This document shows positions 1 through 64,000 of a DNA stretch of 64,000 nucleotides, one piece after another. A model generated the notes under the pieces. That model was not told the DNA's origin and searched no databases. It saw only the letters and a list, made by a program, of their open reading frames with translations. Position numbers and translations under genes: made by a program. The DNA comes from Ramlibacter terrae (GTDB lineage: Bacteria > Pseudomonadota > Gammaproteobacteria > Burkholderiales > Burkholderiaceae_C), in assembly GCA_013127575.1 (NCBI GenBank), contig CP053418.1, positions 1,550,001 through 1,614,000 on the forward strand, written 5' to 3'. Position 1 is the stretch's first letter. Each line of letters starts with the position of its first letter.

Positions 1-120
1 GATGTTGGGGAACTGGTCGACCTTCAGGCGCTGGTACGAGAACAGGCCGAGCACGACGATGGCGAGCATCACCATCGTGGCGAACACGGGGTTCTTCAGG
101 CTGACGCGGGTAAACCACAT
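1..120 (-). CDS. RND efflux permease, N-terminal fragment
   Basis: Only the first 40 codons are in the window. They read [17 protein letters not shown], then a hydrophobic helix and the start of a periplasmic stretch ending in FPNI. This is the usual beginning of inner-membrane pumps of the resistance-nodulation-division (AcrB/MexB-type) family, in which the first helix is followed by a conserved Q(F/Y)P segment. The gene starts 3 bases after the stop of the adaptor gene, so TetR, adaptor and permease form one leftward operon. The pump would export a drug or solvent with the adaptor and an outer-membrane channel. The substrate cannot be told from this fragment. Confidence 0.85.
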
Positions 121-123
121 GGC

Positions 124-1262
124 TCAGGGACTCGGCGCCTTGGCCGGCGCGCCCGTGAACTTCACGAGCGTCCCTTCGCGCAGCGGGCCGACGTGGCCGC
201 GCACGACTGTCGCGCCGGGCGGCAGGCCGGTCACGGCGACCCAGCTCTCCTTGCCCGCTTCGCCGCGCGCGCCCAGTTCCACCGGCTGGTGCCGCACCCG
301 GCCGCCGTCCACGAGCTGGACGTAGGGCGCGGGCTTGTCGGTGCGCACCGCCGCCAGCGGCACGGCCAGCGACGAGGCGCTGCCGGTGGCCAGCGTGCCC
401 TGCGCGAACAGGCCTTGCCGCAGGCCGCTGGTGTCGCCCAGCGCCGGGTAGGCCAGCACGCTGCGGCTGCCCGCCTGCGCGCTCGGGTTGATGCGCACGA
501 CGCGGGCCGGGATCGGCTTCGCGTTGCCTTCGACCTGCAGCGTGGCCGACTGGCCGACGCGCACCTCGAGCGAGTCGGCGCCGGAGAGCGTCGCTTCCAG
601 TTCCAGCCGGCCGAGGTCGACGATCTCGATCACGCGGGTGTCGACGCCGACGCGCTCGCCGGGTTGCGCCAGCCGTTGGGAGACCACGCCGGAGATCGGC
701 GCGCGCAGCACGGCGTCTTCGACGCCCTTGCGCGCGACGTCGGCCGCGGCCAGCGCCGCCTTGTGCGTGGCCTGCGCGGCCGCCGGGTTGTTCAGCGCGG
801 TGTCCACCGCCGACCGCGAGATGAAGCCCCTGGTCGACCAGCGCCTTGTTGTTGTCGAACTGCCGCTGCGCGATGTCGATCTGCGCCCGGGCCGCGTCGG
901 CCTGCTCCCGCGCCTGCTGGAGCCGCGCGCGGCCTTCGGTGGCATCGACGCGCGCCACCACCGGCCGGCACGGACGGTGTCGCCTTCGCGCACGGTCAGC
1001 CCCTGCAGTTCGCCGCCGATGCGCGCCTTGACTGGGCGGAGTTGACGGCCTTGACCGTGCCGGACACCGGCAGCCCGCGCTGCAGGTCGCGCACCTCGGC
1101 GCGCACCACGTCGGTCTGCGCCAGTTCCACCGCGGGTTGCGCCACGGCCACCGGCGCCTGCTGCGCGCGGCGCGCGGCCAGCGTGCGCCAGAGCGCGCCG
1201 GCGGCCAGCAGCACCACCAGCGCCAGCACCACCCATTTCAGCTTGCGGAGAGCCGGGCTCAT
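124..1262 (-). CDS. RND efflux periplasmic adaptor (membrane fusion protein)
   Basis: HlyD/AcrA-type adaptor linking an inner-membrane pump to the outer-membrane channel. An N-terminal transmembrane anchor (about residues 8-28) is followed by the first half of a lipoyl-like domain ([10 protein letters not shown]), an alpha-hairpin rich in Q, A and R, the second lipoyl half ([12 protein letters not shown]), and a beta-barrel region. The start overlaps the tetR stop as ATGA, which fixes it at [10 protein letters not shown]. Three frame breaks interrupt the reading (near 1032, 961 and 828), each inside a CCTGG site. Restoring those sites gives one continuous protein of about 380 residues, normal for the family. 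Likely repressed by the TetR protein just upstream. Confidence 0.85.
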
Positions 1263-1927
1263 TTGCACATCCCGTTCAGGAGGATCTCGACCTGCGAGGC
1301 GATGTAGCGCTCGGGGTCGACCGCATAGTCACGCGGCACGCACGCGCCCAGCGAGTGCTTCATCATGATCAGGAAGATCATCGGCGCCGAGATGCTGAAC
1401 ACGGCGTAGTCGATGTCGAGGGGCCGGAACTCGCCGCGGGCCACGCCGCGCTGCAGGATGCGCCGCATCAGCTCGTGCGCCGGCTGGATCACCTCCTGCT
1501 GGTAGAACGCCGCCAGGTCGGGGAAGTTGCGCGCCTCGCTGATCATCAGCTTGGTGATGCCCGAAGCGCGCGTGGCGCCCAGCCGCTCCCACCACACGCG
1601 CATGCAGTAGCGCACCATGTCCGGCGTGGAGCCTTCGAAGGCTTCGAACTCCTCGTTCCACTCGGCGAAGCGGCCGGAGATGTTCTCGCGCACCACCGCC
1701 TTGAACAGTTCTTCCTTGCTCGGGAAGTACAGGAACAGCGTGCCCTTGGAGACCCCGGCGCGGGCCGCGACTTCCTCCGACCGCGTGGCGGCGAAGCCTT
1801 TCTCGACGAACAGGTCGAGCGCCGCGTCGAGCAGCTCGCCGGGACGCGCTTCCTTGCGCCTTTCACGGCGGGGCGGAGCTGTTTCGGCGGCCGCCGGGAC
1901 GGCCTTGAGGTTGGAAGAGGAGGACAT
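1259..1927 (-). CDS. TetR/AcrR family transcriptional repressor
   Basis: Intact 222-residue regulator. An N-terminal helix-turn-helix of TetR type lies at about residues 28-75 ([33 protein letters not shown]), followed by a ligand-binding domain of the TetR C-terminal class common beside RND pumps. It is the first gene of the operon with the adaptor and permease and overlaps the adaptor start by 4 bases. A repeat-rich inverted sequence just upstream (1951-1972) is the obvious candidate operator, so it probably represses itself and the pump. The ligand is unknown. Confidence 0.9.
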
Positions 1928-1950
1928 GAGGGAGGGAAGGCGCTACTTAC

Positions 1951-1972
1951 TTACTGACTGACTGGTTAGTAA
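1951..1972. promoter_or_regulatory. putative TetR operator upstream of the efflux operon
   Basis: TTACT at 1951-1955 is answered by AGTAA at 1968-1972, and the middle holds two GACT repeats followed by GGTTAGT. The arrangement (ACTGACTGACTGGTTAGT) resembles operators of TetR-type repressors of RND pumps and lies about 24 bases before the tetR start. Direct repeats (TACT TACT GACT GACT) overlap the inverted repeat, so binding as two dimers is possible. Assigned by position and symmetry only. Confidence 0.5.
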
Positions 1973-1996
1973 TGTAGTGGCTCAGGCAGCCCGCCG

Positions 1997-2766
1997 TCAA
2001 GATTTGCCCGGCGCCGCGACCTTGTTGCCCAGCCACTCGCGCAGGACCGGGTGGAAGTGCTCAGGCCGGCGGTGGAGGGCAGCCACTGCAGCTCGATCCG
2101 TCCGCTGGTGGAAGGGAAGTCGGTCGGGGCGGGCAGCACGGTGAAGCCGACGGCCCGGAAGTGGGCGGCGGCCCGCGGCATGTGCGTGGCGTCGGTCACC
2201 AGGGCAATGTTGCGGACGTTGGCCGGGAGCAACTGTTCGGCCATCCGCAAGGCGTTTTCGCGGGTGTCGCGCGATCGGTCGTCCAGCCAGCGCACGGGCA
2301 GGGCGTATTCCTCCTGCAGCACGCGGCGGGCGACGGCGCCTTCCGATTCGGTGTTCGTGCCGGCGGCCGCCCAGCCGACGCCACCCGCGAATGCGAGCGG
2401 CTTCCCGCTGCGGCGCGCCAGCCACGCGGCGTAGCGCACCCGCTTCAGCGTGGCGTAGCCTGGCTGGGGCACGCCGTACTCCGGGGCGTCGGGCTGGACG
2501 CCGCCGCCCAGCACCACGATGGCCTGCACCTTCTGCAGCTGCGCAGGCTGCACGGCCGGGATCTGCGGCAGGAGCGCATGCGCCAGCATCAGCGCCACCG
2601 CGCTGCAGCTGAGCAGCCACAGCGACAGCAAGGCCGGGAAGGCCAGCAGCAACCCCGCCGCGCGCCGCCCGGTTGCCCACAGCAGGCCGAGCAGCAACAC
2701 CAGCAAGGGCCCGCCCGGCGGCAATACCAGCACGGTCAGGATCGGCTTCAGTTCGGCCAGGTTCAT
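1997..2766 (-). CDS. YdcF/ElyC-type DUF218 membrane protein
   Basis: Two N-terminal hydrophobic helices (about residues 12-60) are followed by a DUF218 fold: [12 protein letters not shown] at the first strand, then [11 protein letters not shown], the conserved [11 protein letters not shown] motif and [12 protein letters not shown]. The family includes E. coli ElyC and YdcF, linked to envelope carrier-lipid metabolism; exact activity is unsettled. A frame break near 2066 (CCAGG read as CCGG) separates the last 20 or so residues; with the site restored the protein ends [15 protein letters not shown]. Divergent from msrA with a 50-base gap. A TACCAT hexamer lies 8 bases before the ATG and there is no Shine-Dalgarno sequence. 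Confidence 0.8.
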
Positions 2767-2816
2767 GGATGAGCATGGTAAGGCTACAGTTCCCGGCTAC
2801 ACGGAGAATTCAGTCC

Positions 2817-3355
2817 ATGAGCGATTCGCAAACCATCGTCCTCGGCGGCGGCTGCTTCTGGTGCACCGAAGCGGTCTTCAAGGAAGTGCGGGGGATCACC
2901 GACGTCGAGTCGGGCTACAGCAACGGCCAGGTCGAGCGTCCGAGCTATGAACAGGTGTGCACCGGGCGCACGGGGCACAACGAGGTGGTGAAGCTCACCT
3001 ACGACCCGGCGCAGATCACCACGCGCCGGTGCTGGAGATCTTCTTCGTGGTGCACGATCCCACCCAGCTCAACGGGCAGGGCAACGACATCGGCACCCAG
3101 TACCGCAGCGGCATCTACTACACGACGCCGGAGCAGAAGGAAGCCGCCGACGGGATCATCCGCTGGATGGGGCAGGAGAAGTTCTACAGCCGGCCGGTCG
3201 TCACCGAGGTGCTGCCGCTGGAGAACTACTGGCCGGCCGAGGACTACCACCAGGACTTCTTCGAGAAGAACCCGCACCGGGGCTACTGCATGGCGGTGGC
3301 GGCTCCGAAGGTCTCGAAATTCCGCAAGACCTTCTCCGAGTTCGCGAAGGCTTGA
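2817..3355 (+). CDS. msrA: peptide-methionine (S)-S-oxide reductase MsrA
   Basis: Reduces the S epimer of methionine sulfoxide in proteins or free. The signature GGCFWCTEA with the catalytic cysteine is at residues 11-19, and the family landmarks [19 protein letters not shown] and [13 protein letters not shown] follow. About 179 residues once the frame break at 3026 (CCAGG read as CCGG) is repaired; the joined text then reads [17 protein letters not shown]. Typical length for the compact MsrA type. Start chosen at [18 protein letters not shown] lies 7 bases upstream and there is no Shine-Dalgarno sequence, so the transcript may be leaderless. The small exporter gene begins 11 bases downstream of its stop. 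Confidence 0.93.
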
Positions 3356-3366
3356 GGAGCGTCGGC

Positions 3367-3681
3367 ATGGCGTGGCTGGTGCTGGCGATCGCCGGCCTGT
3401 TCGAGGTGGGCTGGGCGATCGGCCTGAAGTACACCGAGGGGTTCACGCGGCTCTGGCCGTCGGTCGGCACCGTGGGCGCGATGATCGTCAGCGTGCTGCT
3501 GCTCGGGTGGGCGATGCGCTCGCTGCCGGTGGGCACCGCCTACGCGGTGTGGACCGGCATCGGCGCCATCGGCACCGTGTTGCTGGGCATCATCCTGTTC
3601 AAGGAGCCGGCGACGGTGGCGCGGCTGGTGTGCGTGGGGTTGATCCTGGCGGGGATCGTGGGGCTGAAGGTCACGCACTGA
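3367..3681 (+). CDS. sugE: SMR-family guanidinium exporter (Gdx/SugE type)
   Basis: Small multidrug resistance fold, 104 residues with four transmembrane helices. The N-terminal [20 protein letters not shown] carries the membrane glutamate used in proton coupling, followed by LKYTEGF, a Gdx-like sequence, rather than the EmrE pattern. Proteins of this subtype export guanidinium in exchange for protons. No ykkC-type guanidine riboswitch is visible in the short upstream gap. The start was moved from an upstream in-frame codon inside msrA to ATG 3367, which gives the normal family N-terminus. Probably co-transcribed with msrA. Confidence 0.85.
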
Positions 3682-3690
3682 GCGCTGGGT

Positions 3691-3715
3691 GGTGCGCAGC
3701 GAAGCTGCACACTAC
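3691..3715. repeat. GTGTGCA-type palindromic repeat, single half element
   Basis: Read on the minus strand this is GTAGTGTGCAGCTTCGCTGC followed by GCACC. It matches each arm of the inverted pair at 8649-8720. It contains a small hairpin (GCAGC TTC GCTGC) and supplies the TAG stop codon of pdxH. It lies between the convergent sugE and pdxH genes, where a transcript end would be expected. Confidence 0.6.
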
Positions 3716-4358
3716 GGCGCCAGCCGCTCCCGCAGCCAACCGCCGCCGGCCTGCGTGTAGCGCAGCCGGTCGTGCAGCCGGCTCTTGCGGCCCTGCCAGA
3801 ACTGCCACTGGTCCGGCACCAGCCGGTAGCCGCCCCAGTGCGGCGGCCGCGGCGGGTTCAGCATGAACTGCGCGCCGTACTTCGCCGCGTTGGTCACGAG
3901 CACCGTGCGGCTCGGGATCACCTGGCTTTGCGGGCTGGCCCAGGCGCCGATGCGCGAATCGAGCGGGCGGCTCGCGAAGTAGGCGTCGCTCTCTTCGGCC
4001 GAGACCTTCTCCACCCGCCCCTCGATGCGCACCACCCGCTCCAGCTCCACCCAGTGGAATTGCAGCGCGGCGAACGGGTTGCCCGCCAGCTCCTGTCCCT
4101 TGCGGCTTTCGTAGTTGGTGAACCAGACGATGCCGCGCGCGTCGTAGCCCTTGACCGGGACCACCCGCGTGCTGGGCCGCAGGTCGCTGCCGACCGTCGC
4201 CAGCGTCATCGCGTTCGGCTCGGGGACTGGCCGGCGATGGCTTCGTCGAGCCACTGCCCGAACTGCCGCAGCGGATCGGCGTGCGACGCCTCCTCGCTCA
4301 GCTCGGCCCGTTCGTAGCTCTTGCGCAGGTCGGCGATGGAGTTGGCGGTGTTGCTCAT
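3712..4358 (-). CDS. pdxH: pyridoxamine/pyridoxine 5'-phosphate oxidase
   Basis: FMN-dependent oxidase making pyridoxal 5'-phosphate, the last step of vitamin B6 synthesis and salvage. The N-terminal arm ([20 protein letters not shown]) is followed by [30 protein letters not shown], the Q..E segment near [14 protein letters not shown], and a C-terminal region with [15 protein letters not shown] that closes the PLP and FMN site. About 215 residues after repair of one frame break at 4227 (CCTGG read as CTGG). GAGAAT sits 6 bases before the ATG. The stop codon lies within a repeat element. Confidence 0.93.
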
Positions 4359-4396
4359 GCGGCGATTCTCGCGCAGGTCGCGGCTACAGTCGCTGC
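4359..4396. promoter_or_regulatory. 38-base divergent promoter, both sides apparently leaderless
   Basis: Only 38 bases separate the pdxH and mocA-like start codons. TACAGT (4385-4390) is 6 bases before the rightward ATG, and GAGAAT (minus strand, 4365-4370) is 6 bases before the leftward ATG. There is no room for two leaders with ribosome binding sites. The two -10 boxes face outward, and each -35 region must overlap the other promoter. Confidence 0.55.
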
Positions 4397-4936
4397 ATGA
4401 ATCCACCCGTCGTGCTCGTGCTCGCCTCCGGTCGCGGCGACCGCTTCGTCGCTTCGGGCGGCCGCGGCTCCAAGTTGCAGGCGCTGCTGGCCGGCAAGCC
4501 GGTGCTGGAGCACACGCTGGACGCGGTCCGCGCGAGCGGGCTGCCCCGGCACTGGAAGACGCCGGCCACCCCGGCATGGGCGATTCGATCGCCGCGGGCG
4601 TGCAGGCCACGCGCGACGCCGCCGGCTGGCTGGTGCTGCCCGGCGACCTGCCGCTGGTGCAGCCCGACTCGCTGCGGCGCATCGCCGCGGCCCTGCAGCA
4701 GCACCGCGTGTGGTGCCTACGTGGCAGGGCGAGCGCGGGCATCCGGTGGGCTTCGCCTCGGAGTGCCGCAACGACCTGATGGCGCTGGAAGGCGCGCAGG
4801 GCGCGGCGAAGCTGGTGCAGGCCGAGGCCGCCGGCGGGCGCGTGCACAAGCTGCCGCTGGGCGACCGCGGCATCTGCACCGACATCGACACGCTGGCCGA
4901 CTGGCGGCCGCCGAAAAGCTCTTGGCGCAGCGCTGA
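4397..4936 (+). CDS. MobA/MocA-like nucleotidyltransferase
   Basis: NTP-transferase fold related to molybdenum cofactor cytidylyltransferase (MocA). It begins with a nucleotide-binding loop ([11 protein letters not shown]), then [27 protein letters not shown] and the metal-binding LPGDLPLV, and ends [18 protein letters not shown]. About 180 residues. Frame breaks at 4552 and 4901 lie in CCTGG sites. A third at about 4706 (HRV then [12 protein letters not shown]) is a one-base loss in a GTG repeat and is not in a CCWGG site. GHPVGF and DIDT are typical of MocA-like proteins acting on molybdopterin. No molybdoenzyme gene is nearby, so the substrate is uncertain. Confidence 0.75.
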
Positions 4937-5455
4937 TCAGTTGCGCACGATCACGGCGCACGCCAGCCGCGCCCCGGCGTTGCCGGTGGGCTGCGTGGTG
5001 TAGTCGTCGGGGTCGCGGTGCACGATCAGGCCCTTGCCCACGATGTCGGCCATGCCGCCGCCCACGCTGATCGTGGACGACTCGAACTTGAAGCTGGCGA
5101 CGCCGTTGCCGTCGGCGCGCAGCGACACCAGGTCGCCCGCGTGGTGCATGCCCCGGCCGTGGCGGCCGTGGGGACGCGAGGCCGGGTTGTAGTGGCCGCC
5201 CGCGCTCATGCCGTCGCCGCTGGAGCAGTCGCCCTTCTCGTGGACGTGGAAGCCGTGTTCGGCGTTCGGCTTCAGGCCGCGCACTTCGCCGGACACCTGC
5301 ACCATGTTGCCCTGCTGCACGAAGCGCACGGAACCGGTGGTGCTGTTGCCGGTCGTGGGCGACAGCGTCGCGGTGGCGGTGGGTCCGCCCATCATCGAGG
5401 CGCAGCCGGCGAGGGCGGTGGCGGCAAGGGCGGCAAGCAGCAAGGTGGATTTCAT
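4937..5455 (-). CDS. sodC: Cu/Zn superoxide dismutase, periplasmic lipoprotein
   Basis: Intact 172-residue protein. The N-terminus [18 protein letters not shown] has a lipobox (LAGC), so it is probably lipid-anchored in the periplasm. The dismutase domain shows [11 protein letters not shown] (copper histidines and disulfide cysteine), GGHYNP, a histidine-rich zinc loop ([16 protein letters not shown]), IVHRDPDDY and a C-terminal RLACAVI with the second cysteine and the active-site arginine. It converts superoxide to peroxide and oxygen. A GGAGACC ribosome site precedes the ATG. Convergent with the mocA-like gene with no gap. Confidence 0.93.
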
Positions 5456-5478
5456 GGAGGTCTCCGGTCGGGTTGCCG

Positions 5479-6098
5479 CTACTCTAGCCCGCCGCCGCCT
5501 TCCTGTGGGGTGGAATGCCGGATCAGCTTGAGGAGGCGCTCGAGGTTGCGGTCGCGGATGTCGTGGCGCCGCAGTTCTTCGAGCGTGCGGTGCGCGTAGT
5601 CGTGGGTGGTGCCGTAGATGCCGGTCGCTTCTGGAAGATGCGGCGGTACTCGTCCTCGGTCAGTTCGCCCGTGTGGTTGGGGCTCTTGCGCGACAGCGTG
5701 AAGGCCAGCGATCGCACCGGCCCCTGCGGCGTGTGCGCGATGAGCCAGCGGGGGTCGTAGACGCCGGTGACCATTTCGCGCGACCAGAGGCGCGTCAGCG
5801 TTTCGGCCGCCTGCTCGCGCGTGACGCGGAACACCACGCCGCGGCAGCAGCCGCCGGTGAGCAGGCCGAACACCAGCCCCGGCCGCTCGGGCGTGCCGCG
5901 GTTGATGCGGCTCCACATCTTCAGCGCGCGGTGCCAGCCATGGACGCGCGCGGGCCGCTGCTCGGCGAAATCGAAGTCGGGCCGCCAGATCAGCGAGCCG
6001 TAGCCGAACACCCACAGGTCGTCGTGGCCGCCCCAGTCGGCCAGCGCCTGTTCGAGCATGGCCTGCGGGTCGCGCAGCGGCTTCGGCGGTTCGGTCAT
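5479..6098 (-). CDS. ChaC-like gamma-glutamylcyclotransferase
   Basis: The family cleaves glutathione or gamma-glutamyl amino acids to 5-oxoproline. The first conserved loop is [12 protein letters not shown], binding the gamma-glutamyl group; further landmarks are [24 protein letters not shown], the GCC segment and [17 protein letters not shown]. Length is about 206 residues after repair of one break at 5631 (CCTGG read as CTGG). The start was chosen at [10 protein letters not shown] (6098) because TAGAGT lies 7 bases upstream; an in-frame ATG two codons earlier (6104) is possible. A catalytic acid follows in the central part. Confidence 0.85.
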
Positions 6099-6210
6099 GG
6101 GCATGACTCTAGCGAAGAGCGGGCGGGCCCGTTCGTAACCCGCCCGTAACCGCGTGCCCACCCCGGTGGGCGCGGCGGGGTAGGATGCGGCGAACCCCGA
6201 ACCGCAAGCC

Positions 6211-8026
6211 ATGAAACTCCACCCCCAGCTGGAGGCGGTGACCGAGCGCATCCGCGAGCGCAGCGCCCCCACCCGCACCGCCTACCTCTCCCGCCTCGAC
6301 GAAGCCGCCGGCCGCGAGCGCGGCGCCGACCGCATGGGCTGCGCCAACGTCGCCCACGCGTTCGCCGGCCTGCCCGAGAACGACAAGCTGCGCATCGTCG
6401 TCGAGCGCGCGCCCAACCTCGCCATCGTCAACTCGTACAACGACATGCTGTCGGCGCACGCCCCGTTCGGGGTGTTCCCGCCCGTGATCAAGGACGAGGC
6501 GCGCCGCCACGGCGCCACCGCCCGGTGGCGTCGGGCGTGCCGGCCATGTGCGACGGCGTCACGCAGGGCACGGCCGGCATGGAGCTGAGCCTGTTCTCGC
6601 GCGACGTGATCGCGATGGCGACGGCCGTGGGCCTGAGCCACGACGTGTTCGACGGCGCGCTGATGCTCGGCATCTGCGACAAGATCGTGCCGGGCCTGCT
6701 GATCGGCGCGCTGCACTTCGGGCACCTGCCCACGGTGTTCGTGCCCGGCGGGCCGATGCCGAGCGGCCTGTCGAACAGCGAGAAGGCCAAGGTGCGCGAA
6801 CTGGCCGCGCAGGGCACGGTCGGCCGCGCCGAACTGCTGGAGGCCGAACAGAAGGCCTACCACTCCCCCGGCACCTGCACCTTCTACGGCACCGCCAACA
6901 GCAACCAGATGCTGATGGAAGCGATGGGCCTGCACGTCCCGGGCACGGCCTTCGTGCAGCCGCAGGAGGCGCTGCGCGAGGAGCTCACGCGGGAAGCCGT
7001 GCGCACCGCGCTGGGCATCCTGAAGACGCGCCGCTATGCGCCGGTCGGCCGCATCGTCGACGAGCGCTGCATCGTCAACGCGATGGCGGCGCTGCTCGCC
7101 ACCGGCGGCTCGACCAACCACCTGATCCACTGGGTCGCCGTGGCGCGCGCCGCCGGCATCGTGATCGACTGGGACGACTTCAGCGCGCTGTCGGCGGTGG
7201 TGCCGCTGCTCTCGCGCGTCTATCCCAACGGCACCGCCGACGTGAACGCCTTCCAGGCCGCCGGCGGCCCCGGCTACGTGATCCGCGAGCTGCTCGATGC
7301 GGGCCTGATGCACGAAGACGTGCTGACGGTGCGCGAAGGCGGCCTGCGCGAGTACACGCGCGAGCCCGCGCTGCAGGGCGGGTCGCTGGCATGGCGCGAC
7401 ATCGGCGTGTCGCGCGACGACACCGTGGTGCGGCCGGCCACGCAGCCGTTCAGCGCGACGGGCGGGCTCAAGCTGCTCACCGGCAACCTCGGGCGCAGCG
7501 TGATCAAGGTGTCGGCGGTGCCGGAAGACCGGCACGTGATCGAGGCGCCGGCGCGCATCTTCGACAGCCAGGAGGCGATGCTGGCCGCCTTCAAGGACGG
7601 CGAGCTGGAACGCGATGTGATCTGCGTGGTGCGCTGGCAGGGCCCGCGCGCCAACGGCATGCCCGAACTGCACAAGCTGACGCCGCCGCTGGCGGTGCTG
7701 CAGGGCAAGGGCTTCCGCGTGGCGCTGGTCACCGACGGCCGCATGAGCGGGGCGTCGGGCAAGGTGCCCGCGGCGATCCACGTGTCGCCCGAAGCGGCGG
7801 CCGGCGGACCGCTGGCGCTGCTGCGCGACGGCGACTGGTGCGCCTGGACGCCACCGCCGGCACGCTGCAGGCGCTGGTCGACGCCGGCGAGTGGTCCAGG
7901 CGCGAACCTGCGACGATCTCGCCCGAGCAGACCGGCACCAACGGCTGGGGCGTCGGCCGCGAACTGTTCGCGGGCATGCGGCGCAACGCCACCGCCGCCG
8001 AAGAAGGAGCTTGCACTTGGCTATGA
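6211..8026 (+). CDS. edd: phosphogluconate dehydratase
   Basis: First Entner-Doudoroff enzyme: 6-phosphogluconate to 2-keto-3-deoxy-6-phosphogluconate. It is an IlvD/Edd-family iron-sulfur dehydratase of about 605 residues, the usual length. Landmarks are [15 protein letters not shown], the cluster cysteines in [21 protein letters not shown] and [16 protein letters not shown], and GGSTNHLIH and [17 protein letters not shown] near the end. Frame breaks at 6522 (CCAGG to CCGG) and 7835 (CCTGG to CTGG) are sequence errors by context; an intact CCTGG lies only 8 bases after the second one. The stop overlaps the eda start as ATGA, giving a translationally coupled edd-eda operon. Confidence 0.95.
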
Positions 8027-8652
8027 AGAAACCGACCGCACTCGAAGTGATGCAGGACGCGCCGGTGATCCCGGTCATCGTCCTCAACGACGTGGCCCAC
8101 GCCGTGCCGCTGGCCCGCGCGCTGGTCGCCGGCGGCATCCGCATGCTGGAGGTGACCCTGCGCACGCCGGTGGCGCTGGCCTGCATCGAGGCCATCGCCC
8201 GCGACGTGCCGGACGCGGTGGTCGGCGCCGGCACGCTGCGCAGCGCCGCCGATGCGCAGGCGGCCGCGATGGCGGGCGCGCAGTTCGCGGTCAGCCCCGG
8301 CTACACGCACGCGCTGGGCAAGGCCTGCCACGAACTGCAGCTGCCGCTGCTGCCGGGCGTGGGCACGGGCAGCGAAATCATGCAGGCCCGGAAGACGGCT
8401 ACACCGCGCTGAAGTTCTTCCCGGCGGTGCCGTCGGGCGGCGCCGCGATGCTCAAGGCGTGGCAAGGCCCGTTCGGCGACGTGACCTTCTGTCCGACCGG
8501 CGGCATCAGCACGGCGAACGCCGCGGAGTTCTGGCGCTCTCGAACGTCGCCTGCGTCGGCGGCTCGTGGCTGACGCCGGGGATGCGGTGGCGAAAGGGGA
8601 TTGGGAGACCATCACGCGGCTGGCGCGCGAGGCGAAGGGCTTGAAGAGGTAG
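8023..8652 (+). CDS. eda: 2-keto-3-deoxy-6-phosphogluconate aldolase
   Basis: Second Entner-Doudoroff step, splitting KDPG into pyruvate and glyceraldehyde 3-phosphate. A class I aldolase of about 209 residues: [22 protein letters not shown] (catalytic glutamate), [29 protein letters not shown], and the Schiff-base lysine in YTALKFFPA, then FCPTGGIS for phosphate binding. Three frame breaks (8388, 8531, 8576) all fit CCWGG sites. Coupled to edd by a 4-base overlap. Its TAG stop codon lies at the edge of a palindromic repeat. Confidence 0.95.
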
Positions 8653-8720
8653 GGTGTGCAAGCGCAGCTTGCGCACCGCGGTCGGCGATGGTGCGCAGGC
8701 GCAGCCTGCACACACCCTAC
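8649..8720. repeat. inverted pair of GTGTGCA-type repeats (REP-like, likely bidirectional terminator)
   Basis: Left arm 8649-8677 (GTAGGGTGTG, CAAGCGCAGCTTGCGCACC) and right arm 8690-8720 are imperfect reverse complements with a 12-base centre. Each arm also folds on itself (GCGCAGCTTGCGC). The pair lies between the convergent eda and gloA genes and could end transcription from both sides. The left edge provides the eda TAG stop. The same unit occurs singly at 3691-3715. Confidence 0.7.
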
Positions 8721-8727
8721 GGCCCGT

Positions 8728-9114
8728 TCAGCTTTCCCGCTGGATCAGCTCGATCTTGTAGCCGTCCGGGTCCGTCACGAACGCGATCACCGTGTCGCCG
8801 CCCTTGACCGGGCCCGGCTCGCGCGTGATGTTGCCGCCGGCGGCGCGGATGCGGTCGCACGCGGCGTAGGCGTCCGCCACGCCGATGGCCATGTGGCCGA
8901 AGGCGCTGCCCAACTCGTAGCTGCCGACGCCGTGGTTGTAGGTCAGCTCCAGCTCCGCATGGTCGGGGTTGGTGCCGTAGCCGACGAAGGCCAGCGAGTA
9001 CTTCTGCTCGGGCCGCTCGGTCGTGCGCAGCAGGTTCATGCCGAGCACCTTGGTGTAGAAGTCGACCGACCGTTGCAGGTCGCCGACACGCAGCATGGTG
9101 TGGAGGATTCGCAT
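8728..9114 (-). CDS. gloA: lactoylglutathione lyase (glyoxalase I)
   Basis: Detoxifies methylglyoxal as its glutathione hemithioacetal. The intact 128-residue protein is a short, metal-dependent GloA of the Ni/Co type: [20 protein letters not shown] carries the first metal histidine, ELELTYNHG the first glutamate, FGHMAIGV the second histidine and GYKIELIQ the last glutamate. AATAAT lies 7 bases before the ATG (minus strand) with no Shine-Dalgarno sequence. Stands alone between eda and the divergent tamA. Confidence 0.95.
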
Positions 9115-9197
9115 GGGCCGGATTATTGAGCAAGAAGGCAGGAGTCGGAATCGGCCTACGCGGGTGGGCACCAAGGCAGGGCACAGTTCAGCCTCCA

Positions 9198-10978
9198 TGA
9201 TTCGCAAGCTCTTCTTCGGCGGCCGCTGCCCCGGGCCTGCTTTCGCTGTCCGCCGTGGCCCAGCAGCCGTCCTTCGACCTGGTGGTCCGGTCCTCCAACG
9301 ACGACTTGCGCGAGTTGCTGGAGACCCACCTCGAGATCCGCCGCTTCCGTGAAGTGACGGATCTGGACGACGCCGAGCTGGCGCGCCTGATCGTGATCGC
9401 CGAGAAGGACGCGCGCGAACTGCTCGCAACACAGGGCTTCTTCTCGCCCGAGGTGCGCATCGCGCGCGAGGCGGGGGCGGCGCGGCCCCAGCTCGTGGTC
9501 ACGGTCGAGCCGGGCACGCAGGCCGGGGTCGCCGGCGTCGAGATCAATTTCGAAGGCGACATCTCCACCAGCGAAGACCCGGATGCGGTGGCGCAGCGGC
9601 GCGACATCACCAGCGATTGGGGGCTGCCCGCCGGCCGGGCTTCACCCAGAACCGGTGGGACGCCGCCAAGTCGGCTGCCACCCGCGCCCCTGGTGGCCAA
9701 GCGCTACCCGGCCGGCCGCATCAGCTACAGCGTGGCCGACGTCGACGCGGCGACCAACGAGGCGCGGCTGGGCCTGAAGCTCGATTCGGGCGCGCTGTTC
9801 CGCCCGGGCACGCTGCAGGTCACCGGCATGGAACGCTACGACCCGATCCTCGTGCCGCGGCTGGCGCGGCTGCCGGTCGGCATGGTGTACGACCAGGAGA
9901 AGATCGTGCAGGCGCAGCTGCGGCTGGCGGCCAGCGGCTATTTCGATTCGGCTTTCATCTTCGTGGACCCGGAAGGCGACCCGGATGCCGCGCCGGTGCA
10001 GGTCACGGTGCGCGAAGCGCCGATGCAGAAGGTCGTGCTGGGCGTCGGCATCACCACCGACGGCGGCCCCCGGCTGACCCCGGAGCACACGCACAACCGC
10101 CTGCCCGCCATCGGCTGGCGCGCGCAGACGAAGCTGCAGCTCGAAAAGCGCAATCCGCTGGCGCAGACCGAGTGGACGTCGATCCCCGCCGAGGACGGCT
10201 GGCGCTGGGGCGTCCTGGCGCGCGCCGACCGGCTCGACGACGACCGCGTGTTCACGCGCAGCCAGCAGCTGCGCGCCGGCCGCCTGCGCAACGAGGACCA
10301 CATCGACCGCAACGTGTACGTGCAGTACGAGCGGTCCAGCGTGTCGAACCCGCGGGGCGTCGTGCTCACGCCGCTGGAACTGGGGCAGGGCTCGGCGATT
10401 TCGGCCCACTACGCCTGGACCGGCCGCTACTTCGACGACATCACCTCGCCCACCAGCGGCTTCGGCGTCGGCTTCGAGGTCGGCGCGGGCGTGACGCTGG
10501 CCGGCGACCACGCGCCGTTCCAGCGCACGCTGTTCAAGGGCCTGGCGTACAAGCCGCTGGAGCGCGGCCGCATCCAGTTCCGCGGACAGCTCGGCGCGGT
10601 GCTCGCGCGCGACAACGCCGCCATCCCGGCGACGCAGTTGTTCCGCACCGGCGGCGACACCACGGTGCGCGGCTACAAGTACCTCGACATCGGCGTGCCG
10701 CTGGGCGGCGACTACGTCGGGCCGGGCCGCTTCATGGTGGTCGGCAGCGCCGAATGGCAGCGCCCCTTGCGCCGCGGCGGCCGCACCAGCGACTGGAAAG
10801 CACCTTGTTCATCGATGCGGGCGCCGTGGCCGACCGCGTCGGCGACCTGCGCCCGCAGGTCGGCATCGGCACCGGCGTGCGCTGGAAGAGCCCGGTGGGC
10901 CCGGTCGAGGCCGCGATCGCCTACGGCGTCGAGACGCGCCGGCCGCGCCTGCACTTCACGGCGGGGTTCACGTTTTGA
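9198..10978 (+). CDS. tamA: TamA-like outer-membrane assembly factor (BamA family)
   Basis: Outer-membrane part of the translocation and assembly module, working with TamB. A probable signal peptide (SLSAVAQQ) is followed by three POTRA-like repeats (about residues 25-260), then a 16-strand barrel domain with [13 protein letters not shown], the conserved [11 protein letters not shown] (equivalent to the VRGF/Y lid motif) and a C-terminal aromatic ending (FTAGFTF). About 590 residues. Frame breaks lie at about 9230 (inside the signal peptide), 9635 (CCAGG), 9688 (CCCTGG with one extra C) and 10793 (CCTGG). The start at ATG 9198 is tentative because of the first break. It directly precedes tamB. 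Confidence 0.88.
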
Positions 10979-10983
10979 GCTGG

Positions 10984-13900
10984 ATGCGGCGCGGCCTGCA
11001 CTGGACCAGCCGGGCGCTGCTGGCCCTCGGGCTGCTGCTCGTGATCGCGGCCGCCGGGCTCTGGTGGTGGGCGGGCCGGGAGGGTTCGCTCGAATGGGTC
11101 CTGCAGCGCGCCGCCAGGGGCAGCCCCTGCAGACCGATGGCGTGCAGGGCTCGGTGCGCAATGGCTGGCGCATCCAGCGCATGGTGTGGGAGAAGGACGG
11201 CCTGCGCATCGAGGCGTTGGACATCACGCTGAAGTGGCAGCCGCTGGCGCTGCTGAGCCGCACGCTTCGGGTCGACCGGTCGGCGTGGGCACCGTGCGCG
11301 TCACCGACACGCGCGAGAAGGACGACGAGCCGCTGAAGCCGCCCGAAAGCCTGCGGCTGCCGTTCCGCATCACCGTCGACGAACTCGTGGCGGGGACCAT
11401 CGTCTACGACGGCGTCACCGACGTCGAGGCCGGCACGCTGGCGGGCAGCTATGCGTTCGACGGCTTGCGGCACCGCGTGAAGATCGATTCGCTCAAGCTG
11501 GCCGGCGGCGAGTACCGCGGCGAAGGCATGGTGCTCGCGCTGCAGCCGATGACGCTGCAGGTGAAGCTGGCCGGCCGCGTGCAGGCGCCGGTGCCCGGTG
11601 TGCAGGAGCCGGTGGCGCTGGTGTTCGAGGCGGGCGCCGACGGCACGGTCCGTGACTTCCGGCCCGGGCGCAATTGCAGGTGCCGCAGGCCGGCGTCGCC
11701 GGCACCGCGCTGCCGCAGGCGACCGCGACGGCGCGCATCACGCCGTTCGAGACGATGCCGGTGCCGCAAGGCGCGGCCGACTTCCGGCAGCTCGACGTGG
11801 GCCAGTTCTGGCCCGCGGCACCGCAGACTGCGCTGTCGGGTCGCGTGGCGGTGGTGCCGCGGGGCACGGCCACCGGCAGCTCACCGCCGACGTGCGCAAT
11901 GCCATCCCCGGCCCGTGGGACGCGAAGCGGCTGCCGCTGGCCAGCGCCGGGGCCGAAGGCGAGTGGCGCAGCGGCACGGCGCTGGTGCGCTCGCTGCAGG
12001 CGCAACTGGGCGGCGGCAGCATCGAAGGCAACGGCGCCCGGGAGGGCGGCGGCTGGAACTTCAGCGGCAAGGTCGATGACGTCGACCCGTCGCAGCTGCA
12101 CGGCGCGATGGCGCCGCTGCCGTTGAGCGGACCGATCAAGGCGCGCGGGGAAGCGGGCGCCGTGGACTTCGACGTTGCGCTGGAAGCGGGCGCCGCGCGC
12201 CGCGCGCCGCCCGCGCGCAAGCCCGACCCCGGCGGGCAGGCCGCGTGGCTGGTCGCGCTGGAACTGCGCGAGGCGACGGCCAAGGGCCGCTACGCCGGCG
12301 ATTCGCTGACGCTGGAGCCCGTGCGCATCCGCACCAGCGATGCGCTGCTGGAAGGCCAGCTCGCGCTGCAGGTCAAGGCGATGGCGGGCACGGGCAAGCT
12401 GCAACTCCGCGCGCCCGGCATCCGGGCCAGGCCAACGGCAGCATTTCGGAAACGCGCGGCCAGGGCACGCTGGAAGTGGCGGCGCGCGACCTCGCGCAGG
12501 CGCAGCAATGGCTGCGGCGCTTTCCCGGTGTCGGCGCGATGCTGGCCGGCCTGCAACTGCGCGGCAACGCCGATGCGCGGCTGGCGTGGCAAGGCGGCTG
12601 GAGCGATCCCGCCGTGCAGGGCCGCATCGGAGCGGCCGGCGTGCAGTGGACGGCCGCCGCCAGCGGCGCCAACCAGCCGCCGCCGTGGGTGTTGCGGCAG
12701 GCCGAGGTCAAGCTGAACGGGCGCCTGCGCGATGCCGCGCTCGACGTCCAGGCGCAGGTGGAGCGCGGCCAGCGCAGGATGGACTGGCCGTCGCCGGTCG
12801 CGTGGGCGGCACGCTGGGGGCGAATTCGACGTGGCGCGGCCGCGTCGCCAGCCTCGACCTGCGGGCGCAGGATCCGGCGCTGGCGCCCGGCCCGTGGCAG
12901 CTGCAATTGCGCAACCCGGTGGACTGGCGGTTCGCCGCCGCCAACTTCGAGGTCGCGGCCGGGGAAGCGGTGTTGCGGGCGCCCGCGCTGCGCGGCGGCA
13001 CGCCCGCGACCGATGCCGTGCTCACACGGGCGCCGGTGCGACGGCAAGGCGGCGTGCTCACCACGTCCGGCAAGCTGGGCGGCCTGCCGATGGCGTGGAT
13101 GGAGCTGTTCGGCGGCCCGCAGGCGGCGGGTTCGGCGCTTTCGGGCGACATGGTCTTCGACGCGCAGTGGAACGCGCAGCTCGGCTCCACGGTGCGGGTC
13201 GACGCTTCGCTCGTGCGCGTGCGCGGCGACGTCAACGTGCTGGCGGAAAGCGCCGACGGCGCCGCGGCGCGCGTCACGGCGGGCGTGCGCGAAGCCCGCG
13301 TCGCGATCAGCAGCCGGGGCGAGCAGCTCACGCTGTCCTTGCTGTGGGACAGCGAGCGCGCCGGCCGCGCGGAGGGCGGTGCGCACGCGGCTGGCCCGCA
13401 CGCCGGACGGCGGCTGGACTGGCCCGAGGCGGCGCCGCTCGAAGGGCGCATCCAGGCGCAGCTGCCGCGCATCGGCGTGTGGTCGCTGCTGGCGCCGCCG
13501 GGCTGGCGCCTGCGCGGCTCGCTGGCCGCGGACATCGCCGTGGGCGGCACCCGCGAACAGCCGCTGTTCACGGGCCCGCTGCGCGCCGACGACCTCGCGC
13601 TGCGCTCGGTGGTCGACGGCATCGAACTGAAGAACGGCCGCCTGCGCGCGGAGCTCGCCGGCCAGCGCTGGTGGTCAGCGAGTTCGTGCTGGGCGGCAGC
13701 GAAGAGGGCGGCGGCAACGGCGGCACGATCACCGCGAAGGGCGAAGGCCAGATCACGCCGCAAGGATTGCAGCTGGTGGCCGATGCGCAGTTGAACCAGC
13801 TGCGCGCGAGCATCCGCAGCGACCGGCAACTGACCCTCTCGGGGCCGGTGCAGGCGCGCATGTCCGCCGAGGGCACCACCGTCAACGGCAAGCTGGTGGT

Positions 13901-14774
13901 GGACCGGGCCCGCGTCCAGATCCCCGAGGAGACCGCGCCGCGGCTGGGCGACGACGTGCTGGTGCGCAATGCGCCGGGCCTGCCGACCACCGAGGCGGAG
14001 CGCAGCGCCAAGCCGGTGGAAACGCCGGCGCCTACGCGGGCGGCGCGCACCGTCACGCTCGCCGTCTCGATCGACCTCGGCAACGACTTCCGCGTCAGCG
14101 GCCGCGGCGTCGACACGCGGCTGGCCGGCACCGTCGACATCGCCGGCAAGTCGGTGACGCAGCCGCAGCTCACGGGCATCGTGCGGACGGTGGGCGGCAC
14201 CTACAACGGCTACGGCCAGCGCATGACGATCGAGCGCGGCGAGCTGCGCTTCCTCGGGCCCGCCGACAACCCGGCGCTCGACGTGCTGGCGATCCGCCCC
14301 AACACCGACGTGCGCGTGGGCGTGCTGATCACCGGCCGCGCGCAGGCGCCGCACATCGAGCTGTACTCGGAAAGCGGGCTCTCGCAGGCCGAGACCTTGT
14401 CGTGGCTCGTGCTCGGCCGCTCCTCCGCCGGCGGCGGCGCCGAAGCGGCGCTGCTGCAGCGCGCCGCCGCCGCGCTGATCGCGGACAAGCGCGGCAGCGG
14501 CAAAGGCATCGCGGGCAACCTCGGGCTCGACGACGTCTCGGTGCGCAACAGCGGCGACGGCGGCCCGGTGGTGCGCCTGGGCAAGCGCTTCGCCGACAAC
14601 TTCTACGCGGCGTACGAGCGCAGCATGTCGGGCGCGATGGGGACGCTCTACATCTTCTACGACGTCTCGCGCCGGTTCACGGTGCGGGCCGAAGCCGGCG
14701 AGCGCACCGGCATCGACCTGATCTTCACCTTCGCCTTCGACAAGGGACGCGAGCGCGATCGCGGCAGGAAGTGA
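10984..14774 (+). CDS. tamB: TamB-like translocation/assembly module protein (AsmA-like, DUF490)
   Basis: Very long periplasm-spanning protein (about 1265 residues) anchored by an N-terminal helix (residues 8-30, ending GLWWWAG). The middle is repetitive beta-strand sequence, as in lipid-transporting AsmA-like proteins. The C-terminal DUF490 domain is clear: VSIDLGNDFRVSGRGVDTRL, GTYNGYGQ, IERGELRF, LSWLVLGR and a final YIFYDVSRRFTVRAE. Partner of TamA; a TTG at 10975 overlapping the tamA stop is an alternative start. About ten frame breaks (11114, 11276, 11663, 11873, 12427, 12784, 13375, 13419, 13668 and others), all at CCWGG sites, so the reading was pieced together over three frames. Confidence 0.88.
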
Positions 14775-14778
14775 CGGG

Positions 14779-15318
14779 CTATCGTTTCAGCTCGAACACC
14801 AGGCAGGTCGTGGTGCCGTGCGCGTACAGCGTGCCGTCGGGGCCGTACAGGCGCGCCTCCGCGGTGGCGAGCTGCCGGCCGCAGTGGACCACCTTCGCTT
14901 CGGCGCGCACGCGCTGCACCTTGCTGCCGATCGCCTTCACCAGGTTGATGCCGAGTTCGGCGGTGGTGTAGCCGCGGCCCGGCGGCATCATGGTGTGCAC
15001 CGCGCAGCCGAGCGCGGAGTCGAGCAGCGTGGCGTACCAGCCGCCATGGATGCCGCCCATCGGGTTCAGGTGGTCCGGGCCGGGCGCACCACCGGAACAC
15101 CGCATGCCCCTCGCCCACCTCCACCAGCTGGAACGACAGCGTGCGTGCGATCGGCGGGTAGGGCAGCTCGCCGCGCAGCATGGCCTGCAGCGTCTGCAGC
15201 CCGTCCATGCCCGCCACCTGCTCGGGCCGCGCCACGCCGCAGCCGGCGCCGTCGGCCAGCTTGCCGTTCACCTCGCGCTCGCGCGCCAGCCAGCCTGCAG
15301 GGTCTCGTCCACGTCCAT
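14779..15318 (-). CDS. PaaI/YigI-type hotdog-fold thioesterase
   Basis: Hotdog-fold acyl-CoA thioesterase, about 179 residues. The central helix motif HLNPMGGIHGGWYATLLDSALGC is the PaaI-type active site (glycine-rich turn plus aspartate), followed by YTTAELGINLVKAI and LATAEARLYGPDG. The N-terminal part (LQAMLRGELPYPPIARTL) is typical of the group that hydrolyses medium or aromatic acyl-CoA. Two frame breaks (about 15293 and 15090) fall in CCTGG/CCAGG. Divergent from a MarR gene with an inverted repeat between them, so MarR may control it. Confidence 0.85.
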
Positions 15319-15336
15319 CGCTCTTTCTCCAGATAG

Positions 15337-15348
15337 TTGCACATGCAA
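15337..15348. promoter_or_regulatory. putative MarR operator
   Basis: TTGCA CA TGCAA is a 12-base inverted repeat in the 53-base gap between the thioesterase and marR-type genes; a further TTGCAG follows at 15352. MarR regulators commonly bind such sites in their own divergent promoters. TACACT lies 7 bases before the marR start, so the operator would overlap the -35 region. Confidence 0.5.
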
Positions 15349-15371
15349 GAATTGCAGCTACACTAATAGGC

Positions 15372-15827
15372 ATGGACACCGCTGTCAAGCCGCAGGGCTG
15401 CACCAACCTCAAGCTGCGCCAGCTGATGCGCCGGGTGGCGCAGCTCTATGACGCGGAGGTCGGCAAGACCGGCCTGCGCGGCACGCAGTACTCGCTGTTG
15501 TCGTACGTGGCCAGGCTCGGTCCGGTGCGGCCGGTGGATCTCGCCCGCGCGATGAAGGTCGATGCTTCCACGCTGACGCGCAACCTGCGTCCGCTGATGG
15601 CCATGGGCCTGCTGCAGCTGGATGCCGGCGCCGATGCGCGCAGCCGCCTGGTGAACATCACGCCGGCCGGCCGCGAAAAGCGGCAGGAGGCGCAGCGCCG
15701 CTGGCGCGTGGCGCAGGAGGCGCTGAACCAGCGGCTCGGCCCAGCGCGCGTCGTTGCGCTGCATGCGCTGCTCGATGAATGCCGGGACCTGTTGTCCGAC
15801 CTGCCCCCGGGAGAGAGCGATGAATGA
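15372..15827 (+). CDS. MarR family transcriptional regulator
   Basis: Intact 151-residue winged-helix regulator: LRQLMRRVAQLYDAEV, TQYSLLSYVARLGPVRPVDLARAM and DASTLTRNLRPLMAMGLL (recognition helix), then DARSRLVNITPAGREK forming the wing. It overlaps the following MFS gene by 8 bases and is divergent from a thioesterase, so it probably senses the compound handled by both. The ligand is unknown, probably an aromatic or organic acid. The start codon is 7 bases after a TACACT hexamer. Confidence 0.92.
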   Translation: MDTAVKPQGCTNLKLRQLMRRVAQLYDAEVGKTGLRGTQYSLLSYVARLGPVRPVDLARAMKVDASTLTRNLRPLMAMGLLQLDAGADARSRLVNITPAGREKRQEAQRRWRVAQEALNQRLGPARVVALHALLDECRDLLSDLPPGESDE

Positions 15828-17043
15828 CGTCCGCGCCACCCCCGCATGGCCCTGTGGCTGGTGCTGCTCGCCGCCGCCGGCACCTTCGCCCTGAGCATGG
15901 GCACGCGGCAGACCATGGGCCTGTTCCTGTCGCCGCTCAACACCGCCACCGGCCTCGGCATCGCCAGCATCAGCTGGCTTTCGCCTTCGGCCAGTTGTGG
16001 TGGGGCATCACGCAGCCGTTCGCCGGCATGCTGGCCGACAAGGTGGGTGCGGGCCGCGTGTTGCTGGCGGGTGCGCTGCTCGTCGCGCTCGGCACCTTCA
16101 TCACGCCCTACATGACGACCACGGCGGGGCTGATCTTCGCCATCGGCGTGCTGTCCGCGGGCGGTGCGGGCATGGCGGGCCCGGCGGTGCTGATGTCGGC
16201 CGCCACGCGGCTGGTGCCTCCCGAGAAACGCGGGCTCGCCACCGGCATCGTCAACGCCGGCGGCTCGTTCGGCCAGTTCGCGCTCGCGCCGGTCGCCGCC
16301 ATGCTGATCGTCGGCATCGGGTGGGCGTCGGCGATGCAGGTGATGGCGCTGCTGGTGCTCCTGTGCCTGCCGGCGGCCTGGCTGCTGCGCGGCAACTCGC
16401 TGCAGGCGGCGCCGGCGGGGCAGAAGGTGGTCGGCACGCGAGAGGCGATCGGCGAGGCGCTGCGCCATCGCAGCTACCTGCTGCTGGGCGCCGGCTTCTT
16501 CGTGTGCGGCTTCCACGTCGCCTTTCTCGCGACGCACCTGCCCGGCGTGGTGGCTGCGTGCGGGCTGCCGACCGAGTGGGCCGGCTGGTCGCTCGCCATG
16601 CTGGGCCTGTTCAACATCGTCGGCAGCGTCGCCATGGGATGGGCGGTGGGCCGCTGGCGCATGAAGTCGCTGCTGTCGCTGGTGTACGCGGCGCGCGCCG
16701 TCGCGGTGCTGGGCGTTCTGGCGGCGCCCAAGACCGGGCCGGTGCTGCTGGTGTTCGCGGCCGTCATGGGCCTGACGTTCCTCTCGACCGTGCCGCCCAC
16801 GGCGGGGCTGGTGGCCAAGTTCTTCGGGCCGGCCAACATGGCGACGCTGTTCGGCATCGTCATGCTCACGCACCAGGTCGGCGGCTTCCTCGGCGCCTGG
16901 CTGGGCGGCCGCGTGTTCGAGGCGACCGGCGCCTACGACTGGGTCTGGTACATCGACATCGTGCTCGCCGTCGGCGCGGCGCTGGTGCACCTGCCCATCC
17001 GGGAAGCGGGCTGCCCGCAGCGGCCCGCGCCGCCACCGCGTGA
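15820..17043 (+). CDS. MFS transporter (12-helix, oxalate/formate-antiporter-like)
   Basis: Major facilitator protein of about 405 residues with roughly twelve hydrophobic segments. Landmarks: GTFALSMGTRQTMGLFLSPL at helix 1, AFAFGQLWWGITQPFAGMLADK with the loop 2-3 motif (GxxADKxG), and GIVNAGGSFGQF. It resembles the YbfB/OxlT-like group of organic-anion transporters. Frame breaks lie near 15840, 15979 (CCTGG) and 17012 (CCAGG read as CGGG); repairing the last gives the end PAAARAATA. Translationally coupled to the MarR gene, with GGGAGAGAG before the ATG. It may export or import the MarR effector. Confidence 0.85.
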
Positions 17044-17140
17044 CATTTGGCTCAGCGTTGGCAATCGCCTACAAAACGTAGAGCCAGCCGCCCCGTCGCG
17101 GCGTTGCGTTTTTCCCATCCCAGGCTCAGCCTCGGTACTA

Positions 17141-17157
17141 CCATGTCAAGCACATGG
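17141..17157. promoter_or_regulatory. inverted repeat upstream of the ribbon-helix-helix genes
   Basis: CCATGT CAAGC ACATGG is a perfect 6-base inverted repeat with a 5-base spacer, ending 18 bases before the first ribbon-helix-helix gene. Proteins of that fold often repress their own genes by binding short palindromes, so this is a plausible autoregulatory operator. No other evidence. Confidence 0.4.
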
Positions 17158-17175
17158 CAGGTGCACAGTATTATC

Positions 17176-17415
17176 ATGTCTGCACACCTGAACGAACGCA
17201 TGGAAGAGAAACCGGCCCGGCTCACCGTACTGATCGACGCCGAAAAGAAGAAGGCCTTCGAGGAGCTCTGCGCGTCCCACGACCTGACCGCCTCGCAAGT
17301 GGTGCGCCAGCTCATTCGCGAGTACTTGGCCCGCCACGACATCCGGTCGGGGCGCCGCAGGAAAGGCGCCAGGCCAACGGCGGCTGAGCCACACACCCCG
17401 CGCCAAACGAATTAG
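17176..17415 (+). CDS. small ribbon-helix-helix (CopG-like) DNA-binding protein, copy 1
   Basis: A 79-residue basic protein. ARLTVLIDAEKKKAFEELC forms the beta strand and first helix, and TASQVVRQLIREYLARHD the second helix, as in ribbon-helix-helix regulators. The tail is arginine-rich. It is 55-60 percent identical by eye over the core to the next gene. If CCCAGG at about 17370 lost one C (a pattern seen elsewhere here), the real end is 17387 (tail QANGG). No toxin gene follows, so it does not look like a standard antitoxin. Function unknown. Confidence 0.7.
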   Translation: MSAHLNERMEEKPARLTVLIDAEKKKAFEELCASHDLTASQVVRQLIREYLARHDIRSGRRRKGARPTAAEPHTPRQTN

Positions 17416-17442
17416 AATCCGATTAACATCGGAACCGTTCGC

Positions 17443-17651
17443 ATGGAGCTCAAGACCGCACGGCTGACCATCCTGATCGATCCTGCCAAGAAGCAGGCCT
17501 TCGAAGGCCTGTGCCGCCGGCAGGACATGACGCCTTCGCAGGTCGTGCGGCGGCTGATCCGCGAGTACATGGAGGGGCAGGAGCCCCCGGCGGCCGCTGC
17601 GGCCAAGCGCGCGGCCCCCGCAAGGCCGCTCCCGCGAAACGCTCCCGCTGA
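17443..17651 (+). CDS. small ribbon-helix-helix (CopG-like) DNA-binding protein, copy 2
   Basis: Tandem paralogue of the preceding gene: TARLTILIDPAKKQAFEGLC then TPSQVVRRLIREYMEGQ. The tail is rich in alanine, lysine and proline (histone-H1-like). A frame break around 17625 in the tail is needed to reach the stop at 17649-17651; without it the frame runs into the convergent SDR gene. Starts 27 bases after copy 1, or 55 if copy 1 ends early. Two RHH proteins of the same type in a row may form hetero-dimers. Function unknown. Confidence 0.65.
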
Positions 17652-17658
17652 TCCCCGG

Positions 17659-18454
17659 CTACACCGGCATGGTGTAGTTCAGGGTCATGCGCCCGCCGTC
17701 CACCACGACGATCTCGCCCGTCACGTAGCTCGCCGCATCGCTGGCCAGCCAGGCCACCGCCTCGGCCACTTCCGCCGGCTCGCCCAGCCGCTTCATCGGC
17801 GTGCGCATCATGATGCGCTGGCGCGCTTCGTCGCTCGTGAGCACCGCCTTCGCGGCCAGTTCGGTGGCGATGGTGCCGGGCGCCACCGCATTCACGCGGA
17901 TGCCCTTGTCCACCAGCGCCAGCGCCATCACGCGCGTGAGCTGGTTGACGCCGCCCTTGCTGACGTTGTAGCTGGCGATGCTCGGGATCGCCGTCACGCC
18001 GTTGACCGAGCTCATGTTGACGATCGCGCCCTTGCCGGCCTTGGCCATCTCGCGCGCCACCGCACGGCCGACCGGGGAACGAGCCCTTGAGGTTGATGCG
18101 CAGCACGGCGTCGAAGTCCGACTCGCTCACGTCCGGGAAGTCGGCGGCCTTGAAGATGCCGGCGTTGTTCACCAGCACGTCGATGCGGCCGTGGTCGATG
18201 ATGGCCTTGGCCACCAGCGTGTCGACCTGCGCCTTGTCGCCCACGTCGCAGTGCACGTAGCTGCCGCGCAGCTCCTGCGCCAGCGCCGGCCGCGCGCATC
18301 GTCGATGTCGGCGATCACCACCGTCGCGCCGTCGCGCGCGAGCCGGCGGGCGCAGGCTTCGCCGATGCCCGGGCGCCACCGGTGACGATGCAGATGCGGC
18401 CGGCAAGGCCGTAGGAAATCGAGGGGGGGAGGAGGCAGTCGGCGCGCTGGTCAT
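17659..18454 (-). CDS. SDR-family oxidoreductase of the sugar-acid island
   Basis: Classical short-chain dehydrogenase of about 265 residues. The glycine-rich TGGAQGIGEA motif, [22 protein letters not shown] (catalytic serine) and YNVSKGG (Tyr and Lys) are all present, and GEIVVVDGG closes the domain. Third gene of a leftward operon dgoK-dgoA-SDR, overlapping dgoA by 4 bases, so it probably oxidises a sugar or sugar acid feeding the pathway. Frame breaks: 18075, 18290 and 18369 (CCWGG sites) and one loss in a run of seven G at 18423-18429, a rare homopolymer error. Confidence 0.85.
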
Positions 18455-19095
18455 GCGCGCATCGTACCCGCCCACGCATCCACGAAACGCCGCGCCGCGG
18501 CAGCCACCTCGTCGGCCGAACGGCCAGGCTTGTACAGCGCAGAGCCGATGCCGAAACCGTCGGCGCCGGCCTCGCGGTAGTCGGCCATGTTCTGCGGCGT
18601 GATGCCGCCCACCGGCAGCAGCAGCACCTCGCGCGGCAGCACGGCGCGGACGGCGCGCACCGCCGCGGGCGGAATCATTTCGGCCGGGAACAGCTTGAGC
18701 CCGGACGCACCCGCCGCCAGCGCCGCGAAGGCTTCGCTGGGCGTCATCACGCCCGGCACGCAGGCCATGCCGAGCGCCGCGGCGCTGGCGATCACGTGCG
18801 GATCGCAATGCGGGGAGACGACCGGGCGGCCGCCGGCATCGTGCACTTCGGTCGCCTGGTCGGCCGTCATCACGGTGCCGGCGCCGACGAGCGCCTGCGG
18901 AAAGGTGCGCGCCAGCAGGGCGATGCTTTCCAGCGGCTGCGGCGAATTGAGCGGCACCTCGATCAGGCGGAAGCCGGCGGCCACCAGCGCTTCGCCGACG
19001 GGCAGCGCTTCGGCGGGCGTGATGCCGCGCAGGATCGCGACCAGCGGCAGGCGCTGCACGGCGGCCCGGAAGGTTTCGGTGGCGGAGAGGATCAT
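18451..19095 (-). CDS. dgoA: 2-dehydro-3-deoxy-6-phosphogalactonate aldolase
   Basis: Class I aldolase of the KDPG family, 214 residues and intact: [20 protein letters not shown] with the catalytic glutamate, [21 protein letters not shown], and [10 protein letters not shown] with the Schiff-base lysine. PVGGITPQN holds the phosphate. The IEVPLNSPQ form and pairing with the kinase dgoK point to KDPGal rather than KDPG. Products are pyruvate and glyceraldehyde 3-phosphate. The start overlaps the dgoK stop (ATGA) and the stop overlaps the SDR start. Confidence 0.9.
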
Positions 19096-19974
19096 GGTTG
19101 CTCGGGTTGCGGGCCAGCGCCCACAGGCCGCGCCGGTGGCTTCGGAGCCGAGGCTGCGCGAAGCGATGCCCAGCGTGGACAGGGCCAGCGCATAACGGCG
19201 GGTCAGCGTGTCGCTGCCGATCAGGGTGACACCCGGCGCGTCGGCGGCCTGCGTGCGCAGTTCCTCGCCGATCACCAGCCCCGAAAGATAGCTGGGTTGC
19301 ACGGCCGGTTCCATCCGGCCGAACAGCGACAGCGTGCGCACGCTGAAAGCGGTGTGCAGCAGGCCGCCGCCGGTGCGCGCCTGCAGCACGCCGCGCACGA
19401 AGGCGGCTTCGTCGAGCGGGCCGTCGTCGGGCGGCAGGGTACGCGCCAGGATCGAATGCTGCCGCAGCAGCGCATAGAACTCGCCGGTCATGCAGGTGGA
19501 GAACGACTGCACGATGCCATCGCGCACCCGCACCCACTTGCTGTGCGTGCCGGGCAGCACGACGGTGCCGTCGCGCTGCTGCAGCAAGGACAGCGCCCCG
19601 AACACCTGCACTTCCTCTCCCCGCATCACGTCGGGAACGCCCTCGGCCTCGCACGAGAGTCCCGGCACCAGCGCGATGCGTCCGGGCGTGATCCAGTGCA
19701 GGCGCCGCGCCAGTTCGGCGAAGCCGGCCGGGCAGGGGCAGTAGGGCGCCTCCTGCCAGCCCCGGCGGCTGCCGGCCATGCCGCTCACGAGGCAGACCGC
19801 GCCGGGTTCGGCCAGCCAGTCGCCGCAGGTTTCTTCCAGCACGGCAGCGAAGCCGCCTTCGGGCACGGTGAGGATGCCGCGCTGCGAGGAACGCTCTTCC
19901 ACTACGGCGCCGTCGCCGGCGATGCGCGCGGCGCGCAGCGACGACGTGCCCCAGTCGACGGCTACCAGGCGCAT
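19092..19974 (-). CDS. dgoK: 2-dehydro-3-deoxygalactonokinase
   Basis: Kinase that phosphorylates 2-keto-3-deoxygalactonate. Residues 3-15 ([13 protein letters not shown]) form the first phosphate-binding strand; then [25 protein letters not shown] and [11 protein letters not shown]-like text ([13 protein letters not shown]) typical of DgoK. About 294 residues. As read, the gene runs in frame into dgoA, but losing one base at about 19117 (CCTGG read as CCGG) explains this: the proper end is RGLWALAR and then a TGA overlapping the dgoA ATG. First gene of the leftward operon; its promoter shares a palindrome with the divergent operon. Confidence 0.88.
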
Positions 19975-20024
19975 GGGGGACCTCGGTGGGTCACAGGGTA
20001 AATCCTCAAAATGTCTTTCATATT

Positions 20025-20037
20025 ATGGTCATACCAT
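20025..20037. promoter_or_regulatory. GntR/FadR-type operator between divergent sugar-acid operons
   Basis: ATGGT CAT ACCAT is a perfect inverted repeat and matches the TNGTNNNACNA consensus of FadR-subfamily GntR regulators. It lies between dgoK (leftward) and the dehydrogenase (rightward), 25 bases before the latter. The GntR protein encoded at 21423-22165 is the likely ligand-responsive repressor. Confidence 0.6.
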
Positions 20038-20061
20038 TGGCGCCCACGCTCCGTACAAACC

Positions 20062-21029
20062 ATGACCGAACCCACCAGCACCCGTCCCGCCGTCCTGGCC
20101 GTGATGAACCTGCCCCCGTTCTACCCGGGTCCGTTGCGTGAGCAGTTCACGGTGTACGAGCGCCTGCACGAAACCAACCCCGAGGAATTCGCGCGCGTCG
20201 CGCCGACGATCCGCGGCGTCACCGGCGGCGGCGAGTCGAACGTGCCGCGCGCGCTGATGGACAAGCTGCCGGCGCTGGAGATCGTCTCCATCATGGGCGT
20301 GGGCTACGACAAGGTCGACGTGCCCGCGGCGATCGAGCGCAAGGTGCCGGTCACGCACACGCCGGGGGTGCTCGACGACGAGGTGGCCGACCTCGCCATC
20401 GCGCTGATGCTCTCGGTGGCGCGGCGCGTGCCGCAGGCCGACCGCTACGTGAAGGAAGGCCTGTGGGCCACCAAGGGCAACATGCCGTTCGCGCGCAAGA
20501 TGTCGGGCGCGCGTCTGGGCATCGTGGGCCTGGGCCGCATCGGCAAGGCGATCGCGCAGCGCGCCGCCGCCTTCGGCATGTCGATCGCCTACACCGGCCG
20601 CACCGAGCGCAAGGAGCTGCCGTATCCGTACCACCCGAACGCCAAGGCGCTGGCCGAGGCGGTCGACTTCCTCGTGGTGATCACGCCGGGCGGCGAAGGC
20701 ACGCGCAAGATGATCGACCGCGAAGTGCTGGCGGCGCTCGGCCCGCGCGGCTACCTGATCAACGTGGCGCGCGGCACGGTGGTCGACGAGCAGGCGCTGA
20801 TCGAAGCCTTGCAGCAGAACGTGATCGCCGGCGCCGGCCTCGACGTGTTCGAGAACGAACCCAACGTGCCGCAGGCGCTGCGCGAACTCGACAACGTCGT
20901 GCTGACACCGCACATGGCGAGCGCCACGCACGAGACGCGGCAGGCGATGGCGGACTGGCGCTGGCCAACCTGCTGGAACACTTCGCCGGCCGCCCGCTGA
21001 AGACGCCGGTGCCGGAATGCAAGGCATGA
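20062..21029 (+). CDS. D-isomer-specific 2-hydroxyacid dehydrogenase (2-ketogluconate/glyoxylate reductase type)
   Basis: NAD(P)H-dependent reductase of 2-keto acids, about 322 residues. Catalytic and binding motifs: GVLDDEVADLAIALML, GIVGLGRIGKAIAQR (dinucleotide loop), INVARGTVVDE with the active-site arginine, DVFENEPNVP with the glutamate, and LTPHMASAT with the histidine. One frame break at about 20952 (CCTGG) near the end; repaired, it ends LANLLEHFAGRPLKTP. The TGA stop overlaps the next ATG. First gene of the rightward operon; may reduce 2-ketogluconate or tartronate semialdehyde. The exact substrate cannot be told. Confidence 0.88.
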
Positions 21030-21409
21030 CGGCGTTCACCAAGGTCGTCCTCTTCACCGACAGCGACGGCCGCGCGCGCTTCCGCGAGGAACAGGTGCCG
21101 CTCACCGAGGGCACGCCCCGGGCCATGCTGTCGCCGCTGCAGCCGAGCGGCGGCTACCAGCTGCGGCAGAGCCCGGTCGGCTTTCGCAGCCAGTTCCACT
21201 GCTCTCCGCACCCGCAGTGGGTGTTCATCCTCTCCGGCACGATGGAAATCGGCCTGCAGGACGGCACCAGCCGCCGCTTCGGGCCCGGCCAGCATTTCCA
21301 TTCGGCCGACCTGCTGCCCGCAGGCGCGGCCTTCGACCCCAAGCTGCACGGCCACTGGAGCGCGCAGTCGGGTGACGAGCCGCTGGTCACGCTGTTCGTC
21401 CGTGGTTGA
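21026..21409 (+). CDS. cupin-domain protein
   Basis: A 127-residue single cupin. FHCSPHPQWVFILSGTMEIGL is the first metal motif (two histidines, with Q at the usual H/E position) and GPGQHFHSADL the second. The family includes small isomerases and sugar-binding enzymes. Coupled to the dehydrogenase by a 4-base overlap and followed by the GntR gene, so it probably acts on a sugar-acid intermediate, for example as a lactone- or mutarotation-related enzyme (inference). Intact. Confidence 0.75.
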   Translation: MTAFTKVVLFTDSDGRARFREEQVPLTEGTPRAMLSPLQPSGGYQLRQSPVGFRSQFHCSPHPQWVFILSGTMEIGLQDGTSRRFGPGQHFHSADLLPAGAAFDPKLHGHWSAQSGDEPLVTLFVRG

Positions 21410-21422
21410 GGAACGTCCGCAG

Positions 21423-22165
21423 ATGATGCGCAACGTCCACGGCAACACCGTCGACCACTGGGCGCGGCGATCGTCGCCGGCCGTTATGCGCCCGGCGCCG
21501 CGATCCCGCCCGAGCCGCTGCTGTGCGAGGAGCTCGGGGTCAGCCGCACCGTGGTGCGCGAAGCCGTCAAGTCGTTGATCGCCAAGGGCCTGGTCAGCAG
21601 CGGGCCGAAAGTGGGCACGAAGGTGCTGCCCGCGGACGAGTGGAACTGGTTCGACCGCGACGTGATCGTGTGGCAGTCGCGCGCCGGCCTCACGCGCGAG
21701 TTCCTGCGCGACCTGCAGGAACTGCGGCGCGTGGTCGAGCCGGCGGCCGTGCGCCTCGCCGCCGAACGCGCGACGCCGCAGGACATCGTCGGCATCGAAG
21801 CCGCCTTCGCAGGCATGAAGCGCGCGGTGGAAGAGGGCGGCGACTACGTCACCCACGACCTGCGCTTCCACCGGGGCCTGCTGCGCGCTTCGCACAACCG
21901 CATGGTCGCGCAGATGAGCAAGGCGCTGGCCGCGCTGCTGCGCACCAGCTTCGAGATTTCCACCAGCCGCAAGGACGGCCCCAAGCTGTCGCTGCCGCTG
22001 CACCGCGCCGTGATCGACGCCGTGATCGCGCGTGACGCCACCGCGGCCGAACAGGCGATCCTGGTGCTGATCGACGGCGCCCGCGACGACATCGAAACGG
22101 TGCTGTCCTCGCGCCGCCGCCTGCCCAAGCTCGACCTCCCCGCGCCCCTCCTGCGCATCGCTTGA
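21423..22165 (+). CDS. GntR-family regulator, FadR/FCD subfamily
   Basis: About 247 residues. The N-terminal winged helix (IPPEPLLCEELGVSRTVVREAVKSLIAKGL) is followed by an all-helical FCD ligand domain with the metal-binding residues in TREFLRDLQELRRVVEPAA and LRFHRGLLRASHN. Similar regulators (DgoR, ExuR, GntR types) respond to sugar acids. One frame break near 21461 (CCTGG). It sits inside the operon it presumably controls; the palindrome at 20025-20037 fits its expected site. Start taken at the first of two adjacent ATG codons. Confidence 0.88.
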
Positions 22166-22169
22166 ACCC

Positions 22170-22714
22170 ATGCAAAAAGCCATCGATCTCTTCTTCAAGC
22201 TGCTGGAACTGCTGGTGGTCCTGTGCCTCGTGGCCATGGTCATCATGGTGTTCGGCAACGTCGTGCTGCGCTACGGCTTCAACTCCGGCATCTCCGTGTC
22301 GGACGAGATGTCGCGCTACTGCTTCATCTGGCTCACCTACATCGGCGCCATGATCGCCATGCGCGAACGCGAACACCTCGGCGTCGACACGCTGGTCAAG
22401 CACCTGCCGCGCGCCGGCAAGAAGGCCTGCCTCTTCATCAGCGAGTCGCTGATGCTGTGGGTCAACATCCTGTTCTTCATCGGCACTGGAAGATGCACGA
22501 ACTGCAGGTGACCAACGTGTCGCCGGTGGTGGGGATCTCGATGATCTGGGTCTACGGCGTCGGCTACGTCGTCGCCGTGGTGATGGCGCTGTTCAACCTC
22601 TCCGTGCTGTTCCGGCTCGTCACCGGCAAGCTGAGCGACGACGAACTGGTGCAGGTGGTGGATTCGGAAGACGTGCCGCACGCCACCCCGGTGGCGGAAG
22701 GAGCCGCACGATGA
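22170..22714 (+). CDS. TRAP transporter small permease DctQ
   Basis: About 181 residues with four transmembrane helices (LLVVLCLVAMVIMVFGNVVL, then FIWLTYIGAMIAM, MLWVNILFFIG, and a last one around YVVAVVMALFNL). EHLGVDTL after helix 2 is typical of DctQ. It pairs with DctM in sodium- or proton-coupled uptake of acidic sugars. One frame break at 22490 (ACCTGG read as ACTGG). Four bases after the GntR stop; the stop overlaps dctM as ATGA. Confidence 0.92.
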
Positions 22715-24007
22715 CCGTCTCCGTCTTCATCGGCAGCCTGCTGGCCGCCATGGCCCTGGGCATGCCAATCGCCTACGCGCTGCTGGTGTGCGGCCTCTCG
22801 CTGATGGCCTTCATGGCCGCGACCGGCGGGCTGCCCGCGTTCGACTCGCAGATCCTGGCGCAGCGCTTCGTCGACGGCGCCGACAACTTTCCGCTGCTCG
22901 CGGTGCCGTTCTTCCTGCTGGCCGGCGAGTTCATGAACGCGGGCGGCCTGTCGCGGCGCATCGTCAACATGGCCATGGCCGGGTGGGCCACTTCCGCGGC
23001 GGCCTCGGCTACGTCGCGGTGCTGGCGGCGATCATCATGGCCTCGCTGTCGGGTTCGGCCGTCGCCGACACGGCGGCGCTGTCGGCGCTGCTGCTGCCGA
23101 TGATGAAGCAGGCGGGGTACCGGGTGAACCGCTCCGCCGGCCTGATCGCCTCGGGCGGCATCATCGCGCCCGTGATCCCGCCGTCGATCGGCATGATCAT
23201 CTTCGGCGTCGCCGGCAACGTCTCCATCACCAAGCTGTTCTGGCCGGGATCGTGCCGGGCGTCCTGATGGGCATCGCCATCGGCGGCACGTGGTGGTGGC
23301 TGGCGCGCCGCGAGGACGTGCAGCCGGCGCCGCGCGTCGGCATGGGCGACCGGCTGCGCATCACGGCCGAGGGATCGCTCGCGCTGCTGCTGCCGATCGT
23401 GATCCTCGGCGGCATGAAGTTCGGCGTGTTCACGCCGACGGAGGCGGCCGTGGTCGCGGCGGTCTACAGCTTCGTCGTCGGCTACTTCGTGTACGGCGAG
23501 CTCAAGACCCGCCAGCTCTACGGCCTGGTGCTGGCCGCCGGCAAGACCACCGCCGTGGTGATGTTCCCGGTGGCCGCGGCGATGGTCAGCGCCTGGCTGA
23601 TCACGGTCGCCAACATCCCGACCGAGGTCGCGAAGATGCTCGAGCCCTTCATGGGCAACCGCATGCTGCTGATGTTCGTGATGATGATCATCATCATCGT
23701 GGTGGGCACGGCGCTTGATTTCACGCCCACCGTGCTGATCCTCACGCCGGTGCTGATGCCCGTCGTGCTCAAGGCCGGCATCGACCCCGTCTACTTCGGC
23801 GTGCTGTTCATCATGAACAACGCCATCGGCCTCATCACGCCGCCGGTGGGCACGGTGCTCAACGTAGTCAGCGGCGTCGCGCGGATCAGCCTCGACGACG
23901 CCTTCAAGGGCGTGATGCCCTTCTTCATCGCCCAGACCGGCGTGCTGTTCCTGCTGGTCGCCTTCCCCGACCTGGTGCTGGTGCCGCTCAAGTGGCTGAT
24001 GCGCTGA
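22711..24007 (+). CDS. TRAP transporter large permease DctM
   Basis: About 433 residues, twelve membrane segments, with DctM motifs PFFLLAGEFMNAGGLSRRIV, GSAVADTAALSALLLPMM, SGGIIAPVIPPSIGMIIFG and GLITPPVGTVLNV. It forms the transport pathway with DctQ. Two frame breaks, near 22980 (GGCCTGGG read as GGCCGGG) and 23240 (TTCCTGG read as TTCTGG). The next gene, for the binding protein, starts 45 bases downstream after an AGGAGA ribosome site. Confidence 0.93.
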
Positions 24008-24052
24008 CCTTTCCCGTTCCGTTCCCCAACCCCATCCTTCAGGAGACAAACC

Positions 24053-25056
24053 ATGTTCAAGCGACGCACCCTCGTAACCCTGATGGCCGGCGCGCTGCTG
24101 GCCGCCGCCCCGGCCTTCGCGCAGTTCCGGGAACGCACCATCAAGTTCACCAACGGCGTGAACGAAGACCACCCGGTCGGCCGGGCGTGAAGAAGATGCA
24201 GGAAGTCTGGCCGCCAAGACCGGCGGCAAGATGAAGATCGCGGCCTTCTGGGGCGGCGCCGCCGGCGGCGACCTGCCGGCCACGCAGGCGCTGCGCGCGG
24301 GCACGCAGGAGATGGTCTGCACCTCCTCCTCGCCGCTGGTGGGCATCGTCAAGGAACTGGGCGTGTTCGACCTGCCCTTCCTGTTCTCCAACGAGCGCGA
24401 AGCCGACGCCGTGCTGGACGGCCCGGCCGGCGCCTACTTCAACAAGAAGCTGGAAGACGCGGGCCTCGTGAACCTGGCTTACTGGGAGAACGGCTTTCGC
24501 AACCTGACCAACAGCAAGAAGCCGGTCAACAAGGTCGAAGACTTCGACGGCATCAAGGTGCGCGTCATGCAGAACAACATCTTCTGGACACCTTCAAGTC
24601 GCTCGGCACCAACGCCGTGCCGATGGCGTTCGGCGAGATCTTCACCGCGCTGGAAACCAAGACGATCGACGGCGGGAGAACCCGTTCGTCACGATCGAGA
24701 CGTCCAAGTTCAACGAAGTGCAGAAGTACCTGTCGGTCACGCGCCATGCGTACACGCCGTTCCTGATCCTGTACAGCAAGAAGCTGTGGGAGCAGCTGAG
24801 CCCGCAGGAGCAGGCCGTGCTGCGTGAAGCCGCGATGGAAGGCCAGAAGGTCGAGCGCGCCGCCAACCGCTCGCTCAACGAGAAGTCGCTGGCCAGCCTG
24901 AAAGCCAAGGGCATGCAGGTCAACGAAGTGACCTCCGCCGAACAGCGCCGCATGTTCGACAAGGTCAAGCCCGTGTACGACAAGAACGTGCCCACCATCG
25001 GCAGCGAAGCCGTCACCGTGGTGCTGGATGCGCTGAAGAAGGCGCGCGGCGGGTAA
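24053..25056 (+). CDS. TRAP transporter solute-binding protein DctP
   Basis: Periplasmic binding protein with a cleavable signal peptide (LLAAAPAFAQ), about 335 residues. Family landmarks: FTNGVNEDHPVGQG, LGVFDLPFLFSNEREA, YWENGFRNLTNSKKP (arginine that contacts carboxylate) and VPMAFGEIFTALETKTIDGQ. Probably binds a sugar acid such as galactonate, judged from its neighbours. Four frame breaks (24178, 24207, 24587, 24666), all in CCWGG; the last shows CCAGG read as CGGG. A clear AGGAGA precedes the start. Confidence 0.93.
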
Positions 25057-25076
25057 TACCGAAAGCGGACAGCGAG

Positions 25077-25177
25077 AACGCAGAGGACGCAAAGGAGACG
25101 CAGAAGTCGCAGAAAGGAAATTCCTGTCTGGAAATCCTTCTGCGATTTCTGCGCATCTTCTGCGCCCTCTGCGTTCG
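25077..25177. repeat. long intergenic stem-loop repeat built from ACGCAGA units
   Basis: Left arm 25077-25124 consists of short units (AACGCAGAGG, ACGCAAAGG, AGACGCAGAAG, TCGCAGAAAGG) and is matched by the right arm 25130-25177 as reverse complement with a few mismatches. The loop is about 5 bases. The whole can fold into a hairpin of about 45 base pairs. A related copy lies at 50666-50791. It separates dctP from the dehydratase gene in the same direction. Confidence 0.75.
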
Positions 25178-25210
25178 TTTTCGGTTCCCGTTCCCGATTT
25201 CGCCGCACCC

Positions 25211-26412
25211 ATGAAGGTCACCCAACTCGAAACCATCCGCCTCGGGGAGTTCCCCAACATCCTCTGGGTTCGGCTGCACACGGACGAGGGCCTGGTCGGC
25301 CTCGGCGAGACCTTCATGGGCGCCGAGGCCGTCGAGGCCTACCTGCACGAGTGGGCCGCGCCGCGGCTGCTCGGGCAGGACCCGCTCGCCATCGAGGCGC
25401 GCAACCGCGACCTGACCGGCTACCTCGGGTGGCGCGGCTCGGGCGCCGAAACCCGCGGCAACTCCGCGGTGGACATCGCGCTGTGGGACCTGTTCGGGCA
25501 GGCCGCGGGCATGCCGCTGCACACCGCGCTGGGCGGCAAGAGCCGCGACAGCATCCGCATCTACAACACCTGCGCCGGCTACCAGTACGTGCGCGGCAAC
25601 CGCAACCAGTCGTCTTCCAACTGGGGCCTGGGCAACGCGCAAGGGCCGTACGAAGACCTGCAGGGCTTCCTGCACCACGCCGACGAACTCGCCCGGTCGC
25701 TGCTGGAAGAGGGCGTGACGGCCATGAAGATCTGGCCTTTCGACCTCGCCGCCGAACGCAGCCACGGCCAGTACATCTCGCCGCAGGAGCTCGACGCGGC
25801 GCTGGAGCCCTTCCGCAAGATCCGCGGCGCCGTCGGCAACCGCATGGACATCATGGTGGAGTTCCACAGCCTGTGGCGCCTGCCGATGGCGCGGCGCATC
25901 GCGCGGGCCCTCAAGGAATTCGACACGTTCTGGCACGAGGACCCGATCCGCATCGACAGCCTCGATTTGCTGAAGCAGTACGCCGAGGACTGCGACGCGA
26001 TGGTCTGCGCCAGCGAGACCCTCAGCTACAAGTGGGGCTTCAAGGATTACCTGCAGACCGGCGTGGCCGGCGTGGCGATGCTCGACCTGAGCTGGTGCGG
26101 CGGCCTCACCGAAGCGCGCAAGATCGCCGCGATGGCCGATGCCTGGCAACTGCCGGTGGCGCCGCACGACTGCACCGGGCCGGTGGTCTGGGCCGCGTCC
26201 ACGCACCTGTCGCTGCACGCGCCCAATGCGCTGGTGCAGGAAAGCGTGCGGGCCTTCTACACGGGCTGGTACAAGGAACTCGTGACCGAGCTGCCGAAGG
26301 TGGAGAACGGCATGATCTCGCTGAACGACAAGCCGGGCTGGGGCTGGCGCTGCTGCCCGACCTGCACCTGCGCAAGGATGCGATCGTGCGCGTGAGCGAC
26401 ACGGCCGCCTGA
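25211..26412 (+). CDS. mandelate racemase/muconate lactonizing (enolase) superfamily dehydratase
   Basis: About 400 residues. The N-terminal capping domain (RLHTDEGLVGLGETF) and barrel domain carry the superfamily residues: TAMKIWPF (lysine at strand 2), MDIMVEFHSLW, FWHEDPIRI and CASETLSY (three metal carboxylates), and VAPHDCTGPV (histidine-aspartate pair). Such enzymes dehydrate aldonic acids to 2-keto-3-deoxy acids. Next to dgoK, dgoA and a TRAP importer it is probably the sugar-acid dehydratase of the island, though it does not closely resemble E. coli DgoD. One frame break at 26336 (CCTGG). Confidence 0.85.
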
Positions 26413-26413
26413 T

Positions 26414-27343
26414 TCACGCGCCGGCCGCCTCGCCGATCAGCCAGCGCACGAAGTCCTGCGCGTGCGGATTGGCGGGCGCGCGCAGCGGCTGCTCGACGAA
26501 GTAGCCGCGGCGCGAGGCCGCGCGGCTGCGGAAGGGCGCAACCAGCCGGCCTTCCGCCACCAGCCCCGCCAGCAGCGGCAGCCGCCCGATCACCACGCCC
26601 CGGCCGGCGATGGCCGCCTCGACTGCTTCCGAATAGCGGGTGAAGCGCACGGTGTTGCTCGGTCGCACGCCATCGAGCTTCATCACCTGCAGCCACGGTT
26701 CCCAATCCATCATCGTCGGCTTGCCGGGGATGTCCACCGTGAGCAGCGTGTGCTGCTGCAGGTCGGCGGGCCGCTTCAGCGGGCGCTTCGGGTTGACCAG
26801 CAGGGAAGGCGCGCACATGGGCTGCACCTCCTCCTCGAACAGCAGCGGGCCGTTGCCGGCGGCGCTGGGCACGAAGCGCACCGCCACATCGATGTCGCTG
26901 CGCTCGGTCGACGATCTCGAGGCTGGCCGCGATGCGCACGTCCACCTGCGGATGCGTCGCGGTGAAGCGTGCCAGTCGCGGGATCAGCCAGAACGAGGCG
27001 AAGCCCGGCGTGCAGGTGATCGCGACCTGCCGCGACACCGGCGCCGGTCGGATGCGGCTGCCGGCGTCGGCCGGCGCTCCAGGCTGTCCTCCACCGCGCG
27101 CTGCAGGATGCGGCCCGCTTCGGTGAGCGCGAGCGCGCGGTGGCGGCGCTCGAACAGCGGCGCGCCGAGGTTGTCTTCCAGTTGCTGGATCTGCCGGCTC
27201 ACGGCCGACTGGGACAGCGCGAGTTCGTCGCCCGCCGCCGTGAAACTCAGGTGGCGCGCCGCCGCCTCGAACGCATACAGCAGGTCGAGCCGCACGCGCG
27301 AGGAGCGTGGCGGCGGCGGGGTCTTCACATTCCCGGGATGCAT
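26414..27343 (-). CDS. LysR family transcriptional regulator
   Basis: About 310 residues. DNA-binding helix-turn-helix at residues 17-75 (LLYAFEAAARHLSFTAAGDELALSQSAVSRQIQQLE), then a periplasmic-binding-like effector domain (VAITCTPGFASFWLIPRLARF). It belongs to the GcvA-like group. Frame breaks lie near 27075 (CCTGG read as CCGG) and 26905 (CCTGG read as CCG). Its stop is one base from the stop of the convergent dehydratase, so it may or may not control that island. It is transcribed away from the DUF2917 gene. Confidence 0.87.
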
Positions 27344-27424
27344 GCGATCGATGCGAAATCAGCGTTTGAGGCCAGTGGAGCGGGTCAGTATATTGATTTG
27401 CATGACGCATGCCGGGAGGCCCGC

Positions 27425-27736
27425 ATGAAACGCATCACCCGCTCCCTTTCGCTGCACCTGCCCAAGGGCGACCTGTTCGCCATCCCGGATGTCGCCGGGC
27501 TGCGGTTCGCATGCCGCGAAGGCTGCGTCTGGATCACGCTGGACGACGACCCGCGCGACATCGTGCTGGAGGCCGGCGAGGTGTTCACCGGCAGCGAGCA
27601 CCGGCGCGCGCTGGTCAACGCACTGGCGCCGGCATGCTTGACGATCCGGCCGGTGGTGGAGGAAGCTGCCGTGCGTTCGCCCGCGCCGCTGCCGCTGCTG
27701 TCCCTGTGTTGCGGGCCGGCGCCGGCCTGGACCTGA
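27425..27736 (+). CDS. DUF2917 domain protein
   Basis: A 103-residue protein with a DUF2917 pattern: a beta-rich core, LRFACREGCVWITLDDDPRDIVLEAGEVF split over residues 27-55, resembling a small cupin without metal residues. Function is unknown. It lies in the divergent space from the LysR gene and 13 bases before an SRPBCC gene, so the two may be co-transcribed. Intact. Confidence 0.7.
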   Translation: MKRITRSLSLHLPKGDLFAIPDVAGLRFACREGCVWITLDDDPRDIVLEAGEVFTGSEHRRALVNALAPACLTIRPVVEEAAVRSPAPLPLLSLCCGPAPAWT

Positions 27737-27749
27737 CCAAGGAACCACG

Positions 27750-28154
27750 ATGGCATCCATCCGGAAGGAATTCAGCGTCGCCCTCCCGCCCGCGGCGGCG
27801 TGGGCCGCGCTGCGCGACTTCGGCGCCGTGCACCGCGTGCTCGCGGTCGGCTTCGTGAGCGATTGCGTGCTGGAGGAGGAGGGCGCGGTGCGCCAGCTCA
27901 CCTTCGCCAACGGCGTCACCGCCCGCGAGCGCCTGGTGGACATCGACGACGCGCGCCGGCGCATCGTCTACACGTCGCAGGGTGGGCGGGCGACGCACCA
28001 CAACGCGTCGGCCGAAGTGCTGGCCGAAGGCACGGGCAGCCGCTTCGTCTGGATCACCGACGTGCTGCCGGATGCGCTGGCGCCGGCCCTCGAGGGCATG
28101 ATGGAAGCCGGCGCCCGCGCCATGCAGGCCACGCTCGAGCGCGGCGCGCGCTGA
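27750..28154 (+). CDS. SRPBCC (polyketide cyclase/START-like) family protein
   Basis: A 134-residue protein. The helix-grip fold is suggested by SVALPPAAAWAALRDFGAVHRVL at the start, alternating strands in the middle (RIVYTSQGG) and a long C-terminal helix (ALAPALEGMMEAGARAMQATLE). These proteins bind small hydrophobic ligands; no enzyme activity can be inferred. Intact, and convergent with the fadR-type gene 26 bases away. Confidence 0.75.
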   Translation: MASIRKEFSVALPPAAAWAALRDFGAVHRVLAVGFVSDCVLEEEGAVRQLTFANGVTARERLVDIDDARRRIVYTSQGGRATHHNASAEVLAEGTGSRFVWITDVLPDALAPALEGMMEAGARAMQATLERGAR

Positions 28155-28180
28155 TCGAGCGACGCCGCGGGGTCCGGCTG

Positions 28181-28931
28181 CTACACCAGCTCGCGCGAGG
28201 ACCCCAGGATGCGCGAGATGTCGCCCCGCGTTTCCTCCAGCTGCACCAGCGTGGCTGGCGCGCCGCCAGCGCATCGTGGTGGAGCAGCGCGGTGAGGATC
28301 GCCTTGTGCCGCGGCAACGAGAGTTCGTGCGTGTCGGGCAGCTTGCTGCTCAGCTTGATGGACTCGCGCAGCGCCAGCGAGAGCATGTTGCCGATATAGG
28401 CCAGCAGGTCGTTGCCGGTCGCTTCGGCGATGCGGCGGTGGAAGGCAGGTCGGGCTCCAGCAGTTCGTCGGGCGTGGTCGCCGCTTCCATGCCGGCGTAG
28501 GCCTCGGCGATGCCTTTCAGCTGCTCGTCGGTGGCGACGCGCGCCGTCAGGGCGGCGGCGGCGGGCTCGAAGATGCGCCGCACGGTCATCAGGCTTTCGA
28601 CGAACTCCGGCGCCGGCTTGGACTGGATCAGCCAGTAAAGCACGTCGGGGTCGAGCAGGTGCCAGTCGCTGCGCGGGCGCACGATGACGCCGGCGCGCTG
28701 GCGCGACACCACCAGGCCCTTGGCCACGAGCACCCGCACCGCCTCGCGCAGCACGGAACGGCTGACCTGGAAGGTCGCCAGCAGCACGGTCTCGGCCGGC
28801 AGCTTGCTGCCGGGCGCAAACTCCCCGCCCACGATGCGCATGCCGAGGTCGCGCACGATCTGCGCGTGCATGCTCTTGCGCTCCGGCGGGCGGCGGTAGC
28901 TGGAATCGCGGTGGGACGACGGAAACGGCAT
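28181..28931 (-). CDS. GntR-family regulator (FadR/FCD) of the pentose island
   Basis: About 250 residues: MHAQIVRDLGMRIVGGEFAP, LPAETVLLATFQVSRSVLREAV (winged helix) and VVSRQRAGVIVRP, followed by an FCD domain (LEPDLAFHRRIAEATGN, with metal-binding aspartate and histidines). Last gene of the leftward operon dehydratase-chvE-gguA-gguB-fadR, 9 bases after gguB. Its probable sites are the two TAGTCnGACTA palindromes at 34539 and 34604, which match the FadR-type TNGTNNNACNA consensus. Two frame breaks, near 28445 and 28257 (both CCAGG on the plus strand losing one base). Confidence 0.87.
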
Positions 28932-28940
28932 GGCGGCAGT

Positions 28941-30103
28941 CTATCGCCTGCTCTTGTTGGCGACGTCGACGAACACGGCGGCCAGCAGCACCAGGCCCTT
29001 GATCACCTGCTGGTAGTCGATGCCGATGCCCGGGATCGACATGCCGTTGTTCATCACCCCCATGACGAACGCGCCGACCACCGCGCCGAACACCTTGCCC
29101 ACGCCGCCCGACGCGGAGGCCCCGCCGATGAAGCAGGCGGCGATCACGTCCAGCTCGAAGCCGAGGCCGGCCTTGGGCGTCGCGGTGTTCAGGCGCGCCG
29201 CGAACACCAGGCCGGCCAGCGCCGCCAGCACGCCCATGTTGACGAAGGCCGGGAAGGCCAGCCGGGCGGTCTTGATCCCCGAGAGCCGCGCCGCCTTCTC
29301 GTTGCCGCCCAGTGCATAGATGCGGCGACCGATGGTGGTGCGCAGCGTGACGAAGTCGTACACCACGATCAGCACCGCCATCACCACCAGCACGTTGGGC
29401 AGGCCGCGGTAGGCCGAGAGCAGCGCGCTCAGCCCGACGATCAGCGCGACGAACACCGGGTTCTTCGCCGGGAAGAAGGGCAGCGGCTCCATTGCCATGC
29501 CGTGCCGCGCGGCCAGCTTGCGCTCGCGCAGCTTGAAGAACACCAGCGCGATGGCGGCCAGCACGCCGAGCAGCAGCGAGGTGAGGCGCATCGAGTCGCC
29601 ACCCAGTGGGTCCGGGATGAAGCCGGTGGACAGCAGCTGGAACTCCGGCGGGAAAGGGCCCACCGACTGTCCTTGCAGCGCGAGCAGCGCCAGGCCCTTG
29701 AACACCAGCATGCCGGCCAAGGTGACGATGAAGGACGGGATGCGCACGTAGGCGACGAACCAGCCCCGGGCGCCGCCGATGACCGCGCCGGCCACCAGGC
29801 ACACGAGCGTCGCCGGCAGGAAGTGCCAGTCCATCCGCACCATCAGCACCGCCGCCAGCGCGCCGATGAAGCCGCAGACCGAGCCCACCGACAGGTCGAT
29901 GTGGCCGGCGACGATGACCAGCAGCATGCCCAGCGCCATGATGACGATGTAGCTGTTCTGCAGCACCGGGTTGGTCAGGTTCAGCGGCTGCATCAGCGTG
30001 CCGCCCGTGAGGTACTGGAACAGCGCCATGATGGCCACCAGCGTCAGCAGCATCGCGTAGTCGCGCAGGTGGGCGCGCAGGAAAGCCGGGGGGCAGTGCT
30101 CAT
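28941..30103 (-). CDS. gguB: sugar ABC transporter permease GguB (XylH-like)
   Basis: About 388 residues with around ten membrane segments; the EAA-like and substrate-channel regions GHIDLSVGSVCGFIGALAAV, IPSFIVTLAGMLVFKG, YALGGNEKAARLSGI and ELDVIAACFIGGASASGGVG are typical of CUT2 permeases. The long middle loop (EPLPFFPAKNPV) matches the XylH/GguB subgroup. The start overlaps the gguA stop as ATGA; the first codons MSTAPQAFLRAHL become readable after restoring CCAGG near 30087. Confidence 0.9.
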
Positions 30104-31655
30104 TGCAGGGTTCCAGCGCCGACGATGGCGCGCATGATCTTTTCCTGGCTGGCCTCGTTCGCGCCGAATTCGGCAACGAAGCGGCCTTCGTTCATCACGT
30201 AGATGCGGTCGCACATGCCGAGCAGCTCCGGCATCTCCGAAGAGATCATGACGATGCAGCGGCCCTCGGCGGCCATCTGCGCCATCAGGCTGTAGATCTC
30301 GAACTTGGCGCCGACGTCGATGCCGCGCGTCGGCTCGTCGAGGATCAGCACGCGCGGCTGCGTGAACAGCCACTTGCCCAGCACCACCTTCTGCTGGTTG
30401 CCGCCCGACAGCTCGCCGGCCGGCTGGTGCACGCCGGCGCAGCGGATGCGCAGCTGTTGCCGGTAGCCCTCGGCCACCGCGAATTCGCGGCCCTCGTCGA
30501 CGACGCCATGGTTCGCCACACCCGGCAGGTTCGCCAGCGTGGTGTTGCGGGCGATGTCGTCGTCGAGCAGCAGGCCGTAGCCCTTGCGGTCCTCGGTGAC
30601 GTAGGCGATCCCGTGCGCCACCGCGCGGCTGACGTCCGAAACGTCAACTTCCACCCCTTCCACCAGCACCTTGCCGCTGATGCGCTGCCCGTACGAACGG
30701 CCGAAGACGCTCATCGCCAGCTCGGTGCGGCCGGCGCCCATCAGGCCGGCGATGCCGACGATCTCGCCGCGGCGCGCGTGCAGGTTCACGCCCTTGACCA
30801 CCTGCCGGTCGGCATGCAGCGGATGGTGCACCGTCCAGTCGCGCACCTCGAACACCGTCTCGCCCGGCGCCGGCTCGCGCCGCGGGTAGCGGTCGGCCAT
30901 CTCGCGGCCGACCATGTGGCGGATGACCACGTCCTGGTTGGCCGGCTGCCCGCGGCAGTCGAGCGTCTGCACCGTGCTGCCATCGCGCAGCACCGTGATG
31001 GTGTCGGCCACCTTCTCGATCTCGTTGAGCTTGTGCGAGATCAGGATGCTGGTCACGCCGTGCTCCCGCAGCCCGAGCAGCAGTTGCAGCAGCGCCTCGC
31101 TGTCGGTCTCGTTCAGGCTCGCGGTGGGTTCGTCCGGGATCAGCAGCCTGACCTGCCGCGACAGGGCCTTGGCGATCTCCACCAGCTGCTGCTTGCCGAC
31201 GCCCAGATCGTCCACCAGCGTGGCCGGCGATTCGTCCAGGCCCACGGTGGCCAGCAGCTCGCGCGTGCGCACGTGGGCCGCATGGCGGTCGACCACGCCG
31301 AGCCGCGCCGGCTCCTTGCCCAGGAAGATGTTCTCGGCGATCGACAGCAGCGGCACCAGCGCGAGTTCTGGTGGATGATGCTGATGCCCAGCGCCTCGCT
31401 GCCCGCGGTGTCGCGGAACTGGCGCGGCTGCCCTTCGAACAGGATCTCGCCGTCGAAGGTGCCGTGCGGGTAGACGCCGCTCAGCACCTTCATCAGGGTC
31501 GACTTGCCCGCGCCGTTCTCGCCCACCACGGCATGGATCTCGCCGGCGCGCACGCCCGGGTTCACGTCCTTGAGCGCCACCACGCCGGGGAAGGCCTTGG
31601 TGATGTTGCGCATCTCCGGGATCATTTCCCCGGTCGGTACGCTCCGGGGGCTCAC
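30100..31655 (-). CDS. gguA: sugar ABC transporter ATP-binding protein GguA (XylG-like)
   Basis: CUT2-type ATPase with two nucleotide-binding domains, about 518 residues. First domain: [22 protein letters not shown]; signature [13 protein letters not shown]. The Walker B reads LLIPDEPTA, where the proline looks like a CCTGG-to-CCCGG error. Second domain: [28 protein letters not shown] and [14 protein letters not shown] frame break lies at 31370 (CCAGG read as CCAG). The GTG start overlaps the chvE stop as GTGA; ATG 31625 (MIPEMRNIT) is an alternative. Energises uptake of the sugar bound by ChvE. Confidence 0.92.
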
Positions 31656-32722
31656 TTGAGCTGGGCCTCTTTGTAGTAGCCGCTGCCCACCAGCACCTGC
31701 TTCCAGTTGCCGGCGTCCACGCTGACCGGCTTGAGCAGGTAGGAGGGAACCACCTTGACGCCGTTGTTGTAGGTCTTGGTGTCGTTGATCTCGGGCGCCT
31801 TGCCGGAAATCACCGCATCGACCATGTTGGCCGCCACCTTGGCGAGGTCGCGCGTGTCCTTGAAGACGGTGGACGACTGCTCGCCGCGCACGATCGACTT
31901 GATCGAAGGCACTTCGGCGTCCTGCCCGCTCACCACCGGGCAGGGCTGGCCGCCGCCGCAGTAGCCCACGCCCTTGAGCGACGACAGGATGCCGATCGAC
32001 AGGCCGTCGTAGGGCGACAGCACGGCGTGCACCTTGTCCTTGCCGTAGAAGGCCGACAGCAGGTTGTCCATGCGCGCCTGCGCCACCGCGCCGTCCCAGC
32101 GCAGCGTGCCCACCTTGTCCATGCCCATCTGCTTGCTGCGCACCACCAGCTTGCCGCTGTCGATGTAGGGCTTGAGCACCGACATCGCGCCGTCGTAGAA
32201 GAAGAAGGCGTTGTTGTCGTCGGGCGAGCCGCCGAACAGCTCGATGTTGAACGGGCCCTTGCCCTGCTTCAGTCCCAGCTTGTCGACGATCGAGGTCGCC
32301 TGCAGCACGCCGACACGGAAGTTGTCGAAGGTGGCGTAGTAGTCCACGTTCTTCGAGCCGCGGATCAGGCGGTCGTAGGCGATGACCTTGATGCCCTTGT
32401 CGCCGGCCTTCTGCAGCGCGTTCGACAGGGTGGTGCCGTCGATGGCGGCGATCACCAGCACCTTGACGCCCTTGGTGATCATGTTCTCCACACGGGCCAG
32501 CTGGTTGGGGATGTCGTCGTCGGCGTACTGCAGGTCGGTCTGGTAGCCGCGCTCCTTGAGCACCTTGACCATGTTGTTGCCGTCGTCGATCCAGCGCGCG
32601 GAGGACTTGGTCGGCATCGAGATGCCGATGGTGCCCTTGCCCTGCGCCAGCGCTGCCGGCGCGAGTCCGGTCAGTGCGGCGCCCAGCGCCAGGCTGCCGA
32701 TGATGAAGTGCAGGCGTTTCAT
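31652..32722 (-). CDS. chvE: ChvE-type multiple-sugar periplasmic binding protein
   Basis: Intact 356-residue protein with a signal peptide ending near APAALAQ. It resembles Agrobacterium ChvE and E. coli Xyl[58 protein letters not shown] (sugar-contacting arginine, asparagine and aspartate) and [20 protein letters not shown]. Expected ligands are arabinose, galactose, xylose or glucose. Strong AGGAGAG ribosome site. First transport gene after the dehydratase (37-base gap), in one operon. Confidence 0.92.
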
Positions 32723-32759
32723 GGTGTCTCTCCTTGGGGTGGTGTCGCTCGGTGGGAAC

Positions 32760-34500
<1,741 letters not shown>

Positions 34501-34538
34501 CGGCGGGGTCTCGCTTGTTCTGGCGGGGAAGCGAAATA

Positions 34539-34549
34539 TAGTCAGACTA
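34539..34549. promoter_or_regulatory. FadR-type operator 1 (TAGTCAGACTA)
   Basis: Perfect palindrome TAGTC A GACTA matching TNGTNNNACNA, 38 bases before the dehydratase start in the divergent regulatory region. Expected to bind the FadR-type repressor at 28181-28931 and control the leftward operon. Confidence 0.6.
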
Positions 34550-34603
34550 AAAATGCTGGAAAGCACAGGGAAAACCCCTACATCAGCGGACTATTCGCAA
34601 AAT

Positions 34604-34614
34604 TAGTCCGACTA
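34604..34614. promoter_or_regulatory. FadR-type operator 2 (TAGTCCGACTA)
   Basis: Second copy, 65 bases (about six helical turns) from the first and 33 bases before the SDR start. The surrounding AT-rich text (AAAATTAGTCCGACTAGATAAT) includes a likely -10 box (TAGATAAT) for the rightward operon. Two sites on the same helix face suggest joint control of both operons, possibly with looping. Confidence 0.6.
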
Positions 34615-34647
34615 GATAATCGCCGCTTCTCCCGCCGACCCCACCCC

Positions 34648-35412
34648 ATGCCCGACTTCGCCAGCTACCCGAGCCTCGTGGACCGCACCGTGCTGATCAC
34701 CGGTGGCGCCTCCGGCATCGGCGAATGCATGGTCGAACGGTTCGCGGAGCAGGGGGCCAAGGTGGGCTTCATCGACGTGGCGCGCGAGGCAGGCGAGGCG
34801 CTGGCGCGGCGGCTTGCCGGCAGTGCCCACGCCCCCTTGTTCGTCGCCGCGGACCTCACGGACATCGCCGCGCTCGATGCAGCGATCGGCGTGGTGCGCG
34901 AACGCTTCGGGCCCATCCGCGTGCTGTTGAACAACGCGGCGAACGACCAGCGCCATCGCATCGAGGACACGACGCCGGCATCGTGGGATGCGGGCATGGC
35001 CGTGAACCTGCGGCACCAGTTCTTCGCGGCGAAGAACGTCGCGGCCGACATGAAGCGCAGCGGCGGTGGCTCGATCGTGAACTTCGGCTCCGTCAGCTGG
35101 ATGCTCAAGCAGGGCGGCATGCCGGTCTACACCACGGCCAAGGCGGCGGTGCAGGGCCTCACGCGCAGCCTGGCGCGCGACTTCGGGCCGTACGACATCC
35201 GCGTCAATACGCTGGTGCCGGGCTGGGTGATGACCGAGCGGCAGGTGAAGCTGTGGCTCACCGACGAAGGCCGCGCCGACATCGCCCGCGGGCAGTGCCT
35301 GCGCGGCGAGCTGCGCCCGGACCACATTGCCCGCATGGCGCTGTTCCTCGCCGCCGACGACAGCGCGATGTGCACCGCGCAGGACTTCGTGGTGGACGGG
35401 GGCTGGGTGTGA
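34648..35412 (+). CDS. SDR-family sugar dehydrogenase (probable aldose 1-dehydrogenase)
   Basis: Intact 254-residue short-chain dehydrogenase: VLITGGASGIGECMVERF (cofactor loop), LLNNAANDQRH, NFGSVSW (serine), VYTTAKAAVQGL (Tyr and Lys) and FVVDGGWV at the end. FIDVAREAG at the end of strand 2 has an aspartate, which suggests NAD preference. First gene of the rightward operon; its place before a lactonase gene points to oxidation of L-arabinose or D-galactose to the lactone. The GTG start of the next gene overlaps the stop. Confidence 0.88.
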   Translation: MPDFASYPSLVDRTVLITGGASGIGECMVERFAEQGAKVGFIDVAREAGEALARRLAGSAHAPLFVAADLTDIAALDAAIGVVRERFGPIRVLLNNAANDQRHRIEDTTPASWDAGMAVNLRHQFFAAKNVAADMKRSGGGSIVNFGSVSWMLKQGGMPVYTTAKAAVQGLTRSLARDFGPYDIRVNTLVPGWVMTERQVKLWLTDEGRADIARGQCLRGELRPDHIARMALFLAADDSAMCTAQDFVVDGGWV

Positions 35413-36288
35413 GCGAGGCAAGGCTCGCCGTCGCCGCGCGCAACCGCCGGGTGAGTGCCCGCTGTGGTGCGAGCGGACCGGCGCGCTGTACTGGACCGAC
35501 ATCGAGGGCCGCACCCTCAGCCGCTTGCAGGCCGGCGGGACCGTCCGCGCGTGGACGCTCCCCGACCGCATCGGCAGCTTCGCCTTCTGCGAGGACGGCA
35601 CGCGCTTGCTGCTCGGGCTCGCTCACGGCATCGCACTGTTCGACCGGAGACCGAGGCGCTCTCACCAGTCATCCCGGTGGAGCCGGACCAACCCACGACC
35701 CGCATCAACGACGGCCGTTGCGACCGCGGGGGCCGCTTCGTGTTCGGCATGTTCAATCCCGCCGAAGCGGCGATCGGCGGCATGTACCGCGTGCATGCCG
35801 ACCTGCGGGTCGAGCGCTTGCCGTTGCCGCCGGTGGCCGTGGCCAACAGCATCGCCTTCAGCCCGGACGGCGCCACCCTGTACTTCGCCGACTCGCCGGC
35901 GCGCACCATCTGGTCGGTCGACTACGGCGCCGACGGCAGCCTGGGCACGCCGCGCGTGTTCGTGCGCCTGCCTGCCGACGAAGGCTTTCCCGACGGTTCC
36001 TGCATCGACGCCGACGGCGGCCTGTGGAACGCGCAATGGGAGGGCGGCTGCGTGGTGCGCTACGACGCCGCCGGCGCGCGGACCGATCGCCTGCCGTTGC
36101 CGGTGACGCGGCCGACCTGCCCCGCCTTCGGTGGTCCCGCGCTATCGACCCTCTACGTCACTTCGGCGCGCATCGGGCTGGACGAGCAAGCCTTGCGCGA
36201 CCAGCCCGACGCCGGCGGCCTGTTCACTCTGCCGGCGCGCCGGCAGGGCCTGCCCGAATCGCGCTTCCGCACGGAGACACCTGCATGA
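35409..36288 (+). CDS. SMP-30/gluconolactonase-family lactonase
   Basis: Six-bladed propeller lactonase of about 293 residues. Metal-site residues: GECPLW (Glu), RINDGRCDRGGRFVFG (Asn), VANSIAFSPDG (Asn) and FPDGSCIDADGGLWNAQWEGG (Asp). It hydrolyses aldonolactone to the aldonic acid. GTG start overlapping the SDR stop; the stop overlaps the next gene as ATGA. Two frame breaks at 35451 (CCAGG read as CCGG) and 35649 (CCTGG read as CCGG). Confidence 0.9.
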
Positions 36289-37204
36289 CCGCTCCCCGCT
36301 ACCGGGGCGTCTTTCCCGTCGTCCCCACCACCTTCACCGAAGACGGCGCGCTGGACCTGGACAGCCAGAAGCGCTGCGTCGACTTCATGATCGATGCCGG
36401 CTCCGACGGCCTGTGCATCCTGGCCAATTTCTCCGAGCAGTTCGTGCTGGCCGACGAGGAGCGCGAGGTCCTCACCCGCGCCATCCTGCGGCACGTGGAC
36501 GGCCGGGTGCCGGTGATCGTGACCACGACCCACTTCGGCACCCGCGTCTGCGCCGAGCGCAGCCGCCGCGCGCAGGAAGAGGGCGCGGCCATGGTGATGG
36601 TGATGCCGCCTTACCACGGCGCCACGCTGCGGGTGCCCGAGCCGCAACTGTTCGAGTTCTTCGCTTCGCTTTCGGATGCGATCGATATCCCGATCATGGT
36701 GCAGGACGCGCCGGTCAGCGGCACCGTGCTGCCGGCCGCGCTGCTCGCGCGCATGGCGCGCGAGATCGAACAGGTCTGCTATTTCAAGATCGAGACCGCC
36801 GGCGCGGCCAGCAAGCTGCGCGAGCTGCTGCGCGCGGGCGGCGACGCCGTCGAAGGTCCGTGGGACGGCGAGGAGGCGATCACGCTGCTGCCCGACACGG
36901 AGGCCGGCGCCACCGGTTCCATGACCGGCGGCGGCTACCCGGACGGCATCCGGCAGGTGATGGACGCCTGGCGCGCGGGGAACCGTGAGGCAGCCTTCGA
37001 TGCGTATGCGCGCTGGCTGCCTCTGATCAACTACGAAAACCGGCAGGGCGGCATCCTCACGGCCAAGGCGCTGATGAAGGAAGGCGGCGTCATTGCCTGC
37101 GAGGCGCCGCGCCATCCTTTCCCGGCGATGCATCCGGCCGTGCGCGCCGGGCTGATCGCGACCGCAAAGCGGCTGGACCCCCGGTCCTGCGCTGGGGCAG
37201 GTGA
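36285..37204 (+). CDS. DapA-family 2-keto-3-deoxy-L-arabonate dehydratase-like protein
   Basis: About 307 residues of the DHDPS/NAL barrel family. YRGVFPVVPTTFTEDGALDL, ILANFSEQFVLADEER, VQDAPVSGT and the Schiff-base lysine in VCYFKIETAG fit the L-KDA dehydratases of the non-phosphorylating arabinose pathway, as does GPWDGEEAITLLPD. It would convert L-2-keto-3-deoxyarabonate to 2-oxoglutarate semialdehyde; an aldolase role on a keto-deoxy sugar acid is the alternative. The last residues (RLDPLVLRWGR) need repair of CCTGG near 37182. No semialdehyde dehydrogenase gene is in the window. Confidence 0.85.
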
Positions 37205-37261
37205 CTGGAACGCAGCCTCCGCGCCCATTTCCCACCCGCAACCACGAAGGAGACGACAACC

Positions 37262-38223
37262 ATGATGAATCGCCGCAACGCCCTGCAGGGCACCGCCGCC
37301 CCGGCCTTGGCCGCCGGGCTTCCGCTGTCCGCGCTGGCGCAGAAGAAGATCGTGCTGGGCTTCAGCCAGATCGGCGCCGAAAGCGAATGGCGCACCGCCA
37401 ACACCGAGTCGATCAAGCAGGCCGCCAAGGACGCCGGCATCGAGCTGAAGTTCGCCGACGCCCAGCAGAAGCAGGAGAACCAGATCAAGGCGATCCGCTC
37501 CTTCATCGCGCAGAAGGTCGACGTGATCGCCTTCTCGCCGGTCGTGGAAAGCGGCTTCGAGACCGTGCTGCGCGAAGCCAAGGCCGCGAAGATCCCGGTG
37601 ATCCTGACCGATCGCGCGGTCAACGTGAAGGACGACTCGCTGTGGGTCAGCTTCATGGGCTCCGACTTCCGGAAGAAGGCCGCAAGGCGGGCCGCTGGCT
37701 GGTGGAGAACAAGAAGGCCGCGGCGGGACCGGTCAACATCGTGGAGCTGCAGGGCACGGTCGGCTCGGCGCCGGCGATCGACCGCAAGAAGGGCTTCGAG
37801 GAAGTCATCAAGGGCCAGCCCAAGTTCAAGATCGTGCGCTCGCAGACCGGCGACTTCACGCGCGCCAAGGGCAAGGAAGTGATGCAGGCCTTCCTGAAGG
37901 CCGACGCCAAGAACATCCACGTGCTCTACGCGCACAACGACGACATGGCCATCGGCGCGATCCAGGCGATCGAGGAAGCGGGCCTGAAGCCGGCCAAGGA
38001 CATCACCATCATCTCGATCGACGCGGTCAAGGGCGCCTTCGAGGCGATGATGGCCGGCAAGCTGAACGTGTCGGTGGAATGCAGCCCGCTGCTCGGCCCG
38101 CAGCTGATGACGGCGGTGAAGGACGTCGTCGCGGGCAAGAAGCTGCCCAAGCGCATCGTGACGGAAGAGGGCGTGTTCCCGATGGAAACCGCCGCTGCCG
38201 AATTCCCGAAGCGCAAGTACTGA
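37262..38223 (+). CDS. ytfQ: galactofuranose/arabinose-type ABC binding protein YtfQ
   Basis: CUT2 periplasmic binding protein of about 320 residues. MNRRNALQGTAAPALAAGLP is a signal peptide with an arginine pair (Tat export possible); the mature part has GFSQIGAESEWRTANTESI, QENQIKAIRSFIAQKVD, LTDRAVNVKD and HNDDMAIGAIQAIEEAG, close to E. coli YtfQ. YtfQ binds furanose forms of galactose and arabinose. One frame break at 37669 (CCAGG read as CCGG). AAGGAGACGAC precedes the two adjacent ATG codons. Confidence 0.9.
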
Positions 38224-38234
38224 GGACGCACCGG

Positions 38235-39753
38235 ATGACGCAGGCGGGCGCGCAAGGGCCGGTGCCGGTGCTGGAGCTCGCCGGCATCGGCAAGCAGTTC
38301 CTCGGCGTGCGCGCGCTCGCCGATGTCGGCCTGCGCCTCTTCCCCGGCGAAGTCCATGCCCTGATGGGGCAGAACGGCGCCGGCAAGTCGACGTTGATCA
38401 AGGTGCTCACCGGCGTCTACCCGGCCGATGCCGGCACCGTCACGCTGGAGGGCCGCGTGGTGCGGCCCCGCTCGCCGCTGGAGGCGCAGCGGCTGGGCAT
38501 CAGCACGGTCTACCGGGAGGTGAACCTGTGCTCCAACCTGTCGGTGGCGGAGAACATCTTCGCCGGCCGCTACCCGCGCCGTTTCGGCGCGATCGATTGG
38601 CAGGCGATGAACGTCCAGGCGCGCGCGCTGCTGGCCCGCCTGAACCTCGACATCGACGTCACGCAACTGCTCGCCAGCTACCCGGTGGCGGTGCAGCAGA
38701 TGGTGGCGATCGCGCGGGCGCTGGGCGTGTCGGCGCGCGTGCTGGTGCTGGACGAGCCCACCTCGAGCCTCGACGCCGACGAGGTGCAGCGCCTGTTCGG
38801 CGTGCTGCGGCAGCTGCGCGCCGAAGGCCTCGCGATCCTGTTCGTCACCCATTTCCTCGACCGGTGTATGCCGTCGCCGACCGCATCACCGTGCTGCGCA
38901 ACGGCGCGCTGGTCGGTGAATACGCGGTCGCCGCCTTGCCGGCGCCGGCACTGATCGCCGCGATGGTCGGCCGTGAACTGGCGGCCCGGCGGCAGCCGGA
39001 GCCCGCGCCGGGCGTGCACGCCGAGGCGGAGGCGCCGCTGCTGGAGCTGCGCGGGCTGGGCCGGCGCAGCGTGCTGCAAGCGACCGACCTGTCGGTGCGG
39101 GCCGGCGAGATCGTCGGCCTCGCCGGCCTGTTGGGTTCGGGCCGCACCGAGCTGGCGCAGCTGGTGTTCGGCCTGCACCGCGCCGACACCGGCGAACTGC
39201 GGATGCAGGGCGAGCCGCGCAATGTCGACACGCCGGCCGCGGCGGTGGAACTCGGCATGGCGCTGATGCCCGAGGACCGCAAGACCGATGGCATCGTCGG
39301 CGAGCTTTCGGTGCGCGACAACATCGTGCTGGCGCTGCAGGGCCGGCGCGGCATGTGGAACCAGTTGCCGGAGCAGGAGCAGCTGCGGCTGGCCGAGGGC
39401 TTCGTGCGCGCGCTCGGCATCAAGACGGCCGACCTCGACACGCCGATCGGGCTGCTCTCGGGCGGCAACCAGCAGAAGGCCTTGCTCGCGCGCTGGCTGG
39501 CGACCGAGCCGCGCCTGCTGATCTGGACGAGCCGACCCGCGGCATCGACGTGGCCGCCAAGCAGGAGATCATGGACGAGATCGGCCGGCTGGCGGCGCAA
39601 GGAATGGCCGTGCTGTTCATCTCGTCGGAAATCGAGGAGGTGGTGCGCGTGTCCCATCGCATCGCGGTGCTGCGCGATCGCTGCAAGGTCGGCGAGCTGC
39701 CGGCCGGCAGCGGCGAGCAGGACGTCTACCACCTGATCGCGCAGGAGCATTGA
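38235..39753 (+). CDS. ytfR: sugar ABC transporter ATP-binding protein YtfR
   Basis: Double ATPase of about 507 residues. First domain: [22 protein letters not shown] and [14 protein letters not shown]; second: [31 protein letters not shown] and [15 protein letters not shown]. Frame breaks lie at 38862 (CCAGG) and 39525 (CCTGG). TVYREVNLC carries R where relatives have Q, again explained by CCAGG read as CCGGG. Starts 11 bases after ytfQ; the stop overlaps the permease start as TGATG. Confidence 0.92.
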
Positions 39754-40801
39754 TGGCATTTGCCTGGCGTCATCGCCTGTTCTGGCCGCTCGTCACGCTG
39801 CTGCTGTTGCTTGCGGTCAATGCGGCGTTCAACCCCAGCTTCCTGCACGTCGAGTGGCGCGACGGCCACCTGTACGGCAGCCTGGTCGACATCGTCAAGA
39901 GCGCGGCGCCGCTGGCCCTCGTGGCGCTGGGCATGACGCTCGTGATCGCGACGCGCGGCATCGACATTTCGGTGGGCGCGACCGTCGCGATCGCTGCGGC
40001 GGTCGCGGCGGCCGGATGATCGGCGGCTCGCTGGTCGTGCAGGACGGCGTCGCCACCCACGTGAGCCGCTTCCCGATGTGGGCCGCGATCGCGGGCGCGC
40101 TCGCCGTCGCCTTGCTGTGCGGCGCGTGGAACGGCGCGCTGGTCGCCGGCGTGGGCATGCAGCCGATCGTCGCCACGCTGATCCTGATGGTGGCCGGCCG
40201 CGGCATCGCGCAGCTCGTGACCAACGGCCAGATCATCACGGTCTACTACGGCCCTTACTTCACCATCGGCAACGGCTACCTGGCCGGCCTGCCGGTGCCG
40301 TTCTGGATCGCAGCCGCGGTGCTCGTGGCGCTCGTGCTGCTGTGCCGGCGCACGGCGCTGGGCATGTTCATCCAGGCCGTCGGCATCAACCCGTCGGCTG
40401 CGCGCCTTGCGGGGTTGCCGGCGCGGCGCATCGTCTTCTGGGCCTATGCGTTCTGCGGCCTGTGCGCGGGCGTGGCGGGCCTGATCGTGAGTTCCACCGT
40501 CAAGAGCGCCGACGGCAACAACGCCGGCATGCTGATGGAGCTCGACGCGATCCTCGCAGTGACGCTCGGCGGCACGGCGCTGACCGGAGGCCGCTTCAGC
40601 CTGGTGGGCAGCGCGATCGGCGCGCTGATCATCCAGACGCTGACCTATGCGATCTACTCGATGGGCGTACCGCCGGAAGTCAACCCGGTGGTGAAGGCGG
40701 CGGTCGTGTTCGCGGTGATGCTGCTGCAGTCGGCCGAGTTCCGCCAAACCGTCGCCGGCTGGCTGCGCCGGCCCATGCCGCGCGCGCAGGAGGTGCGATG
40801 A
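39753..40801 (+). CDS. ytfT: sugar ABC transporter permease YtfT
   Basis: CUT2 permease of about 350 residues with around nine membrane helices. LHVEWRDGHLYGSLVDIVK, TLVIATRGIDISVGATVAIA, NGQIITVYYGPYFTIGNGYL and ELDAILAVTLGGTALTGGRF are typical of YtfT. One frame break near 40013 (CCTGG read as CCGG). ATG 39753 is preferred over the in-frame TTG one codon earlier. The stop overlaps yjfF by 4 bases. Confidence 0.92.
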
Positions 40802-41820
40802 GCGCGGACCTGCGCCTGCTGGCCGACGCGCCGCGGCCCACCGCACCGGCCGTGCGACAGCGCCGCTTCGACCCCAAGTACGCGCCGGTGCTGGTCACCA
40901 TCGCCTTGTTCGCCGCCTTGTGCGCGCTGGGCTCGGTGGCCTACACCGGCTTCTTCTCGGCGCAGGTGTTCCTGAACCTGCTGATCGACAATGCCTTCCT
41001 GTGCATCGCAGCGGTGGGGCTGACCTTCGTCATCCTTTCCGGCGGCATCGACCTGTCGGTCGGCGCCGTGATTGCGCTGACCACGATGGTGTCGGCATCC
41101 CCGGTGGAGCGGCATGGCTGGAGTCCCTTCGCCGTGATCCCGCTGGTGCTGGTGCTGGGAACCGCCTTCGGCACGGTGATGGGCGTGCTGATCGAACGCT
41201 TCCGGCTGCAGCCCTTCATCGTCACGCTCGCCGGCATGTTCCTGGCGCGCGGGCTGTGCTACCTGATCAGCATCGACTCCATCAGCATCGGCGACCCGTT
41301 CTACGCTTCGGTGTCGCAGGTGCGCATCGCGCTGTGGGAGGACGCGTCGCTGTCCATCAGCGCGGTGATCGCACTGCTGGTGGTCCTCGCCGGCGCCGTG
41401 CTGGCGCACTGGACGCAGTTCGGCCGCACGGTCTACGCGATCGGGGGCAACGAGCAATCGGCGGTGCTGATGGGGCTGCCGGTCCGCTCGACGCTGGTCG
41501 GCGTCTACGCGCTCAGCGGCTTCTGTTCGGCGCTGGCCGGCGTGGTGTTCACCTTCTACATGCTGTCCGGCTACGGGCTGCATGCGGTGGGACTGGAACT
41601 CGATGCGATCGCGGCGGTGGTGATCGGCGGCACGCTGCTGTCCGGCGGCGTCGGCTACGTGTTCGGCACCTTGTTCGGCGTGCTGATGCTGGGGATCATC
41701 CAGACGCTCATCATGTTCGACGGCAGCCTGAGCTCGTGGTGGACGCGCATCGCCATCGGCGGCCTGCTGTTCGCCTTCTGCCTGCTGCAGCGGCTGTTCG
41801 AGGCGCGCCCGGGGCGCTGA
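40798..41820 (+). CDS. yjfF: sugar ABC transporter permease YjfF
   Basis: Second permease of the Ytf system, 340 residues in one frame: FVILSGGIDLSVGAVIALTT, LQPFIVTLAGMFLARGLCYL, YAIGGNEQSAVLMGLPVRST and LELDAIAAVVIGGTLLSGG. SASPVERH has proline where YjfF proteins have leucine, which fits CCTGG read as CCCGG. Together with YtfT it makes the heterodimeric channel. Last gene of the rightward sugar operon. Confidence 0.92.
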   Translation: MSADLRLLADAPRPTAPAVRQRRFDPKYAPVLVTIALFAALCALGSVAYTGFFSAQVFLNLLIDNAFLCIAAVGLTFVILSGGIDLSVGAVIALTTMVSASPVERHGWSPFAVIPLVLVLGTAFGTVMGVLIERFRLQPFIVTLAGMFLARGLCYLISIDSISIGDPFYASVSQVRIALWEDASLSISAVIALLVVLAGAVLAHWTQFGRTVYAIGGNEQSAVLMGLPVRSTLVGVYALSGFCSALAGVVFTFYMLSGYGLHAVGLELDAIAAVVIGGTLLSGGVGYVFGTLFGVLMLGIIQTLIMFDGSLSSWWTRIAIGGLLFAFCLLQRLFEARPGR

Positions 41821-41848
41821 CCCAGCCCGCAGGGCGGCGCGACCGCCC

Positions 41849-42517
41849 TCACGGCGAGGCCGGCTGCATCTCTCCCGACAGCAGCAGCTGGTCGCCGGTG
41901 GAATGCGGCACCGTGCGCAGCAGGGCGCGCGCGACGTCGGCGGCCGCGATCGATCGCAGCGACTTCGGGATGACGGGCCGCAGCAGGCTGCTGACGCGCA
42001 AGGCCGGTGCTCGCCGCTGCGCTCGGGCTGGCCGAGCGCGGTGCGGTCGCCGGCCGGGAAAGAGGGCCGCGCCACCACCATGGTGGCGAAGCGCAGGCCG
42101 GTCAATGCCTCTTCGAGCTCGCCCTTGACGCGGTTGTAGAAAAGCGGCGACCGCGAGTTGGCGCCCATCGCGCTGACCAGTCCTACCCGCTTCGCTCCGG
42201 CGGCGCGGGCCGCCCCGCCACGCCCAGGTTGGCGTCGAAATCGACGGCCCGGAAAGCCGACTGGCTCCCCGCCACCTTGATCGTGGTCCCGAGAGCGGGT
42301 AGACCTCGTGCACCGCCGGCAGGGCCGGCAGCGCCGAGAAATCGACGGTGTGGAAGGTCAGCTTGGGGTGTTGCCACCCCGGGTTGCGGCGGCCCAGCGC
42401 ATGGACCGCCACCACGCTGTCATCGGCCAAAAGTCCTTGCAGGATTTCCCGGCCCACGAGCCCCGTAGCCCCCGCCACCAGTGCGGTTCGACCGGCCGCC
42501 ACCGCCGCCGCCGCCAT
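41849..42517 (-). CDS. NAD(P)H-binding atypical SDR (oxidoreductase HTATIP2/TIP30-like)
   Basis: Rossmann-fold protein, about 222 residues. [20 protein letters not shown] is the dinucleotide motif, LGTTIKVAGSQSAFRAVDF and SAMGANSRSPLFYNRVKGELEE are typical of the TIP30-like group, with the YNRVK tyrosine and lysine. Four frame breaks at CCWGG sites (about 42295, 42213, 42008; a substitution at 42055). The reading begins inside the 3' end of rhlE: the ATG at 42517 lies 97 bases upstream of the rhlE stop. The start is uncertain because every alternative lies beyond the cofactor motif. Confidence 0.7.
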   Translation of the reverse strand: MAAAAVAAGRTALVAGATGLVGREILQGLLADDSVVAVHALGRRNPGWQHPKLTFHTVDFSALPALPAVHEVYPLSGPRSRWRGASRLSGPSISTPTWAWRGGPRRRSEAGRTGQRDGRQLAVAAFLQPRQGRARRGIDRPALRHHGGGAALFPGRRPHRARPARAQRRAPALRVSSLLRPVIPKSLRSIAAADVARALLRTVPHSTGDQLLLSGEMQPASP

Positions 42518-44195
42518 TGCCGCCGCGTCGTCCGCCCTTGGACATGCTGTCGACACTGGTGCGGAGGGGATCGGGCTGGCCATCGGTGGAGCGTTGGACG
42601 GGTTCCCTCACGACGAAGGGGCTGCGGCTATTGTGCGCGCCTTCGCGCGGTTGCATATCCTCATCCCTGCGGGGCTGGCGCGGCTCGTCGTCGCGGCGCG
42701 GGGCGCGCGGCTGGCCGTTGCCGCCGTTGCCCTGCTGGCCATTGCGCCCGCCGTTCTGGGGCGGACGCGGGCCGCGGGCCTGCGCCGGCGTGCCTTGCGG
42801 CTGCTGCTGGCGGCCGCGGCCGCCCCCGTTGCCGCCGCCATTGCCGCGGGCGGCCTGGCCTTCGCCGGTGCCTTCGCTGCGCTGGCCGCCGTTGCGGCCG
42901 CCGCCGCCCTGCTTGCCCTTGTTCTCGCGCATGCGCGTCATCATCTCGCTGCGCGCCGCCTTGGCCGCGGCGTTCATGACTTCGCGGCTGGGCGGGCGGC
43001 CCTTGCCGCCCCACAGCACTGGCGGCCCATGGCGATGGGCTCGCCCACTTCACCGGGTTCGGGGCCGAAGCCCTCGACCACCACCGACGGGATCTGCTGC
43101 TTGGTGAAGCGCTCGATCTCCTCCATGAAGCCTTCCTCGTCGAGGCAGACCGGGGAGACGGCTTCGCCGCTGTTGCCCGCGCGGCCGGTGCGGCCGATGC
43201 GGTGCACGTAGTCTTCCGGCACGTTCGGGATTTCGTAGTTCACCACGTGCGGCAGTTCGTCGATGTCGATGCCGCGGGCCGCGATGTCCGTCGCCACCAG
43301 CGCGCGGATGTCGCCGCTCTTGAAGCCGGCCAGCGCCTGCGTGCGCGCCGTCTGGCTCTTGTTGCCGTGCAGGGCCATCGCCTGGATGCCCTTCTTGGTC
43401 AGGAATTCGGCGACGTTGTTGGCGCCGAACTTGGTGCGCGTGAACACCAGCACCTGCGACCAGTTGTGCTCCCGGATCACGTGGGCCAGCAGTTCCTTCT
43501 TCTTGCCGCGGCCGACCGGGTGCACCACCTGCGTGATGCGCTGCACGGTGGTGTTGCGCGGCGTGACCGGATGCTCTGCGGGTTGCGCAGCAGCGTGTTG
43601 GCGGTCGCGGATCTCGTCGCTGAAGGTGGCCGAGAACAGCAGGCTCTGCTTGTCCTTGGGCACCAGCGCGAGGATCTTGCGGACGTCGGGCAGGAAGCCC
43701 ATGTCCAGCATGCGGTCGGCTTCGTCGAGCACGAGGATCTCGACGGTGGAGAGGTCGAGGTTGCCCTGCTGCTGCAGGTCGAGCAGGCGCCCGGGCGTGG
43801 CCACCAGGATGTCGACGCCCTTGCGGATGCGGTCGATCTGGGGGTTCATGCCCACGCCGCCGAAGATCACGGTGGACGTGAGGTTCAGGTACTTGCCGTA
43901 GGTGCGGATCGACTCTTCGACCTGCGCGGCGAGTTCGCGCGTGGGCGTCAGCACCGGGGCGGCGATGCCGTCCTTGCCGAACTTGTTGGTCTTGCCCGGC
44001 CCTTGGTGAGCTTGTGCAGCATCGGCAGCGTGAAGGCCGCCGTCTTGCCGGTGCCGGTCTGGGCGCCGGCCGGGAGGTCGTGGCCTTCGAGCACGGCGGG
44101 GATCGCTGGGCCTGGATCGGGGTGGGGGTTTCGTAGCCCTGTTCGTGGACCGCCTTGAGGATGGCGGGTGCGAGGTTCAGTTCGTCAAAATTCAT
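42420..44195 (-). CDS. rhlE: DEAD-box RNA helicase RhlE
   Basis: About 590 residues. [20 protein letters not shown] and [11 protein letters not shown] form the Q motif, then [80 protein letters not shown] and [10 protein letters not shown]. The last 200 residues are a low-complexity tail of Gly, Arg, Gln and Asn typical of RhlE in Burkholderiales. Seven or so CCWGG errors (44105, 44075, 43995, 43605, 43573, 43015 and others) cut the frame. Acts in ribosome and RNA remodelling, notably in the cold. Divergent from the DUF1631 gene. Confidence 0.9.
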
Positions 44196-44487
44196 GAGGA
44201 GCAAAGAAGCGCCTTGCCGGGCGCGGGGGCATCGGCCGTTCCGGGCAAAGAAGCCGGATCCAGTCATTGGCAGATGAGGTTCAGGGAATGGGAGCCGGCG
44301 GGCGCGAGGCCTGCTTCGTCCCCAGCGGATACGCTGGACCCGCGGGCGACTGAAGGCCACGGGAGAGCCCATTGTCGCACGAATGCGGTTTCGGCGTTGC
44401 TTCGGCGCACCGAGCGTGACGCATTCCCAGCCTGCGCCCCCGCCAAGGCGGCCGCGCGGCTCAGCCAGGCCGATAATCGGCGGGCAC

Positions 44488-46787
44488 ATGGCCTCCAAGA
44501 TGATGAAGCTTCGCGTGGGTGTCGCGGACGACCCCACCGCCCTGCAGCCGTCCCTGAACGACTGCCTGGCCGCCATGCTCCAGCAGTCGGAGCCGCTGAT
44601 GATCGAAGTGCTGAGCGGCCTGCACGTGGGCACCAGCGCTTCCGGCTCGCGGCGCGTGTCCGCCTTCCAGGCCGCGCCGATCAAGGCCTTCATCTCCAAC
44701 ATGCTGGTGCAGGCCGGCCCGATCACCGCCACCTTCACCGCCGAACTCACGCGGCTGGTGTACGAAGGCGGCGGCAAGGACCAGGCGCAGGCGGAGCCGC
44801 TGCGCTTCCGGGACCTGCAGCTGTTCGCCGACGACCAGCTCGACCAGAGCATCGAACTGGCGCGCGCGCAGCAGGAAGTGGCGCTCGCCGTCGACGACTC
44901 GCTGCCCGCCCTCGACGCGCTGGTCAGCACGATGCTGGGCTGGCGGACGATCCAGCCCGGGCTGAACCCCGTGCGTCCCGACGTCTTCGTGCGCGCGCTG
45001 CAGGCCACGCTGGCCGTGCACGTGCCCGACCAGCAGCTGCGCGAGATCCTGCTCACGCCGGCGGCCGGCCTGATGGGCGCGGGCTTGCGCAAGCTCTACC
45101 GCGAGATGACCGACTGGCTGCGCTCGGCCGGCATCGAGCCCGCCGTTCCGCTGGGCGGCCGCATCCAGAAGGGCACCGGCGGCAGCATCGCGCCCGTGAC
45201 CGACACCGTCGCCAAGACGCTGCTCACGCTCGACAAGCTGCGCAAGCTGCTTGCCGGCGATTTCGACCAGCCCAAGCGTCCCGATTTCCTGCACACCGTG
45301 CCCGCGTCGATGTCGATGCTGCAGGAGTTCAAGGGAGGCACCGAGAAGCTGGTCAAGAAGCTGGAAGAGCGTGCCAAGCCGCCGCCGGCGCCGGTGGTGC
45401 CGGTCGACATGCTCGCCGAGCCGCCCGCCGTGGCCGCCGTGCCGCCCGTCCGCATCGGCCAGCAGCTCGGCGAAGAGGTCGTGCGGCTGATGTTCGACAA
45501 CCTCGCCGACGACCGCCGCCTGCTGCCGGCGCTGAAGCGGCAGCTCAAGCTGATGGAGCCGGCCGTGCACCGGCTGACCGAGAACGACTCCCGCTTCTTC
45601 AGCGACCGCAACCATCCGGCGCGGCAGATGCTGGACCGGATCACGCAGCGCAGCCTGGCCTTCAGTTCCGAAGCCGATCCCGGCTGGCCGCGCTTCCTGG
45701 CCTCGGTCGAGGACGCCACCCGGTGGCTCGACAGCAAGGTCATCGACGCCGACACCTTCGGCGAACTGCTCGACCACCTGCAGGAGCAGTGGGCGGGCCA
45801 GACCGAGGGCGCGCGGCAGAAGCGCGAAGAGGCCGCACGCGCGCTGCTGCACGCCGAGCAGCGCAACCTGCTGGCGCAGAAGCTCGCCGCCGAGTTCGGC
45901 CAGATGCTCGAAGGGCTGGAGGTGGCCGACTTCATCGGCGACTTCCTCAAGGGCGCTTGGGCGCAGGTGGTCGCCGAGGCGCAGCTCAGTTGCGCCGACG
46001 GCTCGTCCGACCCGTACGGTTACCGCGCGCTGGTCGACGACCTGATCTGGAGCGTGCAGAAGACCTCGGCCCAGCGCGGCCGGGCGCGGCGGCTGGTGCA
46101 GATGATCCCGTCGCTGCTGCAGCGGCTGCGCGGCGGCCTCGACCGCATCGGCTACCCGCCGGAGCTGACGCAGCGCTTCTTCGACCACCTGATCACGCTG
46201 CACCGCGCCGCCGTCCGGGACGGCCGCGACAGCGGCGCACAGGCAGCCGCCGACGCCGCGCCGGGCCGAGCCTTCGCAGTTCAGCGACAGCGGGCACGAC
46301 GAAGTGCAGATGTGGCTCGACCAGAACGAGGCGCAGGAGTCCGGCTTCTTCCCCGAGGACGCCGCCGCCGACCTGGCGCCGGAGCACGTCGCTTCGCCCG
46401 AGGCGGCGCAGCAGGAGGCGGCGCAGGCGGTGCGCGAAGCCGAGGAGGCGCGCAGCGCCGCCGCGGCCCAGCCCGCCGCCGAAGCGCCGGTGGCCCGGGA
46501 CGAGCCGCTCCTGCCGCCGCCGGCCGAAGCGCCGGCCAACGCCGAACTGCGAATCGGCACGGGTCGAGATCCAGATCAAGGGCGAATGGGTGCGCGCCGA
46601 GCTCACCGGAGCAGCCCGCACGCCACGCTGTTCATGTTCACTTCGCTGGGCGGCGCCGCGCATTCGATGTCGCGCCGCACGCTGGACAAGCTGCGCGCCT
46701 CCGGCCGGTGCGCGTGGTGGCCGACCGCCCGGTGGTCGACGAAGCGCTGGACCGGTGGCGCAGGCCGCCCTCAAGAACAGCCTCTGA
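44488..46787 (+). CDS. DUF1631 family protein, copy A
   Basis: About 767 residues, mostly helical. DUF1631 (thymidine-phosphorylase-like annotation in databases has no known basis) runs through the protein; VVRLMFDNLADDRRLLPALKRQLKLMEPAV and FFSDRNHPARQMLDRIT are the best conserved stretches, followed by an acidic alanine-rich linker and a C-terminal PilZ-like beta domain (VEIQIKGEWVRAELTW, LFMFTSLGGAAHSMSRRTL). Frame breaks near 46268, 46560, 46602, 46707 and 46756, nearly all CCWGG. GATAAT is 10 bases before the ATG. A homologue lies two genes downstream. The PilZ-like end suggests cyclic-di-GMP sensing (inference). Confidence 0.82.
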
Positions 46788-46832
46788 CCCCGGCTTCGGC
46801 CAGTGGCTTCCCCCTTCCGGGATAATCGGGGG

Positions 46833-48494
<1,662 letters not shown>

Positions 48495-48532
48495 GGGCCG
48501 CCACGGGCCCGCAAGCAGAGGGGTCCAGCCGC

Positions 48533-50636
48533 ATGAGCGGCGCAATGCATCCATCTCCCTACCGGGCCGCCTACCGGGCCTGCGTCAAGGACGCCGCCGC
48601 CGACGGCGCGGCCTTGATGCGGGCTACGCTGGCGCGTGCCCTCGAAGACCTGCCGCGCCACGCGGCGGGGCTGCCCGACGTGGTCGAGCGCAACCTGCTG
48701 CTCGACGCGGTGGCGTGCTGCGCGAGCAGCAGCACGCGCTGGCCGAAGCCTTTCCCACCGCCTTGCTGGCCGAGTTCGCCCGGGCCATCGCCGGCGACCG
48801 CGCCTCCACGCTGGGCTTCGACGCGCTGCCGCTGCTGGGCGACGAGCAGCTGCAGGAGAACGTCGACTGGTGCGGGCGGCGCAGAAGCTGCAGGAACTCG
48901 TCCAGCGCCCGCTCGCCGAGCTCGAGGCATTGCTGGGCGCCACCCAGCTCGCCGGCGCCACCGGCCAGCGGCATCCGCTGCGGCCCGAGGTGTACGTGCG
49001 CGCGCTGGTCCGGCTGGCGCGCCAGAGCCCCGTTTCCGCCTCCGTGCGCCGCCGCTGGCTGCGCCACCTGCCGCCCGCGATGGGTCCCGAACTCGCGCGC
49101 AGCTATGCGGTCTGGACGGCGGCGCTGCAGGCGCAGGGCCGGGCGCTGTGCAGGCGTCGCCCACGCCGGCGCCGGCGGTGCAGGAGCCGGCCGACCAGGC
49201 CATCCAGCTGACCATCCGCGAGCTGCGCAAGCTGCTGGCGGGCGAACCGCCGCCGCCGGCGGCCGCCGCGGCCGCGCCGGCCGCCGCGCCCGACACCGAA
49301 TTCGCGCACACCGTGCCAGCCGCCTTGCAGGTGCTGCACGACATGCGCAAGGTCGACCGGTGCTGCAGCAATTGCGCCAACGGCAGGCCGCGGTGCCGGG
49401 CCGGCCGTCGGACAGCCGCGCGCTGTTCCGCGAGGCGCTGCGGCGCGAGGCGAAGCGGCCGGCGCAGGCGCTGGGCCTGGAAGTGGTGCACCTGATGGTG
49501 GAGAACCTCGCCGGCGACATCCGCCTGCTGCCGCCGGTGCAGGAGGCGGTGCGCGACCTCGAACCCGCGCTGCTGCGGCTCGCGCTCGAAGACCCGCGCT
49601 TCTTCAGCGACCGCACGCATCCCGCGCGGCAGCTGCTGGAACAGGTGACCGAGCGCAGCCTCGGCTGGGGCGCGACCGATGCGCCGGGCTTCCGCGAGTT
49701 CATTGATGGCCTGCAGCAGGCGGTGGAAGCCTTGCTGGAAACGCGCGCCACGGGGGCGCAGCCTTTCGAGATCGCGCTCGACACGCTGCGCGAATCGTGG
49801 TCCGACGCGCAGCCGCGCGGCCGCCGCGGCCGCGAACGGGCCGTGCGCGCGCTGCTGCGGGCCGAGCAGCGCAACCTGCTGGCCGACCGCATCGCCGCGC
49901 AGGTGCGCGAGCGTCCCGACGCCGGGCGGCGCCCGACGAGGCGCTGGCCTTCCTGTGCGGCCCGTGGGCGCAGGTGATGGCGCAGGCGCGCCTGACGGAC
50001 GAGAGCGGCAAGGAAGACCCCGGCGGCCACGCGGCCGTGGTGCCGGTGCTGCTGTGGAGCGTGCAGCCGGGGCTGGCGGCGCGCGTCGGCGGGCAGCACG
50101 AAATGCTGGACGAAGCGATCGCCGCGGGCCTGGCCAGCATCGACCATCCGCCGGCGGAGACGCAGCGCTGGCAGGCCGTGCTGCGCCAGCTGCGCGGCGT
50201 GGCCGTGGGGCTGGCGTCGGGCATGGGCGCCGCGCTGCCGGCGCTGGCGCCGGTGCCGGCGCGCTCGCCGACGTGGCTGGCGCCGAGCGAAGCGCACGAC
50301 TCGGGATTCGTGCCCGAGCAGGTGCTGCCCTTCGGCGCCTCGCCCCGGGAGCCCGACACCTTGCCGCCGGTCGACCCGGAGCCCGGCGCCCGGGTCGAGC
50401 TGCTCGGCGAGCGCGATGGATGGGCGCGCTGGCAGCTGTCGTGGGCCAGCCCGCACGGCCTGCTGTTCATGTTCACGCACGCGGACGGCGCGAGCCGCTC
50501 GATGACGCGCCGTCGCCTGCAGCAGATGCTGGCCGAAGGCGCGCTGCGGCTGGTGTCGACGCGCGCGGTGGTCGATGGCGCGCTGGATGCGGTGGCGCAC
50601 GAGGCGTGGCGCAACAGCCTGTACCACGCGGAGTAG
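48533..50636 (+). CDS. DUF1631 family protein, copy B
   Basis: About 702 residues, paralogue of the gene two positions upstream. Shared features are LTIRELRKLLAGE, FAHTVPAALQVLHDM, VVHLMVENLAGDIRLLPPVQEAVRDLEPAL, FFSDRTHPARQLLEQVTERSL, the AEQRNLLADRIAAQV segment and a C-terminal PilZ-like part (WQLSWASPHGLLFMFTHADGASRSMTRRRLQQML). The middle linker is alanine- and proline-rich. Frame breaks near 48713, 48877, 49155, 49358 and 49925; the second and fourth are clear CCWGG. Starts 38 bases after ettA; a second ATG at 48545 is possible. Function unknown. Confidence 0.8.
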
Positions 50637-50665
50637 TCACGCCCAAAGCGAACCGGAACGGACAT

Positions 50666-50791
50666 CCGGACGCAGAGGACGCAAAGGGTACGCAGAGGAC
50701 GCGAAAGGGATCAGGAAAAGCGACGCGTGTCTTTCCATCTCAAGTCTTCTTTTTGCGTCCTCTGCGTATCCTTCGCGTCCTCTGCGTCCGG
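50666..50791. repeat. long intergenic stem-loop repeat built from ACGCAGAGG units, second copy
   Basis: Left arm 50666-50704 (CCGGACGCAGAGGACGCAAA, then GGTACGCAGAGGACGCGAA) and right arm 50753-50791 are near-perfect reverse complements, about 39 base pairs with two mismatches and a 48-base loop. The units are the same as in the copy at 25077-25177. It lies between the convergent DUF1631 copy B and the GIY-YIG-like gene. Confidence 0.75.
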
Positions 50792-50829
50792 TTCCCGACC
50801 CCCGACGCCGATGCGCCCCGCATACCCGT

Positions 50830-51162
50830 TCAAGCCTGCCACACCCCGTAGCCCCGCTCCCGCAGCGCGATCCCCAGTTCCACTTCCATCTCGCAGGCGG
50901 CCTGGTAGGGCATCGGGTTGTAGACCTCGTACAGGTCGGGCCGCAGCTTCACGCCGTGGTCGCGCACGAAGTTGTTGGCACGGATGCCAGCCTTGTGCTT
51001 GTCGAAGCGCACGTCGGGGTCCAAGCCCGTCATGCCGACATACACGAACGGCATGCCGACGCGGTAGTCGGGATTGCAGCGGCGAAAGCGCGCGTTGTTC
51101 CACACGGCGTCGGCCAGCTCCACGACATACACGTGGTAGTGCAGGCGCGGCTTGCGCGGCAT
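50830..51162 (-). CDS. small GIY-YIG-like protein
   Basis: Intact 110-residue protein. HYHVYVVEL at residues 8-16 and PFVYVGMTGLDPDVRFDKHKAG at about 38-59 resemble the GIY and YIG strands and following helix of that nuclease fold, with the arginine in the usual place. No other domain is present. It may be a stand-alone nuclease or a degenerate member; neither partner nor role is visible. The next gene (OsmC) ends one base upstream, so the two are probably co-transcribed. Confidence 0.6.
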   Translation of the reverse strand: MPRKPRLHYHVYVVELADAVWNNARFRRCNPDYRVGMPFVYVGMTGLDPDVRFDKHKAGIRANNFVRDHGVKLRPDLYEVYNPMPYQAACEMEVELGIALRERGYGVWQA

Positions 51163-51163
51163 C

Positions 51164-51640
51164 TCAGGCTGCCGGCTGCCAGCTGCCTTCGACGCGCACT
51201 TCGGCGCGGATCGAGTTGGCGATGTCGCAGCGCTCGTGCGCCGCGTGGTGCAGTGCTTCCACCTGCACGTCGTCGGGCAGTTGCGCGCCGGAGAAGGTGA
51301 GCCGCGGCCGCAGCGTCACGCGCGTGATTGCATGGCGGCCGCCGCCGATGTCGCCGAGCACCGCTTCCGCCGCGTCTTCGTAGCGATCGACGACCAGGCC
51401 GGCCTGCGCCGCGAGCGAGAGGAACCAGAGCATGTGGCAGCTGGAGACGGCGGCCAGCAGCGCCTCTTCGGGATCGACGGCGGCGGGATCGGAGAAGGGC
51501 ACGCGCACCGAATGCGGCGAGCTCGAGGCCGCCACCACGGCGCCGCCGTCGAAGCGCCACCGGTGCGCGCGGCTGTACCGGTTGTCGGTGAAGGGCTGGT
51601 CGCCCCGTTGCCATTCCACGTTGCAGGCGTGCAGGGCCAC
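51164..51640 (-). CDS. OsmC/Ohr-family peroxiredoxin
   Basis: Intact 158-residue protein of the OsmC superfamily. The two reactive cysteines are in AAVSSCHMLWFLSLAA (about residue 68) and HERCDIANSI (about residue 138), with the conserved PEEAL turn before the first. These enzymes reduce organic hydroperoxides. It lies in a leftward run GntR-OsmC-GIY-YIG with gaps of 11 and 1 bases. Confidence 0.88.
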   Translation of the reverse strand: MALHACNVEWQRGDQPFTDNRYSRAHRWRFDGGAVVAASSSPHSVRVPFSDPAAVDPEEALLAAVSSCHMLWFLSLAAQAGLVVDRYEDAAEAVLGDIGGGRHAITRVTLRPRLTFSGAQLPDDVQVEALHHAAHERCDIANSIRAEVRVEGSWQPAA

Positions 51641-51651
51641 GCGTGTCTCCT

Positions 51652-52298
51652 TCAGGCGGCGGCGAGCGCCGCCAGCGCGCTGCGTTCGGTCTCTTCGAGG
51701 TGCGCGGAGAGCAGCTTTGCCGCGGCCTTCGCGTCGCGCCTGCGCACGGCGCGGATCAGCGCGTGGTGTTCTTCGTGCCAGCCCTGCGCGCGCGTGCTGG
51801 GCTTGAGGCGCGAGAAGTAGAAGCGGTCGACGATGAAGCGCAGCCGCCGGATGATGGCCAGCGTTTCGGGGCGCTCGGCGGGCGCGTAGAGCGCCTCGTG
51901 GAACTCGCGGTCGCCGGCGAGCCAGTCGCCGACGGTGCGCGCCTTGTCGAGCGCGGCACGGATGGTTTCTATGCGGTTCAGCGTGAGCGTGGTGTGCAGC
52001 GGCACCGCGTCGCCCAGCACGTCGGCTTCGAGCAGCCGGCGCAGCCTGAACAGTTCGCTCAGGTTGTCCGCGCTCAGCGAGCGGACGTAGACGCCCTTGT
52101 TCGGCACGACCTGCACCAGCCCTTCGGCCTGCAACTGGAAGAAGGCCTCGCGCACCGGGACGCGGCTGACGCCGAGCTCGGCCGCGATCTCCTCCTGCCT
52201 CAGCGGTTCCCGGGCGACCAGCGCCCTCGGTCGAGGGACTGGCGCAGCAGCTGGATCACTGCCGAAGAGGTTGTCTGGGTGAGCGAGGAGGTGGGCAC
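51652..52298 (-). CDS. GntR-family regulator (FCD subfamily)
   Basis: About 216 residues. TTSSAVIQLLRQSLDRGRLV and RQEEIAAELGVSRVPVREAFFQLQAEGLV form the winged helix; the FCD domain follows (RRLLEADVL, DREFHEALYAPAERP, HEEHHALIRAV with metal histidines). One break near 52228 (CCTGG read as CTGG) splits the first helix from the rest. No ATG is available in the restored frame, so a GTG start at 52298 is taken. It probably controls the OsmC and GIY-YIG-like genes, or a gene to the right, through the palindromes upstream. Confidence 0.85.
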
Positions 52299-52307
52299 GG
52301 GCTGGGT

Positions 52308-52319
52308 TATACGCGTATA
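52308..52319. promoter_or_regulatory. palindrome TATACGCGTATA upstream of the GntR gene
   Basis: Perfect 12-base palindrome ten bases before the GntR start codon, with a GTATAC at its right edge. Another GTATAC is at 52385-52390. FCD-type GntR proteins often bind GTATAC-containing sites, so these may be autoregulatory operators. Confidence 0.5.
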
Positions 52320-52634
52320 CAAATGGCTCGGCAATGAAGATGCTGCGTGCAAACAACACCCCACCGGCGAGGCTCTGCCATTTTGTATACGTGAATATTC
52401 ACGGAGCCCGGAAGGCGCCTCGGCCGTTGCTGCCGGCGTCGGCGAAATTAATTTGCCGGGCCTGCCCAGCTTGCCGTTTTCTTGAATGCCGCGCGGGCTC
52501 TGGCTTTCCGGCGCATGAGCCATCCGCGTCCGACAAAAGCGTAGGACAAGACGCTGTAACGGGCTGAACTTTCACCGACACGCGCCGCTCTGTAGGACTT
52601 GTTCGCATAAAGCATCGCAAAGGGCCCTACAGAA
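52320..52634. other. non-coding gap between the GntR and transglycosylase genes
   Basis: About 315 bases without a convincing gene. It holds GTATAC at 52385-52390, a perfect 12-base palindrome GTGAATATTCAC at 52391-52402, two GTAGGAC motifs 51 bases apart (52541 and 52592), and CCTACAG at 52626-52632 just before the transglycosylase start; the last two can pair as CTGTAGG/CCTACAG around a 30-base loop. This is probably the regulatory region of the transglycosylase. Confidence 0.5.
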
Positions 52635-53478
52635 ATGAAGCAACAGCGCATCGCATCCCAAGTGACCTCGGTGCACAACGTCGTCATGCTGGCCGGTCTG
52701 TTGGGCATCGGCCTGACCGGCTCCATCGCCGTTTCGCCCACCACTTCCGACACGATGGCTCTGCGGTCGCAATCCGGCGAAGTCGCGTATGCGGCGCCCC
52801 AGCTGGCGCCGCACCCCGCCGCGCCCGGCACGGGCGCCAAGCTGGCCGCCCCGTTCAACTTCAAGGTGGACGGCTACTACGACCAGCTGCGCAAGAAGAT
52901 GAACTGGCTGCCGGTGCGGTATGGCGGCGACATCCTCAAGACCCCGGATGCGCAGTCTCGCATCCTGCTCGCGCAGTCCGCCGCCCAGCGCGCCGGCCTG
53001 GCGGAAGTGGGCCTGAACCACCGTGACGTCTACGGCATCATCAATGCCGAAACGACCGGATTCCGCGCATGGGCTCCAGCAAGGACGGCACGCCCAACCC
53101 GGGCATCGCGCAGTTCGAGCCCGCCACCGCCAAGGCCGTCGGCCTGACCGATCCCACCGACCCGGTCGAGGCCGTGCACGCCGCCGCCATGCACCTGAAG
53201 GACGCCGCGAAGTGGAGCGCCAAGCGCATCGCCGGCCTGAAGCTCACGCCGGAGCAGCACGCGCAGAAGCTGCGCGAGGGCGTCTCGATCTACTACAACC
53301 TGTCCACCAAGGGCCGCAACGCCGGAACGGCAAGAACACGGCCAAGCTGCCGGTCGAGACCCGCCGCCACATCGCCAACGCGCGCCTCGGCGCCCGCGAG
53401 GCCGCCGAGCTCGAGGCGCAGCTGCGCGACCTGAAGGGCCGCATGAACGGCGGTCGCGTGATGACCGCGTCGAACTGA
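52635..53478 (+). CDS. lytic transglycosylase-like (SLT domain) exported protein
   Basis: About 281 residues with an N-terminal hydrophobic segment (VVMLAGLLGIGLTGSIAV) for export. The transglycosylase core shows LLAQSAAQRAGLAEVGL, VYGIINAETTWIPRMG (catalytic glutamate), NPGIAQFEPATAKAVGL and VEAVHAAAMHLKD. It cleaves peptidoglycan glycan strands to anhydro-muramyl ends. The C-terminal region is charged and helical. Two frame breaks at 53063 and 53321 (CCTGG read as CCGG). Followed by a strong terminator. Confidence 0.8.
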
Positions 53479-53498
53479 GCCACCGCTCCAGAAACGAG

Positions 53499-53527
53499 AA
53501 CGCCGGCAGATGCCGGCGTTTTGCTTT
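53499..53527 (+). terminator. rho-independent terminator after the transglycosylase gene
   Basis: AACGCCGGCA and TGCCGGCGTT form a perfect 10-base-pair stem with a 2-base centre, followed by TTGCTTTT. Because the stem begins with AA, the reverse strand also has a short T tract, so it may also serve the convergent TAXI gene. Confidence 0.8.
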
Positions 53528-53539
53528 TGCGCTCCGTGT

Positions 53540-54866
53540 TCAGGCGCCCTCGATCGCCTTGCGCCGCACCACGCCGATGTTGTTGCGCAGCGCATAGAGT
53601 TCGTCGGCATACGCGAGCGGCACGCTGATGCGGCCGACCTTGTCGTCCAGCGCGTCGAGCTCGCGCGCGAGCTCCGCGCCGCTCGCCGGCTCCTCGTGCA
53701 GGCGGTTCTCGATGTCGCGCAGCTGCCCGTACCAGCGGAACACGCGCGAGCGGATGCGGAACTGGTACAGCGGCGGCACGATGCGCGAGAGCGGCAGCAG
53801 CACCGCCAGGATGATGCCCAGCACCAGCCACATGCGTTCCACCGGGTTGGCCAGCCAGAACGGCAGCCAGCGTTGCAGGAACGGGCGCCCGTTGCGGATG
53901 GCGCGCTCGGCTTCGGGCGACACCGGGTACTCGCTGTGTTCGATCGTGGGGAAGCTGCCGGCGCGGTTGAACCACCCGGCCGGCCCGTGCAGCTCGCGCG
54001 CGGCCTGCGCGAACAGCTGGAGCAGTGCCGGGTGCGTGCCTTCACGCGTGAGCAGCGCCGTGGTCGTCGCGACCAGCCGCACATCCTGCGCGGGCCGGTC
54101 GCCGGAGAGGTCGACCACGCCGCGCGGCAGCACCACCGGCGTGAGGAAGGGGAAGCGGCGCGAGTACGCTTCGCTCTGGCCGAAGTCCATCAGCCGCACG
54201 CCGGGGGTCATCAGCAGCATCTGCACCATCAGCGACTCGGGCGCCGAGGCGAACACGATCGCATCGAGTTCGCCGGAGAGGAAGGCCACGGTGGCGGGCG
54301 TCTGCTCCGGGCGCGACAGCTTCAGCGCCGCGGGGTCGACCTTGTTGGCCTCGAACAGCCTTTCCATCAGGTGCGGCACGCCGCTGCCGGTCGTGCCGAC
54401 GTTCAGCCGCAGCGTCTGCAGCTGCGCGAGCCCGGAGATGACGCCGCCGGGCAGCGCCTTGGCGGCTTCCTCGCGGTAGAACAGCCACACCGGCTCCACG
54501 AACAGGCTGCCGAGCGAGCACGCCGGCTTCCTCGTTGGCGGCGCGGTCGCCGCTGCCGCCCTGCACGAAGCCGAGGTCGGCGCGGCCGGTGCGCAGCAGC
54601 TCCAGGTTGGCGGACGAGCCTTCGCTGGGCAGCAGCACGACGTCGATGCCGTGCGCCTCCAGCCGCTGGCGGTAACGCTTGCCGAACTCGTCGTACGCGC
54701 TTTGCGCCGGGCCGGTCGCGAGCGTCACGCGCTTGGGCGGATTGGGGTCAAGCCAGAGGTACGCGAGCACCAGCAGCGCGACGGCCAGCACGGCCACCGG
54801 CCCGGCGGAGATCAGCAGGTCGCGCAGGGACACCAGCGTGTAGCGCAACACGCGCACCGGCTTCAT
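53540..54866 (-). CDS. membrane-anchored TAXI-family solute-binding protein
   Basis: About 442 residues. An N-terminal helix ([20 protein letters not shown]) anchors the protein instead of a cleaved signal; the TAXI binding domain follows (RVTLATGPAQSAYDEFGKRY, GRADLGFVQGGSGD, LRLNVGTTGSGVPHL). A second helix lies near the C-terminus (WLVLGIILAVLLPLSRIV) with a helical tail. No TAXI permease is next to it, so it may be a sensor or an orphan subunit. One break near 54522 in a site readable as CCAGGG losing two bases. Starts by overlapping the peptidase stop as ATGA. Confidence 0.82.
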
Positions 54867-55841
54867 CCGAGCTCCGAGGCCGAGGGCAGGTGCAGCTCGC
54901 CGACGGTCACGCTGCGGGCCGCGCGGATCGCGCGCACCACCGCCAGCGCGCAGGCTTCCGCGGCCATGGTGCCGAGCGTCATCATCCCCAGCGTCTTGCC
55001 GCTCTCGCCGGTGCCGAGCATGAACAGCGCGTCGCCGTCGGACAGCGTGTGGATCGGGTTGATGGCGCGCGCCAATCCGTCGTGGCCCATCGTGGCCAGC
55101 CGGCCGGCCTGCATCTTGGTGATGATCGCGTCGGTGGCGATCACGCCGATGGTGGTGTTGCTGCCCGCGAGCATGGGCTGCGGCAGCACGCCGCGCAAGA
55201 GGGCGCGGCGCGTGTCGAGCAGGCTGCGGCCGTCGTCGCTGCGCGCGCCCGCGATCACCTGGCCCGTTTCCGGGTCGACGACGTCGCCCAGCGCATTGCA
55301 CGCGACGATCGCGCCGACGGTCACGCCGTCGACCGTGACGGAGGCGCTGCCGATGCCGCCCTTCATGGCGCGGCGGATGCCGAAGATCTTGCCCACCGCG
55401 GCGCCCGCGCCGGCGCCGACGTTGCCTTCTTCCGGCGTCTTGCGCGAAGCGGCCTCGCAGGCCGCATAGCCGGCTGCCGCGTCGGGGCGGATGGATGCAT
55501 CCCCCAGCGGCAGGTCGAACAGCACGGCGCCGGGCACGATGGGCAGGCGCGCGGGGCCGACCTGCATGCCGACGCCGCGCTCGTCGAGCCAGCGCATGAC
55601 GCCGCCGGCCGCGTCGAGGCCCCGGCGCTGCCGCCGGAGAGCAGCACGCCGTGCACGCGTTCGACCACGTTGGAGGGCGCCAGCAGGTCGGTCTCGCGGG
55701 TGCCGGGCGCGGCCCCGCGGACGTCGACGCCGGCGACGGCGCTGCCGCGCGCCAGCACCACGGTGCAGCCGGTCGGCCTGCGGGCGTCGGTGAAGTGGCC
55801 GACCTCGATGCCGGCCACCGGGTGATGGAGGAGCTGCTCAT
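54863..55841 (-). CDS. P1/S58 family aminopeptidase (DmpA-like)
   Basis: About 326 residues of the N-terminal-nucleophile S58 family (DmpA/BapA), which self-cleave and release N-terminal residues or open beta-peptides. VGHFTDARRPTGCTVVLA begins it, then LLAPSNVVERVHGVLLSGGSA, and the cleavage region GSNTTIGVIATDA, where the serine or threonine after N is the expected nucleophile. Two frame breaks (55820, CCAGG; 55621, CCTGG). It overlaps the downstream TAXI gene by four bases; the functional link, if any, is unknown. Confidence 0.85.
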
Positions 55842-55880
55842 GCGCGGATTATCCGCGCGAGCCCTTTGCCGAAGGGGGCG

Positions 55881-56355
55881 TCAGGCCTTGGGGTACGAGG
55901 CGAACACGCGCGGCGCGCCCGCCTTGGGCACCAGCAGCACGTCGTAGGGATCGCGGCGGTTGCCGTAGGCGGGGCCGTCCATGCCGGGGAGCCGACCGGC
56001 ATGCCGGGCACGGCGAGGCCGTGGGCCTGCGGACGCTCTGGAGCAGCCGGCGGATGTCGGCGGCGGGCACGTGGCCTTCGACCGCATAGCCGCCGACCAG
56101 GCCCGTGTGGCAGGAGCCGAGCTGCTTCGGGATGCCGAGGCGGGCGCGCATCGCCTCGTTGCCGCCGCTGTTCACTTTCACGGCGAAGCCGTTGGCCTGC
56201 AGGTGGTTCACCCAGTCCTGGCAGCAGCCGCAGTCGGGGTCTTTCCAGACTTCGACCGGGACCTTCGAGGGGCCTTGCGCGAGCGCCGCGAAGGGCAGGG
56301 CGGCGAGCACGGCGAGCGCGCCGCGGCGGGTGGGGAAGGAAGCGTCTTGGCTCAT
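55881..56355 (-). CDS. DUF411 metal-binding periplasmic protein
   Basis: About 159 residues with an export signal (ALAVLAALPFAALAQ) preceded by an arginine pair (Tat-like TRRGALAV). The DUF411 domain has VEVWKDPDCGCCQDWVNHL with three cysteines, GSCHTGLVGGYAVEGHVPA with a fourth and two histidines, and ends YDVLLVPKAGAPRVFASYPKA. The family is associated with copper handling. Frame breaks at 56040 and 55988 are both CCAGG losses. Stands alone. Confidence 0.88.
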
Positions 56356-56539
56356 GGGCAGGGGGTTGGAAGCGGTGGCACGTCCGGAAGTTCCGGTACC
56401 GGCTGGCTGGAGCGGGGAAACGTCCTACACCGGCTGCGGCGCATTCTCCGACATGTCCCCAAGGCTGGGCTTCCTACAGTGGACGCTTCCGCCGGCATGC
56501 GCCGGACTTCATCGTAACGAGCCCCGAGAGAGGACCCCC

Positions 56540-56833
56540 ATGAACACCGAAACGTCCCAGAACCCCTTCCCCACCAGCGCCGACCAGAGCCAGGGCACGA
56601 GCGGCGGCAACGGCCTCAACGGCGACGTGAACCGCGTGCGCAAGGTGGCCCAGACCCTGCACGAAGCCGTCGACACGCTGGAACAGAAGCTCGGCTCCAG
56701 CAGCGAGCGCGTGATGGGCATGACGGACGAATACGGCAACATGGCCCGCGACCAGGTCCGCGCCAACCCGCTGGCCGCCCTCGGCGTCGCCTTCCTCACC
56801 GGCTACGTCTTCGCCAAGATCTTCGGACGCTGA
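56540..56833 (+). CDS. DUF883 (ElaB/YqjD-type) membrane-anchored protein
   Basis: Intact 97-residue protein: an S, N and G-rich start, an amphipathic helix (VRKVAQTLHEAVDTLEQKLG), then VRANPLAALGVAFLTGYVFAKIFGR, the typical C-terminal membrane anchor of the DUF883 family. ElaB and YqjD bind ribosomes to the inner membrane in stationary phase; the role here is inferred. Two TCCTACA motifs 49 bases apart lie upstream (56423 and 56472), like those before the transglycosylase. Ribosome site GAGAGAGG. Confidence 0.85.
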   Translation: MNTETSQNPFPTSADQSQGTSGGNGLNGDVNRVRKVAQTLHEAVDTLEQKLGSSSERVMGMTDEYGNMARDQVRANPLAALGVAFLTGYVFAKIFGR

Positions 56834-56839
56834 GTTGCT

Positions 56840-56871
56840 CACCCCGAAATCGCTGGAGCGATTTCAGGGTG
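56840..56871 (+). terminator. hairpin 1 after the DUF883 gene
   Basis: CACCC-GAAATCGCT pairs with AGCGATTTC-GGGTG around a GG loop, with one mismatch; 14 paired bases. It starts 7 bases after the DUF883 stop and is not followed by a T run. It is the first of three hairpins in a row. Confidence 0.55.
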
Positions 56872-56880
56872 GCTGATCGG

Positions 56881-56916
56881 TGTGGAGAGGACCGGCAAAG
56901 CCGGATCCTCTCCACA
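56881..56916. repeat. hairpin 2 in the intergenic array
   Basis: TGTGGAGAGGA plus CCGGC pairs with GCCGG plus TCCTCTCCACA around AAA, one bulged A; 16 base pairs. It is perfectly symmetrical in its outer 11 bases. Confidence 0.6.
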
Positions 56917-56920
56917 AGGG

Positions 56921-56951
56921 GGACTGGGCCGCGCGATGCGCGGCCCAGTCC
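56921..56951. repeat. hairpin 3 in the intergenic array
   Basis: GGACTGGGCCGCGC and GCGCGGCCCAGTCC are perfect complements around GAT; 14 base pairs. It lies 12 bases before the stop of the convergent CDF gene and could end its transcription. Confidence 0.6.
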
Positions 56952-56963
56952 GTTGAGGAAGGG

Positions 56964-57602
56964 TCACCCGCGCTTCGCGTGCGCCAGTTCCTGCCGGGCC
57001 TGGCGCGTGACGCTGAGCCCGGCGGAGACCGCCAGGCCTCCCATCACCGCTGCCACCGCGAGGTCGGGCCAGCGCGTCCCCGTTCCCATCACCCCCAGCG
57101 CCGCCAGCAGCACCGCGACGTTGCCGATGGCGTCGTTGCGCGTGCACAGCCAGACGCTGCGCATGTTGGCGTCGCCCTCGCGGTACGCGTAGAGCAGCAC
57201 GCCCACCCCGACGTTCGCGGCCAGCGCCAGCAGGCCGACGAGGCCCATCGTGACCGCCTCCGGAGCCTCGCCCGAGTACGCCGCCCATCCCGCGCGCGCC
57301 AGCACCACCGTACCGAACAGCAGCATCGACGCTGCCTTGACCAGCGCGGTCCGCGCCCGCATCGCCACGCCCATCGCCAGCACCGCCAGCGACAGGCCGT
57401 AGTTGGCGGCATCGCCGAGGAAGTCGATGGCGTCGGCCAGCAGCGAGACGGAGCCCGAGGCGACGCCGGCGCCGATCTCCAGCAGGAACATCGCGGCGTT
57501 GACGGCGAGCGCGATCCAGAGCGCACGGCGGTAGCCGGGCGGCGCGTTCTCCATCGTCATGCCGTGATCGTGGTCGTGGTGGTCGTGCGAATGACTGTGC
57601 AT
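56964..57602 (-). CDS. cation diffusion facilitator (Zn/Co/Cd exporter)
   Basis: Intact 212-residue CDF protein. It begins with a histidine-rich tail (MHSHSHDHHDHDHGM) and has six membrane helices. The metal site is in SLLADAIDFLGDAANYGLSL (helix 2) and LCTRNDAIGNVAVLL (helix 5, with N in place of the usual H). The usual cytoplasmic C-terminal domain is missing, as in short CDFs. Divergent from a CadR-like MerR gene with an operator between them, so it probably exports Cd, Zn or Co. Confidence 0.88.
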   Translation of the reverse strand: MHSHSHDHHDHDHGMTMENAPPGYRRALWIALAVNAAMFLLEIGAGVASGSVSLLADAIDFLGDAANYGLSLAVLAMGVAMRARTALVKAASMLLFGTVVLARAGWAAYSGEAPEAVTMGLVGLLALAANVGVGVLLYAYREGDANMRSVWLCTRNDAIGNVAVLLAALGVMGTGTRWPDLAVAAVMGGLAVSAGLSVTRQARQELAHAKRG

Positions 57603-57615
57603 GGGGGTATTGGAA

Positions 57616-57637
57616 ACCCGGGAGCGGCTCCGAGGGT
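57616..57637. promoter_or_regulatory. CadR/PbrR-like operator between the CDF and merR genes
   Basis: ACCC at 57616-57619 and GGGT at 57634-57637 flank GGGAGCGGCTCC, a 22-base imperfect palindrome like the ACCC-N-GGGT sites bound by CadR and PbrR regulators. It lies between the divergent start codons, within a TTGACC-containing leftward promoter. Confidence 0.6.
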
Positions 57638-57657
57638 CAAGCGGCTAGCATGCAAGC

Positions 57658-58098
57658 ATGAAGATCAGCGACCTGAGCCGCGCGACGGGCGTCGACGTCG
57701 AGACCATCCGCTACTACGAGAAGGCCGGCCTGCTGCCGGAACCCGCGCGCGGGTCCAACGGCTACCGGCACTATGCAGGCCAGCACCTGCAGCGGCTGGC
57801 GTTCATCCGCCATTGCCGCGCGCTCGACATGCCGCTGGCCGACGTGCGCAGCCTGCTCGACGTGGTCGACGGCCAGCCCGGCGCGGGCGCGACGGCCGAG
57901 AACGTGGTGGCCGCGCAGCTCAAGCGCGTGCGGGCGCGCATGAAGAGCCTGCGCGCGCTGGAGCGGCAGCTGGCCGAACTGCGGCTGCGCTGCGACGCCG
58001 ACCACGACAGCCACCCGTGCGGCATCCTGGACGAACTGGTGTCGGCCGCGCATGGGGAGGCGTGCGCCTGCCATCCGCACGGCTTGGCGGCCGCGTAG
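57658..58098 (+). CDS. MerR-family metal-responsive regulator (CadR/PbrR-like)
   Basis: Intact 146-residue MerR protein: MKISDLSRATGVDVETIRYYEKAGLLPEPAR is the winged helix, followed by a long dimer helix (RVRARMKSLRALERQLAELR). Metal ligands are in LRCDADHDSHPCGIL and the C-terminal ACACHPHG. It fits the CadR/PbrR/ZntR group that senses Cd, Pb or Zn and activates the divergent exporter by untwisting the promoter. TAGCAT is 6 bases before the ATG. Confidence 0.9.
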   Translation: MKISDLSRATGVDVETIRYYEKAGLLPEPARGSNGYRHYAGQHLQRLAFIRHCRALDMPLADVRSLLDVVDGQPGAGATAENVVAAQLKRVRARMKSLRALERQLAELRLRCDADHDSHPCGILDELVSAAHGEACACHPHGLAAA

Positions 58099-58115
58099 CG
58101 GCGCACAATGCGCGC

Positions 58116-58482
58116 ATGCCTCGCCGCCCCGTCAACGTCCATCCCGCGTACCACGCGCATGTGTATTTCGACGACGCCAGCGTGGCGCAGGCGCGCGCCC
58201 TGTGCGAAGAGGCGGACGACGCCGCTTCGGCATCGCGGTGGGACGCGTGCACGAGCGCAACGTCGGCCCGCATCCGCGCTGGAGCTGCCAGCTGGCGTTT
58301 GCCGCGGAACGGTTCGACGAGGTCGTGCCGTGGCTCGACGCGCACCGTGGCGACTGGACGTGTTCGTGCACGGCCTGAGCGGCGACGACCTCAAGGACCA
58401 CACGGAGCACGCCTACTGGCTGGGCAACGACTGGCCGCTCGACCTGGCGATGTTCCAGCCGCGCGACCGCGAACAGCCCTGA
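58116..58482 (+). CDS. DOPA 4,5-dioxygenase-like protein
   Basis: About 122 residues. HAHVYFDDASVAQA (metal histidines), FGIAVGRVHERNVGPHPRW and LDVFVHGLSGDDLKDHTEHA match the DOPA dioxygenase-like family, small iron enzymes that cleave catechols outside the ring hydroxyls; members in bacteria are often of unknown role. Frame breaks near 58220 and at 58358 (CCTGG). CACAAT is 6 bases before the ATG; only 17 bases separate it from the merR stop. Confidence 0.82.
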
Positions 58483-58485
58483 GGC

Positions 58486-59451
58486 TCAGGGCAGGGCCAG
58501 CAGGGCCGCCACCATGCGCTCCAGCGCGGGGCGGCCCGCATCGATCGACACATGCGTCTCGAAGAAGCGCCGCGAACGGGCGCGAAACGCCGCGGGGTCG
58601 GCGATGGCGCGGGCGACCGCGCCGTCCAGCGCATCGAACGCGCGCACGATCTCGAAGGCCCCCAGCGGATCCTCGAATTCGCCGAGCGACTCGTCGCCGG
58701 CGGGCACCAGCACCAGCGGCACGCCGGCGGCGATCGCACGGAACAGCACGGTGCTGACCGGCGAGACCAGCAGCGAGGCGCCGCGGACCAGGGCGGCGAA
58801 GGGCGCGGTGGAGAACTCCGGCTGCACGCCGTCGGGCAGGTTGGCCGGATGGCCGCTCACGCGCACGGCAAGGCCGGCGGCGGCACATGCCGCCACGACC
58901 GCTCGCAGCCAGCGCAGCCGGGCTTCGGGCGCCGCGTACTCCCCGCGATTGCGGGCCGAAGTGAACTTGTAGTTAACGACGGCATACGGCGGCTGCGCGA
59001 ACGCGGGTGCCTCCGACCAGCAGGCTTCGATCGCCGGCGAGCCCACGACCTCGACACGCTGGCGATAGCGCGCGACGCTCGATGGCCCCCAGCCCAACAC
59101 GAGCGGGACGCCCCCGTAGCGCCGCTCGGCGCGGCAACCGTCGACCACGCCGACGTAAGGGCAACCCGACGCCAGTGCGCGTTCCACGATCTCCTGGTAT
59201 GCAGCCGGACCCTTGGCGTTGCCGGTGACCAGCACGTCGCCGGGCGACAGCATTGCCGCTGCCTGCGCGAGCTCGTGGCAGGGGAAGCCGAAGCCGGCCA
59301 AAGGGACACGCGGATCTTCGTGGCCGCCGGGAAAACGATCGAAGAACGCGACCTCGCAGCCCAGTTCCTGCAGCCGGCGCGCGACCGGCGCCGTGATGCG
59401 GCACTGGTTCGAACTGCTGACGAAGAAGAGGAACCGCCGCCCGCTGCTCAC
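58486..59451 (-). CDS. putative surface-sugar glycosyltransferase-like protein
   Basis: Intact protein of 321 residues, GTG start overlapping the stop of the cytidylyltransferase gene. FLFFVSSSNQCRITAPVARRL at the start and VLVTGNAKGPAAYQEIVERAL resemble the first half of the GT-B / UDP-GlcNAc 2-epimerase-like fold; the second half has ARLRWLRAVVAACAAAGL, VRVSGHPANL and SLLVSPVSTVLFRAIAAGVPLVLVPAGDES, a donor-binding pattern (P-S-T after a serine) seen in capsule and polyol-phosphate transferases. Named only by fold resemblance; substrate unknown. Confidence 0.6.
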   Translation of the reverse strand: MSSGRRFLFFVSSSNQCRITAPVARRLQELGCEVAFFDRFPGGHEDPRVPLAGFGFPCHELAQAAAMLSPGDVLVTGNAKGPAAYQEIVERALASGCPYVGVVDGCRAERRYGGVPLVLGWGPSSVARYRQRVEVVGSPAIEACWSEAPAFAQPPYAVVNYKFTSARNRGEYAAPEARLRWLRAVVAACAAAGLAVRVSGHPANLPDGVQPEFSTAPFAALVRGASLLVSPVSTVLFRAIAAGVPLVLVPAGDESLGEFEDPLGAFEIVRAFDALDGAVARAIADPAAFRARSRRFFETHVSIDAGRPALERMVAALLALP

Positions 59452-60173
59452 AGGTGGATCAGCTTCGACAGCAGCTCGGGCCGTGGCCTGGCCTCGATCA
59501 GCGTCTTGATGATGTCGAAGCTGTCGCGGTCGTCGACGTCCAGCCCGGTGATCTTCGGCTGCACGATCGGCTTGATCCGGTGCCCCATGAAGAGCGAGCC
59601 GCGCTGCTTCCAGCCGGCGTGGCGGAACACTTCCAGGTTGAACGGCTGGTACACCTTGGGGAACTCGGTGCGCCGCATCTTGGAACGCTTCGGGTCCCAC
59701 GAAGGCAGCAGCGGCTCGAGGTAGCCGTCGGCGTTCACCTTGTGCATCCGCGCGTCCGCCTCGCTGACGATGCGCACCGAGTCGATCTCGGGCTGCTTGT
59801 CGAGGATCTCCAGCGCACGGATCACGGCGGCGGGGTCGCGGAAGGGGCAGGTCGGCTTGAGCCAGATCCACACGTCCGGGATGTCGATGCCGTGCAGGGG
59901 CAGGTTCACGTCGAGGTCGGCGGGGATGTCCTCTTCCATCGCCGTGTCGTGGCTCGCGGCCGGCCCGCGCATGTAGGGGCAGTCGGCGCCGTAGCGGGTG
60001 GCGATCTCCTGGTACACGGGGCTGTCGGTCGAGACCAGCACGCGGTCGATGGGCAGCTTCTTGCCGAAGGCGATCGAGTACGCGATGAGGGGATGGCCGT
60101 CGATCGGCAGGATGTTCTTGTCCGGCAGGCCTTTCGAGCCGGAGCGCGCGGGGATCAGGGCACAGGCTTTCAT
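59448..60173 (-). CDS. acylneuraminate cytidylyltransferase-family protein
   Basis: Intact 241 residues. CALIPARSGSKGLPDKNILP is the nucleotide-binding motif of NeuA/KdsB-like enzymes, with RVLVSTDSPVYQEIATRYGA, then LDVNLPLHGIDIPDVWIWLKPTCPFR (metal site) and the closing GLDVDDRDSFD. It would activate a nine- or eight-carbon keto sugar with CTP. No neuB or kds genes are next to it. Preceded by a Bug binding protein with a 13-base gap and followed by the glycosyltransferase-like gene, one operon. Confidence 0.87.
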   Translation of the reverse strand: MKACALIPARSGSKGLPDKNILPIDGHPLIAYSIAFGKKLPIDRVLVSTDSPVYQEIATRYGADCPYMRGPAASHDTAMEEDIPADLDVNLPLHGIDIPDVWIWLKPTCPFRDPAAVIRALEILDKQPEIDSVRIVSEADARMHKVNADGYLEPLLPSWDPKRSKMRRTEFPKVYQPFNLEVFRHAGWKQRGSLFMGHRIKPIVQPKITGLDVDDRDSFDIIKTLIEARPRPELLSKLIHL

Positions 60174-60186
60174 CGTGTTCCTCGCG

Positions 60187-61148
60187 TCAGTCGAGCTTGG
60201 CGCCCGACTTCCTCACCGCATCGGCCCAGCGCGGCATCTCCGCCGCCAGGAACTTGCCGAAGTCCTCGCTCCCGAGGAAAGCGGGGTCGGCGCCCCGGGC
60301 GATCATACGGTTGCGCACTTCCGGTTGCGCCAGCACCTGCCGGAAGGCGTCGCTGAGTTTCGCGGTCACGTCGCGCGGCAGGTTGGCCGGCGCCGGGAAG
60401 CCGTAGAAGCCAACCACCTCGAAATCCTTCAGGCCGCTCTCGATCACCGTCGGCGTGTCGGGCAGCGCCGGGTTGCGCTGCCGGCTGGTGACCGCCAGCG
60501 CCTTCACCTTGCCCTGCTTGTGGTACGCGGCAGCCTGCGGAATCGACTCCGCCATGAACTGCACCTGCCCGCCCATCAGGTCGGTGAAGGCCGGGGCGCT
60601 GCCGCGGTAGGGGATGTGCACCATGAAGAGCCCGGTGGCGCTCTTGAACATCTCCGGCACCAGGTGGCTGATGCCGCCGTTGCCGGCGGAGCCGTAGTTC
60701 ACTGGCCGGGCCGCGTGCGCGCGTAGTCGATGAATTCCTTGAGCGAGTTCACCGGCAGCTTCGGATCGACCAGCAGGGCCAGCGGCTGCATCGCGGTGCG
60801 CGCGATCGGCGTGAAGTCGCGCAGCGTCTGGTACGGCAGCCTGGTGTACAGCCCCGGATTGATCACCATCACGCCGGTGTTCGCCAGCATCAGCGTGTAG
60901 CCGTCGGGCGCCGCCTTCATCACCTCCTGCGCGCCGACGGTGCCGCCCGCGCCGGCCTTGTAGTCGACGATGAGCGGCTGGCCCAGCACGGCCTGCAGCC
61001 GGTCGGCCAGCAGGCGCGCGTGCTGGTCGAGCGGGCCGCCGGCCGGAAAGCCGATCACCAGCCGGATCGGCTTGTCGGGATAGGCCGCGCTGGCGGCGAA
61101 GCTGGCGGCGGCGAACAGCGCCGCGACGGCGGCCTTCAGGACTTTCAT
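60187..61148 (-). CDS. Bug-family tripartite tricarboxylate transporter substrate-binding protein
   Basis: About 320 residues with a signal peptide (AASFAASAAYPDKPIR). Family features are RLVIGFPAGGPLDQHARLLA, VDYKAGAGGTVGAQEV, YTLMLANTGV and VNYGSAGNGGISHL. Bug proteins bind carboxylates; most in Burkholderiales are orphan. A break near 60706 (CCAGG read as CCAG) creates a false TGA; the joined text reads ARTRPGQVNYGS. First gene of the operon with the cytidylyltransferase. Confidence 0.88.
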
Positions 61149-61273
61149 GCACGGGCTCCGTTGTTTGCAGCGCATGATATCGGCGGTCGCCCGGGTGACT
61201 GGCTTGGTGCCTACCCCGATGGCGCGGCCGCGCGGGCTGGCTACCCTGCGCGCTTCAGGAGTCACAAGCCTTC

Positions 61274-62964
61274 ATGGACCGTCCGCACCACAAGTTCTGG
61301 CCCGCGCGCCTGCCGCACGCGCTCACCGTTCCCGCCACCTCGCTCTGGGACAACCTCGCCACCAGCGCCCGCCGCTATCCGGCCAAGCCCGCCATCGTCT
61401 TCTTCGGCCGCGTGTTCCCGTACGCCGAAGTGCAGCGGCAGGCCGAGCGCCGGCCGCGCGCCTGCACGCGCTGGGCGTGCGCAAGGGCGACCGCGTCATG
61501 CTCGACATGCAGAACTGCCCGCAGCTGCTGATCGCGCATTTCGCGATCCTGCGCGCCAACGCGGTGGTGGTGCCGGTCAACCCGATGAACCGGGCCGAGG
61601 AGCTCAAGCACTACATCACCGATCCGGACGCGAAGGTGGCGATCACCACCGCCGACCTGGCGGCCGAGATCGCCGCCGCCGACGCCCAGCTGCCGCCCGA
61701 ACAGCGGCTCGCGCACCTCGTCGTCACGCATTTCACGGACGCGTTCGACGCCGACGGCGCCGAGGCGCAGGCGATGCCCGCGGCCTGGCGCGACTGGCTG
61801 CTGGCGCGGCATCCGCTGCCGCAACTCGCGACGGGTGCGGTGCTCGCACGGAACGAGGCGCTCGCCAACGAACTGCCCGTGCCGGACCTCGAAGTCGGGC
61901 CCGCCGACATGGCCGTGCTGCCCTACACCAGCGGCACCACGGGCCACCCGAAAGGCTGCATGCACCCGCACCGCAGCATCATGCACAACGCCATGGCCAG
62001 CGCCGCCACGGGGCAACGCCACCGCCGAAAGCGTCACGCTGCTGGTGGTGCCGATGTTCCACATCACGGGCATGGTCAGCCTGATGCACTCCAACATCTA
62101 CGCAGGCGCGACGCTGGTCATGATGCCGCGCTGGGACCGCGAGGTGGCCGGCCGGCTGATCTCCAGCTACGGCGTGACGACGTGGACGAACATCCCGACG
62201 ATGGTGATCGACCTGCTGGCCAGTCCCAACTTCGACAACTACGACCTCTCGAGCCTGGCGTACATCGGCGGTGGCGGCGCCGCCATGCCGCAGGCCGTGG
62301 CCCAGCGCCTGCTGGAACAGTTCGGCCTGCGCTACGTCGAAGGCTACGGCCTGACGGAGACGGCCGCCCCTTCGCACAGCAACCCGCCGGACGCGCCGAA
62401 GCAGCAGTGCCGGGCGTCCCGTTCATGAGCTGCGACGCGCGGGTCATCGACCCGGAGACGCTGGAGGAGGTGGCGGCCGGCGAACAGGGCGAGATCATCG
62501 TCCACGGGCCGATGGTGTTCGACGGCTACTGGAAGCGGCCGGAGGCGACGGCGGCGGCTTTCATCGAACGCGAAGGCAAGCGGTTCTTCCGCACCGGCGA
62601 CCTCGGCCGTTGCGACGCCGACGGCTACTTCTTCCTGACCGACCGGCTCAAGCGCATGATCAATGCGTCCGGCTTCAAGGTGTGGCCGGCGGAGGTCGAG
62701 GCGCTGATGTTCCGGCACCCCGCGATCCGGGAAGCCTGCGTGATCTCGGCCCACGACAGCTACCGGGGCGAGACCGTCAAGGCGGTGGTCGTGCTGCGCG
62801 CCAGCCATCGGGGGCAGGTGACCGAGCAGGACATCGTGGCCTGGTGCCGCGAGCACATGGCGGTCTACAAGGTGCCGCGGATCGTGGAATTCGCCGACGC
62901 GCTGCCCAAGAGCGGCAGCGGCAAGGTGATGTGGCGCCTGCTGCAGGCGAAGGAAGGCGCGTGA
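61274..62964 (+). CDS. long-chain-type acyl-CoA ligase (AMP-binding)
   Basis: About 565 residues of the ANL superfamily. AMP and phosphate loop VLPYTSGTTGHPKGCMHPH, then VPMFHITGMVSLMHS, YVEGYGLTETAA, FRTGDLGRCDADGYFFLTDRLKRMINASGFKVWPAEVE, and the catalytic lysine near the end in LPKSGSGKVMWR. It resembles FadD-like enzymes that act on medium or long-chain acids. Frame breaks at about 61453, 62009 and 62408 (CCTGG sites, the second losing two bases). CAGGAGTC precedes the ATG. Standing alone. Confidence 0.9.
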
Positions 62965-63078
62965 TCCGGCCTTGACGGTGCGGTCGCACACCCTTGTCGG
63001 AATGAACCTACAGGACCACCTGTCAGCAGCCGTTACGATTGCTGCGCAGCCGCAAGCCTTGGCGGCTGTTTCCACTGG

Positions 63079-64000
63079 ATGAGACGCACCCCACCTATTC
63101 CCAACCTTCCGCACCGGGAGCGTGCCTCGACCGGGGTTCCCGGCCTCGACGACGTTCTCGGTGGCGGGCTGCCCACGAACCACGTGTACCTGGTGGAGGG
63201 CGACCCCGGATCGGGCAAGACCACGCTCGGGTTGCACTTCCTGCGGGAAGGCGTGCGCAACGACGAGCGCGGGCTGTATGTCACCTTGTCGGAAACCGCC
63301 GCCGAACTCGGCACGGTGGCGGCCTCGCACGGCTGGTCCCTCGACGGGATCGAGCTGTTCGAGCTGGTCAGCAGCGAAGGCCTGAGCCCCGAACTGGAGC
63401 AGTCGATCCTGCACCCCTCGCAGGTGGAACTGGGCGAGACGGTGCGCGGCGTCATCGCCGCCGTCGAACGCCTGCAGCCGCAGCGTGTCGTGTTCGACAG
63501 CCTGTCCGAAATGCGCCTGCTGGCGCAGGACCCGCTGCGTTACCGCCGCCGGTGCTGGCGCTCAAGAAATTCTTCTCCGACCACCACTGCACGGTGCTGA
63601 TGCTGGACGACCGCTCCAGCCGCGACACCGACCAGCAGCTGCACAGCATCGCGCACGGCGTGATCGCGCTGGAACAGGCCGTCGACCAGTACGGGCCCGA
63701 GCGGCGGCGGTTGCGCGTCATGAAGATGCGCGGCATCCGCTTCCGCGGCGGCGAACACGACTTCGTGCTGGACACCGGCGGGCTGTCGGTGTTCCCGCGG
63801 CTGGTCGCGTCGGAACATGGCGAAGATGCCCCGCTGACGGTCAAGAGCACCGGCGTGGCCAAGCTCGACTCGCTGATGGGCGGCGGCCTGTCCCGCGGCA
63901 GCAACATGCTGTTCACCGGCCCGTCCGGCGTCGGCAAGACGACCACCGCCATCGCGGCCACCGTCGCCGCGCTGCGGCGCGGCGAAAGCGCCGCCTACTA
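63079..64000 (+). CDS. KaiC-like double-domain ATPase (3' end outside the window)
   Basis: RadA/KaiC-family protein, 307 codons visible. First domain: STGVPGLDDVLGGGLPTNHVYLVEGDPGSGKTTLGL (Walker A), LYVTLSETAAEL, then RVVFDSLSEMRLL (Walker B). A second domain begins at about residue 255 with KSTGVAKLDSLMGGGLSRGSNM and GPSGVGKTTTAI. Outside cyanobacteria such proteins are usually beside a histidine kinase and act in stress or light signalling; no such gene is visible before the window ends. One break at 63549 (CCAGG read as CCGG). Confidence 0.88.

Follow-up and report, generated by a model that had tools for sequence, protein, structure and literature searches.

Paired sites for FadR-type regulators, held at constant spacing between divergent operons, have already been described (Suvorova et al. 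2015, PMC4494728). As in the divergons treated in the sections of that paper covered here, the locus presented below has its regulator gene within one of the two operons and two palindromes of the form NyGTM-N-KACNy at a nearly constant distance. The same sections report weak half-sites at 7-12 nt from the centre of the operator and no unrelated third element lying between two operators, and the main text contains no occurrence of Burkholderia or Comamonad. A second relative is found in Halomonas, where the GntR-family regulator AraR2, with a LysR partner called AraR, has been predicted to govern L-arabinonate use (Leyn et al. 2017, PMC5507952). The resemblance lies in the predicted GntR-family control of an oxidative L-arabinose pathway and in a second regulator at the locus, although the gene order in Halomonas differs and the AraR2 regulon has a TRAP transporter. 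The third relative is DgoR, for which two inverted repeats over a promoter and four residues conserved in our regulator (R102, D146, H150 and H195) are documented in the parts of two papers drawn on here (PMC7674646, PMC12288454). However, DgoR controls a D-galactonate regulon, its operator IR1 contains TTGTAGTACAA, and its W181 is not conserved.

The locus lies in a stretch of 64,000 nucleotides from Ramlibacter terrae, hereafter called the window. The switch belongs to the described kind, in that paired FadR-type sites separate divergent operons, and a third conserved element between the sites is its new part. Our main reading, to which we assign a probability of roughly 85%, is that the two palindromes form a paired operator for a DgoR-like local repressor of L-arabinose oxidation, that a sugar acid of the pathway would release this repressor, and that an activator would work through the third element.

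The minus-strand operon begins with an IlvD/Edd-family dehydratase, probably an L-arabinonate dehydratase (32763..34500, in three pieces through assembly frameshifts), followed by the sugar-binding protein of a first ABC transporter (Peripla_BP_4, 31652..32722), its ATP-binding subunit (30100..31655, two overlapping frames) and its permease subunit (28941..30176, start not fixed). It ends, as an earlier note on this DNA had claimed, with a FadR-type (GntR + FCD) regulator (28181..28931, frameshifted in the assembly). On the plus strand lie a short-chain dehydrogenase (SDR), probably a sugar 1-dehydrogenase (34648..35412), an SMP-30/gluconolactonase-family lactonase (35455..36288, start not fixed), a DHDPS-family L-2-keto-3-deoxyarabonate dehydratase assigned by structure matches (36285..37200, end approximate) and a second ABC transporter resembling YtfQ/YtfR/YtfT/YjfF (37262..41820, with frameshifts). 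The two operons together span about 13.5 kb, in agreement with the 13 kb of genes given in that note. Within 28181-41820 the genes for the dehydratase, YtfQ, YtfR and the regulator are broken by frameshifts, which, together with a genome completeness score of 63.7%, points to an indel-rich assembly rather than to real pseudogenes.

By homology only, the first four enzymes of oxidative L-arabinose breakdown (dehydrogenase, lactonase, L-arabinonate dehydratase and L-KDA dehydratase) are all present in the two operons. The window DHDPS-family protein matches the L-2-keto-3-deoxyarabonate dehydratases 7C0C and 3FKK at 494 bits, with the next match at 95. A Caballeronia homologue that is 78-90% identical to the three pieces of the window dehydratase matches 8EJ0, 5J83/5J84, 5J85 and the L-arabinonate dehydratase 9EVV at 827-836 bits, above the 494 bits reached by the galactonate dehydratase 7M3K. 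KGSA dehydrogenase is encoded inside the operon in several relatives; here its homologues lie elsewhere in the genome, the best of them in two pieces. As judged from these predicted products, the two operons encode the oxidative (non-phosphorylating) L-arabinose pathway to 2-oxoglutarate, and the earlier designation as pentose operons can be sharpened to L-arabinose through the structure matches of the dehydratase and the DHDPS-family protein. These are not D-galactonate (dgo) genes, and the gene context is therefore not that of DgoR.

The operons are separated by a spacer of 147 bases, from the ATG at 34500 (minus strand) to the ATG at 34648 (plus strand), and this spacer contains both palindromes. 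Operator 1, TAGTCAGACTA (34539..34549), is on the dehydratase side, with 38 bases between it and the minus-strand ATG, and operator 2, TAGTCCGACTA (34604..34614), is on the SDR side, with 33 bases between it and the plus-strand ATG. Their starts are 65 bases apart with 54 bases in between, and the sequences, positions and distance previously reported for them are exact. Both are unique in the genome and conserved in relatives, and both fit NyGTM-N0-1-KACNy, the FadR-subfamily palindrome given in the relevant part of PMC4494728.

Palindromes as short as these could in principle arise by chance, and the loose consensus taken alone gives no significance: TNGTNNNACNA matches the window six times where shuffles average 2.85 matches and 9 of 100 of them have six or more, and we dropped it as evidence. 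The specific form TAGTCNGACTA, allowing at most one mismatch, behaves differently: it matches the window twice, each time exactly, where shuffles average 0.13 matches and 1 of 100 of them reached two. A genome search for further sites, which the earlier note had proposed, found no TAGTNNNACTA elsewhere in 5.28 Mb, and the sites of TAGTCNGACTA are likewise confined to these two places. The same two patterns read backward have 6 (TAGTCNGACTA) and 116 (TAGTNNNACTA) genome sites, although these controls have another stop-codon content than the motif and make an unfair expectation. The genome count of two is low, not high; the remarkable part is that both sites fall in one spacer, given that the chance of two random sites in 5.28 Mb lying no more than 65 bases apart is about 2.5e-5 (calculated by hand). 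The shuffles of the specific form, the genome uniqueness, and the genus co-occurrence and conservation of the pair described next all contradict chance, which we consider almost inconceivable as an explanation.

Orthologues of the regulator, with at least 84% identity over the 162 residues compared, occur in 6 of 59 genus genomes. A degenerate operator pair is present in five of the 59, all of them among these six (p ~1e-6, by hand and ignoring kinship), and in the sixth the regulator lies on a contig of 8.8 kb that ends inside the operon. The exact pair pattern matched the window alone among 200 family genomes because relatives vary in the outer and inner bases; a degenerate form of it succeeded in the genus. 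For a wider view, a genome collection was scanned with the regulator alignment, in which the best 80 of 529 relatives were kept and seven further sequences were added to give 87. A pair, as defined for the scan, was found in 60 of these, and 59 loci were retained (L100 was left out before this count, its pair overlapping coding sequence, and L038 and L116 were reoriented by hand). All counts below come from related loci and are not independent: 29 of the 59 belong to Paraburkholderia/Caballeronia/Burkholderia, and L108 and L109 are two contigs of one strain. The scan found no such pair in the other 27 sequences, some of them short contigs, among which L033 carries a pair in a different gene context and L046 and L047 have weaker pairs by eye.

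Operator status in Paraburkholderia/Caballeronia rests on position and a partial match, as one half of each operator is decayed there. The decayed halves, for example TAGTCATGCTA and TAGACAAACTA in L090 and L115, are nevertheless common to many species, and the sites may have turned asymmetric. As a separate observation by eye, L033, from Caballeronia sp. SBC1, carries at 12763-12900 a pair 64 bp apart just 3' of the regulator gene, followed by a terminator-like hairpin and then by a ribosome-site-like sequence with an ATG.

Spacing between the operators is 62-66 bp in 55 of the 59 loci. One of the 55, L059, is labelled Methylotenera, and the labels of the other 54 are what we take to be Burkholderiales genera or higher groups within that order. 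The exceptions are 73 bp in an Acinetobacter locus (L036) and on both contigs of the Pseudomonas kuykendallii strain (L108 and L109), and 75 bp in a weak Sphaerotilus pair (L063). None of three scrambled palindromes gave a peak at 64-66, while two of them had peaks elsewhere, of 10-11 pairs at distances of 42 and 84. The spacing is kept even as the divergent partners change among SDR|dehydratase, SDR|DHDPS, dehydratase|YtfQ and dehydratase|SBP. Across 47 loci with intergenic lengths of 123-371, as taken from homology hits, the distance between sites is nearly independent of intergenic length, with a slope of 0.011, although the two are correlated (r 0.71).

In the part of PMC4494728 that treats this relation, pairs regarded as acting jointly have a slope of about 0.05 and independent sites one of about 0.5, and the slope here resembles that of the former, cooperative class. 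It could nonetheless be argued that each operator serves its own promoter without cooperation and that the constant spacing merely reflects the packing of back-to-back promoters. Each operator does sit at its own -10-like sequence, and independent sites form the larger class of FadR divergons in the same part of that study (71 of 100). A slope of 0.011 is far from the 0.5 of that class, though r is 0.71, and the spacing is preserved despite a changing gene on the far side. We regard non-cooperating operators as possible but somewhat doubtful, and prefer to view the pair as one paired operator.

The sites also vary along with the regulator. Where a serine follows the arginine of the recognition helix, the operators are GTCnGAC in 11 of 12 cases, and where a proline follows it they are GTCnGAC in 3 of 40, with each distinct pair counted once, kinship ignored, and 12 of the 59 loci omitted where the recognition-helix regular expression failed. 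This rule is broken by L035, L063 and a Roseateles-type locus, each with proline and one GTCnGAC site, and by L050, with serine and one other site. In E. coli FadR the arginine is followed by Thr-46, which we matched to the Ser/Pro position by eye and which the contact table of PMC4494728 lists as touching C and G. That operator sequence varies with a recognition-helix residue favours the operon's own regulator as the reader of these sites.

A competing assignment would give the sites to another FadR-type regulator, such as the second FCD-domain protein of the window (21443-22165, plus strand), and leave the operon's own FadR gene to regulate something else. This protein is 43% identical over query residues 24-152. 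Its gene is separated by about 6 kb from that of the operon's own regulator and by 12 kb from the palindromes, and shared motifs can occur among FadR paralogues. However, homologues at 38-46% identity, which are not necessarily orthologues of the second regulator, are found in many genus genomes without the pair, and the operator variation tracks the operon's own regulator. Moreover, the gene run of the second regulator is preceded by a palindrome whose half-site differs, TGGTCATACCA (20026-20036), and this would be the likelier target of that protein. We therefore judge this assignment to be very improbable. The cognate repressor of both operons is very probably the product of the FadR/GntR gene that ends the minus operon, as argued by genome uniqueness, genus co-occurrence, locus conservation, helix covariation and the overlap with -10-like sequences. 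The earlier proposal of a single FadR-type repressor reading the paired sites is supported by these five lines of sequence evidence, which are not fully independent of each other.

The regulator itself has the domain arrangement of the FadR subfamily. Its R. cellulosilyticus orthologue scores above cut-off for an N-terminal GntR winged helix-turn-helix (PF00392) and a C-terminal FCD domain (PF07729), whereas the window copy is above cut-off for GntR and has, because of the frameshift, a partial FCD at 23.2 bits against a cut-off of 24.3. The orthologue matched 21 NCBIfam families, none at cut-off and with no DgoR model among them. The closest solved structure is 7C7E, which PMC7674646 identifies as DgoR of E. 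coli, with D-galactonate as its ligand. DgoR R102, D146, H150, H195 and T191 align with R118, D161, H165, H209 and S205 of our regulator, and W181 has no equivalent. L-Arabinonate is the five-carbon analogue of D-galactonate, with the same configuration at C2 to C4. Given this kinship and chemistry, L-arabinonate would be the likeliest inducer by analogy, ahead of 2-keto-3-deoxyarabonate.

Promoter calls at the two operators are weak, each -10 being a consensus match only. On the dehydratase side a predicted -10, TATATT (34535..34540, minus strand), overlaps operator 1 and is accompanied by no more than TTTCCA, a weak -35-like sequence, and on the SDR side a predicted -10, GATAAT (34615..34620, plus strand), directly follows operator 2. 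A -35 reaching five of six consensus positions was found in 0 of 25 loci on the dehydratase side and in 3 of 25 on the other side. These three include R. cellulosilyticus and one other genus genome, in which the SDR-side operator fills the spacer of TTGACA-N16-CATAAT. We considered the missing -35 boxes as proof of activator dependence and dropped the argument, in that these boxes are poor on both sides and are suggestive at most. Since the operators overlap or adjoin -10-like sequences, repression by promoter covering is likely. Each repressor dimer would cover or abut the -10 region of its own promoter, which in the absence of sugar would keep both operons shut, along with the regulator gene itself. 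A separation of 62-66 bp, or about six helical turns, would bring the two dimers to approximately one face of the helix, and the near-constant spacing suggests cooperative binding, perhaps across a short loop. A sugar acid of the pathway, most probably L-arabinonate, would then free the dimers.

Between the operators lies the third conserved element, which is missing from the earlier note and is new here. In the window it reads GGGTTTTCCC (34568..34577, minus strand), 18 bases from operator 1, and we propose it as the site of a second factor. The form GGGTTTNCCC is present with at most one mismatch in 49 of the 59 loci (shuffle mean 0.49, maximum 6 in 200 rounds) and with at most two in 54 (shuffle mean 5.4, maximum 13 in 200 rounds). 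With the 29 Paraburkholderia/Caballeronia/Burkholderia loci set aside, 21 of 30 still have it at one mismatch or fewer (counted by hand). At the two-mismatch threshold it was not found in the Acinetobacter and Pseudomonas pairs, L045 or L086. The element is the nearer to the dehydratase-side operator (the DHDPS side in Roseateles), at 16-17 bases in 52 of the 54 loci, the others being the window and L035, where the distance is 28 and the orientation is not known. The gap to the far operator measures 25-28 bases in 52 of the 54 (15 in L035 and 38 in L063). An ungapped profile anchored on the near operator, built from 24 loci hand-picked to thin relatives and omitting L036, L108/L109, L086 and L063, in which the element is poor or lacking, has an island of conservation from -27 to -16 that reaches 1.4 bits; the positions from -14 to -4 carry almost no information, and those from -48 to -28 do not exceed 0.6 bits. 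In Caballeronia SBC1, GCGTTTACCC is also found 6 bases ahead of an operator that precedes the regulator gene.

Relative to the predicted dehydratase-side start, the element is centred between -40.5 and -47.5. Its centre falls at -42.5 or -43.5 in 16 of the 25 loci considered, and the window has it at -44.5. Placement near -43 is typical of activators that touch RNA polymerase. The element is probably the binding site of an activator for the dehydratase-side promoter, where a second factor bound about 43 bp upstream of the predicted start would activate transcription. It might instead be a DNA-bending or promoter-architecture sequence rather than a protein site, as its G-tract/T-tract/C-tract form could bend DNA and as GGGTTTNCCC also occurs beside -10-like sequences elsewhere in the genome. 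We hold this to be unlikely given the nearly fixed distance to the dehydratase-side operator and the tolerance of TA-step variants (GGGTTAACCC), both of them more like protein recognition. Returning to the activator site, we tentatively suggest that the Burkholderiales arabinose switch is a fixed cassette, in which two FadR-type repressor dimers six turns apart enclose an activator site with the consensus CGGGTTTTCCCG at about -43 of the dehydratase promoter. If true, the repressor pair would lock the activator site until the sugar acid appears.

We also considered GGGTTTNCCC as a genome-wide motif that might reveal its factor. It has 31 sites in the whole genome against 5 for a reversed control; at least 7 of the 30 other sites resemble, by eye, the start-site sequences of unrelated genes, and this use of the motif was dropped. 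At seven sites of the genome itself (L134, L140, L145, L146, L147, L156 and L159), GGGTTTNCCC follows a -10-like sequence by a few bases (by eye). Some of these sites are shortly before an ATG, one of them with an L34-like start (MKRTYQPSK), and they possibly represent a start-site or 5' hairpin element that is apparently separate from the arabinose element. A strict pattern of element plus operator, GTTTWCCC-N4-21-TAGTNNNACTA, had no match in 9 genomes, partly because variants of these very loci escape it. The LysR gene of the window was rejected as the source of the factor, as a 157-residue stretch of its product matched nothing in the other loci at E<=1e-12.

Among the matches listed in open-access literature searches, titles and the starts of abstracts held nothing on this regulator in Burkholderiales or on the third element, and matches listed for the operator and element strings included no apparent regulatory paper for this system. 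One searched string occurs in a paper on bacterial REP sequences (PMC2817692). The locus offers Burkholderiales a compact and testable L-arabinose/L-arabinonate switch that could serve as a part for sensors. Beyond this, it contributes a naturally occurring set of variants in the operator and the recognition helix, and it draws attention to a conserved regulatory element.

Elsewhere in the window, inspection by eye places the palindrome at 20026-20036 just before a 2-hydroxyacid dehydrogenase-like gene, opposite which is a gene resembling a sugar-acid kinase/aldolase. Together with the FCD regulator at 21443-22165, this palindrome probably marks a second, distinct sugar-acid regulon.
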